DNA from: Vulcanisaeta moutnovskia 768-28
GTDB lineage: Archaea; Thermoproteota; Thermoprotei; Thermoproteales; Thermocladiaceae
Assembly: GCF_000190315.1 (NCBI RefSeq)
Contig: NC_015151.1
Location: forward strand, 1,240,001 to 1,304,000
Length of the DNA stretch: 64,000 nucleotides
Direction of reading: 5' to 3'
The notes under the pieces were generated by a model. It was not told the DNA's origin, ran no database searches, and was given only the letters and a program-made list of their open reading frames with translations. Of this stretch, positions 1 through 64,000 are shown piece after piece; within the stretch, counting starts at the first letter, position 1, and every line of letters starts with the position of its first letter. The position numbers and the translations under genes were made by a program.

Positions 1-698
1 AGGCCTATTACTTTGATTGGTTTGGTTTCGGTACATTAGTTGGCCTTGAATTTCCCATGATACGCCAATTACTAATTACAATTCCTGTTACACTAGCCTC
101 AGTAATTTTAGGTAGTATGGGTGCTTACTTCTTCTATATGCAAATGGAGAGGAGACCATGGATTAGTAATGTAGGTTTTTCAATAATTTCGCTAGCCACA
201 TACTTACCTGCCCAGACATTAACCGTGCCCTTAATTGAATTAACTTCATCACTAGGGATCTACCAAACCTATTGGGGTCTTGCCTTTGCATACTTCATAT
301 TCTACCTACCAATGTCAGCACTATTAATGTCAATATTCCTACCTGTTGTACCTAATTACCTAGTAGAGAGTGCTAGGCTTGATGGTGCACGTGATTGGTC
401 CATATTCTGGCATGTAATATTTCCACTGGTCTTGCCAGGATTCCTATCGACATTAATATTTGTATTCCTCATGGTTTGGCAGGATTTCTTTACGCCATTA
501 ATAATAGCCACAAAACCAAGCCTCTACATGCTACCAGTAGCCGCTAGGCAATACGTTGGGGGTTATGCAATACTTTATAATAGATCATTTGCGGCTGGTG
601 TAATAACATCATTAGTGCCACTCATTATATTCGCCTTCCTAGGCAGATATTTCATAAGGGGTCTAGCTGCACTCGGTGGTGGTGCCAAGGGTATATGA
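1..698 (+). CDS. Carbohydrate ABC transporter permease (MalG type), 5' truncated
   Basis: The reading frame is open from base 3 to the stop at 696-698, so the gene begins before the window. It encodes the C-terminal part of a binding-protein-dependent sugar permease with about five membrane segments. The cytoplasmic EAA loop, which contacts the ATPase, is visible as ARLDGARDWSIFWHVIFPLV. In this family (MalG/UgpE) the permease forms a heterodimer that takes up sugars or oligosaccharides. The ATPase follows 87 bp downstream. An internal ATG at 57 is not the natural start, because the protein reads in frame before it. The substrate cannot be told from the sequence. Confidence 0.9.
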   Translation, partial: AYYFDWFGFGTLVGLEFPMIRQLLITIPVTLASVILGSMGAYFFYMQMERRPWISNVGFSIISLATYLPAQTLTVPLIELTSSLGIYQTYWGLAFAYFIFYLPMSALLMSIFLPVVPNYLVESARLDGARDWSIFWHVIFPLVLPGFLSTLIFVFLMVWQDFFTPLIIATKPSLYMLPVAARQYVGGYAILYNRSFAAGVITSLVPLIIFAFLGRYFIRGLAALGGGAKGI

Positions 699-785
699 CC
701 ATGCAGCATTTTACTCATAAAAATCATTAAAACATTTTTACCCACAAAAAACTTAAAGCAAAGTACAAGGCATTAGAAGTCAGTT

Positions 786-1907
786 ATGGTTACAGTCAGA
801 ATGGAAGAATTAACTAAGTATTTCAGGAAAGGGAAGAATATAATTAAGGCCGTAGATCATATAACATATAAAATAAGTGATGGAATAGCCTTTGGAATTC
901 TTGGACCAAGTGGCCATGGAAAAACAACACTATTAAGGCTAATAGCAGGCCTTGAAATACCCACTGATGGTTATGTTTACTTTAATGATGAACTTATGTC
1001 AGAGCCAGGTAGAATCGTTATTGAACCGGAGAGGAGGAATATAGCCATGGTCTTTCAGAATTGGGCATTATATCCCAACATGACTGTTTACGATAATATA
1101 GCGTTCCCGTTAAAAATGGCTAAAATGAGCAAACACGAGATAGATAAGAGGGTTAGGGAGATCGCTGAGGAACTTGAACTCACACGAGTCCTTAACCATT
1201 ACCCAAAGGAATTATCAGGCGGGCAAATGCAGAGAACGGCACTGGCAAGGGCGTTAGTGAAAAACCCTAAGATTTTACTACTAGATGAACCATTTAGTAA
1301 TTTAGATGCGGCATTAAGGGATAGTGCAAGGGCCTTGGTAAGGAGGATACAGAGGGAACGTAAGTTGACAACAATAATAGTGTCTCATGATCCTGCAGAC
1401 ATATTCTCAATAGCTGATGCGGCTGGTGTAATAATAAATGGAAAATTTGCTCAAATAGGAAGCCCAACCGATATTTATAATACGCCAGCTACGACATTAA
1501 TAGCAGCACTTAGTGGCGATATAAATCTGCTCTCTGCTAAGGTGGTCGAGGACACGGCACTTATAGCTAATTTAAGAATACCGCTAGTTAAAGGATTAAT
1601 TAATGATAACGAAGTCATAATTGGACTAAGGCCAGATGAAATGAAAATACTCATAGAGCAGCAGGACATACATGGATTTGTTAATGTTGGTAAAATAAGG
1701 GTTAAAGTTTCAAGTTATACCCTAGGCGTCTTCAGGATAGTAGTATCCCCAATATCCGACGAGAGTGTAAACATTATAGTAGTGTCGGATGAACCGATTG
1801 AACCAGGAAGAGAAGCCCACTTACTTATTAAGCCTGATAAGATGAAGATCTTCAATAAGGAGGAGAGATTAATATGCCCTGAATTAAAGAATATAATAAC
1901 AGCATAA
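786..1907 (+). CDS. Sugar ABC transporter ATP-binding protein (MalK/GlcV-like)
   Basis: This is an ATPase of the carbohydrate-uptake class. Walker A is GPSGHGKT (residues 40-47), the signature is LSGGQ (143-147) and Walker B is LLLDEP (164-169), followed by a switch His in IVSHDP. About 130 C-terminal residues fit the OB/TOBE regulatory domain of MalK-like ATPases. The length (373 aa) is normal for that class. It lies 87 bp after the permease and probably energises it. The second Gly-to-His change inside Walker A (GPSGHGKT) is mild and the catalytic Lys and Thr are kept. Confidence 0.93.
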   Translation: MVTVRMEELTKYFRKGKNIIKAVDHITYKISDGIAFGILGPSGHGKTTLLRLIAGLEIPTDGYVYFNDELMSEPGRIVIEPERRNIAMVFQNWALYPNMTVYDNIAFPLKMAKMSKHEIDKRVREIAEELELTRVLNHYPKELSGGQMQRTALARALVKNPKILLLDEPFSNLDAALRDSARALVRRIQRERKLTTIIVSHDPADIFSIADAAGVIINGKFAQIGSPTDIYNTPATTLIAALSGDINLLSAKVVEDTALIANLRIPLVKGLINDNEVIIGLRPDEMKILIEQQDIHGFVNVGKIRVKVSSYTLGVFRIVVSPISDESVNIIVVSDEPIEPGREAHLLIKPDKMKIFNKEERLICPELKNIITA

Positions 1908-1920
1908 AATTACATATCTA

Positions 1921-2490
1921 ATGCAGGGCAATAGGACCTTAATCGTCGTTAACAATCCTGGACTCACACCAGCTAATAGGCAGGAATTAATGAATGAGTT
2001 ACGACAAGTAGGGCTTAAGATAATAAATGTAAGAATTGCAAGTGATCATATTGAAATAGATCTGTACATAAATGACATGACCATAGAAAAAATAAAGTCA
2101 CTTGGTTTTATCATTAGAGAATTAATAAGTATAAATAAAGAGAATGAAGATAAAGTACTCAATGAGGAAAATGCCGCAATGACGTACGTCAGATTATTTA
2201 ATGAAGAACGGTTTTGGGAAGCCCATGAAGCTCTTGAGAGGATTTGGCATAGGAGTAAGGACGAGGGCATACGAGGATTAATAATATTAGCTGCAGCTTT
2301 CGTGAAAATCCAGGAAAACAACCCAGAGGCATTCAGGAGATTAATAATCAGGGCAAGAGAGTTAATCACAAGCAATGAAATACCCTGGATAAACAAGGAA
2401 AACCTACTAAGAAAAATAGACAGTGCCCTAACGACCATGAAATCCTTCAAAATCGAAGAACAGGACCTAAGACCGATACAAAAAACTTAA
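1921..2490 (+). CDS. DUF309 domain protein with an N-terminal extension
   Basis: The C-terminal half carries the DUF309 signature, with RLFNEERFWEAHEALERIW followed by a second helical segment (GLIILAAAFVKIQ). This helical fold is found in archaea and bacteria and has no assigned reaction. The first 80 residues or so form a separate alpha/beta segment that I do not recognise. The gene starts 13 bp after the sugar ABC ATPase, so it may share that transcript, although no functional link is evident. Confidence 0.75.
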   Translation: MQGNRTLIVVNNPGLTPANRQELMNELRQVGLKIINVRIASDHIEIDLYINDMTIEKIKSLGFIIRELISINKENEDKVLNEENAAMTYVRLFNEERFWEAHEALERIWHRSKDEGIRGLIILAAAFVKIQENNPEAFRRLIIRARELITSNEIPWINKENLLRKIDSALTTMKSFKIEEQDLRPIQKT

Positions 2491-2518
2491 AATTCTCTCA
2501 AAATTATCATTCCGCGCG

Positions 2519-2626
2519 GCGGCCGTAGTCTAGCCTGGTCTAGGATGGCGGCCTGCCGAGCCGCAGAACCCGGCCGTGCGTCCGATTGGGCGTGCGGGGT
2601 AAGTTCGAATCCCGGCGGCCGCACCA
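2519..2626 (+). tRNA. tRNA-Gly (anticodon GCC), intron-containing, CCA encoded
   Basis: The acceptor arm GCGGCCG (2519-2525) pairs perfectly with CGGCCGC (2616-2622), followed by A73 and an encoded CCA (2624-2626). The D arm and a 5-bp GCGGC/GCCGC anticodon stem frame the loop C-T-GCC-G-A, with the anticodon at 2555-2557. The T stem (CCGGG/CCCGG) and T loop TTCGAAT form only if bases 2574-2602 are removed as an intron. There is a perfect 7-bp acceptor stem and no mispair in the anticodon stem, so the gene looks functional once spliced. Confidence 0.95.
2574..2602 (+). other. 29-nt intron in tRNA-Gly between T-stem positions 52 and 53
   Basis: Removing these bases restores the 5-bp T stem. 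The junctions fit a bulge-helix-bulge motif. Exon bases ACCC (2568-2571) pair with intron bases GGGT. The 3-nt bulges GG^C and AA^G hold the two cuts. The intron then forms a 9-bp stem (CGTGCGTCC with GGGCGTGCG, some G-T pairs) closed by a GATT loop. The outer exon helix is weak, as in relaxed motifs. Such sites are cut by the splicing endonuclease of crenarchaea. Confidence 0.9.
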
Positions 2627-2670
2627 GGTCAACTCTTTCTTTTATTTTCATGTCCATATTTATCTATGGT

Positions 2671-2690
2671 TATGTTTCAACCTAAACATA
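2671..2690. repeat. Inverted repeat TATGTTT-6 nt-AAACATA upstream of the creatininase gene
   Basis: These are perfect 7-bp arms with a 6-nt spacer. They lie 45 nt after the tRNA and just before the likely TATA box (around 2691-2699) of the next gene. The repeat could be an operator or part of tRNA transcript ending. A chance dyad in AT-rich DNA is also possible. Confidence 0.4.
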
Positions 2691-2722
2691 GTTTTTAATA
2701 AACACGTAGTTAATGTTATTAT

Positions 2723-3442
2723 GTGAGAATTCTGGAGATAACTCGTGATGATGTACCTAAGGATTCATTGATTATTGTGCCTATTGGTTCTGTGGAGCAG
2801 CATGGTCCGCACTTACCCTTGGGTACTGACTCGATCATTGCAAACTACGTTGCTGAGGAAGTCGAGCGTAGGTTGCCGAGTAGGGTGTTGCTTTATCCTG
2901 TGATTGCTGTTGGTTCCTCAATGGAGCACGTGGGATTTACGGGTACTACGTGGGTTCGTTTTGAAAACTTAATTCACTATATCCTTGATTTTATTGAGGG
3001 GGTTTCTGCGTGGGACCCGGTTGGCGTTGTGTTTGTTAATGGACATGGTGGTAATGTTGATGCGTTAAATATCGTTGTTAAGGAATGGAATTACTCGAGG
3101 AGGAATCCGAGGATTTATCATTATTATGCGTATAATAGGCGGGTCATTGATTTTATAACGAGGTATTTCCCATCCTTTGGGCATGCAGATGCCGTTGAAA
3201 CATCCTTGATAGCGGCGATAAATAGGGACTTGGTTAGGTGGGATAGGATTATTAATGTTGATGTTAGTGGTAATATTAATATTGTTAGGACAATCGATGT
3301 TAGTAGAACGGGTGTTGTTGGTTCGTTAAGTAGGGATCTCGTAAAGCCTGAGGTTGGTTCCGAAATACTTAGGTTCATGGTTAATGACATACTTAGGCAA
3401 ATCCAGGACATCTATGGAATTACAATTAATAATGAAAGGTAA
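2723..3442 (+). CDS. Creatininase-family amidohydrolase, possibly ArfB-like formamide hydrolase
   Basis: The protein (239 aa, GTG start) has the creatininase-family metal motifs: GSVEQHGPHLPLGTD near the N terminus, NGHGGN in the middle and HADAVETS later. In archaea members of this family include ArfB, which removes formate from the product of GTP cyclohydrolase III in riboflavin and F420 synthesis. A GTP cyclohydrolase III gene lies at 27.7 kb, which fits that role but does not prove it. Creatinine hydrolysis itself is unlikely in this organism. A TATA-like TTTTTAATA lies near 2692, about 26-30 nt upstream of the start. Confidence 0.85.
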   Translation: MRILEITRDDVPKDSLIIVPIGSVEQHGPHLPLGTDSIIANYVAEEVERRLPSRVLLYPVIAVGSSMEHVGFTGTTWVRFENLIHYILDFIEGVSAWDPVGVVFVNGHGGNVDALNIVVKEWNYSRRNPRIYHYYAYNRRVIDFITRYFPSFGHADAVETSLIAAINRDLVRWDRIINVDVSGNINIVRTIDVSRTGVVGSLSRDLVKPEVGSEILRFMVNDILRQIQDIYGITINNER

Positions 3443-3502
3443 TAGCACTTGGGAAAGTCATTAGAGTAATAATAATTATACCCGGCAACACATTTCTAAC
3501 AT

Positions 3503-3519
3503 CCATATATTAAATATGG
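3503..3519. promoter_or_regulatory. CCATAT-ATTAA-ATATGG dyad at the aldolase/PFK promoter
   Basis: A perfect 6-bp inverted repeat with a 5-nt AT spacer contains the probable TATA box and is centred 29 nt upstream of the aldolase ATG at 3540. It may simply be the TATA element, or an operator overlapping it. Confidence 0.45.
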
Positions 3520-3539
3520 GTTTATTCAGGAAGTAATTA

Positions 3540-4337
3540 ATGACTGCATTAGTTGAGAAGTTCCTAAGGATTTTCGCAAGGAGAGGTAGGTCAATAATAC
3601 TGGCTTATGACCACGGTATTGAGCACGGCCCAACCGACTTCATGGACAACCCTGATGCGGTTGATCCAGGGTACATAATTAAATTAGCACGTGAGGCTGG
3701 TTTTGACGGTATTGTTTTCCAGAGGGGTATTGCGGAGAAGTACTATGATGGTAGTGTGCCACTTATTGTTAAGTTGAATGGTAAGACAAGCCTATACAAT
3801 GGTGAGCCAATATCAGTGGCTAACTGCACCGTTGAGGAGGCGGTTAGCCTAGGTGCATCTGCCGTGGGCTACACAATATATCCAGGTAGTGGTTATGAAT
3901 GGAAGATGTTTGAGGAATTGGCTAGGATAAAGAGGGAAGCAGTTAAGTTCGATTTGCCACTTATTGTTTGGTCTTATCCAAGGGGTGGTAAGGTAACTAA
4001 TGAAACGGCACCGGAGATCGTTGCCTATGCGGCTAGGGTGGCTCTCGAACTTGGTGCGGATGCCATGAAAATAAAGTATACTGGTGATCCGAAGACATTC
4101 TCCTGGGCTGTGAAAGTAGCTGGTAAGGTTCCCGTATTAATGTCTGGTGGACCAAAGACGAAGACTGAGGAGGAGTTCCTAAGGCAGGTTGAGGGTGTTA
4201 TTGAGGCTGGCGCCATTGGTATTGCCGTTGGTAGGAACGTGTGGCAGAGAAGGGATGCCCTAAAATTCACTAGGGTGCTTTCAGAAATAGTTTATGGTGG
4301 TAAGAAGGTAGTTGAGGTATTGGGTGAGGTCAAGTGA
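3540..4337 (+). CDS. fba: Archaeal class I fructose-1,6-bisphosphate aldolase (DhnA type)
   Basis: This 265-aa protein is the archaeal class I aldolase. It cleaves fructose 1,6-bisphosphate into two triose phosphates through a Schiff-base lysine, seen here in ADAMKIKYTGDP. The N-terminal AYDHGIEHGP and the C-terminal phosphate-binding GAIGIAVGRNVWQ are typical. The stop overlaps the start of the PPi-phosphofructokinase gene by 4 nt (GTGA), so the two are translationally coupled. The same fba-pfp pair is known from Thermoproteus tenax. The start at 3540 follows a TATA-containing dyad by 29 nt. Confidence 0.96.
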   Translation: MTALVEKFLRIFARRGRSIILAYDHGIEHGPTDFMDNPDAVDPGYIIKLAREAGFDGIVFQRGIAEKYYDGSVPLIVKLNGKTSLYNGEPISVANCTVEEAVSLGASAVGYTIYPGSGYEWKMFEELARIKREAVKFDLPLIVWSYPRGGKVTNETAPEIVAYAARVALELGADAMKIKYTGDPKTFSWAVKVAGKVPVLMSGGPKTKTEEEFLRQVEGVIEAGAIGIAVGRNVWQRRDALKFTRVLSEIVYGGKKVVEVLGEVK

Positions 4338-5338
4338 GAATTGGCATACTTACTGGTGGAGGTGATGCTCCAGGGCTTAACATAGCCGTATATACACTGA
4401 CTAAATTATTGGAGAGGAAGCATGAGGTTTATGCAATATTCCATGGCTGGAGGGGAATACTGGATAAGGAGGTTAGGAGGGTCACGTCTAAGGACCTAAT
4501 AGACTTCGCATTCACAGGTGGTACATTCATTAGGACATCGAGAACAAATCCATTTAAGGATGAGGCTAGGGTTGAGACCTTTGCCAGGAATCTTAAGGAG
4601 CTTGGTTTGGATGTTATTGTGGCCATTGGTGGTGACGATACCCTGAGCGCCGCTGCGCAGACCCAGGCGAGGGGTTTGGCTAATGTCGTTGGTATTCCAA
4701 AGACTATTGATAATGACGTATATGGTACTGACTATACTATTGGCTTTGATACTGCGGTTAATGAGGCCATCAGAGTAACGGAGTCCTTTAAGACTACGTT
4801 GATCTCTCATGAGAGGATTGGTATTGTTGAGGTCATGGGCAGGGAAGCTGGCTGGATAGCCCTATTCACTGGATTGGCTACGATGGCTGATTTCGTCCTC
4901 ATACCCGAGAGACCTGTTAACTGGGATGTCGTGGCTAATAGGGTTAAGGAGGTGTATAGGGATAGGGGGTGGGCCTTGGTTGTTGTTTCTGAGGGTATTA
5001 AGGAGTACGGTGGACCTAGGGATGAGTTCGGGCATTCGAGGCTTGGTGGCGTTGGTAATGAATTAGCTCAATATATTGAGAAAGTTACTGGCCTTGAAAC
5101 TAGAGCCGTGGTTCCGGGGCATATAATTAGGGGTGTAGCTCCAACGGCATTTGATAGGGTATTAGCCGTTAGATTCGCCACGGAGACCCACAGTTTAATT
5201 GAAAATGGTGATTTCAGTAAAATGGTTGCCTATAGGAACGGTGATATAGTCAATATACCCATAACAGAGATCTTAGGCAAGAATAGGCTAGTGAGTGGTT
5301 ATTGGATGAGACTGTACGAAATATATTGGGGACTCTAA
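4334..5338 (+). CDS. pfp: Pyrophosphate-dependent 6-phosphofructokinase
   Basis: This enzyme interconverts fructose 6-phosphate and fructose 1,6-bisphosphate, reversibly with PPi. At 334 aa it matches the T. tenax enzyme in size. The motif IGGDDT, with Asp where ATP-dependent enzymes usually have Gly (GGDG), marks PPi use. PKTIDNDVYGTDYTIGFDTA and MGREAGWIAL are the substrate-binding motifs. The GTG start overlaps the aldolase stop. The gene is convergent with the GH15 gene, and the two stop codons overlap (TAA 5336-5338 and, on the other strand, TAG at 5337-5335). Confidence 0.96.
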   Translation: MRIGILTGGGDAPGLNIAVYTLTKLLERKHEVYAIFHGWRGILDKEVRRVTSKDLIDFAFTGGTFIRTSRTNPFKDEARVETFARNLKELGLDVIVAIGGDDTLSAAAQTQARGLANVVGIPKTIDNDVYGTDYTIGFDTAVNEAIRVTESFKTTLISHERIGIVEVMGREAGWIALFTGLATMADFVLIPERPVNWDVVANRVKEVYRDRGWALVVVSEGIKEYGGPRDEFGHSRLGGVGNELAQYIEKVTGLETRAVVPGHIIRGVAPTAFDRVLAVRFATETHSLIENGDFSKMVAYRNGDIVNIPITEILGKNRLVSGYWMRLYEIYWGL

Positions 5339-7179
5339 ACACATTGTTTCTTCCTCATTATGTAAGTCCTTAAGTATTCAGCATGACTCCAAACTAAAGG
5401 CGTTACTGACGTTGGTAATCCCTTAAACGGATCTACCTGTTCAGGTAGTAGGTTCGTGGGTGTCCTCACCTTATTAACCCATGATATTAAGTCCCTGGCC
5501 TTATAACAATCACCCTTAACCATGTAGTACTGGGTAACCCACAGGGTCGTTATTATCCATGGATTACCAGGAATACCACTGTAATCACCGGGAACCCTTT
5601 GGTAGTAATCACCCTCATAACGAGCAATGCCGCCTATGTGCCTTACCCAAAGCCTATCCATAATAACCTTAACACTACTCTCGAGCATTGGCTCATAAAC
5701 ATCAAATGCATTAAAGAGAAAAATACCCATGATACTTGCGTCTACCGTTTTATCGACCTCAATTACCTTACCGTTATCAACCCTGACAGACCTATAGAAG
5801 ACACCCCTATCCTTATCAAATAGGTAGTTCCTAATTGCCTCTCGAATCTCCATGGCAGCCTCCTCCCACTTACTGGCACTTTCATACTCACCAAGCATCT
5901 TGGCCAAATTACTCGCAGCAAGTAAGCCAGCATATACGGATGCAACGGTATACGTATGCACGCCAAGTCTCTCCTCCCATAGGTCAAAGGATTCTAGGGG
6001 TAATTTCAATTTTTCATCCCTAAAATTAACCATGAAGTTAGCAGCCCTAGTTATTACATCATAAACCTCCCTAAGTAGGTCATAATCCCTAGTCCTCTGG
6101 AAATAGTGCCAGAAGGCGTAGATCACAGTGGCCGTCTCATCCTCCTGAATATTAAGCGACTTCCTACTCCTGACGGTCCATGGATGCCACGTCGAGCCCC
6201 AGGTACCACTTGGATTATACTTCTGGAATAGGAAGCCCTCGCCACCAAATAACCTAAACATTAATGAGTAGAGCCTTTTCGTGAATGTATAGTAACCAGC
6301 CATGTCAAGGGCCATGGCAGCAAACGCCGCGTCCCTAGGCCATAGGTAGCCGTACGTGTCCAGGTTGAACTTTATTATTGATGTGTCCAGGGAAGCAGGA
6401 ATTGAACCATTAATACCAACATGTCCAAGTAATACAACAATGCTTTGCGCAGCTAATTCATCATCACCATACTCAGACGCAACATTGCTCCAGTAATTAA
6501 TCGACCTACGGAAGTATGTTCGTATATTATCCTCATCCCTAAGCTCAATTATCAACCTCATAACCTTCTCATAATTATCACCGGCAATAACGAAGTAGTA
6601 AAACTCGGGGCTTGCTATGGATATTGCGGATGCCACAGAGCCTTGAGCTATTGGGTTCTTACTTAAAATGCCATCTTCACAATCAGGTAAAACAACATTA
6701 AGATCCCTCCTACCTATGGTGTACTCATATATTGGGTTTGTTGATGCTACCCCGAACCATGTTGTAGCCTTATAATGAAAAACCGCATCAAGTGAGGGAT
6801 CGTAGAATGCCGTATCCCCTGCCTCATAACCATTCAACCTAAAGTCATGGTAAAATATTACCCTAATGAATCCAGGGCCTTTTATCGCAACATGCTTAAT
6901 GAGCACAGGTTGTGGTATTAATACAGTATCTTCCATGTAAATGTCAAGTCCATCCCATTGGGCATGAAGCTCTGCCTTAGAACCATTGAACCTAATCTCC
7001 TTATTACTAATGTTCTCTAGCCACGTGAACCTACCATCGTGCCAAACACCAATCTTAAACATACCACTGAAGGAATGATGATGATGCTGACCAAGTAATG
7101 GATAGTAAATATCCCTTATGTAGTAGTTTTCATCATACAATACGGCCAATACACCATTACTCAGGAATACTGTCCTCAT
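5335..7179 (-). CDS. Glucoamylase-like glycoside hydrolase, family GH15
   Basis: Archaeal GH15 enzymes release glucose from starch, glycogen or trehalose by inversion. The N-terminal third is a beta-sandwich domain and the rest is an (alpha/alpha)6 barrel. Visible barrel motifs are YLWPRDAAFAAMALD, ESFDLWEERLGVHTYT (catalytic Glu region) and GNPWIITTLWVTQYY. I see no signal peptide, which suggests a cytoplasmic enzyme acting on glycogen or imported oligosaccharides. The ATG at 7179 is preferred; a TTG at 7194 would add five residues. The gene is convergent with pfp, so its product would feed the same glycolysis. Confidence 0.92.
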   Translation of the reverse strand: MRTVFLSNGVLAVLYDENYYIRDIYYPLLGQHHHHSFSGMFKIGVWHDGRFTWLENISNKEIRFNGSKAELHAQWDGLDIYMEDTVLIPQPVLIKHVAIKGPGFIRVIFYHDFRLNGYEAGDTAFYDPSLDAVFHYKATTWFGVASTNPIYEYTIGRRDLNVVLPDCEDGILSKNPIAQGSVASAISIASPEFYYFVIAGDNYEKVMRLIIELRDEDNIRTYFRRSINYWSNVASEYGDDELAAQSIVVLLGHVGINGSIPASLDTSIIKFNLDTYGYLWPRDAAFAAMALDMAGYYTFTKRLYSLMFRLFGGEGFLFQKYNPSGTWGSTWHPWTVRSRKSLNIQEDETATVIYAFWHYFQRTRDYDLLREVYDVITRAANFMVNFRDEKLKLPLESFDLWEERLGVHTYTVASVYAGLLAASNLAKMLGEYESASKWEEAAMEIREAIRNYLFDKDRGVFYRSVRVDNGKVIEVDKTVDASIMGIFLFNAFDVYEPMLESSVKVIMDRLWVRHIGGIARYEGDYYQRVPGDYSGIPGNPWIITTLWVTQYYMVKGDCYKARDLISWVNKVRTPTNLLPEQVDPFKGLPTSVTPLVWSHAEYLRTYIMRKKQCV

Positions 7180-7221
7180 TATGTGTAATATCAAATTGAA
7201 GAATAATAAGTATTACTTAAC

Positions 7222-8733
7222 CTATTGATATAACCTATCCCTATCAATATACCAATACGTCTTTCCCCCAACATCACTAATTACAACACCAAGTCTTCCG
7301 AGCTCATTCCTAATCTCATCAGCTAAGTCAAACATTTTCCTAGCCCTTAACTGAGCCCTAACCCTAATTAAGGCCTCTATAAGTGAAATGATGGATGGAG
7401 GTAACCTAGTCCTGTTCAATATGCCTAGTATATTCGCTAAATCAGTAAATGCCGTTAGGGCATTCATTAATGCCGTCCTTGAGAAGTGCTGAGTATTGTA
7501 AATCACTGTGGATGTTATATACCTAGCAAAGTCCATGAGTGCTGCAACCGCTCCGCTCGTATTTATGTCATTATTTAACGATTCCTCAAAGGAGTTAACA
7601 AAATCATTAACCCTACTTAGTAATTTATTATCCTCGTCACCCGTATCAGGAGCTTCATTTATGACTTCGGTCAGCATGTCGTATGCCGCGTATATACTCA
7701 TTAATGAATTCCTAACCTGGTCTAGGGCATCTGGGTCGAAATCCATTGGCTTCCTATACTGAGCCATTGAGTAATACAGCCTGAGCACTTCTCCATCGTA
7801 CTTCTTGAGCACATCCATTATTGGTATTATGTTACCAAGCGACTTACTCATTTTCTGGCCCTTAATGGTTACCAGACCAACATGAATCCAATACTTGGCA
7901 AAGTAATCAATGCCAAAGTAGACCCTGGCAATGGCAATCTCATTCTCATGATGAGGGAATATTAGGTCCTGCCCACCACCGTGTATATCAAAGGGTACGC
8001 CAAGGTACTTACTGGACATGACCACGCACTCAAGATGCCAACCGGGCCTACCTGGACTCCATGGGCTATTCCACCAAGGCTCACCTTCACTCCATGACTT
8101 CCAGAGCGCAAAATCTAGTGGATTCTTCTTACCTGGTTCGGGCTCAACCCTGGCGCCCGCGATTAAATCCTCAATTTTTTGCCCCGAGAATTCACCATAC
8201 CTCGGCACCTTAGTTATGTCGAAGTATACGGAGCCATCAGGACTCACATAGGCAAGATCCTTACCTACTAATTCCTGGATCCACTTTAACATATCACTTA
8301 TATTCTCAGTAACCTTTGGGTAGGCATATGCCCTCTTCACGTATAGTTTGTCTATGGCATCAAAGAACTCCTTAATATACCTGCTCGGTACCTCATACCA
8401 CCTATTAATTAAGTCGCTCCCGAATTCCTGCTTAGCCTTGTTAATTATCTTATCGTCAATGTCCGTGAAATTAGTCACAAACCTAACCTCAACACCGAGG
8501 TACTCCAGGTACCTCCTAAGTATGTCGTAGAATACGAATGTTCTTGCATGACCAACATGCATAGAGTCATATGGTGTTAAACCACATACGTAGATCCTAG
8601 CTAGGCCAGGTCGTAGTAGGGTTATTCTCTCAAGGTTCTTTGACACGGTGTTGTAAACTATTATTGGTAACTCCCTTGAATTGGTGTACATGCCCTTACT
8701 GGGCAGATAATGGTCACCAGGCACAATTATCAT
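7222..8733 (-). CDS. cysS: Cysteinyl-tRNA synthetase
   Basis: This is a class I synthetase charging tRNA-Cys. The catalytic HIGH-type motif is HVGH in YVCGLTPYDSMHVGHARTF, where the Cys is the first zinc ligand. Further zinc-site residues are in WHLECVVMS and FPHHENE, and the KMSKS loop is intact (GQKMSKSLGN). The length (503 aa) and order are normal. The first 20 or so residues before the Rossmann core are an extension, and an internal ATG 14 codons downstream could be the true start. It lies 42 bp downstream of where the GH15 gene starts and may be cotranscribed ahead of it. Confidence 0.96.
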   Translation of the reverse strand: MIIVPGDHYLPSKGMYTNSRELPIIVYNTVSKNLERITLLRPGLARIYVCGLTPYDSMHVGHARTFVFYDILRRYLEYLGVEVRFVTNFTDIDDKIINKAKQEFGSDLINRWYEVPSRYIKEFFDAIDKLYVKRAYAYPKVTENISDMLKWIQELVGKDLAYVSPDGSVYFDITKVPRYGEFSGQKIEDLIAGARVEPEPGKKNPLDFALWKSWSEGEPWWNSPWSPGRPGWHLECVVMSSKYLGVPFDIHGGGQDLIFPHHENEIAIARVYFGIDYFAKYWIHVGLVTIKGQKMSKSLGNIIPIMDVLKKYDGEVLRLYYSMAQYRKPMDFDPDALDQVRNSLMSIYAAYDMLTEVINEAPDTGDEDNKLLSRVNDFVNSFEESLNNDINTSGAVAALMDFARYITSTVIYNTQHFSRTALMNALTAFTDLANILGILNRTRLPPSIISLIEALIRVRAQLRARKMFDLADEIRNELGRLGVVISDVGGKTYWYIDRDRLYQ

Positions 8734-8798
8734 AAGGATTAATAAGTATAACTTGGTAAGGAAAAGTTATTTTACTTTAGAATATAGATTTACTTCGA

Positions 8799-9365
8799 AT
8801 GAGTGCTGAGGAATTAACAGTGCTCCTAATGCTTAAGAAGTATGGAAGAATGGGTAGGTACTCACTGAGCTCTGTTTCTGGTATGGGGGAGGGCGTCGTG
8901 AGGCGCGTACTGAATGAACTTAAGAATTGGGGGGCAATTAGGGTAATGAAGGGTGGCGCTGAATTAACGAGTAAAGGTGAAGAATTACTTGGTAAATTAT
9001 TACGTGACTTCAGTATTGATGAGGTAAGGGAGGTTAATCAATTCTCCCAAGTATTTAGGTGCAATTGTAAGAAGTGCTATGCGTCGGTAATAAGTCGTAG
9101 TATTAATGAGAACGAGGTTGTTAGGCTAAGGGATATAGCAATAAGGAATGGGTCAGATGCAGTATTATTTATTAAATTCATATGCCCGCAAAATCGATTC
9201 CTAATACTCAAACTTAATAATTACTTGGATGAGCTGTCACAGGAGGCTGCTAACGAGTTACGGAAGTTAAGCAATATATCATGTGATAAGTTCATGGTTA
9301 TTCTATGTGGAAATGAAAGTTATCAATTAATAAGATCATTAGTGAACATTATTATTAGTATTTAG
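8799..9365 (+). CDS. Winged-helix DNA-binding protein of unknown target
   Basis: Residues 1-75 read as a winged helix: TVLLMLKKYGRMGRYSLSS, a recognition-helix-like GVVRRVLNELKNWGAI and a wing ending in LTSKGEELL. The remaining 110 residues contain a CNCKKC cluster and two further Cys (ICPQ, ISCDK), which might bind metal. The overall plan resembles archaeal wHTH proteins with a DUF4443-like C-terminal domain; that assignment is tentative. The gene stands alone between divergent cysS and convergent atpA. Confidence 0.65.
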   Translation: MSAEELTVLLMLKKYGRMGRYSLSSVSGMGEGVVRRVLNELKNWGAIRVMKGGAELTSKGEELLGKLLRDFSIDEVREVNQFSQVFRCNCKKCYASVISRSINENEVVRLRDIAIRNGSDAVLFIKFICPQNRFLILKLNNYLDELSQEAANELRKLSNISCDKFMVILCGNESYQLIRSLVNIIISI

Positions 9366-9387
9366 ACTGTATTAATTAGTCGAATAA

Positions 9388-11199
9388 TTATGCGGTAACC
9401 GTTGCTTTCTGTAATTCGTATTGCTTAACTAAATTCCCTATTGCATTTACCAATTCCTGCTCATAATCAACTAGCTTCTTATACTCCTCATTCTTAACCT
9501 CCATCCTAAGCCTAGGCAGTCTCTTAACCGCATCCAACTCTCTAAGTGCTGAGGCTGGAACTCCATGGCTTATTGCCTCAAGTCCCTTCCTATAGAATGT
9601 TATGATAAGTCTCAATAACCAATACTGCTTGGGTGGCAAAGACCTAACATCGACTGGGTGATAAGCATCCTGTTTCAGGAAGCCCTCCCTAATTATGAAT
9701 GCTGCATTTAATAGATGCTTCTCCTGCTCACTAAGTGCCTCAGTGCCAAGTATCCTAACGACCTCCTGAAGCTCAGCCTCCCTGGTTAGTATCCTAACAG
9801 CCTCATCCCTAAGCTCCCTCCAGTCAGGGGATACATTCTTCTGGTACCACTCGGCCACTGTGTCGACGTACCTACTGAAGCCCATTAGCCAATTAATGGC
9901 TGGATAATGCCTTGAGTAAGCAAGCTTAGCATCCAATGGCCAGAACGCCCCTACAAACCTGAGTGTATGGCTTGTTACTGGTTCCGTGAAGTCACCACCA
10001 GGTGGCGATACTGATGCCGCTATAGTCACCGAACCCAACCTATTACCCTTACCAAAAGTCACAACCCTACCAGACCTCTCATAAAACTCGGCCAATCTAG
10101 TCGGTAAGTACGCTGGGAATCCCTCCTCGCTAGGCATCTCACCAATTCTCAGGGCAACCTCCCTCATTGCCTCAGCCCACCTACTCGTTGAGTCAGCCAT
10201 CAGGAACGCGTCATAACCTTGATCCCTGAAGTACTCAGCAATGGTAACACCCATGTATATACTAGCCTCCCTAGCCGCCACAGGCATGTTTGATGTGTTG
10301 ACAATAATCGTTGTCCTCTCCATCAACGGTCTACCCGTGTTCGGATCAACAAGCTTCAGTAATCCCTGCAATGCATCCGCAGCCTCATTACCACGCTCAC
10401 CACAAAGCACTGGGAAGACCAGCTTAGCCTCACTATACATTGCCAGGGTCCTTATTGTGACTGTCTTACCACTACCGAATGGCCCTGGTATTGCCGCTGC
10501 ACCACCAATGGCTACTGGGAACAATGTATCAATAACTCTAATGCCCGTTATTAATGGTTCAACTGGCGGCAACTTCTCCCTGAATGGTCTTGGTCTTCTC
10601 ACAGGCCATTTATGCCACATCTTGACCTTCACAGTGCCCTCCTTGGTCTCCACCTCGGCAATCACATCATCTATTGTGTACTCACCTTCAGGGGCTATGT
10701 ACTTAACAACACCGCCAGTTCTATATATCGGTGGATAGAGTATTCTATGCTCAACGAGTGGCGTCTCTGGGACAACACCAAGTACATCACCAACCTCTAC
10801 CTCATCACCAACCTTGGCAGTTGGTATCCACTTCCACTTCTTATTGAAATCTAATGGTGGTGATTTCTCATAGTTGATGCCCCTCGCAACAAAGGGTCTC
10901 TTCGTTAGGTCAAATATTAATGGTAATGGCCTTTGAACACCGTCATAAACCCTATTAAGTATGCCAGGACCTAACCATGCACTAAGTGGTTCACCTGTCC
11001 TAACAACGGGTTCGCCAGGTCTTAATCCCGTTGTTTCCTCATAAACCTGTATGAAGGCCATATCACCCTGTATCCTAACAACCTCGCCAAAGAGACCAAG
11101 CTCACCAACAAAGACTAACTCGTAAAGCAATGCTCCAGGTAATTCGGCCTTAACAACAGGCCCACTGATATAAACAATCTTACCCTTACTCGATGACAC
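9388..11199 (-). CDS. atpA: A-type ATP synthase subunit A (catalytic)
   Basis: This is the nucleotide-binding catalytic subunit of the archaeal A1A0 ATP synthase. The P-loop is GPFGSGKTVT and the catalytic Glu is in CGERGNEAAD. The non-homologous insert typical of A/V-type A subunits lies before the P-loop, and SVTIAASVSPPGGDFTEPV is conserved. The length of 603 aa is normal and I see no intein. It starts with GTG and is the last gene of a reverse-strand run that also carries atpE, Rpp29, L29 and S3. The other subunits are not adjacent, except F at 15.7 kb on the opposite strand. Confidence 0.97.
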   Translation of the reverse strand: MSSSKGKIVYISGPVVKAELPGALLYELVFVGELGLFGEVVRIQGDMAFIQVYEETTGLRPGEPVVRTGEPLSAWLGPGILNRVYDGVQRPLPLIFDLTKRPFVARGINYEKSPPLDFNKKWKWIPTAKVGDEVEVGDVLGVVPETPLVEHRILYPPIYRTGGVVKYIAPEGEYTIDDVIAEVETKEGTVKVKMWHKWPVRRPRPFREKLPPVEPLITGIRVIDTLFPVAIGGAAAIPGPFGSGKTVTIRTLAMYSEAKLVFPVLCGERGNEAADALQGLLKLVDPNTGRPLMERTTIIVNTSNMPVAAREASIYMGVTIAEYFRDQGYDAFLMADSTSRWAEAMREVALRIGEMPSEEGFPAYLPTRLAEFYERSGRVVTFGKGNRLGSVTIAASVSPPGGDFTEPVTSHTLRFVGAFWPLDAKLAYSRHYPAINWLMGFSRYVDTVAEWYQKNVSPDWRELRDEAVRILTREAELQEVVRILGTEALSEQEKHLLNAAFIIREGFLKQDAYHPVDVRSLPPKQYWLLRLIITFYRKGLEAISHGVPASALRELDAVKRLPRLRMEVKNEEYKKLVDYEQELVNAIGNLVKQYELQKATVTA

Positions 11200-11251
11200 G
11201 TTAGCCTAAAACCTCACATATTTAAAAAATTAATTCTACATCATTAATGAC

Positions 11252-11848
11252 TTACTCCGACAACGCCAAGTGAGCTAGTAAAGTCTTTATTTGGTGTTCC
11301 ATAAGCCTGAGCCTTGAATCCAGTGTTGCGTCAATCCTCACTGACTCATCCTGGGAGGAGACAATAACGCCAAGTAAGTCCTCACTTGTTGTGTTTATGG
11401 TCGCATTAAGTCCTAGCTCCGATATCAAGCTCTTAACAACACTCCTGTCAGACTTGCTTGCTGTTATTACTAATTCCTGTGAACCTATTATTGACGCTGC
11501 CCATTGAATCGAATTCCTAAGGAACTTCTTATAGTCATCAGTACCTCTCATGGACTTAATCCTTTCCTTAATCCTACTAACAACCTCCTCATATGCCTTC
11601 TCAAGAATACTCAATTTTTCCCTCTTCTCCTTCATCATCTCATCATAAAGTCTATACTCCCTCTCCATATTCAATTCCTTATCAATATTCTCAAGAGTAC
11701 TTGAGTACTTATCAATGATTGCCTTAACACCATCAAGAAGCTCAGCCTCAGCCCTGAGCCTAACATTGTTACTCCACTCATTAATCTCATTCTCAAGTCG
11801 GGTAATAATACCACTAATCAATCGCTCGGTAAGTTCCTGCTCAGACAC
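11252..11848 (-). CDS. atpE: A-type ATP synthase subunit E (peripheral stalk)
   Basis: The 198-aa protein has a long charged N-terminal helix (about residues 1-110) and a small alpha/beta C-terminal domain, as in V/A-type subunit E, which forms the peripheral stalk linking A1 to the membrane. The C-terminal LLGVIVSSQDESVRIDATLDSRL is the conserved segment (usually GGvvv.....i..dnTle.Rl). The start is GTG. It lies 14 bp after the Rpp29 gene and 52 bp before atpA, so it is probably cotranscribed with both. Confidence 0.88.
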   Translation of the reverse strand: MSEQELTERLISGIITRLENEINEWSNNVRLRAEAELLDGVKAIIDKYSSTLENIDKELNMEREYRLYDEMMKEKREKLSILEKAYEEVVSRIKERIKSMRGTDDYKKFLRNSIQWAASIIGSQELVITASKSDRSVVKSLISELGLNATINTTSEDLLGVIVSSQDESVRIDATLDSRLRLMEHQIKTLLAHLALSE

Positions 11849-11862
11849 GAGGCAAGGTTATT

Positions 11863-12111
11863 TTACGAATTTAAAAATTTTCCTTTCCCTCCCTTAAGAA
11901 TTAGCCTACGTCCATTAACTAGATACGTACAGTTATTAATGTTCACATAGAACCAGCAATCCTCCTTGACAATAACCTTAATGGAACCAGTTAAGGTCAA
12001 AACCTTAATTGTCTTAGCCGTTTCATCAATGACCATGCCACTGACGCCATTTAAGGACTTATTTCTACAATTAACAGTTTCTATGAACTTAAATAATAAC
12101 GGCTTACTCAT
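11863..12111 (-). CDS. rnp1: Ribonuclease P protein component 1 (Rpp29/Pop4)
   Basis: This short protein (82 aa) has the Rpp29 barrel pattern: LNGVSGMVIDETAKTIKVLT, then a strand-rich core, a lysine patch and the closing VNGRRLILKGG. Rpp29 is a protein subunit of archaeal RNase P, which matures tRNA 5' ends. The place directly after the L29 gene (4-nt overlap, ATGA) is the usual archaeal arrangement and supports the call. The N-terminal tail is shorter than in many homologues. Confidence 0.85.
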   Translation of the reverse strand: MSKPLLFKFIETVNCRNKSLNGVSGMVIDETAKTIKVLTLTGSIKVIVKEDCWFYVNINNCTYLVNGRRLILKGGKGKFLNS

Positions 12112-12344
12112 TTACCTGCCTTATTTTCTTTCTTAGTCTCTTCATTTATTATGGTTAATATCCTGGCAATAGCCCTCCTGATAGCCCTAACTCTACCAGG
12201 ATTATCCAGAGTACCTCGCTCCCTCTGTGTCTGTAGCTTAAGTAACTCACTCCTCAAGTCATTGAGTAATTTAGCCCTATCCTCAAGTCTCATGCCCCTA
12301 ATGGTCTTAGCATTAAGTTTCTGCCTGCTCGCCACCCTCACCAC
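12108..12344 (-). CDS. rpl29: 50S ribosomal protein L29
   Basis: This is a small, basic, helical protein with the L29 pattern KTIRGMRLEDRAKLLNDLRSELLKLQTQRERGTLDNPGRVR, interrupted as expected between two helices. It binds 23S rRNA near the exit tunnel. Three GTG codons (12344, 12341, 12335) could start it; the first two overlap the 3' end of rpsC by about 30 nt. The Rpp29 gene overlaps its stop. Confidence 0.93.
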   Translation of the reverse strand: MVRVASRQKLNAKTIRGMRLEDRAKLLNDLRSELLKLQTQRERGTLDNPGRVRAIRRAIARILTIINEETKKENKAGK

Positions 12345-12999
12345 CCTCTGCCTGTTGTGCCTGTGCCTCAGTAACTACCTCCCTACTTGGTGGTTTTATT
12401 TGAAACTCATCACTGAATCTAATTGGTGGTGTTATTCTAACCTCAATGCCGTAAAGACCCGGCTTCAAGAGTACTTGACCCACGAATCTCTGTACCTTCG
12501 TCCTTGAATCAAAACCATTCTTATAAATGACACCAAATACGTACTTCTCAAACCTTGACCTCTCACTGGTTAATTTACCACTGATTGTCACCTCAGCACC
12601 CTTTGCGCCACCATCCATTATCTGCCTAATGGCTATCATGCCAGCCCTCCTGAACTTAACGCCCTTAGTCATTGCCCACGCAATCCTATTCGCAATAATC
12701 TTGGGATTAAGTTCTGGACTTTGTATTGGTGTTACATCAATTATTGGGTTTTCAACATCAAGCTTCCTACTGAGTAAATCAGTTAATTCCTTGACGATAA
12801 CGCCCTTCCTACCAATTATCCTATTCGGCCTCTCGGCATAAATAATTATCCTGGTACCAAGTGGGGTTTTCAATACGTCAGAATCCACGTAACCCTGCTT
12901 AGCCAACCTATAGTTTAGGAACTCCTTAATCATCCACTCCTTAACCTTATCCTGAAGTATCTTCTTATAGACAGGAATTCTTCTCTGCGTTTGGCTCAT
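12313..12999 (-). CDS. rps3: 30S ribosomal protein S3
   Basis: The protein has the N-terminal KH domain (RIIIYAERPNRIIGRKGV) and the C-terminal S3 domain (RRAGMIAIRQIMDGGAKGAEVTISGKL). It ends in an acidic Gly/Glu-rich tail. At 228 aa it is typical for archaea. It heads the run S3-L29-Rpp29-AtpE-AtpA. L22, the usual upstream neighbour in the S10 cluster, is absent here, so this part of the cluster has split off. Confidence 0.96.
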   Translation of the reverse strand: MSQTQRRIPVYKKILQDKVKEWMIKEFLNYRLAKQGYVDSDVLKTPLGTRIIIYAERPNRIIGRKGVIVKELTDLLSRKLDVENPIIDVTPIQSPELNPKIIANRIAWAMTKGVKFRRAGMIAIRQIMDGGAKGAEVTISGKLTSERSRFEKYVFGVIYKNGFDSRTKVQRFVGQVLLKPGLYGIEVRITPPIRFSDEFQIKPPSREVVTEAQAQQAEGGEGGEQAET

Positions 13000-13053
13000 T
13001 CAAGGAAAATCAACAACCCTATGCCTATTTAAGTTTTTGGCATTTCAAAGACC

Positions 13054-13521
13054 CTAAATAGGCTCAAAACCAATAATATCGGTTATTGAACCCCTCCTCT
13101 CACTCTCAGGCTTGAAAACAGGTCTAACCTTAAGCCCGGCCCTAACATTATTGGGCTCAGCATTAATTATGTAATGGATAAGACCACCAACAACCCCTGG
13201 GAACTCTATGAAACCAATAATTACCGGCTTAGCCAACTTATTTCCATACGAATCCTCATAAACCACCGTATAAGTCCTGACAACACCCACGGGCGCTATC
13301 TCAACGAGGTCCTTAATCTCGGCGAAATCGTACTGGCAAAAGGCCTTTGGCGGAATCAACAACCTACCACACACAGGGCATTTACCAGCGAGTAATTTAC
13401 CGGCTTTAATGCCCTCAAGGAACTTAGTGCCTATTGGACCGGCCGTGTACCTATATCCCTGTTCAATGGTGTGGAGCCAATGCCTAATATCCGTATTCAC
13501 GTTTATCTTCTCGAAGGACAT
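13054..13521 (-). CDS. DUF35 / Zn-ribbon OB-fold protein (second of a pair)
   Basis: It has an N-terminal helix with YTAGPIGTKFLEGIKAGKL, a rubredoxin-like zinc ribbon C-PVC-X(n)-PPKAFC and a C-terminal OB fold ending in RRGSITDIIGFEPI. In archaea DUF35 proteins bridge acetoacetyl-CoA thiolase and HMG-CoA synthase and hold CoA. No thiolase is beside this gene. The spacing in the second half of the ribbon (PPKAFCQYDF) lacks the last CxxC Cys, so the zinc site may be partial. It follows its paralogue by 6 bp. Confidence 0.88.
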   Translation of the reverse strand: MSFEKINVNTDIRHWLHTIEQGYRYTAGPIGTKFLEGIKAGKLLAGKCPVCGRLLIPPKAFCQYDFAEIKDLVEIAPVGVVRTYTVVYEDSYGNKLAKPVIIGFIEFPGVVGGLIHYIINAEPNNVRAGLKVRPVFKPESERRGSITDIIGFEPI

Positions 13522-13527
13522 ACCCTC

Positions 13528-14040
13528 TCACCTCACAGGCTCGAAGCACTCAATATCCAGTACAGACCCCGTTCTTTGATTGGCAGGTTTCCACCGAGCC
13601 TTAACCCTCATGCCAAATACCTTCATTGATTTAACATCATCGGGATCAACACATAGGTAATGCATTATGCCGGGAAACCTATGCTCACTGAACTCCTTGC
13701 CAGGCACATCAAGCTTAATCACACCAACAACCCTAGGCTCCTTAAGCGGCTCCCTCGTAGCGCTTATGTAACTAACCACCGCCGTGATTACCGTACCCTC
13801 ATCCTTAGCCTCAACCCAACCATCCACAGGCTTAAAACAATACGGGCAATACATCTTAGGTGGTACAAACACATGACCACACTTGCTGCAGTACGTACCG
13901 TATATCTTACCATTCCTCAGGCCATCTAGGAATTTGGAGTAAGCCGTACCAGCGGTCACACTGTACTGGAATGGTCTCGTCCATTCCTCATGCGGGTAGT
14001 TCTTAATATCACTCTCCCTAATCGGTGTACCCCCTACCAT
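13528..14040 (-). CDS. DUF35 / Zn-ribbon OB-fold protein (first of a pair)
   Basis: It has the same plan as the next gene, but with a complete zinc ribbon (YCSKCGHVFVPPKMYCPYC) and an OB fold ending in RTGSVLDIECFEPV. The family acts as a CoA-shuttling scaffold in the thiolase/HMG-CoA synthase complex of the mevalonate pathway. One complete and one partial ribbon suggest the two products form a heteromer. A TATA-like element read on this strand (CTTAAATATAG, about 14060-14070) lies 26 nt before the ATG, so the transcript is probably leaderless. Confidence 0.9.
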   Translation of the reverse strand: MVGGTPIRESDIKNYPHEEWTRPFQYSVTAGTAYSKFLDGLRNGKIYGTYCSKCGHVFVPPKMYCPYCFKPVDGWVEAKDEGTVITAVVSYISATREPLKEPRVVGVIKLDVPGKEFSEHRFPGIMHYLCVDPDDVKSMKVFGMRVKARWKPANQRTGSVLDIECFEPVR

Positions 14041-14096
14041 AGCCTATACATTAATGAGGCTATATTTAAGAATCACCCTACCTACCGCAAAAAGCC

Positions 14097-14104
14097 TTTA
14101 AGTA
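14097..14104 (+). promoter_or_regulatory. TATA box of the C/D sRNA at 14126-14184
   Basis: TTTAAGTA is centred near 14100, about 26 nt before the expected 5' end of the sRNA and 31 nt before its C box. It points away from the DUF35 operon. Confidence 0.55.
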
Positions 14105-14125
14105 TAAGTAATTGGGTAGGTTAAT

Positions 14126-14184
14126 ACGCAGTGATGAGGAGGCATTTGGCTGATCAGTGAATGAGCGCTGGAAATACTGATTAA
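14126..14184 (+). ncRNA. C/D box methylation-guide sRNA (candidate 1)
   Basis: Boxes in order: C GTGATGA (14131-14137), 12-nt guide, D' CTGA (14150-14153), 4-nt spacer, C' (GTGAATGA ending at 14164, the consensus with one extra A), 12-nt guide, D CTGA (14177-14180). The symmetric 12/12 spacing is the normal archaeal geometry. The D' guide (GAGGCATTTGG) is complementary to CCAAAUGCCUC, a conserved LSU rRNA segment just 3' of AAGGUAG; the N+5 rule points to the third A of that CCAAAUG. I could not place the target of the D guide (GCGCTGGAAATA). The ends are approximate. Confidence 0.88.
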
Positions 14185-14726
14185 TGAATGGAGAACACAC
14201 TCCTAACATGGTTAATCGCGTCATTTCGGATATCCATTATCCTTATGGGTAATTCATCGACTTTAATTCTCCGGTTCATCACTATCGTAGCCATAACACC
14301 GGCTATCATACTGGCATTACCGCCAACCCTAGCCTTAATACTGAGCATTAATACTGATAATTCCTGGTCAAGCTCCACCACATCTACGTCAGTAATGAGA
14401 CCGTTATTCCTTAGGTAATTAATAAACCACGAATACACACTATTAAGGATGAGCCCCCTCCTAATACCATACTTAGTACCGATGTCATTGGCGATACCGT
14501 AAGGATCAAGCAGAAATACAACACTAACTATGGGTAACCCCCTCTTAATTGTATTGACTATGCAGGAGACCTTACTATCCATTTCCCTAGTCATATCCAC
14601 GGTAGTTGGATAACAACGTAGAAATAATTCTGAGTATGCATTATCAATTTCACTTGGTAAGCTCGCCACGTAACCCACGGTACCCAAGTCCCACCTGGGC
14701 ATTGCCAAGCCTATGACTCTACTCAT
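14181..14726 (-). CDS. Uncharacterised archaeal protein
   Basis: This is a 181-aa protein with alternating helices and strands and no membrane segment, metal motif or nucleotide-binding loop that I recognise. The segment GLPIVSVVFLLDPYGIANDIGTKYGI and the Gly-rich RVGGNASMIAGVMATIVM are the most distinctive parts. It is convergent with the C/D sRNA: its stop codon (14183-14181 on the reverse strand) directly abuts the sRNA D box. No function is proposed. Confidence 0.7.
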   Translation of the reverse strand: MSRVIGLAMPRWDLGTVGYVASLPSEIDNAYSELFLRCYPTTVDMTREMDSKVSCIVNTIKRGLPIVSVVFLLDPYGIANDIGTKYGIRRGLILNSVYSWFINYLRNNGLITDVDVVELDQELSVLMLSIKARVGGNASMIAGVMATIVMNRRIKVDELPIRIMDIRNDAINHVRSVFSIH

Positions 14727-14781
14727 TACCTTAGCTGGGTGTTAGAACTTAAAAAGTAAGAGGGTTAGGGTTCTCACGACT

Positions 14782-15174
14782 ATGAGCACTGCGGCTAAGG
14801 CATTAACTAAGGTGGTTGTCTGCCCACTGTGCGATTACATGGGTGAGGATGCCAATAAAGTAGTTGACGCAATAACCAAGGCCATACCAAGGCCCAAGCT
14901 GAAGTGCCCAAAGTGCGGTGCTGAGGTTGACGCAAATTCCTTCGTTACCCACATGCGTAAGCATGGTAGGGTTGGTGGTAAGACAATAACATGTGAAATC
15001 TGCGGCGCGAAATTAAATGGTGAGGGGACATTCCTTAGGCACATTAAGGAACACTTGATAGTTTCGGTTAGGCGTAATGGAATGGACGTTTACTACTGCC
15101 TCGTGTGCGGTCAGGAATTCATAACGAAGAACTCCGCGATAACGCACTTAATCAAGAGGCATAGTCTCGAGTGA
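14782..15174 (+). CDS. C2H2 zinc-finger protein
   Basis: Three C2H2 fingers can be laid out: C42/C45/H57/H61, C71/C74/H87/H91 and C106/C109/H122/H127. An extra N-terminal CPLC pair (C14, C17) has no obvious His partners. Tandem C2H2 fingers of this kind occur in crenarchaea and probably bind nucleic acid. The gene is followed after 6 bp by carS. Its role in lipid synthesis, if any, is unknown. Confidence 0.85.
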   Translation: MSTAAKALTKVVVCPLCDYMGEDANKVVDAITKAIPRPKLKCPKCGAEVDANSFVTHMRKHGRVGGKTITCEICGAKLNGEGTFLRHIKEHLIVSVRRNGMDVYYCLVCGQEFITKNSAITHLIKRHSLE

Positions 15175-15180
15175 TTACGT

Positions 15181-15720
15181 GTGAGCTTACTTTGGGACTT
15201 CATAATTACGTTACTGATTATTTGGCCTCCATATGTCGCCAATGCAACGCCTGTCGTGGCCAGTAAGGTGTTTAGGCGTAGGACGCCCATAGATCTCGGT
15301 AGGAATTTCATTGATGGGAAAAGGCTTTTTGGTGATGGGAAGACGTATGAGGGTTTCATTACGGGTCTATTGGCTGGTTTCGTAATTGGAGAGTTAACGT
15401 ACATCATAGTAACCAGGGCTGTGAACATTGCCTCAGAGCTCCCAAATCCATTGGCCGTATTTGTAATGTGCATTGCGGCGTTACTGGGCGACTTACTTGG
15501 GGCATTCATTAAGAGGAGACTTGGGCTGCCCCGTGGAGCATCAGCGCCGCTACTTGACCAACTTGACTTCCTACTGGCGGCATTACTAGCCCTGTGGTTC
15601 ATTCAATCAAGTGTCCTAAGGGTGATTTACGTGGTCATCGCGGTGATAATAACACCACCAATACACCTGGCCACGAACACCATAGCTTATTTACTCAGGC
15701 TTAAGAGGGAGCCATGGTGA
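15181..15720 (+). CDS. carS: CDP-archaeol synthase
   Basis: This is a membrane cytidylyltransferase that makes CDP-archaeol from CTP and unsaturated archaetidic acid, the step before polar head-group attachment. The family motifs are present: ATPVV near the N terminus, IDLGRNFIDGKRLFGDGKT, GDLLGAFIKRRLGLPRG and LLDQLDFLL. It has about five membrane segments in 179 aa, which is normal. The start is GTG, 6 bp after the zinc-finger gene. A UbiA-family prenyltransferase, possibly the preceding enzyme in the pathway, lies close by at 16.1 kb. Confidence 0.94.
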   Translation: MSLLWDFIITLLIIWPPYVANATPVVASKVFRRRTPIDLGRNFIDGKRLFGDGKTYEGFITGLLAGFVIGELTYIIVTRAVNIASELPNPLAVFVMCIAALLGDLLGAFIKRRLGLPRGASAPLLDQLDFLLAALLALWFIQSSVLRVIYVVIAVIITPPIHLATNTIAYLLRLKREPW

Positions 15721-15750
15721 TTATGTAATTAACTTTATAAATTCATTATA

Positions 15751-16062
15751 GTGTCTGAGAACGTGCGTGCAGTAGTGCTTGGTGATGAGCATACGGTCTA
15801 TACCTTTAGGTTACTTGGATTTGAGGGTAGGGTTGTTAATGAAAATGAGAATGTAATATCAATAATTAAGGAGTTAAGTCTTGAGGAGAGTGTTGGTGCA
15901 TTACTAATAACAAGCGATCTAGTGGATAGGGTTAGGGAGGATTTCGATAAGATGAGAATGAAAATGAGGAAACCAATGCTCATTGAGATACCATCACTTA
16001 GGGAAATGAAGCTTAAGGAGGTGAATTATTTAGCAATTCTTCGAAGTGTTCTTGGAATCTAA
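15751..16062 (+). CDS. atpF: A-type ATP synthase subunit F
   Basis: At 103 aa it has the subunit F pattern: AVVLGDEHTVYTFRLLGFEG at the start, a central GALLITSDLVDRV and IEIPSLRE near the end. Subunit F sits in the central rotor stalk. The start is GTG, 30 bp after carS. It is separated from atpE and atpA, which lie about 4 kb away on the other strand. Its stop overlaps the end of the convergent UbiA-family gene. Confidence 0.9.
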   Translation: MSENVRAVVLGDEHTVYTFRLLGFEGRVVNENENVISIIKELSLEESVGALLITSDLVDRVREDFDKMRMKMRKPMLIEIPSLREMKLKEVNYLAILRSVLGI

Positions 16063-16934
16063 TGAACAAACAATAGTAATGCGAACACTAGGTATGCTAT
16101 TATCGTGATAGCCATAGCCCCAAGAGACCAAAACCTAAACCTATCCATGTAATTAGTACTCCTCAGTAGCATTATGCATATGTATATGAGGATGGCATCC
16201 GTCATTAGGACGCCTACGGACAGTACTAAGCCATAGAATTCATGAAGGGCTTGAATCACTATTAATGGAGATATAAAGACCGCAATAAACGTAAACACCA
16301 CTGCAAGTATTACTGCTGATTTAATGCCGTAAACATTCGCTATAGTCTTAACACTGGCTCTAACATCACCCGCAACATCAATTGCACCCTTAACTAATTC
16401 TCTACCTATTGTGGCCAGGAAGGATACGGTAAATAATAGGTAGGGGATGTTTAGCGTTGGTGGTATTGAGGAGGTGGCGTATAATCCATATAGGAAGGTT
16501 AATGATGATGTTGTTGCCACTAGAATATTATTTACAATAATAACCCTCTTCAGCCTATAATTGTAGGAGAAACCAAGTATGATGGCCATGAGTAGTATTA
16601 CTATACTCCAGGTCATTAAGTACTTCATGACTATACCAAGCGCATTAAGTAATATTGCTATGATTAATGATAATAATGATAAAAACCAAGCCTCCTTAAT
16701 GGATACCTCACCACGCACAAGAGGCGCATCCGGCCTGTTAATTCTGTCCTCCTCGATATTATAAATATCGTTTGTAGTGAAGAGGAATATTTCAGTAAGT
16801 AATGATGATAGGAAAAGAAGCACCATAGCGATAGTGTTCCTGCCACCTGCTATTACGTAGGATGCAATAACTATTAAGCTAGTTAATACTCCATGCTCGA
16901 TCCTCGAAAGCTTAACAAACGCCCTCAGGTTCAC
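16059..16934 (-). CDS. UbiA-family prenyltransferase, probable digeranylgeranylglyceryl phosphate synthase
   Basis: This is a multi-spanning protein (291 aa, about eight or nine helices) with the first Asp-rich motif NDIYNIEEDRINRPDAPLV and the second in ELVKGAIDVAGD. The first motif closely resembles that of archaeal DGGGP synthase, which adds the second geranylgeranyl chain in ether-lipid synthesis. CarS, the next enzyme of that pathway, lies 340 bp away. Other UbiA enzymes (quinone synthesis) cannot be excluded. The start is GTG. Confidence 0.82.
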   Translation of the reverse strand: MNLRAFVKLSRIEHGVLTSLIVIASYVIAGGRNTIAMVLLFLSSLLTEIFLFTTNDIYNIEEDRINRPDAPLVRGEVSIKEAWFLSLLSLIIAILLNALGIVMKYLMTWSIVILLMAIILGFSYNYRLKRVIIVNNILVATTSSLTFLYGLYATSSIPPTLNIPYLLFTVSFLATIGRELVKGAIDVAGDVRASVKTIANVYGIKSAVILAVVFTFIAVFISPLIVIQALHEFYGLVLSVGVLMTDAILIYICIMLLRSTNYMDRFRFWSLGAMAITIIAYLVFALLLFVH

Positions 16935-16972
16935 AGGGACACTAAAAATGGCCCATTATTAAGCTAGACCCA

Positions 16973-18355
16973 TTAAAATGAGGATGAGTAGACATAGGAA
17001 ATCCCAAGCATTTCTGCAACATCCCTATCGAGTGCTGCGACGTCCTCCGTATTGACCTCCTTAATGCCATACTTACCCAACGCAGATATTAACATCTGCA
17101 TCTCCTCCTTAACAGCCTCTATGTAATTCAAAACACCTCTCTCGCCCTTAACCATCGCCGCCATGAGGAACGGCCTAGCCATGTAGGCACCGCTGGCACC
17201 AAGGGCTATGGCCTTAACCACGTGTGAACCATTATAGAGCCTACCTGCGAGCAGTAAGGATATATTAGTTATTCCTAACTTCCTGGCATCATGTATCTTC
17301 TTAAGAGCCACTATTGTTGGGTAGCCCAGGTCCTTCATGGCCACTGAAGGCGCCATACCAGTGCCACCCTCCTTTCCATCAATAACCACGGCGTGAGCAC
17401 CCTCTTCATGGGCTATGCTAATGGCCCTATCAACATCCCTATAGGGACCGAGCTTAATCCAAATCCTCGCCCTTGGGTATGCCGTCTTCATGAACCTAAT
17501 CATGCCCCTGAGTATGTCCTCCGTGTACGTTCCAGGCACCGAGTACCTGGTTATGTACTTAGCCCTAATCTTCTCAGGATCGATCTCAAAGTGATACTTA
17601 GCCTTGAGTCTTATTGCCTCCTCCTTAGGAATCTTGATCACACCACCAAGCCCAGGCTTTGCCCCCTGCCCCATCTTAATCTCAAAGCCAATCAAACCCT
17701 CCTCAATGTAGGGCTCAACATCCTTATCACTATACACCCTATTCCAGAGTTCGTCATACGCATCCTCAACATTTTGCTGAATTATGACCCCACCATACTT
17801 ATCAACATTCGTTAAGTATGCCATCAACCTCTCCTTAAAACTTGGGTGACCTCTTGTATATCTTCTTGAGTAACCCCTTACGGCGGCCACATTCTCCCCA
17901 ATACCCATCACAATACCTGCCTTAGCAGCTGCCCTAGCAATATCAAGGCTGAACCTACTGGCTACTGTTGTTGATCCCATCGAACCAACAACTATGGGCA
18001 TGGAAACCTTAAAGCCGCCTAATGAATCCTCGAGGTTCACATCCATGAAGGTTGGCTCCCGAAGTAACTCAGTCATCTTCTCAAGTCTCCTTGGTGTGAA
18101 TGCCGGTGGCAACAGTATTATTGAATTGTCTAGAGTCTTAATACGTGGAAATCCCCTTCTGTCATAAACCCCGGAACCAAGTATGGCAGAACCATAAGTA
18201 GCGACTTCACCAAATGGATAAACCGCATCACGGCCCTTAATAGCCTTAATCGCAATCTCATCAAATGGATAATCCTCAATAAACTCCCTAAGGCCTTTAA
18301 TTAACGCCCAATAAGCCTTAAATCTAATAATGATTCTGGCTAAATCAATGATCAT
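16973..18355 (-). CDS. FMN-binding glutamate synthase-like protein (GltB central domain)
   Basis: The 460-aa protein corresponds to the FMN/synthase domain of glutamate synthase without amidotransferase or GXGXG domains. Visible parts are MPIVVGSMGSTTVASRF, the FMN-site HAVVIDGKEGGTGMAP and GASGAYMARPFLMA. Stand-alone versions are common in archaea, often with separate partner domains; no partner is adjacent here. It may make glutamate from 2-oxoglutarate or be a related FMN oxidoreductase. A 330-bp gap separates it from the divergent acyl-CoA synthetase. Confidence 0.88.
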   Translation of the reverse strand: MIIDLARIIIRFKAYWALIKGLREFIEDYPFDEIAIKAIKGRDAVYPFGEVATYGSAILGSGVYDRRGFPRIKTLDNSIILLPPAFTPRRLEKMTELLREPTFMDVNLEDSLGGFKVSMPIVVGSMGSTTVASRFSLDIARAAAKAGIVMGIGENVAAVRGYSRRYTRGHPSFKERLMAYLTNVDKYGGVIIQQNVEDAYDELWNRVYSDKDVEPYIEEGLIGFEIKMGQGAKPGLGGVIKIPKEEAIRLKAKYHFEIDPEKIRAKYITRYSVPGTYTEDILRGMIRFMKTAYPRARIWIKLGPYRDVDRAISIAHEEGAHAVVIDGKEGGTGMAPSVAMKDLGYPTIVALKKIHDARKLGITNISLLLAGRLYNGSHVVKAIALGASGAYMARPFLMAAMVKGERGVLNYIEAVKEEMQMLISALGKYGIKEVNTEDVAALDRDVAEMLGISYVYSSSF

Positions 18356-18685
18356 TAAACCAGAGAGAATCTAGGTACTTAAATACTTGTTTGTCGAATC
18401 ACCAAGTAAATTACGGAAATAAATGCAATATTAATAATACTATTCTAGGATAAATTAGATATTATGACACTAAATCATTGTATATTTAAGTTAATAAGTC
18501 ATGAAAATCAAAAGACCTGTATGAACATCCGTATCATTATCACCAAAGTAATTAATGATTTATATTACTTATATATTATGATTTCTTAATTGAAATAACA
18601 ATTTACTTATATAAATGATAATATTGATAAAAAACCATGTATTTCATAAGGTAATGCTTTAAAATTCAAATATAACCATTAATAC
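18356..18685. other. 330-bp AT-rich intergenic region upstream of the acyl-CoA synthetase
   Basis: I find no gene or RNA here. It is strongly AT-rich, with several TATA-like stretches. TTACTTATATA occurs twice as a direct repeat (18565-18575 and 18602-18612), 37 nt apart. The likely acs TATA box is TTTAAAAT at 18658-18665, about 26 nt before the ATG at 18686. The length suggests a regulated promoter. Confidence 0.5.
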
Positions 18686-20578
18686 ATGGCAGTTAATCAA
18701 AAGTTCTATTCCTTAGATAGGATTAGGCGAATTGCTATTGAGGCCGCTGAAAATCCAGCTAAGTTCTGGGCTGATAAGGTTGATTATTTAACGTGGTTTG
18801 AGAGACCGAAGTCAATACTTGAAGGTAAGGCGCCCGATGTTTATTGGTTTAGGGGTGGTTACCTAAATATTAGTTATAATGCAGTTGATAGGCATATACC
18901 AGCTAGGGCTAATAGGGTTGCTTTTTACTATGAGAATGAGAGAGGCGATAGTAAGGTCATTAGTTATTGGGATCTTTATAGGGAGGTAAATAGGGCTGCC
19001 TATTTACTTAAGGAGCTTGGCGTTAGGAGGGGGGATACAGTATCCATGATGATGCCGAGCATACCGGAGGCTGTTTACTTCGGTCTTGCCGTACATAGAC
19101 TTGGCGCTACCCTCGTGATTCACTATGCAGGTTTAAGCGAGGAGACACTTGCATATAGGCTTCAGGATTGTGGGTCAAAGATTTTCGTGGTTGCATCAAA
19201 GGGATTTAGGGCTGGTGAGGAGGTCAGGATGAAGGACTTAATTGATAGGACACTCGAAAAGTATCAGACACCTGTGGAGAAGGTACTCGTAGTCTCCAGA
19301 GGTTTTTCTGACTTTAATATTAAGCAGGGTAGGGATATTGTGTATGAGGATGCGGCTCCCAAGGGCAAGGTCTATGTTGAACCCACACCGGTGGAGGCGA
19401 ATGAACCAGCCACGATATACTATACATCAGGTACGACGGGAAGACCTAAGGGCTTATGGCAAAGTAATGGTGGTTACCCAATAGGCCTTAATTGGACATT
19501 TAGGGCGTTATTTAATCCGCAAGATGTAGATGTTTGGTGGACAATAAGCGAACTAGGTTGGCCTGTGTGGCCTATGGCTAATTTATATACCGCACCCGTG
19601 ATGGGATTAACGAGCCTTTTATTCGAGGGATTTATTGGCTATAAGAGGGATTTATTCGCTAGGATTATTGAGAAGTACCACGTCTCACTGATTTGGAGTA
19701 GTACAACTACACTTTACACAATTAGGAGTATTGGTGAGGAGGCCCTTAAGGGAGATTTATCGAGCCTAAGGATAATACTCAACACTGGCGAGACTCTCAA
19801 TCCAAGTGTTGCTGAGTGGTATATTCAGCAATTACCGAGCACAATAATTGCAGATGCCTATTGGATGACTGAGCACTTAATACCAATAGCCGCAACACCC
19901 TATGGCCTTGGTGAAATACCGTTTAAACCTGGTTCGACGGGTATTCAATTCCCAGGTAGTAAGTGGCTTGTGGTTGATGATGATGGTAACCCACTACCAC
20001 CTGGACAGAGGGGTTACATAGTCATTGCTATTCCAAACCCAGCAATGGCTAAGATGTGGAATGACCCCAATTATGAGAGATTAATAAAGACGTATTGGTC
20101 CAGGTTCTCTGGTTACTTCTATACAGGTGATTATGGATTTTACGACACCGACGGCTATCTATACGTACTTGGCAGGGCAGATGACATACTAAGCATTGCT
20201 GGTGAAAGACTTGGTACAATGGACATAGAGGGCATCCTCGCAAGGCACAGGGCAGTTGCCGAAGCGGCAGTTGTAGGTGTTCCAGCACCTGGCGGTGGTG
20301 AAAAGGTCCTGGCTTTTGTCGTACTAAAGTCTGGGGAGATACCATCTGAGACCTTGGTTAATGATATTAAGGAGTTCGCAAGGGCGTCAGGGACTAGGGT
20401 GGATGATGTAGTAATAGTAAGGAGATTACCAAAGACTAAGTCCGGGAAGATAATGAGGAGGTTATTGAGGGCATTGGTGAGGAATGAACCGTATGGCGAT
20501 GTATCAACACTGGATGATATTAGGACATTAGATGATATAAAGGCTGCCTTAATGGAGCGTGGTTACATAAAGCCGTGA
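18686..20578 (+). CDS. AMP-forming acetyl-CoA/short-chain acyl-CoA synthetase
   Basis: This is an ANL-family ligase (630 aa) that activates a short carboxylic acid to its CoA thioester via an acyl-adenylate. The core motifs are intact: YTSGTTGRPKG (246-256), ADAYWMTE, YTGDYGF and the C-terminal LPKTKSGKIMRRLL with the adenylating Lys. The N-terminal ACS cap (KFWADKVDYLTWFERP) marks the acetyl/propionyl-CoA synthetase group. In Thermoproteales such enzymes may also take 3-hydroxypropionate or 4-hydroxybutyrate; the sequence does not settle this. The stop overlaps the next gene. The transcript is probably leaderless. Confidence 0.93.
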   Translation: MAVNQKFYSLDRIRRIAIEAAENPAKFWADKVDYLTWFERPKSILEGKAPDVYWFRGGYLNISYNAVDRHIPARANRVAFYYENERGDSKVISYWDLYREVNRAAYLLKELGVRRGDTVSMMMPSIPEAVYFGLAVHRLGATLVIHYAGLSEETLAYRLQDCGSKIFVVASKGFRAGEEVRMKDLIDRTLEKYQTPVEKVLVVSRGFSDFNIKQGRDIVYEDAAPKGKVYVEPTPVEANEPATIYYTSGTTGRPKGLWQSNGGYPIGLNWTFRALFNPQDVDVWWTISELGWPVWPMANLYTAPVMGLTSLLFEGFIGYKRDLFARIIEKYHVSLIWSSTTTLYTIRSIGEEALKGDLSSLRIILNTGETLNPSVAEWYIQQLPSTIIADAYWMTEHLIPIAATPYGLGEIPFKPGSTGIQFPGSKWLVVDDDGNPLPPGQRGYIVIAIPNPAMAKMWNDPNYERLIKTYWSRFSGYFYTGDYGFYDTDGYLYVLGRADDILSIAGERLGTMDIEGILARHRAVAEAAVVGVPAPGGGEKVLAFVVLKSGEIPSETLVNDIKEFARASGTRVDDVVIVRRLPKTKSGKIMRRLLRALVRNEPYGDVSTLDDIRTLDDIKAALMERGYIKP

Positions 20579-22077
20579 TGCCTATGTCGACAGAATTGAA
20601 TTATCCTCATCAAAACCCTATTGATGCATTACTTGGGTATTTAAGGGATCGTCCTAACGATGTATTATTAATTGACGAACATGGCTTATCACTAACGTAC
20701 GAGGAACTCTATAATAAATCAGTTAAGTTAGCGAACTCTCTCAATAGGCTTGGTGTTAATTATGGGGATAGGGTTGTAATAATGATGAGTAATAGTGTGG
20801 AGACCGTTATCTCATTATTTGCAGCATGGATGCTTGGCGCTGCAACGGTTATGATAGACCCATTAACAATATCTGAGGATCTCGATTATCAATTAAGCGA
20901 TTCTGTACCTAAGGTTGTTATTACCGATAAGTCAGTCATCGAGAGAGAATCAACCGTCTTATCGAAGTATAAAGTCATCAGTGTTGACACGGCTAAGGAA
21001 AGCATACTAAGTTTTCAGGATTTACTAAGCGCTGGTTCATTGACTGGTTTCAAACCCGTAGAGGTTAAGGAGGATGATGTTGGCTTAATTTACTACTATG
21101 CTGGTATTGCTGGAAGGACCATGCAGGTTTGGCATACATACTTCAGCTTGTATTCGGGTCCATACGCATTCGGTGAAGCAATAGGGCTTGGTCGAAGTGA
21201 CTCTGTCCTAGTGGTGGCTCAATTATCCCATATACTTGGACTTACGGAGTTCATGTCAGCCTTCGTTAGAGGCGCTAGGATTGTTATTGCCAGGCGTTTT
21301 GATGCTAAGGATACGCCTGAGTTAATACATAGGTATGGCGTAACCGTATTCGCAGGAGTACCCCTAATGTTTGATCAAATCCTTAATAATAAGGATCTGA
21401 GTCCAGGCATGTTATCATCATTAAGACTAACACTTTCAGCGGCTGCACCATTATCGCCATCAACACAACTAGGTTTTTACCAGAAGTTCGGTGTACCGCT
21501 TATTCAATTCTATGGCTTGACTGAGGCATACGTACTTACCGTACAACCAACCAAGTATAAGGACGTGACTAATACCGTTGGTTCCGCAATACCTGGTGCT
21601 GAATTGAAAATAGTAGATCCTAACGATCCATCCAGGGAATTAGGCATGGGTGAGGTTGGTGAATTAGCTGCCAAGGCGCCCTGGATTATGAAGGGCTACT
21701 CAGATCCGGAGGACACTAGGAAAGCTTTCTACAATGGTTGGTTACTAACTGGTGATTTAATGATGATGGATGACAAGGGATTACTGTATTTCAGAGGCGT
21801 TAAGAAAAGAATGATTAAGTACAAGGGCTACCCAATATTTCCACGAGACTTGGAAATAATGCTAATGAAACACCCAGCTGTTAAGGAGGTTTATGTAACT
21901 GGTGAGCAGGCTGATGACCCAAGCATTGGCCAGTTACCTGTTGCATATGTGGTTCTTCATGATGAGTATAGGGATAAGATATCTGATAAGGACCTTATTG
22001 ACTTTGTAAATTCTAGGGTTGCATTTTACAAGAAGCTTAGGAAGGTGTACTTCGTAGATAAACTACCCACTAAGTAG
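20575..22077 (+). CDS. Acyl-CoA synthetase-like protein with degenerate catalytic motifs
   Basis: The ANL fold is clear (IMMSNSVETVISLFAAWMLGA, LIQFYGLTEAYVLT, NGWLLTGDL, KYKGYPIFPRDLE). However the adenylate P-loop, normally YTSGTTGxPKG, reads YYAGIAGRTMQ (about 174-184). The protein also ends at DKLPTK, just where the catalytic GKxxRR segment should follow. It is therefore probably not a normal ligase. It overlaps the intact synthetase by 4 nt and so is coupled to it. A regulatory or heteromeric role is an inference. GTG 20575, ATG 20578 and ATG 20584 are all possible starts. Confidence 0.85.
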   Translation: MMPMSTELNYPHQNPIDALLGYLRDRPNDVLLIDEHGLSLTYEELYNKSVKLANSLNRLGVNYGDRVVIMMSNSVETVISLFAAWMLGAATVMIDPLTISEDLDYQLSDSVPKVVITDKSVIERESTVLSKYKVISVDTAKESILSFQDLLSAGSLTGFKPVEVKEDDVGLIYYYAGIAGRTMQVWHTYFSLYSGPYAFGEAIGLGRSDSVLVVAQLSHILGLTEFMSAFVRGARIVIARRFDAKDTPELIHRYGVTVFAGVPLMFDQILNNKDLSPGMLSSLRLTLSAAAPLSPSTQLGFYQKFGVPLIQFYGLTEAYVLTVQPTKYKDVTNTVGSAIPGAELKIVDPNDPSRELGMGEVGELAAKAPWIMKGYSDPEDTRKAFYNGWLLTGDLMMMDDKGLLYFRGVKKRMIKYKGYPIFPRDLEIMLMKHPAVKEVYVTGEQADDPSIGQLPVAYVVLHDEYRDKISDKDLIDFVNSRVAFYKKLRKVYFVDKLPTK

Positions 22078-22107
22078 TTCTATCTGTGTTGAATATTAAA
22101 ATTAAAA

Positions 22108-24093
22108 TCATTGACTTTTCCAAATAATCTCATCAATATCATTGGGAACCCTATAGCCAGGTAATCTCTCAAGGGCCTCCTTAAACTCATTACTTCTCAA
22201 CATGCTTAGGAATGCCTTAACACTATCCTTCTCAAGCCTATCAATTGATATTGCAAAGTCATAACTCTCCCAACCAAGTGGTATGAAGTCAAGGCTGTAC
22301 ATTGCGGCCGCGGCCCTAATACCAACACCAACATCAGCCTTACCCTGAGCCACCGCCGCTGCAACTGCCGTGTGTGTCTTAACCTCGTAATAATAACCAT
22401 TGATCCTCTTCACTAAATCCTCAAATTTAATGCCCATTTTTGAGGCTATCTCCTTCAATTTCATATCAAGTAGAAACCTAGTGCCTGCACCCTTATTCCT
22501 ATTAACAATCCTCACATCATCCCTAAGTAAATCCTCAACACTCCTAATATTCTTGGGATTACCCCTGGGTATTATGAGTCCCTGCTCCCTGGAGTAACCC
22601 CTAATTAGCACAGCATTATTAACACTATATTTAATCATGTACGGTACATTATACTGACCAGTCTCCTCATCAACCAGGTGTAAGCCGGCTACATCAGCCT
22701 CACCACGCTTAACAGCGTATAACCCACCCATAGAACCAACATTGATTACCCTAGCCCTAATGAAACCTGGAAGCATCGGTATTAATACGTCTAGTCCAAG
22801 GTCATGGCTACCGATTATATATAGGTTAGCCGGCATGTACTGGTGTGTGAATAGTGCCACCTCAACCTCATCACCACTATCCAGGTACTCCACAGTCTCG
22901 GGGATCGCTATATAACCATCGGCAAAGGCCAGCGTACTTATGGCACCCGACTCAGCAGGTAATGGGTAGGCCACAATACCATGACCCGTATCAACAAGGC
23001 TAACTGGGTATAGTGCCCTCCTACCCTTTGCACCATCAGCCCTAATCGCCAGCCTTGCCCTAACCCTTACCTCATCAATCCCCATACAAAGCATTTTAGC
23101 CAGTATTGGCTTAACAATTATATTAAATATCATTAGAGCGGAACTTGGGTAACCAGGCAAACCAACAATTAATTTGTTATTCCGCGATACCGCAATAACC
23201 GTTGGCTTACCAGGCTTAACCTTAAGTCCATGAACTACTATGCCTGGAGGACCTAATTCATCAAGTACCTTGTATGTTAAGTCAGCAAGCCCAGCGGATG
23301 TACCACCTGAAAGAAGCACTAAGTCACTAGTGCCTAAGGCATTGCTTAACATACTCCTCATCTCATTAATGTTGTCCCTAACGATGCCCATGATTATTGG
23401 CTCAGCACCCATTGACCTAACGGCATGCGCTATTGTGTATGTGTTTATGTCGTATATCTTACCACGACCTAACTCCTTACCTGGACTAACTAATTCATTA
23501 CCCGTGGAAATTATTGAAACCCTAGGCCTCTTAATCACCTCAACATTATCAATACCCACAGCCGCAAGTAAGCCAACCTCCCTCTCCCTAATAACCGTGC
23601 ACCTCCTAAGTATTAACTCACCCATCATCACGTCAGAGCCTGCTGACATTACGTTCTCACCAGGCGTTACTGAGCGGTATATCATTAACTCATTGCCATC
23701 CCGCCTAGTGTATTCAACCATAACCACAGCATTGGCGCCAGGCGGCATGGGCGCTCCTGTGGCTATTTCAACGGCCTCACCGTGATTAATCTGCGGCAAC
23801 TCCTCAACCCCAGTCTCCACATTACCAATAACCCTTAACCTAACTGGATTTAACTCATCAGCCCCAAACGTATCCTCAGCCCTGACAGCGAAACCATCCA
23901 TTGTTGCCCTATCAAATGGTGGCACATCAATCCGTGAATATACATCCCTCGCCAAAACTCTCCCATAACTCTCCTCAATCCTAATAATTTCCGTTCCCAA
24001 CGGCTCAACCTTAACTGCACTAAATACCTTGCTTAATGCCTCCTCAGGTGTGAGTAATTCATGAAATATTACCCTCTTACCTGTCTCAGACAT
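22108..24093 (-). CDS. moeA: Molybdopterin molybdenumtransferase MoeA fused to a PBP-like domain
   Basis: Residues 1-400 or so are MoeA, which inserts molybdenum (or tungsten) into adenylated molybdopterin. [38 protein letters not shown] and [14 protein letters not shown] are all visible. The last 240 residues are a periplasmic-binding-protein-like domain ([37 protein letters not shown]), known in archaeal MoeA fusions and thought to bind an oxyanion such as molybdate. The domain is cytoplasmic here because there is no signal peptide. A molybdoenzyme large subunit is encoded at 43.3-45.4 kb. Confidence 0.94.
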
Positions 24094-24179
24094 TGTAATG
24101 CCGATGCAGTACTTAGCTTTAATAACTTATTAGTCCATTAAATTTAGTAAACTATGCATTAATTGCCCTAATTAATTGG

Positions 24180-24187
24180 TATTTAAG
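24180..24187 (+). promoter_or_regulatory. TATA box of the VKOR gene
   Basis: TATTTAAG is centred about 25 nt before the ATG at 24208. This supports that start over the TTG at 24202 and implies a leaderless mRNA. Confidence 0.55.
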
Positions 24188-24207
24188 AGCAGTACGATTC
24201 ATTGCCT

Positions 24208-24681
24208 ATGATGGGTAGATTAACTAGAACGTGGTTGATACTAATGCTAACCTTTTCATTAATAGGCTTGTTCGCATCATTCATCGTCATATACACCTAC
24301 TACTACCTACGTAAATTACCACCACTCTGTACATCATTTAAATCCCCATTTCCTGGAATAACCATTGATTGTGAGAGAGTACTCTCAAGTAAGTATTCAG
24401 ACATAAATGGTGTACCACTTGATTTACTCGCTGCGATTTGGTTTATCATAAACATAATCCTCGTCGTAACCTATGACCTAGGACAAGGCAGCATAGCCAC
24501 ATTATCCATTAATGCACTATTTTATTGGAGATTTCTTGGAATTGCCATAGTTCCATACCTAATATTCGTAGAGACGTACCTACTCCATGCCCTGTGCATT
24601 TATTGCACGGTAATGCACGTAATGATAATAATAGACTTCACAATAATAACCACTTACTTCATTAAAGCGAGGAATCATTAG
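24208..24681 (+). CDS. Vitamin K epoxide reductase (VKOR) family protein
   Basis: This four-helix membrane protein makes disulfides by passing electrons from extracytoplasmic thiols to a quinone. The loop pair of Cys (PPLCTSF and IDCERV, followed by LSSKYS as in the family) and the active-site CIYC in the last helix region are present. Archaeal VKOR supports disulfide-rich proteins in thermophiles. No DsbA or thioredoxin-like partner is adjacent. The 3' end overlaps the convergent HAD gene by 20 bp. Confidence 0.88.
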   Translation: MMGRLTRTWLILMLTFSLIGLFASFIVIYTYYYLRKLPPLCTSFKSPFPGITIDCERVLSSKYSDINGVPLDLLAAIWFIINIILVVTYDLGQGSIATLSINALFYWRFLGIAIVPYLIFVETYLLHALCIYCTVMHVMIIIDFTIITTYFIKARNH

Positions 24682-25360
24682 GATTACTATTGAGTATTTT
24701 TGGAATTGCCATAAGTACTTCCTGTACGTCCTTAAAGGAGTACGTGGGTTTAATACTGGATAGATCAATACCCCAAATATCCATTACATACCTCAGTCTC
24801 TTGTGCCAATCACCAATAAATATAGTCGTTAATCCAAACATTAATGGATAGTAAACATCAAATAATGGATTGTCACCAATCATTACCTGGGCATCACTGA
24901 AGAACTCGCGACAATTCTTAGGGCAACCTATCATGTCAGGTGTCCTAACCCCATCAATAAACTTCGAAAATCCCAATTCCTCAATAACCACTGATTGATA
25001 CTTATATAACCCATTGGTGGCGATGACAATCCTATGCCCTAATTCCCTGATTAAACTAAGGAGTTCCAAGGCACCGTTAAACGGTTTGAAATCACGCACA
25101 TACTTTACTAACACGGTATTTACATCAATACTCATCGGAACACCAAATCTACGAGCAACCTCAGTAAATATGTAGTCCCAATCAAAGGCCCTAACTGTAA
25201 ATTCCCGCAGTAACTCTTTGTTGAGATCCTTTGCCGTATTATGAATGACCCTCCAATCAACATTAACCTTACTTGCTATTAACATACTTATGTCTTGAAA
25301 TACAGGATCCCACGCCTCGAGGGGTAATAGTGTACCGTCCAGGTCAATGAGAATGAGCAC
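24662..25360 (-). CDS. HAD-superfamily hydrolase
   Basis: The nucleophile motif LIDLDGTLLP (first Asp catalytic) opens the protein. Motif II is IATNG, and a late acidic motif MIGDNPLFDV completes the HAD site. The cap segment between motifs is helical, as in subfamily IA phosphatases. A NCREFFSD segment replaces the usual Lys-Pro-xPxxF motif III, so the third motif looks unusual. The substrate is unknown. The start is GTG. Confidence 0.82.
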   Translation of the reverse strand: MLILIDLDGTLLPLEAWDPVFQDISMLIASKVNVDWRVIHNTAKDLNKELLREFTVRAFDWDYIFTEVARRFGVPMSIDVNTVLVKYVRDFKPFNGALELLSLIRELGHRIVIATNGLYKYQSVVIEELGFSKFIDGVRTPDMIGCPKNCREFFSDAQVMIGDNPLFDVYYPLMFGLTTIFIGDWHKRLRYVMDIWGIDLSSIKPTYSFKDVQEVLMAIPKILNSNPNDSSL

Positions 25361-25481
25361 ATTGTACGACTAACTAATCCACTATTTAAGGATAATACTT
25401 TGAGTTTCACTTTGTTTCATTGTAATTTAGCGTGATTTTTCAGGGAGATTCCTTATTAAATGATTAATCTATGATTAGGTG

Positions 25482-26678
25482 ATGAGTATGAGAAACAGAA
25501 AAATAACAGATATAGGAGTAATAATGCTGGTCACGTCGCTAGCACTAGTACTAGTACTAACCGTGGTCATGGCAGCAAACCCACTATTAGCCTCACAATC
25601 AACTAATGCCACGAACTCGACAGTTAGTGTTAATGCAACATCCGTAAGTAATGTGACTATGACAAACGTAACCACATGCCCACCCGGCCTACTCACTGCA
25701 GTACAGGCTAACCTATACATTGATGATATGTGGTTGATGAGGGTTGGCGCAAACATGAGCGGTTTTAATACAACTTCATTCGTCATAGTTAATGCCACGG
25801 GCCTTAATGAGACTACCATAAACGGCACATTCACAGGATTCAACATAACCAAGTTTAACATGACTGCGTTCAATATAACTGGTTTCAACCTAACACCAGC
25901 AACTCTGCAAAATATTACTAATTATTATATTAGTAAGGGTGAGTGCTTACTTGCACTTCAATTCCTAGTACACCTTAGGCATTATTTAGTTCACGTGTAT
26001 GTGCTTGAGAAACATGCCGAGATACTGAATAGAACACTGACCTATAGGCTAATGTTACTCAATGGGACGCTGACGAGGCTTGAACAGCAGGGACTACTGA
26101 ATAGCACACAGGCAAGCCAAATCTATAGCCTACTGAGCCAGTTGAAGGAGGCAATAGTCAGTGGTAACTACTCAGAGGCAATGGCATTACTCAGTGAGTA
26201 TAAGTCATTATTAAGTAATATTAGTAGTCAGTACTATGAGGAGCAGAAGATAGGCTTTGCAAATAGGATTAACCATGAGCTTGAGCATTACGTGATGCAG
26301 ATAATAGGGAAATCAATAACACTAAATGGCACTCTAAGTCAATTGGCCATGCTAGATCATGAATTGGGTATGCTAACGAACGTTACTGGGCTTAATATAA
26401 CAAGCGTTAAGGAGCTGCATGAGCTTTTCAAGGAGCTTAAGATGATGTACCCATTAATACAGGGTAATGAGACAGCCCAGCAACAGCTACTGCAGTTGCT
26501 TAAGCATGGTAAGGGATTCAATGACTGGCTTAATGTAACGCAGCAGTTTGGTCAGGAGGCAAAGGGTTGGCAGTTACATGGGCAAGGACATGGTAAGGGG
26601 CAGCACGGTCAAGGAAATGGAGGACAACATGGACAGCAAGGACAGGGAAATGGAGGACGGGGTCAAGGCAGTGGTTAG
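25482..26678 (+). CDS. Secreted Asn/Thr-rich protein with a Gly-Gln-His tail
   Basis: An N-terminal signal-like helix (GVIMLVTSLALVLVLTVVMA) is followed by a stretch rich in N-x-S/T sequons (STNATNSTVSVNAT and more), which suggests a glycosylated surface protein. The middle is helical, with coiled-coil potential. The last 40 residues or so are almost only Gly, Gln and His. I recognise no family. An AGGTG sequence lies just before the starts (GTG 25479, ATG 25482 or 25488). The next gene encodes a membrane-anchored regulator and may be functionally linked. Confidence 0.7.
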   Translation: MSMRNRKITDIGVIMLVTSLALVLVLTVVMAANPLLASQSTNATNSTVSVNATSVSNVTMTNVTTCPPGLLTAVQANLYIDDMWLMRVGANMSGFNTTSFVIVNATGLNETTINGTFTGFNITKFNMTAFNITGFNLTPATLQNITNYYISKGECLLALQFLVHLRHYLVHVYVLEKHAEILNRTLTYRLMLLNGTLTRLEQQGLLNSTQASQIYSLLSQLKEAIVSGNYSEAMALLSEYKSLLSNISSQYYEEQKIGFANRINHELEHYVMQIIGKSITLNGTLSQLAMLDHELGMLTNVTGLNITSVKELHELFKELKMMYPLIQGNETAQQQLLQLLKHGKGFNDWLNVTQQFGQEAKGWQLHGQGHGKGQHGQGNGGQHGQQGQGNGGRGQGSG

Positions 26679-26824
26679 TAGGTCGTTAATACCATAGGTT
26701 CGTTTTCCGTTAAAATTATTTCATTAATTTCGTTCTCGTCCTCTAGGGGTTTTCATTCTATTTCTCTTCTTATTATTAAGTGAATTAATAAAGTTTTTAA
26801 GTCATAGGCATTACTTTATGATTA

Positions 26825-27694
26825 ATGCTATTAATAGCATTAACCACTGTATTCATGTACTTGCTGAGCAATGGATCATTAATTAGCATAAATGTAACTA
26901 CCATGCAAAGCACAGCCCTACTAAATGTAACATTACCCGTAAGGCCAATGGGACCCATAATAGTTCAGAATTCAAGCGGATCAACAATACCAGCAATACT
27001 CATAGGAAATCACCTAGTAATACCAGTCTTTGGTAATGGTTCGTTTATTATTAAGTACGTACCTTACATAGCGTCATTACCCAGTGGTTACCTTGCCATC
27101 AATGTTTCATCACCATACACCATTAATCTATTCGTAAGCAACAACATATTATTAACACAACTACCCATAGGCTTAATAACAAACTTCACAAAGATGAATA
27201 ATGGAATACTACTTCAACTAGCACCAGGTAATTACTCAATAGGCTTCATACCTGAATTACCGACAACCACGACGACAACAACCAGTGCGAATAGAAGCAG
27301 TACCATAACAACCACGACCAATACAACAACACCAAGTACCACTAAGACTACTACTTCATCACTTGGTATAGGCTCAGTGCTCTATTACATCATTACTGCA
27401 GTAATCATAGTTACGGCAGTACTGCTTACCTACTTGTTTGTAATTAGGCATAGAGGTCCTGAGATAAATCCAGTAATTGTTGAGGGCTTGAACCCAACGG
27501 ATAAGGATGTCGTTAAAGCCTTAATCGACATGGGCGGTGAGGCTTATCAAGCTGATCTCCAGAGGAAGCTGAACATGCCCAAGGCAACACTTTGGAGAGC
27601 AATCAGAAGACTTGAGAGTGCAGGTTATATACAGATTATTAAGGAGGGTAGGGTTAATAAGATTAGGCTCATTAAGAAGCCTAAGCTTGATTAA
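26825..27694 (+). CDS. Membrane-anchored protein with cytoplasmic winged-helix domain
   Basis: The order is: N-terminal membrane or signal segment, an extracytoplasmic beta-rich domain of about 130 residues with N-glycosylation sequons, a Thr/Ser-rich linker, one membrane helix (VLYYIITAVIIVTAVLLTYLF), then a C-terminal winged helix (VVKALIDMGGEAYQADLQRK ... TLWRAIRRLESAGYI). The plan suggests an outside sensor joined directly to a DNA-binding domain. A TATA-like AGTTTTTAAG lies about 28 nt upstream. The target genes are unknown; the secreted-protein gene just before it is a candidate. Confidence 0.8.
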   Translation: MLLIALTTVFMYLLSNGSLISINVTTMQSTALLNVTLPVRPMGPIIVQNSSGSTIPAILIGNHLVIPVFGNGSFIIKYVPYIASLPSGYLAINVSSPYTINLFVSNNILLTQLPIGLITNFTKMNNGILLQLAPGNYSIGFIPELPTTTTTTTSANRSSTITTTTNTTTPSTTKTTTSSLGIGSVLYYIITAVIIVTAVLLTYLFVIRHRGPEINPVIVEGLNPTDKDVVKALIDMGGEAYQADLQRKLNMPKATLWRAIRRLESAGYIQIIKEGRVNKIRLIKKPKLD

Positions 27695-28398
27695 TCCTCT
27701 CTAAGCATTAGTACTCCATGATTATTTCTAGACCTAAGCATGTCAAGGGCTTCAGTAGCTAATTTCATCGCAGCCCTACCACTACTTGCAATGCCAATAC
27801 CTATCCTTGAATTTACTAGGTTGGCTAATGGCTTGAGGTCATCCTCATTAATTGTTGGTTGTATTATTGATACTATGTTATCACCACCTAGGTAAAGCGT
27901 GATACCACCATATTGCGCCAGGTGAAGTCTCACCTGGTTAACTACGCTCCATACATGCTCATATAATTGATAACTGGATGTCCACTCAGTACTGGATGTT
28001 GAGTCAATAAGATCAATGTGGGCAATAGCAACAGGACCATCATCAAAGTCTCCCATTAATGATACACCAGGGCCTGCCTTTATGGCAAGCCTAAATGCCT
28101 CCTTCTCGGCAACTCTAGGATTAACATCAGCATATGTACCGCTTGATAACGGCACTGGACTATAATCAGCAAGTCCTTTAATAATCCTTGTTAATTCATC
28201 ATTACCCAAACCATTGGTTATTGCGAGAAGGTAATCATACCTGAGCGGGTGAGCCCAGGCGTTAAGCTTGGAGAATGCTTCAACCAACTCCCTATGTAAT
28301 TGTGCCTGTACGCGTTGAATAATGTGCTCCCTATCTGGTCCGAGACTCTCAGTCCATTCTCTATACCCAATTAATCTAATTATTGTTACCTGAACCAA
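27691..28398 (-). CDS. gch3: GTP cyclohydrolase III
   Basis: This archaeal enzyme converts GTP to the formylamino-pyrimidine FAPy, the first step of riboflavin and F420 synthesis in archaea (ArfA). The 235-aa protein has two ferredoxin-like halves like nucleotide cyclases. IAHIDLIDSTSSTEW and LYLGGDNIVSI carry the metal-binding acidic residues, and LRYDYLLAITNGLG is in the first half. The start is probably TTG, because the frame has no earlier or better ATG. It overlaps the convergent membrane winged-helix gene by 4 bp. Confidence 0.93.
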   Translation of the reverse strand: MVQVTIIRLIGYREWTESLGPDREHIIQRVQAQLHRELVEAFSKLNAWAHPLRYDYLLAITNGLGNDELTRIIKGLADYSPVPLSSGTYADVNPRVAEKEAFRLAIKAGPGVSLMGDFDDGPVAIAHIDLIDSTSSTEWTSSYQLYEHVWSVVNQVRLHLAQYGGITLYLGGDNIVSIIQPTINEDDLKPLANLVNSRIGIGIASSGRAAMKLATEALDMLRSRNNHGVLMLRED

Positions 28399-28496
28399 AG
28401 GTTTAACACCGAGACCGAGCTTAAACCTTTAGTTTAAAAACATAACCCTTCAAATGAGTAGGAATACTTAAAATAATGTGATTGAATAACAAATTA

Positions 28497-29267
28497 ATGA
28501 GCTTAAGGGTTATTACATTCGATGCCTACAACACGCTGATAAACTACGGTAAGGAATTAATAGAGGAGATAGCCATGAATATCACCAAGTACCTTAAGTC
28601 ATTAGATATTGAGGCTCATTTCGATCACGTTTACGAAATATACATGGGCCTTGATAGGGAAATTAGGCTTAGGAGGGTTGTGGAGATGGTGTACGTACCG
28701 CCGATGGATAACGTGAGGACATTCCTGGAGAGATTAATGCGTAAGTACAATATTGAACTTAATGAGAGGATGGTAATTGACGTTGCCAATATAATAGCGA
28801 ATACATTACTTGGATCAGGTAATGTAAAGCTCAATGAGGATGCTCAATATGTATTAATGGAGATGAAGAGCGATGGATTCATGATAGGCGTAATATCTAA
28901 TGTAATATTTTGGAGTAGTTCAGTAACTAGGAAACTTCTTGATAAGTTTGGCCTAAGTAGGTTCATTGACGTGCAGGTTTATGCTGATGAGGTTGGTAGG
29001 GCCAAGCCTCATCCAGCCATTTTTGAACGAGCGTACTCGTTACTCACGCATGGTGTTGAGCCTGATGTCGCTATACATGTCGGTGATGGATTTAAGGAGG
29101 ACTTACTTGGCGCATTACTTGATGATGTAATAGGCGTTTACATAGATAGGACAGATTCTGTGGTTAGTAGTGGTAGTCCCACGGAACTCATTAGGTGTAG
29201 GGCCTATGCTGTTAGGAGATTAAAAGAAGTATTACTAATACCCCACATAGTCTCTGGTTGTTCGTGA
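28497..29267 (+). CDS. HAD-superfamily hydrolase
   Basis: The protein opens with VITFDAYNTLIN (nucleophile Asp, with Tyr where the second Asp of DxDxT usually is). IGVISN is motif II, RAKPHPAIFERA holds the Lys of motif III, and VHVGDGFKEDLLGA is motif IV. The change at the acid/base Asp (DAYNT) is common in haloacid-dehalogenase-like members. The ATG at 28497 is preferred over a TTG at 28482, because a TTAAAATA box is centred about 26 nt upstream of it. Confidence 0.82.
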   Translation: MSLRVITFDAYNTLINYGKELIEEIAMNITKYLKSLDIEAHFDHVYEIYMGLDREIRLRRVVEMVYVPPMDNVRTFLERLMRKYNIELNERMVIDVANIIANTLLGSGNVKLNEDAQYVLMEMKSDGFMIGVISNVIFWSSSVTRKLLDKFGLSRFIDVQVYADEVGRAKPHPAIFERAYSLLTHGVEPDVAIHVGDGFKEDLLGALLDDVIGVYIDRTDSVVSSGSPTELIRCRAYAVRRLKEVLLIPHIVSGCS

Positions 29268-29305
29268 GACTCGAATGAAGAAAACATTTTAATTAGTGAA
29301 CCGAG

Positions 29306-30004
29306 GTGAGAACCGTGATAACGCATTTTAAGTGCATGCCAAACTGCGGCTATTGCTGCGCAATATCGCCAGTGACGGTATTTCCACATGAAATGATAAT
29401 ACTAAGTAAATTAGCCGAGGAGCTTAACGTAAATGACTTAACATTCAGGCCTGGCTATGTAATAGCGGATATTAAGAATGGTGTTAGGATCGCATTATCA
29501 TACCTAATGCAACTAAATGATAAGGGAATATGCCCATTCCTAGAACCAAGCGATAAAACATGTAAGGTGCACTCCCTCTATAAGCCGTTAACCTGTAGAT
29601 CCTTTCCATACCTACCCAGGGTAATTAGGTACGTAATTGACCCAGAGCTAAAGCTCGTAGACTTCACCGTAGAGTTCGTAGTATCCACATTATGCCCGGT
29701 CATTAAGAATAATTATACGCAGGAGGATTTAGAGATGATGATAGGTAATATTAAGATTGCCGTTAAGGTAATGCCTAAGGAAGTGGCGGCTGCCAAGGAA
29801 GCAATTAAGGTTAGAAAGACTTATGCGGAGACATTAACGGCATTGTGGAGAACTGGGTATGTGGAATTAAGGGGAAATGAAGGCAATAATACAAATTGGC
29901 CAATAGTCAATGCCTTCGAATACATTAGGCAATTCATACCCCACATTACACTAGATAATTTTGTACCAAATATATCCCAGGTAATGAGGAGGATTGATGC
30001 GTAA
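29306..30004 (+). CDS. YkgJ-family cysteine-cluster protein (putative Zn/Fe chelating)
   Basis: The family pattern is present: CMPNCGYCC near the N terminus, then GICPFL, KTCKVHSLYKPLTCRSFPY and a later LCPV. These cysteines probably bind zinc or an Fe-S cluster. The biochemical role of the family is not established. The last 90 residues are helical. The start is GTG at 29306 (another at 29315). The 3' end runs up to the promoter of the ABC exporter operon. Confidence 0.82.
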   Translation: MRTVITHFKCMPNCGYCCAISPVTVFPHEMIILSKLAEELNVNDLTFRPGYVIADIKNGVRIALSYLMQLNDKGICPFLEPSDKTCKVHSLYKPLTCRSFPYLPRVIRYVIDPELKLVDFTVEFVVSTLCPVIKNNYTQEDLEMMIGNIKIAVKVMPKEVAAAKEAIKVRKTYAETLTALWRTGYVELRGNEGNNTNWPIVNAFEYIRQFIPHITLDNFVPNISQVMRRIDA

Positions 30005-30034
30005 TCGATTATCCGATATCGATTTAGAGAAAGA

Positions 30035-30045
30035 TTTATATTTAA
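30035..30045 (+). promoter_or_regulatory. TATA box of the ABC-2 exporter operon
   Basis: TTTATATTTAA is centred 23 nt before the ATG at 30063 and 32 nt before the ATG at 30072. It shows that the in-frame upstream codons back to 29994 are not part of the protein. Confidence 0.6.
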
Positions 30046-30062
30046 GGTATAGAGCGGCTTAC

Positions 30063-31070
30063 ATGACCATCATGGAAGCAGCAATTAAAGCAATAAACTT
30101 AACAAAACGTTATGGAAACTTCACAGCCGTTGATCACATAAACTTTGAGGTATATTATGGAGAGATCTTCGGATTTCTCGGCCCGAACGGCGCAGGTAAA
30201 ACAACAACAATAAAGATGCTAACCACGGTAACGAGACCAACAGAGGGAACGGCAATAGTTAATGGCTATGACATTGTTAAACAACCAGCCAAGGTCAGGG
30301 AAAGCATAGGTACCGTGCCTCAGGAATATACTGCAGATGAGGATTTGACGGGCTGGGAAAATTTAATGCTTATTGCTGCCTTATACGGCATACCTAAGAA
30401 GGAGGCTAGGGAGAGAGCTGCCGAGTTACTTGACTTGGTGGAACTTTCGTATGCTGCTGATAGGAAGGTGGAAACCTATTCTGGTGGTATGAGGAGGAGG
30501 TTGGAGATTGCCATGGGACTTATTAATAGGCCTGCCATATTGTTCCTTGATGAGCCGACCCTTGGCCTTGATGCTCAGACCAGAGCCGCGATTTGGGATT
30601 ATGTGTATAGGCTTAGGAAGCAGTATGGCGTAACTATATTCATGACGACGCATTACTTGGAAGAGGCTGATAGGTATGCTGAGAGGATTGCGATTATTGA
30701 CCACGGCAAGATACTCGCCATTGGCACTCCTAAGGAGCTTAAGGAGAAGGTTGGTGGTGATGTTGTGACGATTGAGGTTAATGGAGATATTGGTCTCGCC
30801 AGAAAGGTTATTGAGGGTATTGATGGTGTTAATGGGGTTACTGTGAATGGCAACACGATAACCTTTAAGGTTAAGAATGGAAATACGGCAGCCCCAGCCA
30901 TACTCGAGACACTTAATAAACTTAGTATAAGGGCTACGAGCATAACCATTAAGGAACCAACAATGGATGAGGTATTCCTTGAATTCACAGGTAGGAGACT
31001 TAGAGAGGAGGAAGGCAGTACAGAGGAGTTCATGAGGTTTAGGAGAACGGTGGCTAGGGCGAGAAGGTGA
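30063..31070 (+). CDS. ABC-2 type exporter ATP-binding protein (DrrA-like)
   Basis: This ATPase belongs to the daunorubicin-resistance/NodI class, with Walker A GPNGAGKTT, signature YSGGMRRRLEIA, Walker B LFLDEPTLGLD and the C-terminal DrrA-type domain (TMDEVFLEFTGRRLREEEG). It is coupled to the permease downstream through a 4-nt overlap (GTGA). The start at 30063 (or 30072) is chosen from the TATA box spacing. The exported substrate cannot be told. Confidence 0.93.
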   Translation: MTIMEAAIKAINLTKRYGNFTAVDHINFEVYYGEIFGFLGPNGAGKTTTIKMLTTVTRPTEGTAIVNGYDIVKQPAKVRESIGTVPQEYTADEDLTGWENLMLIAALYGIPKKEARERAAELLDLVELSYAADRKVETYSGGMRRRLEIAMGLINRPAILFLDEPTLGLDAQTRAAIWDYVYRLRKQYGVTIFMTTHYLEEADRYAERIAIIDHGKILAIGTPKELKEKVGGDVVTIEVNGDIGLARKVIEGIDGVNGVTVNGNTITFKVKNGNTAAPAILETLNKLSIRATSITIKEPTMDEVFLEFTGRRLREEEGSTEEFMRFRRTVARARR

Positions 31071-31939
31071 TGAACATGGCAGTGAGACTGCATCCCCTGC
31101 ACGGTCTTTGGGCATTAACAAACAGGGAACTATCTAAGTGGTATAAGGCGCCAGTGATATTAATAATTTCATTGATACAACCAATTGTTTGGCTTGCATT
31201 CTTTGGTAAGTCCATGAACTTCGCAACGATGTTCACAAGCGGACTAAACATACCTGGATTAAACATACCTAAGCAGGTAATTGATGAGATAGGTTCCGAG
31301 ATTCTTAAGGCGAATTTTGGAACTACGGACTACTTCTCATTCCTTGCCGTAGGCATGCTCTCCTTCATAACGCTATTCACATCATTGCAAAGCGGTATGA
31401 GCATAGTGTGGGATAGGAGACTTGGTGTTTTAGGTAAGTTATTAACAACGCCAGTGCCTAGGGGTAATATTGTAATGGCTAAGGTACTTAATTCCGTGAT
31501 TAGATCCCTAACTCAAGCAACAATAGTCCTAATAATAGCAGTATTACTAGGTATGAAGTTAAACCCAAGCCTTAACCCACTGGATATAGTGGGTGCGTAT
31601 GCGGCATTGACATTAATGTCCATGGGCTTTGCATCCCTATTCGTGATGCTAGCCCTAAGGTCAACCTCCTGGGAATCACAAATGGCCATCATGAACCTAC
31701 TAAACATGCCACTAATGTTCGCAAGCAATTCCTTCTACCCAGTTAAGTCAATGCCCTGGTGGCTTAAGCCGATAGCCTACGTGAATCCACTCACGTATGT
31801 CAACGATGTCAATAGGCAACTACTACTTGGTGTAACTGGACATAGCTTACTACTTGATTATACGTATCTAGTGATCTTTGCAGCAATATTCTCGATAATA
31901 GGCATAATACTTTCGTGGAGGTACTTATCTGAGGCGTGA
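31067..31939 (+). CDS. ABC-2 type permease
   Basis: This is the membrane partner of the preceding ATPase, with six predicted membrane segments. It has the typical N-terminal amphipathic helix region (LWALTNRELSKWYKAPV), a large outside loop and the conserved SNSFYPVKSMPWWLKPIAYVNPLTYVND region of DrrB-type permeases. GTG 31067, ATG 31070 and ATG 31076 are possible starts. Together the two genes form a complete half-transporter exporter. Confidence 0.92.
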   Translation: MMNMAVRLHPLHGLWALTNRELSKWYKAPVILIISLIQPIVWLAFFGKSMNFATMFTSGLNIPGLNIPKQVIDEIGSEILKANFGTTDYFSFLAVGMLSFITLFTSLQSGMSIVWDRRLGVLGKLLTTPVPRGNIVMAKVLNSVIRSLTQATIVLIIAVLLGMKLNPSLNPLDIVGAYAALTLMSMGFASLFVMLALRSTSWESQMAIMNLLNMPLMFASNSFYPVKSMPWWLKPIAYVNPLTYVNDVNRQLLLGVTGHSLLLDYTYLVIFAAIFSIIGIILSWRYLSEA

Positions 31940-31970
31940 TTTTAAATAGAACAAAAGTAAATACAAAGTG

Positions 31971-32435
31971 TTATCTTGAGTAGGTGCCCATGTATTCTGC
32001 AGTACCAATTATATTATTCTTTATGATCCTCAGCACTTCATCCTTAGACGCCCTCTGCTTTATGTTAGGCACGGTATTCAACGCGTACAACCTGAAGAAG
32101 TATCTATGAGGTTTATGACCTCTCGGTGGGCATGGTCCACCATAACCAACCCTACCAAAGTCATTTACGCCTTGCATGCCTATGCCCTCAACCACGAGTG
32201 TCTTCGGAACATTCTCAGGGAGTTCTGTTTTATCAGGAGGAATGTTATATAATACCCAATGCGTGAATACTCCTATCGGTGCGTCTGGATCCTCCATTAT
32301 TAGGACGAGGGATTTCGTACCAGCTGGTATATTTGACCATTGCAATGGTGGGCTTATATCAACATCATCACAGGTATATTTCTTGGGTATTCGTTCACCG
32401 TACTTAAAGGCTGTACTCATTAATGTGAACGACAT
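31971..32435 (-). CDS. YbhB/YbcL family PEBP-like protein
   Basis: The conserved PEBP anion-pocket motifs are visible: DISPPLQWSNIP, LIMEDPDAPIGVFTHWVLYNIP and GYGGPCPPRGHKPHRYFF. The length of 154 aa is normal for the prokaryotic branch. The family has a small-molecule pocket but no settled role in archaea. It stands alone, convergent with the ABC-2 operon and divergent from ilvD. Confidence 0.93.
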   Translation of the reverse strand: MSFTLMSTAFKYGERIPKKYTCDDVDISPPLQWSNIPAGTKSLVLIMEDPDAPIGVFTHWVLYNIPPDKTELPENVPKTLVVEGIGMQGVNDFGRVGYGGPCPPRGHKPHRYFFRLYALNTVPNIKQRASKDEVLRIIKNNIIGTAEYMGTYSR

Positions 32436-32536
32436 ACTAAGTCACTACTGCTTCAAACTTATTAAGTATTACGTTAATTTCATATATAACATGTTAAATA
32501 GCAAATTAATTAGTAGGATTAAAATAAGCAGTATTA

Positions 32537-34222
32537 ATGGTTAAAATAAACCTCCGTAGTCAGGAAAGATACGGCGGAGCCTTAAATGCTCCGCATAGGG
32601 CCTTCTTGAGGGCTGTTGGTTTTACTGATGAGGATATTGGTAAACCATTGATCGCAGTTGTTGCTGCATGGAGTGAGGCTGGTCCGTGCAATATACATAC
32701 ACTTCAATTAGCTCTGCATACTAAGGAGGGTGTACGTAGGGGTGGTGGTTCACCACTTACTGTACCCACAATTGTTGTTAATGATAACATTGGTATGGGT
32801 ACTGAGGGCATGAGGTATAGCCTAGTGAGTAGGGAGGTCATTGCTGATACTATAGAGGCTCAGGTTAATGCCCATGCATTTGATGGGTTCGTCGGTATTG
32901 GCGGCTGTGATAAGACAACCCCTGGTATTTTAATGGCAATGGCTAGGCTAAACATACCTGCAGTTTACCTATATGGTGGAACTGCAGAACCTGGTTTCTA
33001 TGGTGATCGTAAGCTCACGATTGAGGATGTGCATGAAGCCGTTGGTGCCTATTTGTCGGGAAGGATTGCTGAGGATGAACTTTATGAAATAGAAAAGAGG
33101 GCTCACCCAACTTACGGAACCTGCGCTGGCATGTTTACCGCAAACACCATGGCAACACTCGCCGAGACATTGGGTATGGCACTACTCGGTAACGCATCAC
33201 CACCAGCGACATCTGCTCGAAGAGTAATGTATGCCATAGAAAGTGGTACAGCGCTTATGAAAGCGATAGAACTCGGCATTAAACCTAGGGATGTAATGAC
33301 TTATGAGTCATTTGAGAATGCAATAACCGTACTAATGGCAATGGGTGGATCAACAAACGCAATACTCCATTTATTAGCCATTGCATATGAGGCTGGGATT
33401 AAGTTAACCCTTGATGATTTCGATAGAATATCCAGGAGAACACCATACATAGCTAGTCTGAGACCAGGGGGTGATTATGTAATGGCTGACTTAGATGCGG
33501 TTGGCGGAGTCCCGTTAATCATGCTCAAGTTACTGAAGGCTGGTTTGCTCAATGGTAAGGTACTAACAATAACTGGTAAGACAATGGAGGAGAATTTAAG
33601 GGATTATAAATTCCCCAATGTACCGCATGACCACATTGTTAGGGATGTCAACAATCCAATAAAGCCCTGGGGCGGAATTAGAATACTTAGGGGTTCATTG
33701 GCACCTGAGGGTGCCGTCATTAAGGTTGCAGCGACTGAATTAATGAAATTTGAGGGTAAAGCAAGGCCATTTAATAGTGAAGAGGAGGCATTCCAAGCAA
33801 TTAGGAGGGGTGAGATTAAGCCGGGTGACGTAGTTGTCATTAGGTACGAAGGTCCCAAGGGTAGTCCTGGTATGCCGGAAATGCTTAGGGTCACGGCAGC
33901 CATTGTCGGTGCTGGGCTAGGTAAGGACGTCGCATTGATCACTGACGGTAGGTTTAGTGGCGCTACCCGAGGATTCATGGTTGGTCATGTGGCTCCTGAG
34001 GCGGCCGTTGGAGGTCCAATAGCGATTGTTGAGGATGGAGATAAAATACTAATTGATGTAGAGAATGGGCGTTTAGACCTACTTGTATCCGAGGAGGAGA
34101 TTAGGAGAAGGTTAAAGAATTGGCAGCCACCACCGCCTAGGTATACGAGGGGGTTACTGGCTAAATATGCATCGTTAGTTACATCGGCATCAATAGGCGC
34201 AGTGACTTTACCAAAACCCTAG
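32537..34222 (+). CDS. ilvD: Dihydroxy-acid dehydratase family (IlvD/Edd)
   Basis: This Fe-S dehydratase (561 aa) converts dihydroxy acids to 2-keto acids in valine/isoleucine synthesis. [14 protein letters not shown] and [14 protein letters not shown] carry cluster cysteines, and [13 protein letters not shown] and [20 protein letters not shown] follow. The length and the TPG motif favour dihydroxy-acid dehydratase. Crenarchaeal homologues can also act on sugar acids such as gluconate, so a dual role is possible. The stop overlaps the convergent RNA-binding gene by 4 bp. Confidence 0.9.
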
Positions 34223-34659
34223 TGAGTCATTAATTGTTTAATTACGTTTTCAATACCCTCGTTCTTGAGAACCCAGTGGTTGAACCTTATTATTACTTTA
34301 ATAACGTCGTCACCATCATCAAGTCTAGCCACGCCATTATACACCAGCTGCTTATTAAATCTGAGGTATAGTTTACCATCACTGAACCTGCTATTAATGG
34401 TAACCAGAATTATTTCCCTATCCAACTGATCAATAATTGAAAACATATACTTAACAATCTGCAGTGCATCTTCACCCTTAAATTGCGTTTTCACAGTACC
34501 TATATTATTACCGAAGTGCCCCTGCCCACCGCTCCTCATTATATTCACATTATCCCTATACTGCGGTGGTAATAAGTTAAGTAGGGCCTTTACGACCTTA
34601 AGCTCGCTCTCTGTGGCATGTACATGGGTACTAATCTCAATATGCTCCACGGGATTCAT
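34219..34659 (-). CDS. COG1325-like RNA-binding protein
   Basis: The protein begins [26 protein letters not shown], continues with GHFGNNIG and ends with an [13 protein letters not shown] segment, the pattern of the archaeal COG1325 family, predicted to be RNA-binding and sometimes listed with exosome genes. It has about 146 residues. ATG 34659 is preferred to TTG 34665. It lies 18 bp downstream of the GTP cyclohydrolase I gene and probably shares its transcript. Confidence 0.8.
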
Positions 34660-34683
34660 TACCAAGTTAATTAGTAATACCCC

Positions 34684-35289
34684 TTAATATTCCTTAACCA
34701 GAACTATCTTAGGCACCTTACAATGAGTTGACCCCCTTAACTCCTTCAACTCATCATCACCTATACCGCCAGACCAAGCTTCCGTAACCATGTACAAGTC
34801 CTCGTCCTTAACACCCCTAACCATAGCACACATGTGAAGGGCACAAACCTTAACATAAACATACCTCGCATGCAGTAGCTCCTTGAGTTCATTAGCCAAC
34901 TTACCTGTAAACCTCTCCTGAAGCATTGGCCTCGCAGCAAGCCACTTAACGTACCTAGCCACCTTACTTAGACCGGGAACCTCACTATTGAATGGTTCGT
35001 AAACTACAGTGACGGTGCCCATGACAGGCAACAAGTGATGCTCACATAGTGATATGAACTCAATATCATTAACAGAGATACGCCCAACATACTTACTGCC
35101 TTCCATAGGGAAAAACTTAACCTCGGGTGGTGATTCCCTCAAGCCATGAGTTAACTCAAGAAGTGCGCTCAAAAATCTCCTAGGTGTTTCTTTTAATCCA
35201 GGTCTATCTGGGTCATCACCTAAAAATTCTATTATCTTTCTTATGTATTCTTCAATTTCTAACATTGTATCATTGTAACGATCATTCAC
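34684..35289 (-). CDS. folE: GTP cyclohydrolase I
   Basis: FolE makes 7,8-dihydroneopterin triphosphate from GTP, the entry to pterins and to 7-deazaguanine tRNA bases. The zinc Cys and catalytic His are in SLCEHHLLP, the second zinc Cys is in CALHMCAMVRG, and GLSKVARYVKW and RPMLQERFT are conserved. The start is GTG. In this organism archaeosine synthesis is a likely use. A different enzyme, GTP cyclohydrolase III, is encoded at 27.7 kb. Confidence 0.95.
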   Translation of the reverse strand: MNDRYNDTMLEIEEYIRKIIEFLGDDPDRPGLKETPRRFLSALLELTHGLRESPPEVKFFPMEGSKYVGRISVNDIEFISLCEHHLLPVMGTVTVVYEPFNSEVPGLSKVARYVKWLAARPMLQERFTGKLANELKELLHARYVYVKVCALHMCAMVRGVKDEDLYMVTEAWSGGIGDDELKELRGSTHCKVPKIVLVKEY

Positions 35290-35361
35290 AAGATCAGGTG
35301 GATAATACCCCTATTTAAATAAAGCACCCATGCCTATTAAAAATAATTGCTGAGCGTATTA

Positions 35362-37134
35362 TTAACGAAGTCTTTTCATTAATATTACTATTAATATTAT
35401 TGATGCTATAATGCCGATTACCGATAAGTAATAATCATAGTAATTACTCAATATAACACCAACAACCTTAGAACTTGCTGACTCATTACTTGGGACCGTG
35501 GTCATATTTATGAGTTGCGTCAAGTATTGTGTATTTATGATTGACGGCATGTTTATGATAAAAGTCTCCTCCACAGTCACGTCGACATTAACATTACTAT
35601 TATTGATGTACAGATAATTGAGGTATTGCCTAGCTAAGGCAGTAAGTACTGCCTTCTTAACCTCGTCTCTCATGATCATGCTCTCAACCTCACCCTCATA
35701 CCCACTCACTTTGGTGATGTATGATAAAGCCCTTGTTTGATATGATGATATGTTTATATACGTAATTAGTAGCTGGTTCGTTAAATTAAGCAATTCATTG
35801 TGCAACAGGTAAAGACTCCTTGATATATTAATTATTAATAATTCACTCTCATTAGCCGCAGATATCGCATAATTAAGCCCCTCCGTAGCCTGATTAACCT
35901 GATTCCGCGTTGCTGAGAGCTCACCTTGAATAGTACCAAGGTTATTATATACCTGAGAAAGAGTTGTTAATGCATTCTCGAGTTGGTTTATTGTCGTTAT
36001 TGCATTATTTATTTCATTAGTAAGCGTACTATTGTTTGTGGAACTCTCTATTTGTAGTAATTCCTGCTTTAATGAATTCAGTGAATTCATGTATGATTGT
36101 TGATTACTAACAAGAGGACTAAGCGAATCCCTTAATTGGGATATTACGTTAGTCTCAGTATCCAATACCTGACCTCCCGCGGAAAGTGCTACCTTAAGCT
36201 CAATTAATTGAGCCTGAAGTAGGCTCTCAACGATGAGCGTCGAATTTATCAAGTATGCTGATGCACCGAGTACCTGAGCCGTCTGATTAAGTAAATCTAT
36301 TAATTGGAGGAATTGCGCCGTGTAGTTATTAGCCATTCCAGATGCGTTAATTACAGAGTTCGATAATGACCTTAATTGACCAAGTGTATTATTTAGGCTA
36401 TTAATGGCCTCATTCAATGAGTTCACTGATTCATTTAAGTCAATACTTACCTGGACAGTTATTGGATTTATCCTAACGCTATGCCATGGACCCATATCCT
36501 CAACAATCATGTTTAATGACAATGATGACGAGTTTTCAGTATTGAATAACCAATAATTAACCTCATAACCAAGTATATTTTGTGTTATTGTTGGTGTGAT
36601 GTTATATTCATAAAAAAGCCCTGACTGCTTGGTTAGGGATATCGTGGTCATTACAGGGAATGGCAATGAATTTGTGGCGTTTATGGAGACGCTTACCTCA
36701 GTACCAACGCCACCATTAATTACTGTGGAATTCACGTAGGAATCATTAACGAGAACTGCATAATTCATCGACGCTATTGGGAGCATTGTATAAATGGGTT
36801 TAAACCTTACCTCAAGGGTTTCCTGTGAATATGGTTGAAGTGTGATTACCCAGTCAACCGTATTAGTACCAATTACTGTTGCTGATGGTGATACGTATAA
36901 TATGCTTGAGTATGGTAGTATTGTCATGGAAACATTGAGTGGTATTACGTATGGCCCATTATTATAAAGCATTAATGAGTATTCGATATAGTAATTCGTA
37001 GCTTGATTATAGGGGTTTAGGTAAGTGACGTAGTTAATAGTGAAGTATGCATTTAATGATTCGCTGGCGTGGGTTATGGTACTCATTAATGCTACTATTA
37101 ATATCATTAATATTAACATGTACCTAATTCCCAT
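35362..37134 (-). CDS. Cell-surface protein with long coiled coil and C-terminal membrane anchor
   Basis: The protein has a signal peptide (MLILMILIVALMSTITHA), a beta-rich outside region with many Asn sequons (about residues 25-220), a long helical region with regular Leu/Asn heptads (about 230-500), and a C-terminal anchor (LSVIGIIASIILIVILMKRLR). I recognise no named family. It ends a two-gene run behind a LolD-type ATPase, and both are divergent from an MMPL/RND exporter. A structural or adaptor role in that export system is an inference. ATG 37134 is preferred to TTG 37137. Confidence 0.75.
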   Translation of the reverse strand: MGIRYMLILMILIVALMSTITHASESLNAYFTINYVTYLNPYNQATNYYIEYSLMLYNNGPYVIPLNVSMTILPYSSILYVSPSATVIGTNTVDWVITLQPYSQETLEVRFKPIYTMLPIASMNYAVLVNDSYVNSTVINGGVGTEVSVSINATNSLPFPVMTTISLTKQSGLFYEYNITPTITQNILGYEVNYWLFNTENSSSLSLNMIVEDMGPWHSVRINPITVQVSIDLNESVNSLNEAINSLNNTLGQLRSLSNSVINASGMANNYTAQFLQLIDLLNQTAQVLGASAYLINSTLIVESLLQAQLIELKVALSAGGQVLDTETNVISQLRDSLSPLVSNQQSYMNSLNSLKQELLQIESSTNNSTLTNEINNAITTINQLENALTTLSQVYNNLGTIQGELSATRNQVNQATEGLNYAISAANESELLIINISRSLYLLHNELLNLTNQLLITYINISSYQTRALSYITKVSGYEGEVESMIMRDEVKKAVLTALARQYLNYLYINNSNVNVDVTVEETFIINMPSIINTQYLTQLINMTTVPSNESASSKVVGVILSNYYDYYLSVIGIIASIILIVILMKRLR

Positions 37135-37168
37135 CAATATGCACCACCCATATTACTTAATTAAACTT

Positions 37169-38038
37169 TTATATCGTTTTCATGAGACTATCAATTAAAC
37201 TCCTCTTCCTTTCTATATCACTAATATCCTGACCTAGTCTCCTTAGTCTCCTCTCATCAATTTCGAGTACCCTCAAATACGACTTAATCACCGCTAATTG
37301 ATCAATCCTTAATTTACTGAACTCCTCCTTTATCCTTTCAAGGTCGCTTTCCTGCATTATCCTACCACCCCTGAGGTAAATAATCCTATTACCAATTGAT
37401 GCAACCTCCATATTATGTGTCGCAATCACGAAGGTAACACCCACGGCCCTATTCAACAATCTAATTAGGTCCAGGATTAAGTATGAACTGGCCAGGTCTA
37501 TTGAACCCGTTGGCTCATCCATTATTATAAAGGATGGATCATTTGCTAAGGCCCTTGCAATGGCAACCCTCTGCTGCTGACCACCGCTTAATTGACTTGG
37601 CTTATTATTCATGAACTCACCAACACTCACAAGATCAAGAAGCAACCTAGCCTTCTCCCTGGCCTCATCCTTCGTATACCTACCCGTCAACAACATTGGC
37701 AACATAACATTTTCAAGCGCTGTTAATTGTGAAACCAGGTTGTACTGCTGAAATACAAAGCCAAGCTTCTCAAGTCTAAACTTCGATAGGTAATTCTCAT
37801 CAGCGTCCGTAACATCAACACCATCAATGACAACCCTACCACTGGTTGGTTTATCGAGCGTACTCATTATATTCACAAGCGTCGTCTTACCAGAGCCACT
37901 AGGCCCCATTACAATTGCTATTTCCCCATACCTAATGGCCAGGTTTATATTGATCAATGCATCAACATAAACACTACTGCTTAAGTAGTACCTCTTACTA
38001 ACGTTAATGAGCTTAACAACCTCCTCATTACTCTTCAC
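37169..38038 (-). CDS. LolD/MacB-type ABC transporter ATP-binding protein
   Basis: Walker A GPSGSGKTT, Q-loop FVFQQYNLV, signature LSGGQQQRVAIARALA, Walker B FIIMDEPTGSID and switch IATHN are intact. The TGSID segment is typical of the LolD/MacB class, which drives FtsX-like permeases. A 60-residue charged C-terminal helix follows. No FtsX-type permease is encoded nearby; the neighbours are a surface coiled-coil protein and a divergent RND protein. The start is GTG, 40 bp from the divergent gene start. Confidence 0.92.
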   Translation of the reverse strand: MKSNEEVVKLINVSKRYYLSSSVYVDALININLAIRYGEIAIVMGPSGSGKTTLVNIMSTLDKPTSGRVVIDGVDVTDADENYLSKFRLEKLGFVFQQYNLVSQLTALENVMLPMLLTGRYTKDEAREKARLLLDLVSVGEFMNNKPSQLSGGQQQRVAIARALANDPSFIIMDEPTGSIDLASSYLILDLIRLLNRAVGVTFVIATHNMEVASIGNRIIYLRGGRIMQESDLERIKEEFSKLRIDQLAVIKSYLRVLEIDERRLRRLGQDISDIERKRSLIDSLMKTI

Positions 38039-38044
38039 GGAAAA

Positions 38045-38066
38045 TGGTATTTAATACTAGTTAAAA
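38045..38066. promoter_or_regulatory. Overlapping divergent promoters between the LolD-type ATPase and the RND gene
   Basis: Only 40 bp separate the two starts. The rightward TATA box (ATTTAATAC, near 38048-38056) is about 27 nt before the ATG at 38079. The leftward box (ATTTTAAC on the reverse strand, near 38059-38066) is about 24 nt before the GTG at 38038. Each promoter lies inside the other's start region, so the two genes probably compete or respond together. Confidence 0.5.
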
Positions 38067-38078
38067 TCCTTATTGCGA

Positions 38079-40895
38079 ATGATATCGAGAAAGGCACTAT
38101 CAATTGCGGTAATCGTGGTTTGGCTAATGGTAATGATTTATTTAACGTATTATTCAATAAATGTATTCAATGTATTAACGTATGACGAGACGCAATTAAT
38201 GCCGAGCAATATAGAACCAGTAACTGTAAGCAACCTGGTTAATAAATACATAGGTGCGTCTAACGAAACAACGCTTGTGGTCGTAGTTAAATTGAGTAGT
38301 AATGGAACGGTAAGTATAAGGAATAGGTTGAATTACGTTAATAGGGTTATTAGGGAAGTCGATGCACCCAACATATCAGTAACTAGCCTGTTAACCGCAT
38401 ATAATGATGTTTATATGATATATAATGAAACTATAAGTAATGCTACTAATGAAATAATTAGTAATGAAACTAAAGATATATGGGAACTTTATTGGTCATT
38501 AAATAATAAGTGCTCATTAATAATACACTTGAATAGGGAGTATTATTCAACGGTTTATGACATAAGTAATGAAATGGGGGGTAAACTCAACGCCACAATA
38601 AATTATGCCCAATTACTTTATTATGAAATTGAAAATTATTACCTGAGGAATTATCCAAATACATCACTAAATACCCTATTTGAATTAACGACTAGGGAGT
38701 ACGAACTTAAGTATGGATATTATGGCAAGTACATCAATGAGCTAGCCAATGAAACCCTCAGTCAATTAATTAGTGTAATTGGTGATGATCCATCACCATA
38801 CGTGTTAATCACGAGAAACATAACTGGCATTCTACTGACGAATTATGAACGTATTATTCAGGAGGAATATCCGGGAATTAACATAAATAACGTGACTGGT
38901 TACGTCTATAATCAATTAATTAATGATGGTATTAATGAATCAACACTCAAGATCGCCATATTAATAGGACCTAGTACTAACTTAAATCTCCTAAGGTTTC
39001 TATTAATTCAGGAATACCTCAATGATACTTCACCAATACTCATGCCATACATTTATCAATTAGCGTGTAACAATAATACATCGATTGTTTACTCAATAAT
39101 TAATGAATTGAGGTATAGCATCATGAACGCCCTAATGCAGGAATACCCACCACCAAGTATACTTAATCTACCCAATAACTTGACGCAAAGGTTCCTGAAT
39201 GGTACGTATACCGTGGTCTTCATAATATTGCCAGGTAATTATGAGGATGAGGTTTACGACCTATTAACACATAAGAATTGGATATACCCAGTCAGTACTG
39301 GTGTTATTCTCTATGAACTTGAGAAGATGGTTACTAGTGATGTGAATATAATTGATAAGTCAACGGCAATCCTCGTATTCGCAACTATGACAACAATGCT
39401 AGGAACATTAATAGGGCCAGTAATTTCACTAACAATACTTGGATTAACATACCTAGCATCCCTTGGACTCCTCCATAATTGGGCAATACAATTCAAGCTT
39501 TATTACCTCACTGTATACATGATTGCCCCAATAATCTTCGGAATAGGCGTTGACTACAGCATGCTAATGCTCAGTAGGTATCTAGAGGAGAGGATTAAGG
39601 GGTATAGTAAGGATGGGGCATTGAGCATTGTTTTATCCCGTGTTAGACCGACAGTATTAACAAGCGCATCCGTGGTTGGACTTGGACTCGGTAGTTTCGC
39701 AATATCGAGGTATGGTTATATACAGGACATTGGTATTGGCTTCATAATTGCCGTGGCACTCACGATAATGGCAACCGCAATAATACTACCCGAGATCATG
39801 AGATTACTCGGCGATAGTGTACTATGGCCTATGGGATTAAGGGCTAAGTCAATTGAGTTAAGGACCGCCTTCCTCTCAAGAATGGCCAAGCTGGCTGTTA
39901 ACAAACCAAAGACAATATTGTCAATATTCTTGGTTGTAACGATCCTGGCACTCACGTACCTCTTACTCAACATTAACATAACCACAGACCCAGTACAAGT
40001 AATGCCAAACACACCTGCTAAGACCGGACTTAGCATTCTAATTAATTATTTTAGGAATTATGATTACTCAACAGCGTATCTAGTGGTTTATGGGAACAAG
40101 ACGGCGGCATTAGCATTGCTTAATGAGACTAGGAATCAGAGCTATGTAATTAATGCAGCTCTCTCATATAATGGCTCAAACCTATACATAATAACTGCTA
40201 CGGTAAATCAACAATCATTATCAGATAAGTTAATACCAATCTACATAAGCCTTAAGAGCATAGCCAATGAGGTATCTAGGGAGTATGGTGTTAAGGTACT
40301 TGTTGGAGGCTCACCATCATATAAGTATTACTTCGTGCTTGGCTTTGAACGTGAATACTACGGCTTCATACTCTATATAATGATTATAATTAACGTAGTA
40401 ATACTTACGATTTACATGAGGTCGGTGATGATACCATTGAGACTCGTCGCAACCGTGTTAATGAGCATAACCTGGTCACTTGCATTGACAATATTCGTAT
40501 TCCAGGGCTTAATGGGGATAAAGACCTATTGGTTATTACCTGTGATATTAATATCATTATTGTTAAGTGTTGGTACGGATTACGACTTATTCATAATCAG
40601 TAGGTTTAGGGAGGAGGTCATTAATGGATATAACGATAAGGACGCTATCGTTAGGGCTGTGGAGTTCACAGGGCCTGTGGTTACGGGAGCAGCCCTAGTA
40701 CTGGCCATGGCCTTCGCATCACTGGCGTTATCAAGCATCTACATACTTAAGCAAGTCGCGTTAGCCGTGGCTTCATCAGTCATAATAGACTCATTCGTAG
40801 TTAGACCATTGCTTGTGCCGGCAATAATCGTGCTACTTGGTAGGTGGAACTGGTGGCCATTTATTCGTAAGAATCAATCAACAATACCCCTTTAG
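38079..40895 (+). CDS. MMPL/RND-superfamily exporter
   Basis: This is a protein of about 938 residues with the two-fold RND plan: one membrane helix, a large outside loop (about 30-435, many Asn sequons), five helices, a segment joining to a second helix and outside loop (about 620-760), and five more helices. The proton-relay motifs IFGIGVDYSMLMLSRYLEE and SVGTDYDLFIISRFREE are in the expected helices. MMPL proteins export lipids or hydrophobic compounds. ATG 38079 is chosen over TTG 38073 from TATA spacing. It is divergent from the ATPase and coiled-coil pair. Confidence 0.9.
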   Translation: MISRKALSIAVIVVWLMVMIYLTYYSINVFNVLTYDETQLMPSNIEPVTVSNLVNKYIGASNETTLVVVVKLSSNGTVSIRNRLNYVNRVIREVDAPNISVTSLLTAYNDVYMIYNETISNATNEIISNETKDIWELYWSLNNKCSLIIHLNREYYSTVYDISNEMGGKLNATINYAQLLYYEIENYYLRNYPNTSLNTLFELTTREYELKYGYYGKYINELANETLSQLISVIGDDPSPYVLITRNITGILLTNYERIIQEEYPGININNVTGYVYNQLINDGINESTLKIAILIGPSTNLNLLRFLLIQEYLNDTSPILMPYIYQLACNNNTSIVYSIINELRYSIMNALMQEYPPPSILNLPNNLTQRFLNGTYTVVFIILPGNYEDEVYDLLTHKNWIYPVSTGVILYELEKMVTSDVNIIDKSTAILVFATMTTMLGTLIGPVISLTILGLTYLASLGLLHNWAIQFKLYYLTVYMIAPIIFGIGVDYSMLMLSRYLEERIKGYSKDGALSIVLSRVRPTVLTSASVVGLGLGSFAISRYGYIQDIGIGFIIAVALTIMATAIILPEIMRLLGDSVLWPMGLRAKSIELRTAFLSRMAKLAVNKPKTILSIFLVVTILALTYLLLNINITTDPVQVMPNTPAKTGLSILINYFRNYDYSTAYLVVYGNKTAALALLNETRNQSYVINAALSYNGSNLYIITATVNQQSLSDKLIPIYISLKSIANEVSREYGVKVLVGGSPSYKYYFVLGFEREYYGFILYIMIIINVVILTIYMRSVMIPLRLVATVLMSITWSLALTIFVFQGLMGIKTYWLLPVILISLLLSVGTDYDLFIISRFREEVINGYNDKDAIVRAVEFTGPVVTGAALVLAMAFASLALSSIYILKQVALAVASSVIIDSFVVRPLLVPAIIVLLGRWNWWPFIRKNQSTIPL

Positions 40896-40946
40896 TAATG
40901 TATTCTGCGCAATGTAAATTAAGGGATCCGCATAGAATCTCTGTAT

Positions 40947-41510
40947 ATGAAAAATACATACATTGCTTATCTGCCTTGGTACGTGAAGCTCGAGGATGGT
41001 ACCAGGTATAAAATACCACTTAGTTTAATAATGAGGGGATTACGTAGCAACATCTTCATCATTAAGATACCAAGTTATGAAATAAGGCGCGCAGTCATGG
41101 GATTAATTGAGAAGGGATTTAAACCAACGCTATTAGCGGTTGATAAGGGCGAGTCATATAGTCTCTCGATGAGGGCTTATGGCCCGTGGGAACTTCATAC
41201 AAGAATATTTAATGATGGCACCATAGAGACTGAGGTTGAGATTAACAGGGATTACCTACAGCACCTTGTTGGCCCCAGGTTTAATGTTGTTTATGAGACC
41301 TATGAATCGCTTAGGAATTACGTTAGCGAAAGGAAGATATGCATTAGGCCGTTTGGTATGTGTATAGGTGATGTTATTGAGAATATCGGTATTGAGTTAA
41401 GGGCGCCCAAGGCATTAATACCTTGGAAACCCATAGCCATAATAACGGCCTCACTTGCTTTAGCACCAATACTAAACAACTTGAGTAAGGCCTATAATGC
41501 TTTTGTATGA
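40947..41510 (+). CDS. Uncharacterised protein downstream of the RND exporter
   Basis: This is a 187-aa protein, mostly alpha/beta and soluble, with one possible C-terminal membrane segment (PIAIITASLALAPILNNL). Two Cys lie in KICIRPFGMCIGDV. I recognise no family. It follows the RND gene on the same strand by 51 bp and may be part of that unit. Confidence 0.65.
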   Translation: MKNTYIAYLPWYVKLEDGTRYKIPLSLIMRGLRSNIFIIKIPSYEIRRAVMGLIEKGFKPTLLAVDKGESYSLSMRAYGPWELHTRIFNDGTIETEVEINRDYLQHLVGPRFNVVYETYESLRNYVSERKICIRPFGMCIGDVIENIGIELRAPKALIPWKPIAIITASLALAPILNNLSKAYNAFV

Positions 41511-41672
41511 CTATTTGTTATTTTAATTATTTCTAATTCCCCCAATTACCGCCCTATCTTTCTGATACTATAAGGAATATATTTGCCTTTCTGTGAAAGT
41601 GAAAAGGAAAATCTTCTTGGAGTTTGATAGGGAATAAAGGAATGTATGCTTGAGCAGTAATGATCACTCTCC

Positions 41673-42428
41673 TCATAGCCATCCCTTCCTCCTTAAGTAA
41701 ACGGCCATTATTGCAGTGACGATTATGACAGGAGACAGGAAAATCAGTGCACTAATGTTTAAGAGACTCTGCCAGATAGAGGGAAAGGCCACCGCATAGA
41801 CACTCGCTACTGCTGTAATGGGCAAGAATAGGATTGAAACTGAGGTCAATTTCTTGATTACCTCGTTTAAGTCGTACTGCACTTTCGTGTAGTACAAATT
41901 ATACAAGTCCGACAATCTCGTAATTAGTAGCTCGGCCCTATCCAAAGAGAACTTAGCATCATCCTCCACCTGCTCTTCCAGTTCCTTTGAGAGTTTTTTA
42001 ACAACGAAGTAAAGTACAGTGGCGTCAGAGAACAGCTGATAGGCCTTTCTCCTGAGTTGGACTACTTCGATGCCTTCAATGGGCTCTCCCGCGATTGCCT
42101 CTTCAAAGAGCTTCTCATAGATAGCGTAGTACTCGTTCCTCTTCTCGCCAAGTATGTAAATAATTTCGTAAACTATTTCAGTGAAGATACTCCAGGGAGA
42201 ACAGTCCTTGGGCTCTATTTCCTTGAAAGTCTCGAGAGCCTCTTTCGTGTGGGTGACTACTTTGTCCTTCGTAATTGTGAAGTAGTAGGGAAACCCCATT
42301 AACTCAAGTCTCACGTAATACTTGCCATCCTCGCCCTTAACTACCCTGTATATGTCCACTTCGTCTTTAGGATAGGTGCTCGGCATTTCGGAGTACTCCA
42401 GCTGGCACTTCATCACTTTAGCTTTCAT
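41673..42428 (-). CDS. CorA-like membrane protein lacking the GMN motif
   Basis: It has a soluble alpha/beta N-terminal part (1-75), a long helical middle rich in charged residues (80-195) and two C-terminal membrane helices (about 197-217 and 224-246), the CorA topology. CorA channels carry GMN at the end of the first helix; here the matching place reads SVYAVAFP, so the selectivity motif is missing. Transport of Mg2+ is therefore doubtful. Codon use is richer in C-ending codons (TAC, TTC, CTC, AAC) than its AT-rich neighbours, which suggests transfer. It is flanked by a gene remnant. Confidence 0.7.
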   Translation of the reverse strand: MKAKVMKCQLEYSEMPSTYPKDEVDIYRVVKGEDGKYYVRLELMGFPYYFTITKDKVVTHTKEALETFKEIEPKDCSPWSIFTEIVYEIIYILGEKRNEYYAIYEKLFEEAIAGEPIEGIEVVQLRRKAYQLFSDATVLYFVVKKLSKELEEQVEDDAKFSLDRAELLITRLSDLYNLYYTKVQYDLNEVIKKLTSVSILFLPITAVASVYAVAFPSIWQSLLNISALIFLSPVIIVTAIMAVYLRRKGWL

Positions 42429-42478
42429 AATTCGGGAAAAAATTTTCTTTTTATTTTAATTAAAAATCTAGACATTAG

Positions 42479-42634
42479 TTAATTGAATACCCTTGCTTCC
42501 TTGAGTACGAATGCCGCTATTAGACTCCTGCGAACTTGGTGGAGGTCGAGTAATGAAGACAAGTGGTTAACAATCACAATAAAGGTTGAATTCCTCTGTA
42601 GCTCACTTTTTACAGTAGAATAGGTGTCCCTAGA
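42479..42634 (-). pseudogene. Probable remnant of a protein-coding gene (3' end)
   Basis: Read on the reverse strand, about 51 codons run open to a TAA at 42481-42479 and include SSLLDLHQVRRSLIAAFVLK, which looks like real protein (amphipathic helix, normal composition). There is no start codon; an in-frame TAA precedes it at 42637-42635. I cannot name the parent gene. It lies directly upstream of the anomalous CorA-like gene, as expected for decayed DNA around an insertion. Confidence 0.4.
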
Positions 42635-42708
42635 TTATCATGAACATTGAAATAATACCGTAATAATCAAGTCTTGAAGAGGCGTTTAATTTTTATTTCA
42701 ATTACTTA

Positions 42709-43263
42709 ATGTTTATATTTTTCAGTTACGCAATAAATGGGATGGGTACGGAAGGAGGAACTATAGTTGGCATTGCTGGCAATGCAGATGTTAAGGATAT
42801 TATTAAGTACATTGCTCACATAATTTCATCATCGCTTGATGTTAAACCTAGTGATTGCCTATTAAATAATTATGGTGCTGTTACGATGAATGCCGTAAAT
42901 TCAATAATTAAGTTATTCCCTGAACTATCAAGGGAGTTAAATACACTGGCCAGTAAGTTTACGGAAATACAGGAGGCAAGTAAGAAACTTGTTGGGATTA
43001 AGGACGTTGGTGAATATGCAGATAGTGTATTAACAATATTCACTACGTATAATGTCGATCCAGGAATATACGCAGTATTTGCTGCCTTTCAGGCAATGGA
43101 GGTGGCAAAGACCTGTGGTGAAAATGATGCGAAGTTCTTCCTGGTAAGGACTTTATTAGCAGGTTCACTGCCATTTAATTTATACAGAGTGCTACTTGAT
43201 TACTTAGGCATGGACCATAGATTCCCAATAAACCTACTAAAGGCCTTACTTGAAACAATATGA
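42709..43263 (+). CDS. Uncharacterised helical protein
   Basis: This is a protein of at most 184 aa, largely helical in its second half (YAVFAAFQAMEVAKTCGEND, FFLVRTLLAGSLPFNLYRVLL). I recognise no family or catalytic motif. Two starts are possible. The ATG at 42709 has a TTTAATTTTTAT box about 25 nt upstream. The ATG at 42742 has TTTATATTT about 27 nt upstream and gives a more ordinary N terminus (MGTEGGTIVG). The second seems slightly more likely as protein. Confidence 0.6.
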   Translation: MFIFFSYAINGMGTEGGTIVGIAGNADVKDIIKYIAHIISSSLDVKPSDCLLNNYGAVTMNAVNSIIKLFPELSRELNTLASKFTEIQEASKKLVGIKDVGEYADSVLTIFTTYNVDPGIYAVFAAFQAMEVAKTCGENDAKFFLVRTLLAGSLPFNLYRVLLDYLGMDHRFPINLLKALLETI

Positions 43264-43287
43264 TGTATTGGAGATAATATTCACAAC

Positions 43288-45390
43288 TTAAAAACCACTT
43301 ATTAATTGATATAGGTAGGACGGCGTTACAGGCGTTCTACCGAGCTTTACCTTAACACTGGTTTTACTTTTTATGGCCTTCTCCAATGCGAGGAACACGG
43401 ATACCAAGGCACCCGTCGTTCCCGACTCCCCAATACCCCTAAGGCCACCAGGTAGTGGTGATTGTGTATTCATTTCGTTCGTCGTGATCCTATAGGTAAT
43501 ATCTCCCGTGTTTGGTAGGCCGTAATCCGCAAGCGATGCATGCAATGGTGTACCATCCTCACTATAAAATGCGCCCTCCCAAAGGACTTGGGCAAGACCT
43601 TGGAGCACGCCACCATGGACTTGGGCCTCAACCTCATCCTTAAGGAGTGGCTTACCCACATTATGTACCGTGTAGTAATCAATGACCCTAGCAGTTAGCG
43701 TCTCTGGGTTAAAGTCAACCACTGCAACGTGAGCACTTGGTGCGAATACAGCTATGCTAGGCTTATAATCAACCTCCTCCTCAATAACCACATCCTTAGA
43801 CCTTATTGCATCGATTAATGATAAACCCATTAACGATAACCTCGAAGTAACTCTCTCGGCTAGTTCCGTAATGGCAGCCGCAACCACGGTAGCGCTCCTA
43901 CTACCGAATGTACCAACACCATAATTAAGTGTCTCCGTGTCACCAGGCACAACCTCAATAAACTCCCCAGGTATTCCGAAAACCTCTGATGCATACTTCG
44001 TAAAGGCCGATATGTGGGCATGGCCCTGCGGCCTAGAACCAATAATTAGTCTCATTTTGCCGTTACCTATCACGGCCTTAACACCCTCACCACCAAGTAC
44101 GCTCACGTACAGCGCAAAAACGGCAATAGACACACCCTTATCTGGGTACTTACTCCTGAACTCGTAGTAACGCTTTGCCGCATACTCAAGCATTGATTGA
44201 TAATTGGCTGGGTCAATAACAAGGCCCAGCGGTGTCCTATAGGTTTCTCCATCCCTAATTATATTCTTCCTCCTAACCTCAACAGGATCCATACCAAGCT
44301 CATCAGCTAGATCATCCATTAATGTCTCATGAATCAACGCAGCCTCAGGCCTACCAGCACCACGGTATGGCCCAGAGGGTGGTGTGTTTGTGAAAACACC
44401 GACCGCCCTAACCCTGGCCGCAATCATTTTATAGGGGCCTGTGGATAGATTCGCAATGAACAATGGCGATGATGCGTTTATCGTGAAGTTATAGGCGCCT
44501 AAATTAACGATGACCTCACCCTCAATACCTAACACAGTGCCATCCCTCTTAGCATAGAGTCTCATTCTTGACTTAACGCCTCTGCCCTGAGTCGCATTGT
44601 TTAAGTGCTCGGTCCTCGTTTCAACCCACTTAACGGGCCTTCTCAATTTCATTGACGCTATTGCAGCAAGTACGTACTCAGGGTAAGCTGGCGTCTTATT
44701 ACCGAAGGCTCCTCCAATATTTTTAGGCGCCTTAACCACAATCTTATCAATGGGTAGACCAAGGGTCTCAGCCAGGTCTGATCTAACCCTAAATGTTGAC
44801 TGTGTTGATGCATAAACGAGGAGTTTGTCGCCGTCGTAATAAACAATGCAGCCCTTGGGTTCCATTGGATTGGCAACTAGCCTGGCCTGTTCAATCTCCC
44901 TCTCAACAACCACGTCTGCCTCCTTGAACGCATTAAGATTGCCACCCTCTAATGTGGTGTCTAGGGATATATTCGTGTCTATTTCAGGGTGTATTATTTC
45001 CTCATTTTTCAATGCCTCATCTATCGTAATTATGGGTTTTAATGGTTCATACTCAATTGATACCTCATCAGCAATATCCTCAAGTGAGTACCTGGACTCG
45101 GCGACTACCGCAGCCACTGGTTGGCCGACGAAGTTCACAGTATTGCTAGGCAGTACGGGCATCCTAACTATCCTTGCATTGGGTACGGACACCGCTGGCA
45201 TCAGTAGATTACCTATGGTTTTTACCGTGAAAAATAGCAGGGCCTTAGTACCTGGCTCCTCTATTTTTAATATCCTGGCTCTTGCATATGGCGATCTAAT
45301 TACGTGGAGGTAAGCCATATTGTTGAGCTTAATATCATCTAGATATGTGGAATTACCGAGTATAATGTCTAAGTGCTCCTTAATTGGCAC
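43288..45390 (-). CDS. Xanthine/CO dehydrogenase-family molybdopterin subunit (CoxL form II-like)
   Basis: This 700-aa protein is the large, molybdenum-cofactor-binding subunit of the xanthine oxidase family. Visible parts are VKAPKNIGGAFGNKTPAYPEY, the active-site loop GPYRGAGRPEA, FGSRSATVVA and the catalytic Glu in LRGIGESGTTGA. The loop fits form II (AYRGAGR) rather than true CO dehydrogenase (AYRCSFR), so an aldehyde or purine-like substrate is more likely. The FAD and Fe-S partner subunits are not encoded in this window. The start is GTG. Confidence 0.9.
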   Translation of the reverse strand: MPIKEHLDIILGNSTYLDDIKLNNMAYLHVIRSPYARARILKIEEPGTKALLFFTVKTIGNLLMPAVSVPNARIVRMPVLPSNTVNFVGQPVAAVVAESRYSLEDIADEVSIEYEPLKPIITIDEALKNEEIIHPEIDTNISLDTTLEGGNLNAFKEADVVVEREIEQARLVANPMEPKGCIVYYDGDKLLVYASTQSTFRVRSDLAETLGLPIDKIVVKAPKNIGGAFGNKTPAYPEYVLAAIASMKLRRPVKWVETRTEHLNNATQGRGVKSRMRLYAKRDGTVLGIEGEVIVNLGAYNFTINASSPLFIANLSTGPYKMIAARVRAVGVFTNTPPSGPYRGAGRPEAALIHETLMDDLADELGMDPVEVRRKNIIRDGETYRTPLGLVIDPANYQSMLEYAAKRYYEFRSKYPDKGVSIAVFALYVSVLGGEGVKAVIGNGKMRLIIGSRPQGHAHISAFTKYASEVFGIPGEFIEVVPGDTETLNYGVGTFGSRSATVVAAAITELAERVTSRLSLMGLSLIDAIRSKDVVIEEEVDYKPSIAVFAPSAHVAVVDFNPETLTARVIDYYTVHNVGKPLLKDEVEAQVHGGVLQGLAQVLWEGAFYSEDGTPLHASLADYGLPNTGDITYRITTNEMNTQSPLPGGLRGIGESGTTGALVSVFLALEKAIKSKTSVKVKLGRTPVTPSYLYQLISGF

Positions 45391-45496
45391 AGCACCTAAT
45401 CTAACAAATATTTTTAATGTTTGTTAGTGTTTTCCTTAATTCTTTAATTCATAAAGAATAGAAAGATTTTTAATCAAAAACTCTGTAGATTTAACG

Positions 45497-45877
45497 ATGG
45501 AATCCAGCGTGGGTAAGGAGGTCGTGGATACCCTGGAGGAATTCATGAGTAGGGTCTTTCCAGACATCGTTGGTGCATTGGTAGTCAGGCGTGATGGATT
45601 ACCCGTGGCCTTTAAGGTTAGCAATGAATTCAATGCCAAGGTTGTGAGCGCCATGGTTGCAATAGCAAGGGGTACAATAGATAGGCTTGGCGTAGAACTA
45701 AGCCTTGGGGAACCAGCAATAAGCATAGTGCAATATACAAAGGACACATTGCTAATAGCACCATTAAGTAAGGACTTAATACTAACGGCGATAGCAAAGC
45801 CTGAACCGAACCTCGGATTAATACTGCTTGAAATAGAGAAACTGAAGGATAAATTAACAAAGATACTTATTGAGTAA
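45497..45877 (+). CDS. Roadblock/LC7 domain protein
   Basis: This small protein (126 aa) has the roadblock fold pattern: an N-terminal helix, DIVGALVVRRDGLPVAF, a long helix VSAMVAIARGTIDRLGV and paired strands AISIVQYTKDTLLIAPL. Archaeal roadblock proteins often act with small GTPases, but none is adjacent. The intergenic region shared with the divergent CoxL-like gene holds an AAGATTTTTAATC box about 27 nt before the ATG. Confidence 0.88.
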   Translation: MESSVGKEVVDTLEEFMSRVFPDIVGALVVRRDGLPVAFKVSNEFNAKVVSAMVAIARGTIDRLGVELSLGEPAISIVQYTKDTLLIAPLSKDLILTAIAKPEPNLGLILLEIEKLKDKLTKILIE

Positions 45878-45913
45878 TTAATAATTAAGGTTGTAATTAA
45901 AACAAGGTCATTA

Positions 45914-47332
45914 TTACGAGAATATACCTATCCTCCCCTCTAGAATCATTTGCTCTATCTGCGATGGTGTTAAACCTTTCGTTTCAGGCATGAATAGGTA
46001 TGACCAAAGGGCCACAAAGAGTATTGCGCCACCAAGCAATATGAAGGCCCCATCATACCCAATTTGATTAATCAGTACTGGCATATAGAAGGAGGCAAAG
46101 GCTGCACCAAACCTGGAGAACATTGCGGCAAGACCTTGACCAGTAGCTCTAACCCTAGTTGGCCATATCTCGGCCATTGCCACAGTGAATGGACCAGGGC
46201 CAAAATTCATGAAGTAGTAATATATTGTGAATAAGGTCATGACGAGCGGAAATGCCAAGGAAGTTGAGAAGAGCTTCATCTCATATAGTGCAAATCCAAT
46301 GAACATGTCAATACCCATTATTGTCGACCCAAGTATTGTCACAAATCTCCTGCCAAATATATCGTAGGTAACTGCCGTTGTGTAATAACCAAGGAGCGCA
46401 ATAGCCCAGTAGAGGGCTGATGCTAGGAAGGATAATTCCGTAGTTGTTAATCCAAGGCCCTTAGTAATGTATGGCGTGTACATGTTTGATCCATAGAAGG
46501 CTATGTCGGCTACAGGCCACCAAACCCATAGGAATATTGTTGTTATCCACATTTTACCAGCGAATAAGTCCTTAATCGATGGCTTTCTTACAACGCCAGG
46601 GTCAAAGCTCGCCTCCCTACCGCCAGTCATTTTCTTAACAACATCAGTAGCCTTCTCCCTAACTCTCCTGCCCAATTGCTCCTGTAATGCAGCCCACCTA
46701 GGTGATTCAAGGATACCCATCCTAAGTAAAATGACTACCAGACCCCAAATTGCCTCACTACCAAGCATGAACCTCCAGGTAAAGTCTGGATTCGTGTTTC
46801 CCCAGGCAACTGCCATGCCATATGCAGATAGGAAGCCAACGACAGAACCAATGCCCCAGAAACTATTCATTGACGCAAGTGCGAAGCCCCTGCGTCTTGC
46901 CGGTGCGTACTCAGCTACCATCGTTGGTGATAATGAGTAATCACCACCAATACCTATACCCAGTAAAAACCTCACTGTGAATAACTCCCAGAAGTTCGTT
47001 ACAAAGGCCGAGAGAGCGCCGAAGACCACGAAGAATACTAAGTCATAGATATAGAGCAGTCTTCTACCCATCCTATCAGCAATTGGCCCAAATAGTACGG
47101 CGCCCAGGGCAACACCTATGAAGGCTGACGCCGCTAATAGGCCGATCTCTACGGGTGTTAACCTCCATAATGGCTTTAAATAAAGTAGTGCGGCACCTAT
47201 TATTAATGTGTCGTAAGCATCCACGAATTGCCCCATGGATGCCGTGAACCAAGCAAGCCAAAAGTATTTACCAAGCTTCCTCAGTGGCAGGTCATCGTAA
47301 TTAACGCCCTTTATATTACCTGCATCATTCAT
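45914..47332 (-). CDS. MFS transporter (metabolite:H+ symporter type)
   Basis: This is a 12-helix carrier of 472 aa. The MFS loop motif GPIADRMGRRLLYIYD after helix 2, FLLGIGIGGDYSLSPTMVAEY in helix 4, and PETKGLTPSQIEQ at the C terminus are typical of the sugar-porter/aromatic-acid symporter range. The long central loop holds charged residues. The substrate could be a sugar, organic acid or phosphate. It stands alone on the reverse strand. Confidence 0.92.
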   Translation of the reverse strand: MNDAGNIKGVNYDDLPLRKLGKYFWLAWFTASMGQFVDAYDTLIIGAALLYLKPLWRLTPVEIGLLAASAFIGVALGAVLFGPIADRMGRRLLYIYDLVFFVVFGALSAFVTNFWELFTVRFLLGIGIGGDYSLSPTMVAEYAPARRRGFALASMNSFWGIGSVVGFLSAYGMAVAWGNTNPDFTWRFMLGSEAIWGLVVILLRMGILESPRWAALQEQLGRRVREKATDVVKKMTGGREASFDPGVVRKPSIKDLFAGKMWITTIFLWVWWPVADIAFYGSNMYTPYITKGLGLTTTELSFLASALYWAIALLGYYTTAVTYDIFGRRFVTILGSTIMGIDMFIGFALYEMKLFSTSLAFPLVMTLFTIYYYFMNFGPGPFTVAMAEIWPTRVRATGQGLAAMFSRFGAAFASFYMPVLINQIGYDGAFILLGGAILFVALWSYLFMPETKGLTPSQIEQMILEGRIGIFS

Positions 47333-47369
47333 TGGTCAGCAATATTAACAGCTATTAATATGCATTACT

Positions 47370-48101
47370 CTATAGACATTCGAGGATCCGCAATAATTCA
47401 AACAATGAATTAATTATAAAGTCTGGCTTTGGATTAATGTTATCGTTAATATCTCCAGTATTTAAGGAATTATATCTTTTAATAATTCCTACGTACATCC
47501 CCACAGCCTTAGGCCCAGGAACATCAGTACTTACTCTATCACCAATATAAATCACCTCATTACCTGGCATACCCAGTATATGTAACGCTCTTATGAATGG
47601 TTCAGGATGCGGCTTTACATATTTCGTATCATCACCAGCAACTACTATTAAGTCAAAAAACTCATCAATTCCATCCCTACGTATTCTACCCCTCTTAAGA
47701 CCTGGCTCACCATCAGTATTCGTCACTATACCAAGCCTAAAGCCACACCTCCTTAATTCACTTAGGGTAGGCATGACATCAGGGAACAACCTACTTCTTA
47801 AACGCCATGAATCCCAATAAACTCTAACGAGTTTATTAATTTCGTCAATACTTAATTCAACATTCAATGCCTTAGCTACCTCCTTAAACCAAATCCTCCT
47901 ATCAAATTGACCAACGGACTCCATCCTGATCTCAACATCCTTAATTACCCCGAGTATGTGATCCTGATCAAAATTAGTGATTGATGATAACTCATAAGCA
48001 ATAACCTGTCTCGCATAATTTCTTGCCTCACTAACGTCCATTATCGTGTCATCATAATCAAATAGTACTGCCCTCACGTTAATCTTCTCATTAAGCACCA
48101 T
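47370..48101 (-). CDS. HAD-superfamily hydrolase
   Basis: The nucleophile motif is LFDYDDTIMDV (both catalytic Asp present), LGIVTNTDG is motif II, KYVKPHPEPFIRAL holds the motif III Lys and VIYIGDRVSTDVPG is motif IV. The alpha-helical cap fits subfamily I phosphatases such as phosphoglycolate phosphatase-like enzymes. The start overlaps the DUF47 gene end by 11 bp, so the two are probably cotranscribed. Confidence 0.87.
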   Translation of the reverse strand: MVLNEKINVRAVLFDYDDTIMDVSEARNYARQVIAYELSSITNFDQDHILGVIKDVEIRMESVGQFDRRIWFKEVAKALNVELSIDEINKLVRVYWDSWRLRSRLFPDVMPTLSELRRCGFRLGIVTNTDGEPGLKRGRIRRDGIDEFFDLIVVAGDDTKYVKPHPEPFIRALHILGMPGNEVIYIGDRVSTDVPGPKAVGMYVGIIKRYNSLNTGDINDNINPKPDFIINSLFELLRILECL

Positions 48102-48804
48102 ACGTACTAACTAATGTTAATAGCATATAGGCTATATCCTTTATTGAGTCGAGTACATCATCGATGCCGAATATTAGGCTCATACTGCTCATGAACTCCA
48201 CATATGTTAACTCCTTGGCATTTGAATACAACTTATCAAGGGCTGAATCCTTTATATCGTCAACCTCCTCCTCAAGCTTCTGTATACCCATGACCATAAC
48301 CCTAATGTCACTAAAGCTCTTCTTATCCAGGTTATTCATTATTTCAAGAAGCATTCTCAGGGCTTCCTTACCTATCCTAAGCATTTCCAGGAATTCCTCT
48401 CCAAGGAACTTCCTGACCGGCTCAGTATTGCATAGGTAATACGTACGTCTCAACTCCCTTGATAATACGTGAATACCATCAAGTATATCATCTGACTTAT
48501 TGAGTATTGTATCCATGATCGATGCTGTGGTTATTGGAACAGCCCCCTTAAGTACTGAGTCATTTACCTGCCTAACAATCTCATCACCCTCACGCTCAAG
48601 TGCAGCTATCTCCCTCATACCCTCGGAAACCTTGGTCTTACTAACACTGTTATCCTCCACAGCACTTAAGACCATGTCCTCAAGTATAGCTATTGCCCTC
48701 TGACTAAGCTCAATATGAGTCACTAACCTACCCAGGAACTCCCTCTCTCCCACGTAAAGCGGTGATAATATTTTTCCCCAAAAGTCTCGTATAAACCTCG
48801 ACAT
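48091..48804 (-). CDS. DUF47 family PhoU-like protein
   Basis: This all-helical protein (237 aa) has the DUF47 (TIGR00153) pattern, with acidic ALEREGDEIVRQVND and KLEEEVDDIKDSALDKLY repeats that probably bind metal. These proteins usually accompany Pit-type phosphate transporters; no such transporter is encoded nearby. It heads a two-gene unit with the HAD hydrolase. A divergent C/D sRNA starts about 60 bp upstream. Confidence 0.88.
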   Translation of the reverse strand: MSRFIRDFWGKILSPLYVGEREFLGRLVTHIELSQRAIAILEDMVLSAVEDNSVSKTKVSEGMREIAALEREGDEIVRQVNDSVLKGAVPITTASIMDTILNKSDDILDGIHVLSRELRRTYYLCNTEPVRKFLGEEFLEMLRIGKEALRMLLEIMNNLDKKSFSDIRVMVMGIQKLEEEVDDIKDSALDKLYSNAKELTYVEFMSSMSLIFGIDDVLDSIKDIAYMLLTLVSTYGA

Positions 48805-48830
48805 CCTTAATGCCTGAAAATAACTAAAGA

Positions 48831-48840
48831 GTTATATATA
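48831..48840 (+). promoter_or_regulatory. TATA box of the C/D sRNA at 48862-48922
   Basis: GTTATATATA is centred about 26 nt before the expected sRNA 5' end and 34 nt before its C box. Confidence 0.6.
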
Positions 48841-48861
48841 AACCAATTTCTTATTTCCTGT

Positions 48862-48922
48862 AATAGGGCGTGATGAGGATGAACCCAACAGAACAATGAT
48901 GCAGGACGCCGCTACTGATCAC
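48862..48922 (+). ncRNA. C/D box methylation-guide sRNA (candidate 2)
   Basis: Boxes in order: C GTGATGA (48870-48876), 12-nt guide GGATGAACCCAA, D' CAGA (48889-48892, one change from CTGA), 3-nt spacer, C' ATGATGC (48896-48902, 6 of 7), 12-nt guide AGGACGCCGCTA, D CTGA (48915-48918). Both guides are exactly 12 nt. The D guide can pair with UAGCGGCG, which occurs in the 5' part of archaeal 23S rRNA as I recall it; this is only 8 bp and weak evidence. The D' target is unknown. A good TATA box lies upstream. Confidence 0.83.
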
Positions 48923-49368
48923 ATCCTAGCAATCACTAGGTAAAACTTACCAATCTGCTTGCATATTGCTGGTACTTGGCCAATTCGTAATGCCGTGATG
49001 CATGGTTCACCACCACCAATCTTAGTGCTTATGTCGAGTAGGTACTTATCATCAACCTTAGCCTTACTAAAACCACCACTTATTGGGTATACGGCTAGGA
49101 AGTCATGACCCATATACTTAAACTGCATTTCCATACCGTAAATCTCGTAATAATGACTTACGGATGAACCTGTCTCCCTGATCCTTAACCTAATCGTTAC
49201 GGGATTTCCCTGAGTATCCGTTGTTTTATAAATGACGTACGCGCCATCTCTCTCGAACATTGCCCAATCCCTACCGGCTAGGTAAACAATTGCATGTATA
49301 TTGACAGGTACTGTCACAACCCTAGTTACCGTGTATATTGCTTGAACAACATCATTAAGGCTAAGCAT
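48919..49368 (-). CDS. Uncharacterised archaeal protein
   Basis: This is about 149 residues, strand-rich, with no membrane helix or recognised motif. The order of strands (AIVYLAGRDWAMFERDGAYV, then VTIRLRIRETG, YEIYGMEMQFKYMGHDFLAVY) suggests a beta-barrel or beta-sandwich. The start is uncertain: GTG 49374, TTG 49371 and ATG 49368 are all in frame. Its stop codon begins one base after the D box of the convergent C/D sRNA. Confidence 0.65.
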   Translation of the reverse strand: MLSLNDVVQAIYTVTRVVTVPVNIHAIVYLAGRDWAMFERDGAYVIYKTTDTQGNPVTIRLRIRETGSSVSHYYEIYGMEMQFKYMGHDFLAVYPISGGFSKAKVDDKYLLDISTKIGGGEPCITALRIGQVPAICKQIGKFYLVIARM

Positions 49369-49408
49369 CAACACCCCCTAATCGGCATTACCTATTGCCT
49401 TTTTAATC

Positions 49409-49437
49409 TTAACTTTTCTTTAATTGTAGAAAGTTAA
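49409..49437. repeat. TTAACTTT/AAAGTTAA inverted repeat at the end of the TIP49 gene
   Basis: The arms are 8 bp and perfect, with a 13-nt spacer, and overlap the TIP49 stop codon. The repeat could form a hairpin at the mRNA 3' end. Chance is possible in this AT-rich stretch. Confidence 0.35.
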
Positions 49438-50789
49438 CGTAGGAAGTAATTCTCATACTCCTTAACGTACTGAACACTCTCCCTAACACTAAGGAACAAC
49501 TTCTTGACATATTCAATATCATCCTTAGTGATCTCCTTGTGACCAACCTCCTGAGCCCTCAACTGGGCAGGCGCCAGTAACTGTATCGCATACCTAAGGC
49601 TCTCCTCAGTGCCTATCTTGGTTAACTCCTCAAGTGCGTCATTAGCCAGTGAAACCTTCTCCTCCCTAGCCCTAATCTTTATTATCTCCCTAACCTCATC
49701 AGCCATGTATGGCTTCGTTCTAATGATAATGAGCCTATCAAGCATGTCCAGCGGGACGCCATGTGGCGACTCAATATCCGTACCCCTAATCTTCGTTATA
49801 CCCCTATTAGTGGCTAGGATAAGTATTGGACTCAACTCACTCTCCATAGCCCTACTAAGGTATGCCCACGTCTCCATATCAAGCATGTGGACATCATCAA
49901 TAAACAACACACCAGGCACAAGCTCACCCTTCCCATCATTTATCAACTTCATTACAGATTCATCAACGGCCTTCCTAACCTCATTGGGTATTTCACGCTC
50001 CTCGGTGGCAAACCCAAATATCATTGCACTCAATAAACCCTGCTGTCTTGCCTGGTAAATGTCGAGGTCATTAAGTGTGAAGAACCTAGTGATCTCCTTC
50101 TCCTTATAGACAGGTCCCTTCGGTATCTCAATCTTCTTTTTAACATAAATATCATAGGCCTCACTACCCTCACCCTTACCCTGAATAAAGACCCTACCGG
50201 TCTCTTCATCAATCCAAATAACATCACCCTCCTCAATCCCGAGTTCAATTACTTGCTCAGCAATCTCAGCAGGGACTCTAAGTTTCTTCTCCTCATCCTT
50301 TGTGGCTAGGGTTATGGTGGCACTCCTGGGTATTTGGGCATATGGATTGTATGGGTGCCTACCGTATTGAATGTCTATGTTCTTAACAACGCCCTCGTAA
50401 ACTCTACGCCACTCCCTGATCCTAACACCGATGGCGCTCCTAAGGGCCCTGGTCAGGAACTCCGTCTTCTTAACCTCCATACTATAGACCTCAGCAGCAC
50501 TTATCTGTACAAATGGCGTGTCTGGACCAAGCTCCCTTGCAATGCCTATGGCTAGTGCCGTCTTACCAGTGCCGGGTGGACCGACTATCAATACACCCTT
50601 ACCACCAAACTTACCCGCCCTAATCATCTTAACAACGTAGTAAGCTGCCTCCCTAGCCTCAACTTGTCCTACAAAACCATCGGCGGAGAATTGAACCTTA
50701 CCATCCCTAATACCTAAACCCTTAATATGGCTATGCAAACCAATCCTTTCGAAGGTTGGCTTAACCTCCTCTATACGAATGTTGGACAT
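49434..50789 (-). CDS. TIP49 / RuvB-like AAA+ ATPase
   Basis: This is an archaeal homologue of eukaryotic RuvBL1/2 (pontin/reptin). Walker A is GPPGTGKT (around residues 70-77), Walker B is GVLFIDDVHMLD, sensor 1 is LATNRG, and the long OB-fold insertion between Walker A and B (about residues 120-285) is present. The hexameric ATPase takes part in chromatin and RNP assembly in eukaryotes, including box C/D RNPs; its archaeal role is not settled. ATG 50789 is preferred to TTG 50798. Confidence 0.95.
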   Translation of the reverse strand: MSNIRIEEVKPTFERIGLHSHIKGLGIRDGKVQFSADGFVGQVEAREAAYYVVKMIRAGKFGGKGVLIVGPPGTGKTALAIGIARELGPDTPFVQISAAEVYSMEVKKTEFLTRALRSAIGVRIREWRRVYEGVVKNIDIQYGRHPYNPYAQIPRSATITLATKDEEKKLRVPAEIAEQVIELGIEEGDVIWIDEETGRVFIQGKGEGSEAYDIYVKKKIEIPKGPVYKEKEITRFFTLNDLDIYQARQQGLLSAMIFGFATEEREIPNEVRKAVDESVMKLINDGKGELVPGVLFIDDVHMLDMETWAYLSRAMESELSPILILATNRGITKIRGTDIESPHGVPLDMLDRLIIIRTKPYMADEVREIIKIRAREEKVSLANDALEELTKIGTEESLRYAIQLLAPAQLRAQEVGHKEITKDDIEYVKKLFLSVRESVQYVKEYENYFLR

Positions 50790-50873
50790 AGTGATCAACG
50801 ATGTTAAAATATATAGCCTTTAAACCTTTTCAACGTGAGTCCACCAGTAACCCATTTACTCTCATTAAGGTCA

Positions 50874-52175
50874 TTACCTACCTACCCTTATCATTATTGA
50901 TTCTTCATTGGTTGGTACGTGTACATTATCAATGCCGTACTTAACCTTCAGTCTCTCAAGGAACTGCAAAGCCTTAATAGCCTCAGTATGAACGAGTATT
51001 ATCTTTGTATCTGGGTTAAAGTGCCTAATGAAAGCCTCGAGTTCCGCCCTACCACTATGGGAACTAAAGTCAAACCAATAGAGCTTAGCATCAAGAACTA
51101 CCTCACCTTTATCAATGAATGCCCTACCCCTCGTTAATAATTCAAAACCCGGCGTATCTGGCGCTTGATAACTGGGCAGGATGATGGCATTCCTTCTATC
51201 CCTACTTAACCTCTTTAGGTAATAGACTGCAGCGCCACCCTTCAACATACCTGCTGGTGACACTATTATTACGGGTTCCTTTGATAAGGACCTTCTCTGA
51301 TAATCTGTGGTAATCTCGAGACTATTCTCCACAGCCTTAAGGTAAAGCTCAGGATTTGCCAAGTAATGCGGATACTTAGCCACTATTTGATTTGCAAGTC
51401 TTGCTAATCCATCAATTATTATTGGGTAATCAATACCATTTTTATAAAGTGTTATTAGGATCTCCTGAGCTCTACCAATTGTTAATACGGGAATTAATAC
51501 TGAGCCCCCACTCTCAATGGTCTCCTTAATAACCTTAATGAACTCCCTCTCAACCTCCTCCCTAGGTGGATGCGTATTAGCTACGTATGTGCCCTCCATA
51601 ATAACCACATCAACATCCTTAGGGACGCTATTAACATCAGCACCACGTAATAGATTTGATGATGCAAGATTGAAATCGCCAGTAAATAGCACTCGGGCGC
51701 CATTCAACTCCAATAGCGTCAACATACTGCCCGGCACATGACCGGCATTTATTATTGTTGCCTTTACATCCTTTGATATGTCAATATCCTCACCATAAGT
51801 TACGGGTATTGCATGATCAAGTACTGCCTTAATCTCCTCATCCTCATAGGGCAGGTAATAACCGCTTAATTTAATGGCGTCCTTAAACATTATATCCGCA
51901 AGCTCAAGGGTTAGGGGGGTTGCATAGACAGGCGGTGGTGAGCTAACGTATAGGCTTGGTAATGCACCACAATGATCAAGATGCGCATGACTTAGGAATA
52001 CTGCCATTATGTCCCTGGGCCTAACATGACTGGGCATTACTGGTTTATCATTCTCGTCAAAATTCACACCATAATCAAAGAGAAAACCCCTATCAGAATT
52101 TATATCCTTAACAAAAATCGCCATCCTACCAACCTCCCCACCACTACCCAATACTCTCACTATCAAATCAACCAT
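50874..52175 (-). CDS. Metallo-beta-lactamase / beta-CASP ribonuclease
   Basis: This nuclease has the beta-lactamase zinc motif LSHAHLDHCGALP and further ligands (NAGHVPGS, FTGDFN). The beta-CASP domain follows (residues about 200-340), ending with SHSGRAELEAF and VHTE. There is no N-terminal KH domain, so it belongs to the shorter aCPSF2/RNase J-like group. It may act in RNA 3'-end processing or decay. The length of 433 aa is typical. Confidence 0.93.
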   Translation of the reverse strand: MVDLIVRVLGSGGEVGRMAIFVKDINSDRGFLFDYGVNFDENDKPVMPSHVRPRDIMAVFLSHAHLDHCGALPSLYVSSPPPVYATPLTLELADIMFKDAIKLSGYYLPYEDEEIKAVLDHAIPVTYGEDIDISKDVKATIINAGHVPGSMLTLLELNGARVLFTGDFNLASSNLLRGADVNSVPKDVDVVIMEGTYVANTHPPREEVEREFIKVIKETIESGGSVLIPVLTIGRAQEILITLYKNGIDYPIIIDGLARLANQIVAKYPHYLANPELYLKAVENSLEITTDYQRRSLSKEPVIIVSPAGMLKGGAAVYYLKRLSRDRRNAIILPSYQAPDTPGFELLTRGRAFIDKGEVVLDAKLYWFDFSSHSGRAELEAFIRHFNPDTKIILVHTEAIKALQFLERLKVKYGIDNVHVPTNEESIMIRVGR

Positions 52176-52246
52176 TTGTACACTGTAATCGTTAAATAAC
52201 TGGTTTTTGTACTTTGTTATTACGTTAATATAGTTTAAGCGAGAAA

Positions 52247-53485
52247 CTAATTATCATTAATACTCAGTGATTCTTCGAATCCTCTCATTATCCTAACCTG
52301 CCAAGGCTTAAGACCAATCTCACCAAGTCTCCATAACCGTAGCAATGATTCCATGGTACATAGTGGATCCATGGACCAAACATCGTTATTAAGTACGCCG
52401 GCTCTAACTCTGCAACCACCACAATACCTTAGGTATGGGCATCTCATACATGGTGAATCACCGTAATTCCTCTCCCTAAGCCTAATCACTAATTCCGTGT
52501 TTTCCCTAGGCCTCAGCCAAATCTCAGTTAGCCTCTCCCTCCTGACATTACCCATTGGTTTATCATTGAAGAATTGACATGGGTAAACATCACCATTGGG
52601 GTATATCGACATTACCTTCCTACCAGCACTACACGCACCCATCCTACTTACAAGCCTTAACTTTCCCATGAACTCACCCTCATCACTACTTGACAACAGA
52701 GAGGCGACGACACCATCAGCAGGATTATCCACGGTTAATACCTCAACATCAGGATAATTCCTAGCAGTATCTATTAACCTAATTAAAAATCTCAGTAGTT
52801 GGTCAGAACTCGGTAATAAATTAAGGATACCCCTGCCCCTACCACTGGGTACTAGGTGGTAAAACGCTACTCTTGAAATACCCAACCTATGTGCCAACTC
52901 TATAACCTCGGGTGCATGATCGATATTCAACTTAGTAACTGTGGTTCTAATACCAACTGGTATTCCAACCTCCATTATGTTTTTAATGCCCTTAACCGCC
53001 AAGTCCCAAGCCCCTGGAATACCCCTTATCTTATCATGAATCTCGGGAATCGGTGAATCAATGCTTATACCAACATACTGAGTACCTAGTTCCTTAAGCT
53101 TTAGGGCCCAATCCCTGGTTATCAATGTGCCATTTGTACTCAGGGAAACCTTTATATCATAATCACTAGCCCTTCTCATTACCTCAGTAATATCCTCCCT
53201 AACTAATGGCTCACCACCACTAATGATAAGTAACGGTGTTCTCAACTCATGGGCATCATCAACAACCCTAAGGGCCTCCTCGGTCGTTAACTCATCCCTC
53301 GAGATGCCTTGAATCGCATTTATATAGCAATGAATGCACTTTAGGTTACACCTATACGTTATGTTCCAGAAAATTAACGGCCTACTGATGTCCGTAAACT
53401 CCCTATCACTCTTCACGTAGTCATGACCCTTAATGGACAGGCTTACTGTACCACCTCCAACTACTAAATTCGTTATGTTAATCAT
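52247..53485 (-). CDS. Radical SAM/SPASM protein (AhbC/NirJ-like)
   Basis: The SAM 4Fe-4S motif is CNLKCIHCY (after WNITYR), ISGGEPL binds SAM, and the C-terminal SPASM region has CSAGRKVMSIYPNGDVYPCQ and PCMRCPYLRYCGGCRVR for auxiliary clusters. The layout resembles AhbC/NirJ enzymes that modify the siroheme-derived ring in alternative haem synthesis. Peptide-modifying SPASM enzymes have the same layout, so haem synthesis is only the leading idea. It is divergent from a second radical SAM gene. Confidence 0.85.
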   Translation of the reverse strand: MINITNLVVGGGTVSLSIKGHDYVKSDREFTDISRPLIFWNITYRCNLKCIHCYINAIQGISRDELTTEEALRVVDDAHELRTPLLIISGGEPLVREDITEVMRRASDYDIKVSLSTNGTLITRDWALKLKELGTQYVGISIDSPIPEIHDKIRGIPGAWDLAVKGIKNIMEVGIPVGIRTTVTKLNIDHAPEVIELAHRLGISRVAFYHLVPSGRGRGILNLLPSSDQLLRFLIRLIDTARNYPDVEVLTVDNPADGVVASLLSSSDEGEFMGKLRLVSRMGACSAGRKVMSIYPNGDVYPCQFFNDKPMGNVRRERLTEIWLRPRENTELVIRLRERNYGDSPCMRCPYLRYCGGCRVRAGVLNNDVWSMDPLCTMESLLRLWRLGEIGLKPWQVRIMRGFEESLSINDN

Positions 53486-53570
53486 CTAATCAATTAGGCA
53501 GGTACTTAACCAGTATAAAACCTTACTTACACGGATACTGCCAAAATAACATTAGGAAGTAAGTTATTAA

Positions 53571-54713
53571 ATGAGAAGACCTGATTTGCAGGCAATGCAT
53601 AAATGGCCACTTGAGGAAAAGCCATTACTGGTATTTTATGAGACCACCAAGGCATGCCCATTGGCATGTAGGCACTGTAGGGCTAATGCGTTGCTCAAGC
53701 CATTACCCACTGAGTTAAGTACTGAGGAGTCTAAGAGATTCATTGAGGATTTGACGGGGTTTGGCAAGCCATACCCAGTACTGATACTCACGGGCGGTGA
53801 TCCATTGACTAGAGACGATATACTGGAATTAATTGATCATGCCAAATCCCTGGGAATACCGGTGGCCTTATCACCTGCAGTATCAACAAAGTTATTAAAT
53901 GATGATTTACTTAAGGAACTGAGAGAACGCGTAAACTCCATATCAATAAGCCTAGATGGCGCAAGACCCGAGACCCATAACTACATTAGAAGGACTGCGC
54001 TGGAGAGAATTGATGTTTTCAGGACAACACTGGAGATATTTAGTAAGTTGAGGAGTTATGGAATTGAGTTCCAAGTCAATACGGCGGTCATGAAACTCAA
54101 CGTCCATGAATTACCCCAGGTATTCAAGATTGTTAAGGATAGCGGCGCCAATGCCTGGGAGGTGTTCTTCCTAATACGTGTGGGCAGGGGTATGGAGCTT
54201 GAGCCACTGGATCCCTGGGAGAGTGAGGATGTTGTTCAATTCCTATATGATGCATCACTATATGGATTACCGATAAGGACTGTGGAGGCGCCCTTCTTCA
54301 GGAGGGTTATTATGCAGAGGAGCTCCGGCATTAAATATGAGGGTGGTAAGTTATACCAGGAACTAACGAGAGAACTCAAGGAATTAATGGGTGAACCACC
54401 AAGCAACGCAAAACCACCAAGCTTCACACCCACTAGGGATGGTTATGGAATAATATTCGTAGCCAGCGACGGTTCAATATACCCAAGCGGTTTCCTACCA
54501 CTCACGCTTGGTAATGTCAGGAAGGACAATATAGTGAGGGTGTATAGGAAGCACCCAGTACTGAGGACGATAAGGGAGGCTAGGTTCAACGGTAAGTGCG
54601 GCGTGTGTGAGTTTAGGAATATATGTGGTGGTTCAAGGGCAAGGGCATACACCGAATTAGGCGACTCACTTGGTTCAGATCCAGCTTGTGTTTATGAACC
54701 TACTGTGAAATGA
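53571..54713 (+). CDS. Radical SAM/SPASM protein (AhbD-like / TIGR04053-type)
   Basis: The cluster motif is CPLACRHCR after YETTKA, LTGGDPLTRDD binds SAM, and the C-terminal SPASM part has GKCGVCEFRNICGGSRARAY and DPACVYEP. The C-terminal motif fits the AhbD/TIGR04053 group. Together with the divergent AhbC-like gene it could finish haem b from siroheme, but other AhbA/B genes are not seen here. The 3' end overlaps the convergent unknown gene by 14 bp. Confidence 0.85.
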   Translation: MRRPDLQAMHKWPLEEKPLLVFYETTKACPLACRHCRANALLKPLPTELSTEESKRFIEDLTGFGKPYPVLILTGGDPLTRDDILELIDHAKSLGIPVALSPAVSTKLLNDDLLKELRERVNSISISLDGARPETHNYIRRTALERIDVFRTTLEIFSKLRSYGIEFQVNTAVMKLNVHELPQVFKIVKDSGANAWEVFFLIRVGRGMELEPLDPWESEDVVQFLYDASLYGLPIRTVEAPFFRRVIMQRSSGIKYEGGKLYQELTRELKELMGEPPSNAKPPSFTPTRDGYGIIFVASDGSIYPSGFLPLTLGNVRKDNIVRVYRKHPVLRTIREARFNGKCGVCEFRNICGGSRARAYTELGDSLGSDPACVYEPTVK

Positions 54714-55146
54714 TTTTATTGAAGAGCCCCATAAAGCCGAACCTATTGAGCGCCTCGTTGATCCACTCCCACCTTAGGCTACTCCTTACGTTGATATTCC
54801 TCATTAACTCCTTAATAATGGCTACGTACCATGGTATATCCCAATTAATGACAATGGATACCACAAGATCCTCAATGGATGCATAGGGAATGCTCCTTAT
54901 GAGAATTGCCCGTGAGAAAAGCCCTGGAACCAGGGATCTCTCAATAACCACTGAACCACCTAAGGCCTGACTAACTGACTCATAATCTCCATAAATCATT
55001 ACATCGACTATATCCGGTACGTCAAAAACACCAAGCCTCCTACCAATAACCTTTAGTAGGCTCGCTAGTCCGCATGCATGGTCTACATTCAATTCAACAA
55101 GTCTCCAATGAACATCTTCACAGTCATTACCCATAACAAGTAACAC
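54700..55146 (-). CDS. Uncharacterised protein, end of a phosphatase operon
   Basis: This is 148 residues with no recognised motif. It reads as a small alpha/beta protein (DIVDVMIYGDYESVSQALGG, IEDLVVSIVINWDIPWYVA). The GTG start directly follows the TAG of the histidine phosphatase gene without a gap, so translation is probably coupled. An ATG four codons later (55134) is an alternative. Confidence 0.6.
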   Translation of the reverse strand: MLLVMGNDCEDVHWRLVELNVDHACGLASLLKVIGRRLGVFDVPDIVDVMIYGDYESVSQALGGSVVIERSLVPGLFSRAILIRSIPYASIEDLVVSIVINWDIPWYVAIIKELMRNINVRSSLRWEWINEALNRFGFMGLFNKIISQ

Positions 55147-55770
55147 CTACTTACTGCATTCCATCATTATTTCACTATCACTAAACCCTAGACTTCTCAA
55201 TACTCTTAATGGACTTAAATTGAGAAGTAATAAATCATTACTCTCCAGGTCAATAGCCGTTATAGACCCCGTACTAATGCGTAGTTTGTAGATATTACTT
55301 AGTGGTAATCCAGTTATTAAGGCCACGGCAGTAGCAATAGGGTGCCAGTGACTCACCGCAATTACCGCCTTCTCGTTAATACTCCTAACGAATTCCAGGA
55401 AATCATCGATTCTACTCATCACCGAATCCATTGATTCACCACCAGGTGGATGATGCCTAACGGGGTCCTTCCTGTAATTATCGAATGGCAATTCACTTAT
55501 CTTCTTGAGCTCCCACTCACCCATGTCGATCTCCCTTAACCTATCATCAACCTTATAATTAGGGCTTATGCAACCTGCTGTTTGGCGTGCACGTAATAAT
55601 GGCGATGTAAATACCGTACCATTAACACCCATTCTATGTAGAAGTAACGCCGCAGCGGCCGCCTCAAGCCTACCCCTATCAGTCAGTGGATTATCGTTAT
55701 AATTCCTTGAATGAAGTATACCAAGGGCATTTAACTGCGCCTCCCCATGCCTAACAAGGTATAGTATCAC
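55147..55770 (-). CDS. Histidine phosphatase (phosphoglycerate mutase-like) family protein
   Basis: The RHG motif LVRHGEAQLN opens the protein, TSPLLRARQTA is the second conserved segment, and VSHWHPI holds the second catalytic His. The family includes mutases and phosphatases; at 207 aa a phosphatase (sugar phosphate or cobalamin-related) is more likely than a glycolytic mutase. The start is GTG. It is followed without a gap by an unknown gene. Confidence 0.88.
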   Translation of the reverse strand: MILYLVRHGEAQLNALGILHSRNYNDNPLTDRGRLEAAAAALLLHRMGVNGTVFTSPLLRARQTAGCISPNYKVDDRLREIDMGEWELKKISELPFDNYRKDPVRHHPPGGESMDSVMSRIDDFLEFVRSINEKAVIAVSHWHPIATAVALITGLPLSNIYKLRISTGSITAIDLESNDLLLLNLSPLRVLRSLGFSDSEIMMECSK

Positions 55771-55808
55771 GATAATGATTACGGTAAAGCAAGGTAATAA
55801 AGCATTAC

Positions 55809-56903
55809 TTAAATCCCAATCACTGGGTCTGGCCAGTAATTATCAAGGACTTCAACCCTACCGTCTAGCATAATCACAATATTGCTCTCAAGCCTAACAC
55901 CAAACCTGTTGGGTAGGTATATCCCTGGCTCTATAGTGAATACGCTACCCCTCAATAATGCCTTATCATATGACTGACTTATGAACGGTTCCTCATGAAC
56001 CTCAAGCCCAATCCCATGCCCAGTCCTATGAATGAAATACTGCCCATAACCACCCTCAGTGATGACCCTCCTGGCAATCGAATCAATGTAAGCACCGGTA
56101 ACGCCTTCCCTAACGCTGGCTATTGCCTCGTCATGAGCCCTCCTAACGAGGTTATGAACTAACTTAAAATCACTAGGTGGATTACCAACCACGAACGTCC
56201 TTGTTAAGTCACCGTAATAATCATTATAGGTTGCCGTTACGTCAATAACAATCACATCGCCAACTTCGATCCTCCTCCTGGAAGGTAACCAATGAGGTAT
56301 TGCGGAGTGTGGACCGGACTGAACAAGTACGTCTCTAGGCTCGGCACCAGCACCACTAATGGCTTCACCAATTACCTTAGCCACCTCGACCTCGGTCATT
56401 CCCGGCCTAATGGACTCATGAGCAGCCTTTATGCCCTCCTCAATGGCCCTAACAGCAGTCTTAATATTCGCCAACTCACTTTCATCCTTACTAATCCTCA
56501 TTGTTGTCAGTAAGTCATCAATAGATGAATCAGTAAACCCATCAATTACCTCACGTAGAATCCACAGGTAATTTAGCGTGGCTCTACCCTCAAGGCCAAC
56601 CCTTCTTACGGTACCACAATTACTGCTAATGAAGGATTTAATGGCATTTAACGGTCCCTCCTCATCGCCATAAACGATGTATGGCAAGCCCGTATTCCTG
56701 GCCTTACCCTCATCAAGTCTCGGCAAGATTAGGGAATAGGCGTTATTACCTGGACAAATCATTAATGCACCAAACCTCTCAAAGGTCTCAATATAGGAAC
56801 CAACCAGGTATCTAAAGTTAGGGCCGGAAACAATAACCACTAATTCTATTGGTGTTTTACGGACCTCATCAATGAACCTAATAATCCTATTAATGCTCGA
56901 CAT
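55809..56903 (-). CDS. M24-family Xaa-Pro aminopeptidase
   Basis: This two-domain protein has a creatinase-like N-terminal domain (1-120) and a pita-bread C-terminal domain. The metal ligands are visible in VIVIDVTATYNDYYGDLTRTF, HRTGHGIGLEVHEEP, FTIEPGIY and VRLESNIV. It removes N-terminal residues before proline, using two metal ions. The length of 364 aa is normal for the archaeal/bacterial prolidase-like group. Confidence 0.94.
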   Translation of the reverse strand: MSSINRIIRFIDEVRKTPIELVVIVSGPNFRYLVGSYIETFERFGALMICPGNNAYSLILPRLDEGKARNTGLPYIVYGDEEGPLNAIKSFISSNCGTVRRVGLEGRATLNYLWILREVIDGFTDSSIDDLLTTMRISKDESELANIKTAVRAIEEGIKAAHESIRPGMTEVEVAKVIGEAISGAGAEPRDVLVQSGPHSAIPHWLPSRRRIEVGDVIVIDVTATYNDYYGDLTRTFVVGNPPSDFKLVHNLVRRAHDEAIASVREGVTGAYIDSIARRVITEGGYGQYFIHRTGHGIGLEVHEEPFISQSYDKALLRGSVFTIEPGIYLPNRFGVRLESNIVIMLDGRVEVLDNYWPDPVIGI

Positions 56904-56963
56904 ATTACCGATCTAGGAACCAAGGCCCTTTAATTTTATTCCCTAATTACATATTAATGCTTT

Positions 56964-57024
56964 TAGATCAGTAGAGGCCGCTGACATCATTGAATCAGTA
57001 CCCGTAGAATCATCACCAATATAA
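56964..57024 (-). ncRNA. C/D box methylation-guide sRNA (candidate 3)
   Basis: Reverse strand. Boxes in order: C GTGATGA (57016-57010), 11-nt guide TTCTACGGGTA, D' CTGA (56998-56995), 4-nt spacer, C' ATGATGT (56990-56984, 6 of 7), 12-nt guide CAGCGGCCTCTA, D CTGA (56971-56968). The guide targets would contain UACCCGUAGAA and UAGAGGCCGCUG; I could not place either. ATCTTTAAAT (57060-57051 on this strand) is a TATA box about 26 nt before the likely 5' end. It lies between two genes of the same strand but has its own promoter. Confidence 0.85.
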
Positions 57025-57087
57025 TCAATGTAATTATTACAATGCAAGGGATTTAAAGATCCTTATCCTAGCAATCCCAAATCCAAC

Positions 57088-57759
57088 TCATTGCTTGCTT
57101 AGTTGTATTGATTGGAGTGTTGCTGTGACCCTTATCTTCTCTATTATGTCCAGGAGAAGTGGTGTCTTCTCCCTATCAACAACTATGTAAATATCATTGT
57201 CATACCTAAGTACATGCTTGGCAGTTATTTGATTAGACTTCATAACCTGTACCAGAAATGTCACTATACCGACTGGCGCTTTCTCAGCAAACATTATCCT
57301 CACCATACCGTACTCCTCAACCTTAGCTTGATTGCAAATACTCGCTATGTACATTAATGGCGCTATTACATGTATCTTATTACCATCATTAAGTATTATG
57401 AATTGAACCTTGGCTGCCGTAAGTAAATCCCTAAGCTTAGCAACCTTGTCCATATTCTCCTCAGTTAATGGTATCTCAACCTCACCCATACCACTGTACG
57501 TTATTATCTCGGCCATACTCAATGCCTTAACAATGTCAGGGTACTCATTAACCAATTTATAGTTCATGGAGATCCTCTCAAGGGCCTTCACTATGGTGAA
57601 CACCTTAGTATCCTTACCAATCATTGTATCAACAAGTGGTTTAATGTTCCTAGCAAGTGCCGAGAGATTAACAAGGCCGCTGGACAGTAATGTTACGTAG
57701 AGCGGATTCTCCTCAATAATAATCCTAACGGCCTGTTGAATACTTAATCCCCGAGACAC
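57088..57759 (-). CDS. Uncharacterised protein, possible ligand-binding regulator
   Basis: This is a 223-aa protein. The N-terminal half is helical (SIQQAVRIIIEENPLYVTLL, DTKVFTIVKALERI). The second half alternates strands and helices in a way that recalls ACT-like domains (VKFIILNDGNKIHVIAP-type strands, then MVRIMFAEKAPVGIVTFLVQ). No DNA-binding motif is certain. It is divergent from the pyrophosphatase gene, with a long inverted repeat in between, so a regulatory link can be suspected. The start is GTG. Confidence 0.65.
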   Translation of the reverse strand: MSRGLSIQQAVRIIIEENPLYVTLLSSGLVNLSALARNIKPLVDTMIGKDTKVFTIVKALERISMNYKLVNEYPDIVKALSMAEIITYSGMGEVEIPLTEENMDKVAKLRDLLTAAKVQFIILNDGNKIHVIAPLMYIASICNQAKVEEYGMVRIMFAEKAPVGIVTFLVQVMKSNQITAKHVLRYDNDIYIVVDREKTPLLLDIIEKIRVTATLQSIQLSKQ

Positions 57760-57844
57760 AATTACTATCTGTGAAATAAGGATTAATATTTTTTACTTAA
57801 AAATACATTGTAAGTCTAAAATCAGTACATATAGTACTAGGGTC

Positions 57845-57892
57845 TAAACATTATTATGAGGTAGATACTATCACAATGAGTAATAATGTTTA
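57845..57892. promoter_or_regulatory. Perfect 12-bp inverted repeat at the hppA promoter
   Basis: TAAACATTATTA (57845-57856) and TAATAATGTTTA (57881-57892) are exact reverse complements, with a 24-nt spacer. A smaller palindrome, GATAcTATC, sits at the centre (57864-57872). The right arm overlaps the likely hppA TATA box (TTTATTAATT, 57889-57898). The arms are about 36 bp apart centre to centre. This looks like an operator or looping site more than a terminator. Confidence 0.65.
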
Positions 57893-57919
57893 TTAATTCC
57901 ATAAATACGCCTCTTAACG

Positions 57920-60103
57920 ATGCTACCCCTGGAATTACTACTGGCAATAATAATACCAATTATCGGCCTAGCCCTTGCCGGGTATAACGCAGCTTCAGTA
58001 CTTGGAATTAAACCAGGGAAGAAGGAATTAACGGAAATAAACATGCTCATCGCCGAGGGCGCCAAAACATTCCTAATGAGGGAGTACAAGACAATATTAC
58101 CCACAGGCATTGTACTGACCATATTAATATGGATAGCGTATTACTTCATATTCCATAGTGGATTAATGGCTGGGTTAGCTGCCCTTGCCTTCGCGCTTGG
58201 TGCCATAGGCAGTGCAATCGCCGGTTACTTGGGTATGTACGTAACAACGAGAAGCGCAGCTAAAACAGCCTGGATGGCTAAGAACGGCATGGGATCCGCC
58301 CTAAGTACCTCGTTTAAGGCGGGAACCGTCATGGGACTATCACTGGCCAGCATAGCCCTGCTAATAGTCACAATACTCTACATGGCATACTCATTAGTGT
58401 TACCAACACCTCTATGGGCCGAGGCACTGGCGCCCGTGGCGTTTGGTGCCAGCTTAATATCACTGTTCATAAGGGTCGCCGGTGGCATATACACGAAAGC
58501 CGCCGATTGGGGTGCCGACATAGTTGGTAAGGTTGAGGCTGGAATACCAGAGGATGACCCGAGGAATCCAGGAGTCATTGCCGATAATGTTGGTGATAAT
58601 GTGGGTGATTGCGCAGGTATGGCTAGTGACGTTTACGAGAGTTTCGTAGTAGTACTTGCAGGTGCATTATTACTTGCAGCTGTATTTAGATTAACATCTG
58701 CTCTCGTTAGATTATCAATAATGGTTGCCACATTAACATTAATAAGTACATTAATCGGAGTTCAGGTAGTTAGGGGTGAGGTTAAGGGTAAGAACTTGGC
58801 CGCAGCCGCGATGGGTAAGCTCAACATGGCGCTTTATACAACAATAATAATTGCAGCCATACTTGTTGCCATATACGCGTTTCTTGCATTCCCATTGATG
58901 GAGGCCATGGCCATATTCATATCCGACCTACTAGGCATGATAACAGCAGTGGTTGTCCTATACGTAACTGAGTACTTCACCCACTATACATTTCCACCTG
59001 TCAGAAACATAGCAATGCAGGCAACACTATCGGCGTCAAACGTAATTGTCGCTGGATACTCCTACGGCTTACTTAGTGCCGTACCCACCATCTTCATGGT
59101 AATAACAGCCCTAGGTATTTCATACGTATTAGGTTCAATGTTTATACCACCACACGGAATTGAAGGCGGTATATTCGGCACAGCAATAGCCTCAGTAGGA
59201 CTACTAAGTCTTGCGGGTATAGTCATTTCCCTAGACTCGTACGGCCCAGTCAGTGACAATGCGGGTGGCCTTGTGGAAATGACGGGTATGGAGGATGTGA
59301 GGGAAATAACGGATTCACTGGATGCAATTGGTAATACGTTTAAGGCCACCACGAAGGGCTACGCAATAGCCAGTGCTGGTTTAGCAGCATTAATATTATT
59401 CATTGGTTTCATATACGAGGTCGTGGAAAGGATGGGAATACCACTAACACAAGCCTTTGGTGAGTTAATGGTTATTGACCCAAGGATAATAATAGGAGCC
59501 CTAGTGGGCGTTGCACTCGTATACTTCTTCTCAAGTAGTACCTTAGCCTCGGTCGGCAAGGCAGCCGGTGAACTTGTTGAGGAAATAAGGAGGCAATTCA
59601 GGACTAAGAGAATACTTGAGCTTTGGCCTCAGGAGAAGCCTGACTATAACAAGGCAATCGACATAGTGACGAGCCACGCACTCAAGAATTTCCTAGTGCC
59701 TGGCCTATCAGCTGTTATTGTACCAATAATCGTCGGATTAGCACTGGGTTGGATTGGTCTCGTTGGGATGATATTCGGTGTAATAATTGCAGGCTTCCCA
59801 AGGGCGTTACTAATGGCTAATGCCGGTGGCGCTTGGGACAACGCTAAGAAGTACATCGAGATTGAGGGTATTGAAGTAAATGGTCAGAAATTCGGCAAGA
59901 AGAGCGAACCACATAGGAACGCGGTAGTGGGTGATGTGGTTGGCGATCCATTTAAGGACACAACTGGACCATCACTTAACCCACTCATTAAGGTTGTTAA
60001 TACTGTTTCAATAGTCTTCGCACCAGTCATAGCAATGATAAGTCTAATTAATCCAGCAGCCGGCCCATTAATAATGCACCTAATCTCAATATTAATGGTG
60101 TAA
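57920..60103 (+). CDS. hppA: Membrane-bound proton-pumping pyrophosphatase
   Basis: This 727-aa protein with about 16 membrane helices couples PPi hydrolysis to H+ transport. The substrate site is intact: the loop before DNVGDNVGDCAGMASDVYES, DSYGPVSDNAGGLVEM, and the last site GDVVGDPFKDTTGPSLNP. In IGNTFKATTKGYAI the Lys at the K/A position points to the K+-independent, H+-pumping type. It lies in the same window as PPi-PFK and PPDK, which exchange PPi. The start follows a TATA box by about 27 nt. Confidence 0.96.
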   Translation: MLPLELLLAIIIPIIGLALAGYNAASVLGIKPGKKELTEINMLIAEGAKTFLMREYKTILPTGIVLTILIWIAYYFIFHSGLMAGLAALAFALGAIGSAIAGYLGMYVTTRSAAKTAWMAKNGMGSALSTSFKAGTVMGLSLASIALLIVTILYMAYSLVLPTPLWAEALAPVAFGASLISLFIRVAGGIYTKAADWGADIVGKVEAGIPEDDPRNPGVIADNVGDNVGDCAGMASDVYESFVVVLAGALLLAAVFRLTSALVRLSIMVATLTLISTLIGVQVVRGEVKGKNLAAAAMGKLNMALYTTIIIAAILVAIYAFLAFPLMEAMAIFISDLLGMITAVVVLYVTEYFTHYTFPPVRNIAMQATLSASNVIVAGYSYGLLSAVPTIFMVITALGISYVLGSMFIPPHGIEGGIFGTAIASVGLLSLAGIVISLDSYGPVSDNAGGLVEMTGMEDVREITDSLDAIGNTFKATTKGYAIASAGLAALILFIGFIYEVVERMGIPLTQAFGELMVIDPRIIIGALVGVALVYFFSSSTLASVGKAAGELVEEIRRQFRTKRILELWPQEKPDYNKAIDIVTSHALKNFLVPGLSAVIVPIIVGLALGWIGLVGMIFGVIIAGFPRALLMANAGGAWDNAKKYIEIEGIEVNGQKFGKKSEPHRNAVVGDVVGDPFKDTTGPSLNPLIKVVNTVSIVFAPVIAMISLINPAAGPLIMHLISILMV

Positions 60104-60287
60104 TCAGACAATAACCTAGTTCAAAATCTCATTAAAATCATGACCTCAACTTAATTATTAATTTTACACATAAATTATTTCCATAGTAGAATTTGTTTAG
60201 GAAAGTATTTGAGTTCGTTTGTTCAGTATTTATAATTATTGTTAATGATTAATCAATAGAAAAATTATTAATAATGATCGATATAAT

Positions 60288-60300
60288 AAAATTTATAAAA
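60288..60300 (+). promoter_or_regulatory. TATA region of ppdK
   Basis: An AT-only run (AAAATTTATAAAA) is centred about 28 nt before the ATG at 60324. The rest of the 220-bp gap after hppA is AT-rich and holds no gene that I can see. Confidence 0.5.
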
Positions 60301-60323
60301 ATTAGAGACTCATAGGAATTACA

Positions 60324-63005
60324 ATGGGTTCTCTCGGTAAGTACGTATTAACATTCGAGGAGGCAGATCCTGATGATGTTAAATTAATAGGCGGTAAGGC
60401 ATCCAGCCTTGTCCTAATGACCAGACTTGGATTACCAGTACCTCCTGGCATAATAATAACCACTAGAGCTTGTAGGGAATACTACGATAGAGGTGAGAAA
60501 CTCCCTGAGGGCCTAATGGACGAGGTAATTAGGGGTGTTAAATACCTTGAGGAAAAGACTGGGTATAAACTTGGCGATCCTGATAAACCATTACTCGTCA
60601 GCGTCAGGTCCGGAGCCGCTGTATCAATGCCAGGCATGATGGACACAGTACTAAACGTGGGGCTTAATGATAAGACAGTTTATGGTCTCGCCAAGAGGAT
60701 TAATAATGAGCATGGTGCCTACGATGCCTATAGGAGATTCCTTGCGATGTTTGGTAGGATAGTCCTAGGCATTCCTGAGGAGGAGTTCAATAAACCGCTT
60801 GATGAGATTAAGCGGAAATATGGTGTTAAGGAGGACCCGGAAATACCGCTTGAAGGTCTTAAGGAGCTTGTCGAGATTTATAAGCAAATATTCATAAGGA
60901 GATTTGGTAAGGTATTTGATGACCCATGGGAACAATTAAAGCTTTCGATAGAGGCTGTATTTAAGTCCTGGAATTCACCAAGGGCCAGGTTCTATAGGGA
61001 GGCTAATAAAATAACGCCGGAAATTGCTGACTGTACTGCCACAGCAATAGTGACCATGGTGTTTGGCAACGCAGACTGGAGGTCAGCCACTGGTGTCGTG
61101 TTCTCGAGGGATCCAGCGACCGGCGAGAATAAGCTTTATGGTGAGTACTTGCCCTATGCTCAGGGCGAGGACGTAGTAGCTGGTATAAGGACTCCTAAAC
61201 CCATTGAGAAGCTTAAGGAGGAGATGCCAGAGGTCTATGAGCAGTTGTATAATGGTGTTAAACTCATTGAGAAGACTAAGAAGGAGGTTCAGGATGTGGA
61301 GTTCACGATTGAGAAGGGCAAGCTCTGGTTCCTACAGACAAGGAACGCTAAGATGAATCCACTGGCTGTTTTGAAGACCAGGGTCGACATGTACAAGGAG
61401 GGTATGATAACCAAGGAGGAGGCAATAATGGGTGTTAAGCCCGAATACATACTTCAAATGCTTTATCCGAGGATTGATGAGTCCAAGGCAGGTAAGCCAT
61501 TGACTAAGGGTATAGCTGCGTCACCAGGTGCTGTGAGTGGACAGGCTGTCTTCGACCCTGATAGGGCTGTGGAGTGGTCCAAGACTGGTAAGCAGGTTAT
61601 CCTGGTTAGGGAGGAGACGAAGCCTGATGATGTTCACGGCTTCTACGCATCAGTAGGTGTACTAACTAGCAGGGGTGGTGCGACGAGCCACGCAGCAGTC
61701 GTGGCTAGGGCAATTGGTAGGCCTGCGGTTGTTGGTGCTGAGGCTTTACAGATTGATTATGGCACCAGGATTGCCAGGGTTGGTGATACGGTTATTAAGG
61801 AGGGTGATTGGATAACAATTGATGGATTCACGGGCAGTGTTTACCTGGGTAAGGTACCAACGATAGAACCAAAGCTACCACCTGAATTCTTCGAATTCCT
61901 CGATATGGCCGACTCAGTATCCGTGTTCGAGATTAGGGCTAATGCGGATACACCGGATGATGCGACAATATCCAGGAGATTTGGCGCTAAGGGTATTGGC
62001 TTGTTGAGGACTGAGAGGATGTTCAGGGCGCCAGGCAGGCTCGATCTATTTAGGAAGGTAATACTCTCGGATAATCCAGGTGAAAGGAGGGAATTGCTTG
62101 ATCAATTGGCCGAGATGATGAAGAAGGACTTCCTGGAAATATTCGAGATAATGGAGGGTTACCCAATAACAGTTAGGTTGTTCGACCCACCACTCCATGA
62201 GTTCCTACCAAACTTCGAGGAATTAGTCACTGAGGTGACTAGGGCTAGAACCCTGGGCAAGCCGGATCCTGAGAAGGAGAGGTTACTCGCCAGGGTTAAG
62301 GCGCTGATGGAGGCTAACCCAATGATGGGACATAGGGGCGTTAGGGTTGGTATTACGTACCCAGAGATCTACGCAGCGCAGGTTAAGGCAATACTATCCG
62401 CAGCCCTAGAGCTAAAGAGGAGGGGTAAGCATCTTGAGATTCAGATAATGATACCACAGGTTGCCGAGGTTAGGGAACTTGAGATAATAATAAACAATGT
62501 TGTCAAGCCCACGGCTGAGGAGGTATTCAAGGCCTATGGCGATAGTATTGAATTTAAGATTGGCACAATGATGGAGACCGTCAGATCATGCCTAACCGCC
62601 GACAAGATTGCAAAGGTTGTTGATTTCATGAGCTTTGGAACAAATGACCTAACACAGGCAGTCTTCAGCTTCAGCAGGGATGATGTTGAGAATAAGTTCA
62701 TGAGCAAGTACCTGGAGCTTGGTGTACTGCCCTACGACCCATTCGTAACAATTGATGAGGAGGGCGTCGCTAAACTCATGAAGGTAGCCATAGATGCTGC
62801 CAGGTCCGTAAAGCCAGACATAGAGATTGGAATATGCGGTGAGCATGGTGGTGATCCAGACTCAATAAAGATACTGGCTAAGGTGGTTGGTAGGGGACTT
62901 AACTACTTCAGTGCGTCGCCGTATAGGGTTCCAGTGGCTAGGCTCGTGGCAGCTCAGGAATCATTGAAGATACTAGGAAGAGCACCAAAGATACATATAT
63001 ACTGA
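60324..63005 (+). CDS. ppdK: Pyruvate, phosphate dikinase
   Basis: This 893-aa enzyme interconverts pyruvate, ATP and Pi with PEP, AMP and PPi. The nucleotide domain starts with GGKASSLVLMTRLGLPVPPG. The swivelling His is in GGATSHAAVVARAIGRPAV. The PEP/pyruvate barrel has GIGLLRTERMF, MSFGTNDLTQ and IGICGEHGGDP. The length and domain order match PPDK rather than PEP synthase. In T. tenax PPDK can work in both directions of glycolysis, and the adjacent PPi pump fits this. Confidence 0.97.
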   Translation: MGSLGKYVLTFEEADPDDVKLIGGKASSLVLMTRLGLPVPPGIIITTRACREYYDRGEKLPEGLMDEVIRGVKYLEEKTGYKLGDPDKPLLVSVRSGAAVSMPGMMDTVLNVGLNDKTVYGLAKRINNEHGAYDAYRRFLAMFGRIVLGIPEEEFNKPLDEIKRKYGVKEDPEIPLEGLKELVEIYKQIFIRRFGKVFDDPWEQLKLSIEAVFKSWNSPRARFYREANKITPEIADCTATAIVTMVFGNADWRSATGVVFSRDPATGENKLYGEYLPYAQGEDVVAGIRTPKPIEKLKEEMPEVYEQLYNGVKLIEKTKKEVQDVEFTIEKGKLWFLQTRNAKMNPLAVLKTRVDMYKEGMITKEEAIMGVKPEYILQMLYPRIDESKAGKPLTKGIAASPGAVSGQAVFDPDRAVEWSKTGKQVILVREETKPDDVHGFYASVGVLTSRGGATSHAAVVARAIGRPAVVGAEALQIDYGTRIARVGDTVIKEGDWITIDGFTGSVYLGKVPTIEPKLPPEFFEFLDMADSVSVFEIRANADTPDDATISRRFGAKGIGLLRTERMFRAPGRLDLFRKVILSDNPGERRELLDQLAEMMKKDFLEIFEIMEGYPITVRLFDPPLHEFLPNFEELVTEVTRARTLGKPDPEKERLLARVKALMEANPMMGHRGVRVGITYPEIYAAQVKAILSAALELKRRGKHLEIQIMIPQVAEVRELEIIINNVVKPTAEEVFKAYGDSIEFKIGTMMETVRSCLTADKIAKVVDFMSFGTNDLTQAVFSFSRDDVENKFMSKYLELGVLPYDPFVTIDEEGVAKLMKVAIDAARSVKPDIEIGICGEHGGDPDSIKILAKVVGRGLNYFSASPYRVPVARLVAAQESLKILGRAPKIHIY

Positions 63006-63186
63006 TCGAACATAAAATTGCAAGGCTCCATTTCAAAATTCTCCTTATACGTTTATAATTAAACAAAATACTAGCAAGTATTGCTATGGATGTCTATTTA
63101 TTATCATTATTTGTCATTAAATTCAGTTTTATGTCAAATTTATGAATAAATAAGTTTAAAAAGAGACTTACTTTACAGAGAAGTGT

Positions 63187-64000
63187 ATGACCTTGGTAAT
63201 AACGTTTATGCAGTATGTGCTTTCAATAGTATCGGGGATATTGGTAGGATTCTCACTTGGTCTTATTGGAGGCGGTGGTAGTATATTGGCTGTCCCATTG
63301 TTCCTTTACTTCGTTGGTCTTGACACAATACCTGATGCCGCCCACATAGCCATTGGTACGACCGCGCTTGCCGTCGGCCTTAATGCCTACATAAACTCCT
63401 ACATGCATCTTAAGAAGAAGAACGTGGCACCAAGGGTAGGTGGGATATTCGCCGGCGTAGGCCTTGTTGGCTCATTGATAGGGGCTTATTTGGGCCACAT
63501 AACACCAGGCACTGACTTACTAACCTACTTCGCAATAGCAATGATTGTACTAGGCATATACATGGCGATTAGGAGGGAGTCAACACAGGCTGGTACTGCT
63601 GATGAGGTTAATCACGTAATGAATGCCCTCAAGAAGTGCCCGAGGTTAACAACATTAACAATACTCAAGGTTGCAACCTTCGGCTTCATAGTTGGCCTTG
63701 TCAGTGGTTACTTTGGTATTGGTGGTGGCTTCCTAATAGTACCAAGCCTAATGTTCTCAGCTGGGCTCTGTATAACAAGGGCTATTGGAACCAGCTTGTT
63801 AAGTGTTGGTACGTTCGGTGTAGCCAGTGGTGCCGAGTACTGGTACTATGGCGATGTACTAATACTCATAGCCTTACTATATGTCGCTGGGGGAGCCGCG
63901 GGTGGCTATGCAGGCACTAGCCTAGCTGTTAAGGCCCCTAAGAGGGCACTTAGGATTGCCTATGGAGCAATAATAGTACTAGTCGGCATATACATGCTAA
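63187..64000 (+). CDS. TauE/SafE-family membrane transporter, 3' truncated by the window
   Basis: The frame is open from the ATG at 63187 to the last base with no stop. It has two repeats of the TauE/SafE pattern: VGFSLGLIGGGGSILAVPLF with IGTTALAVGLNAY near the start, and VGLVSGYFGIGGGFLIVPSL with AIGTSLLSVGTFGVA in the second half. These proteins export or import small organosulfur or carboxylate anions. A TTTAAAAAG box lies about 28-30 nt upstream. Only a few residues are probably missing at the end. Confidence 0.9.
   Translation, partial: MTLVITFMQYVLSIVSGILVGFSLGLIGGGGSILAVPLFLYFVGLDTIPDAAHIAIGTTALAVGLNAYINSYMHLKKKNVAPRVGGIFAGVGLVGSLIGAYLGHITPGTDLLTYFAIAMIVLGIYMAIRRESTQAGTADEVNHVMNALKKCPRLTTLTILKVATFGFIVGLVSGYFGIGGGFLIVPSLMFSAGLCITRAIGTSLLSVGTFGVASGAEYWYYGDVLILIALLYVAGGAAGGYAGTSLAVKAPKRALRIAYGAIIVLVGIYML

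Follow-up and report, generated by a model that had tools for sequence, protein, structure and literature searches.

A putatively non-adenylating family of ANL-fold proteins in Thermoproteota, encoded behind an intact synthetase in Vulcanisaeta

In its ordinary form, the P-loop of ANL-superfamily synthetases reads Y-T-S/G-G-T-T-G-x-P-K-G, and in 4CL-type enzymes the KYKGY stretch of the A8 region lines the CoA tunnel or contacts CoA. Five residues are invariant among 374 class I adenylate-forming enzymes, namely Glu328, Gly384, Asp418, Arg433 and Lys524 in the T. thermophilus enzyme (PMC6122825). The window, i.e. the whole 64-kb stretch of DNA that was analysed, originates from a Vulcanisaeta genome of 2,298,983 bases and encodes a protein that is a member of the ANL superfamily by descent and fold (FAM; Table 1). 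This protein and its relatives, here called the family, keep the invariant Glu, Gly and Asp, and have lost the invariant Arg and Lys.

Table 1. Coordinates of features in the window (position 1 is its first nucleotide); fractions refer to family members.
Feature	Position	Strand	Remarks
Intact acetyl/propionyl-CoA-synthetase-like enzyme	18686..20578	+	630 aa; all motifs; overlaps start of family gene
Predicted non-adenylating ANL-fold protein (FAM)	20575..22077	+	500 aa; Pfam matches; AlphaFold2 mean pLDDT 93
Replaced P-loop YYAGIAGRTMQV	21094..21129	+	Residues 174–185; column counts and DNA pattern
A4-type His219	21229..21231	+	Kept in 39/39
A5 motif YGLTE	21511..21525	+	Residues 313–317; Glu kept in 39/39
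A7 motif TGD	21748..21756	+	Residues 392–394; Asp kept in 39/39
A8 region FRGVKKRMIKYKGYPIFPRDL	21790..21852	+	Residues 406–426; Arg to Val409, hinge Asp to Arg412, KYKGY kept
Stop codon before A10 Gly-Lys motif	22075..22077	+	No A10-like motif in any frame of the following 400 nt
MoeA fused to PBP-like (solute-binding) domain	22108..24093	-	In most Vulcanisaeta genomes, convergent with family gene
VKOR-family protein (vitamin K epoxide reductase type)	24202..24681	+

The window protein matched the Pfam domains AMP-binding (1.3e-71) and AMP-binding_C (1.7e-13), the latter over profile positions 2–70 of 76 and thus without the last six, and its chain ends in VYFVDKLPTK. An earlier note on this DNA had described a retained ANL fold, a P-loop replaced by YYAGIAGRTMQ and a chain stopping at DKLPTK. 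Both sequence features were present as described, and the fold was supported by the two Pfam matches and by a high-confidence AlphaFold2 model built on a 37-member alignment, which superimposed on 4-coumarate-CoA ligase with AMP and CoA (5bsr) with a TM score of 0.90, an rmsd of 2.5 and 30% identity. The model adopted the thioester-forming conformation. This was rejected as evidence of a protein restricted to thioester formation, since an ordinary sister synthetase was predicted in the same conformation. The P-loop pLDDT was about 87–94 in the family model versus 64 in the sister, a difference given no weight because the alignment depths differed (37 versus 15 rows). The TGA of the upstream synthetase overlaps a GTG start by 4 nt, and an ATG at 20578 or 20584 is an equally possible start. 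The exact overlap length is therefore uncertain and the coupling is independent of the choice, so that the earlier statement of a 4-nt overlap with an intact synthetase stands for the coupling, and for the length with the GTG start only.

Alignment columns were counted in 39 family members and, as controls, in 37 ordinary synthetases encoded by these archaea. In the P-loop, Thr was replaced by Tyr and Pro by Thr in all 39 members, and Ser/Gly by Ala in 37. The two later Thr residues had become Ile/Val and Ala/Val/Ile, and the Lys had become Met, Glu, Leu or Tyr, again in every member. Both glycines were kept, with a single Ser at the second. None of the 39 members thus had an adenylating-type P-loop (Thr/Ser/Thr-Thr, Pro, Lys), whereas Thr175, Thr178, Thr179 and Lys183 were present in 37/37 ordinary controls. 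The superfamily-invariant A8 Arg was replaced by Val, Ile or Leu in 39/39 members (controls: Arg in 36/37, Lys in 1/37), the hinge Asp/Glu was uniformly Arg, and the chain of all members stopped short of the position of the A10 Lys. The GE-motif Gly was invariant, as were the A5 Glu (Mg) and the A7 Asp (ribose). In the KYKGY stretch, Lys415, Lys417 and Tyr419 were invariant and position 418 was Gly in 30 and Ala in nine members. New residues were fixed in the family at Tyr175, Thr182, Arg412 and Asn479, and nearly so at Arg181. Compared with the controls, the losses fall at ATP- and adenylate-handling positions, and the A4 His and the KYKGY stretch are retained. From these residues we infer that adenylation has been lost. 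The absence of both the P-loop and two out of five superfamily-invariant residues agrees with a pseudo-enzyme. It is quite improbable that the family still comprises ATP-dependent acyl-CoA or acyl-AMP synthetases with an unusual P-loop and another lysine, as the retained A5 and A7 motifs might indicate: the P-loop hydroxyls, Pro and Lys, the A8 Arg and the A10 Lys are all gone together in every member, and single changes at the P-loop residues Thr322 or Pro329 abolished between 90% and all of the activity (Table 2, cited paper).

A profile search was extended from the order to the class and then to 398 genomes of the phylum. Matches at approximately 390 bits or more occurred in eight families (f1, f2, f25, f27, f29, f32, f40 and f43), and the same search did not recover the family in the majority of the remaining Thermoproteales. 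The next-best matches examined, at 346 bits and below, were ordinary synthetases with intact motifs, and no intermediates with part of the losses were seen across this drop in score. Carriers presumably include S. acidocaldarius, S. tokodaii, Aeropyrum pernix, Ignicoccus hospitalis, Pyrolobus fumarii and Pyrobaculum aerophilum. In total, 52 intact members (the 39 above and 13 further ones) from the eight Thermoproteota families all had the altered P-loop and lacked the A10 end. Orthologues within Vulcanisaeta shared 68–92% identity. A degenerate nucleotide pattern describing the altered loop matched in 50 of the 398 genomes (reversed control: 0), in 49 of them within the family gene; the match in G353 was rejected as a family member, being located in an unrelated protein. 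One member (L078:1337-2965, + strand, genome G236) carried an unrelated C-terminal extension where other members stop, with two CxxC pairs that looked zinc-ribbon-like by eye and no Pfam match. Two Sulfolobus-type genomes encoded a divergent sub-branch, MHYAGIIGRTYEVYHTH (L093:5970-7463 and L096:5988-7472), with genes for FadB, a thiolase, an LplA-like protein and FadD as neighbours. A literature search found no description of the family, and nothing on pseudoenzyme acyl-CoA synthetases in archaea or the ANL superfamily or on a Vulcanisaeta acyl-CoA synthetase; subscription papers were mostly outside its scope, and an earlier description is possible. A paper on fatty acids in S. acidocaldarius treats the gene cluster Saci_1103-1126 (genomic 903–932 kb) and not the family gene.

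A phylogeny of 83 proteins, from which the columns of the P-loop, the A8 region and the C-terminus had been removed, united all family members in a single clade (100 ultrafast bootstrap, 99 SH-aLRT). The window protein fell in the FadD/4CL-like branch and not in that of its upstream neighbour, with which it shared 28% identity; the two are not close paralogues. The family is thus a Thermoproteota clade of ANL-fold proteins with a single origin, and most likely an ancient one. The Nei–Gojobori dN/dS of the six Vulcanisaeta family genes was about 0.09 (0.07–0.12, mostly 0.08–0.10, where dS was estimable), indicating strong purifying selection, and that of the neighbouring synthetase gene was 0.03–0.06. 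Since dS approached saturation in more distant pairs, the weight rests on the close pairs, with dS values of 0.46 and 0.75 and dN/dS values of 0.086 and 0.085, respectively. The proposal that the gene is maintained and not decayed was strongly supported by this ratio and by the 52 intact members with the same replacements. In all 39 members tested, the 400 nt after the stop contained no A10-like motif in any frame, no relative regained the last motif, and no full-length active version was present inside the clade. A sequencing error or missing 3' end was therefore rejected, the intact relatives all ending before that motif, and neither relaxed selection nor scattered disruptions, as expected of a pseudogene, were apparent. 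Loss of the gene does occur, as evident from a broken copy in the near-complete genome G036 of another Thermoproteaceae genus (L108:6413-7180), in which the frame is lost before A7 and the remainder contains stops; frameshifts were also found in the draft genomes G002, G003, G004 and G008. In G008, a seventh Vulcanisaeta genome with the same gene order, the reading frames of both the synthetase and the family gene were broken, as were neighbouring genes, which points to poor sequence there. Given the common end, the common replacements and the low dN/dS, the chance that the window gene is a decaying pseudogene or an artefact of its 3' end is virtually negligible.

The synthetase upstream of the family gene contains the motifs TSGTTGRPKG and TKSGKIMRR and an ACAS_N domain. 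Six Vulcanisaeta genomes with intact reading frames had the family gene directly behind this ACS-like gene, overlapping it in five and separated from its stop by 12 nt in the sixth. The pair was also recovered in more distant relatives, where the same ACS orthologue precedes the family gene in G030 (Thermoproteaceae) and in G314 and G345 (Caldisphaera-type). The family tree follows the lineages, which argues against the pair having spread as a single cassette. The ACS orthologue was detected in 23 of the 398 genomes, all of which contained the family, a co-occurrence that is partly due to shared ancestry as both occupy the same clades. The overlap in Vulcanisaeta and the gene order repeated in three lineages could also indicate a split enzyme, in which the neighbour would perform the ATP chemistry and the family subunit would provide the acyl or CoA site. 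This is unlikely, as the neighbour is complete with every motif of a self-sufficient synthetase and most family members lack the ACS-like neighbour.

Of the 39 family loci, 23 had an intact ANL gene no more than five genes away, in several lineages. The expected chance of such linkage was approximately 6%, an estimate based on 13 other ANL matches in the 2.3-Mb Vulcanisaeta genome and an assumed number of about 2,300 genes. In several other families, the family gene was located beside a Liv-type ABC transporter operon and another intact synthetase, in varied orientations. Further neighbours were thiolases with a ChsH2-type zinc-ribbon/OB protein, a family III CoA-transferase, hotdog thioesterases, a PaaX-type regulator, FadB and FadD. 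In most Sulfolobales, the main family copy preceded a thioredoxin gene and had no synthetase nearby, which is evidence against a role as a partner. At eight Sulfolobales loci (L086, L091, L092, L094, L095, L097, L099 and L100), a thioredoxin with an N-terminal extension was encoded after the family gene on the same strand. At L094 at least, the two genes overlap by a few bases. In genome G031, an ANL N-terminal domain was fused in-frame to a LivF-type ABC ATPase (L046:5119-7161, - strand; 681 aa, AMP-binding 19–438, ABC_tran 449–588). The fusion, which adjoins an intact family gene, looks like the result of a deletion of the synthetase C-domain and the intervening permease genes.

A possible though less probable explanation is that the family proteins are active enzymes with ATP-independent chemistry on the ANL scaffold, performing the thioester half-reaction in either direction, or acyl transfer or hydrolysis from acyl-CoA. 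It is residues required for the use of ATP that have been lost; His219, Glu317, Asp394 and the greater part of KYKGY are invariant, and with the newly fixed residues the site looks rebuilt and not dead; the thiolases, CoA-transferases, thioesterases and FadB among the neighbours are likewise consistent with such chemistry. In known enzymes, however, the AMP ribose is held by the A8 Arg, the loss of which makes the handling of acyl-AMP doubtful, and no catalytic group besides the old ones is evident. The related proposal, that the fold was rebuilt (YAGIAGRTMQ, hinge Arg) into an ATP-independent acyl-CoA enzyme of an ancient, undescribed family ranging from Ignicoccus-type autotrophs to Sulfolobus, is likewise possible, though not probable.

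We tentatively prefer the reading that the family consists of non-adenylating pseudo-synthetases of single origin, held under purifying selection, which would bind CoA or acyl-CoA and act as partners of intact synthetases. The CoA- or acyl-CoA-binding partner is favoured because it best fits the retained residues and the gene neighbourhood, with ATP-independent chemistry as its main rival. That the window protein is a regulatory subunit or a CoA/acyl-binding partner, as the earlier note had suggested, is plausible on the same grounds. Acyl-adenylate formation may have been lost early in an ancient Thermoproteota clade, after which selection for another role would have fixed the disarmed family. 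CoA or acyl-CoA, perhaps together with AMP, could still be bound, and ATP use would be impossible. The protein would then partner intact synthetases without a catalytic function of its own; its presumed partner in Vulcanisaeta is the ACS-like enzyme encoded just upstream. It may work as part of a mixed oligomer, by sensing acyl-CoA as the product, or by handing acyl-CoA over to the next enzyme. Several kinds of synthetase occur in linkage with the family, and one and the same partner would therefore not fit every member.

All scanned family proteins exceeded the Pfam AMP-binding cut-off by >100 bits, so automatic annotation would label them acyl-CoA synthetases. Judging from their sequences, pathway reconstructions for crenarchaea may therefore credit organisms with a carboxylate-activating enzyme that is probably incapable of activation. 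With an apparent, fixed loss of adenylation of single origin and members in genetically manipulable organisms, the family could allow a direct test of the function left to an ANL fold that no longer uses ATP, be it regulation, acyl-CoA carriage or new catalysis.

Among known systems, the acetyl/propionyl-CoA synthetases (AMP-forming) belong to the same superfamily and are represented by the adjacent gene, but this neighbour has the ACAS_N domain and every motif and belongs to a different branch. The FadD/4-coumarate-CoA ligase branch of class I ANL enzymes is closer; the best profile matches of the family were archaeal FadD-1 (3g7s), MenE and 4CL. The fold, the Pfam domains, the A4 His, A5, A7 and part of A8 are common to this branch and the family, whereas the P-loop, A8 Arg and hinge Asp are replaced and the A10 Lys and last helix are missing in all family members. 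Ubiquitin E1 enzymes contain an inactive adenylation half. Although their fold and substrate are unrelated to those of the family and no shared ancestry is claimed, they offer an analogy in which an adenylating fold has likewise been kept as a non-adenylating partner.
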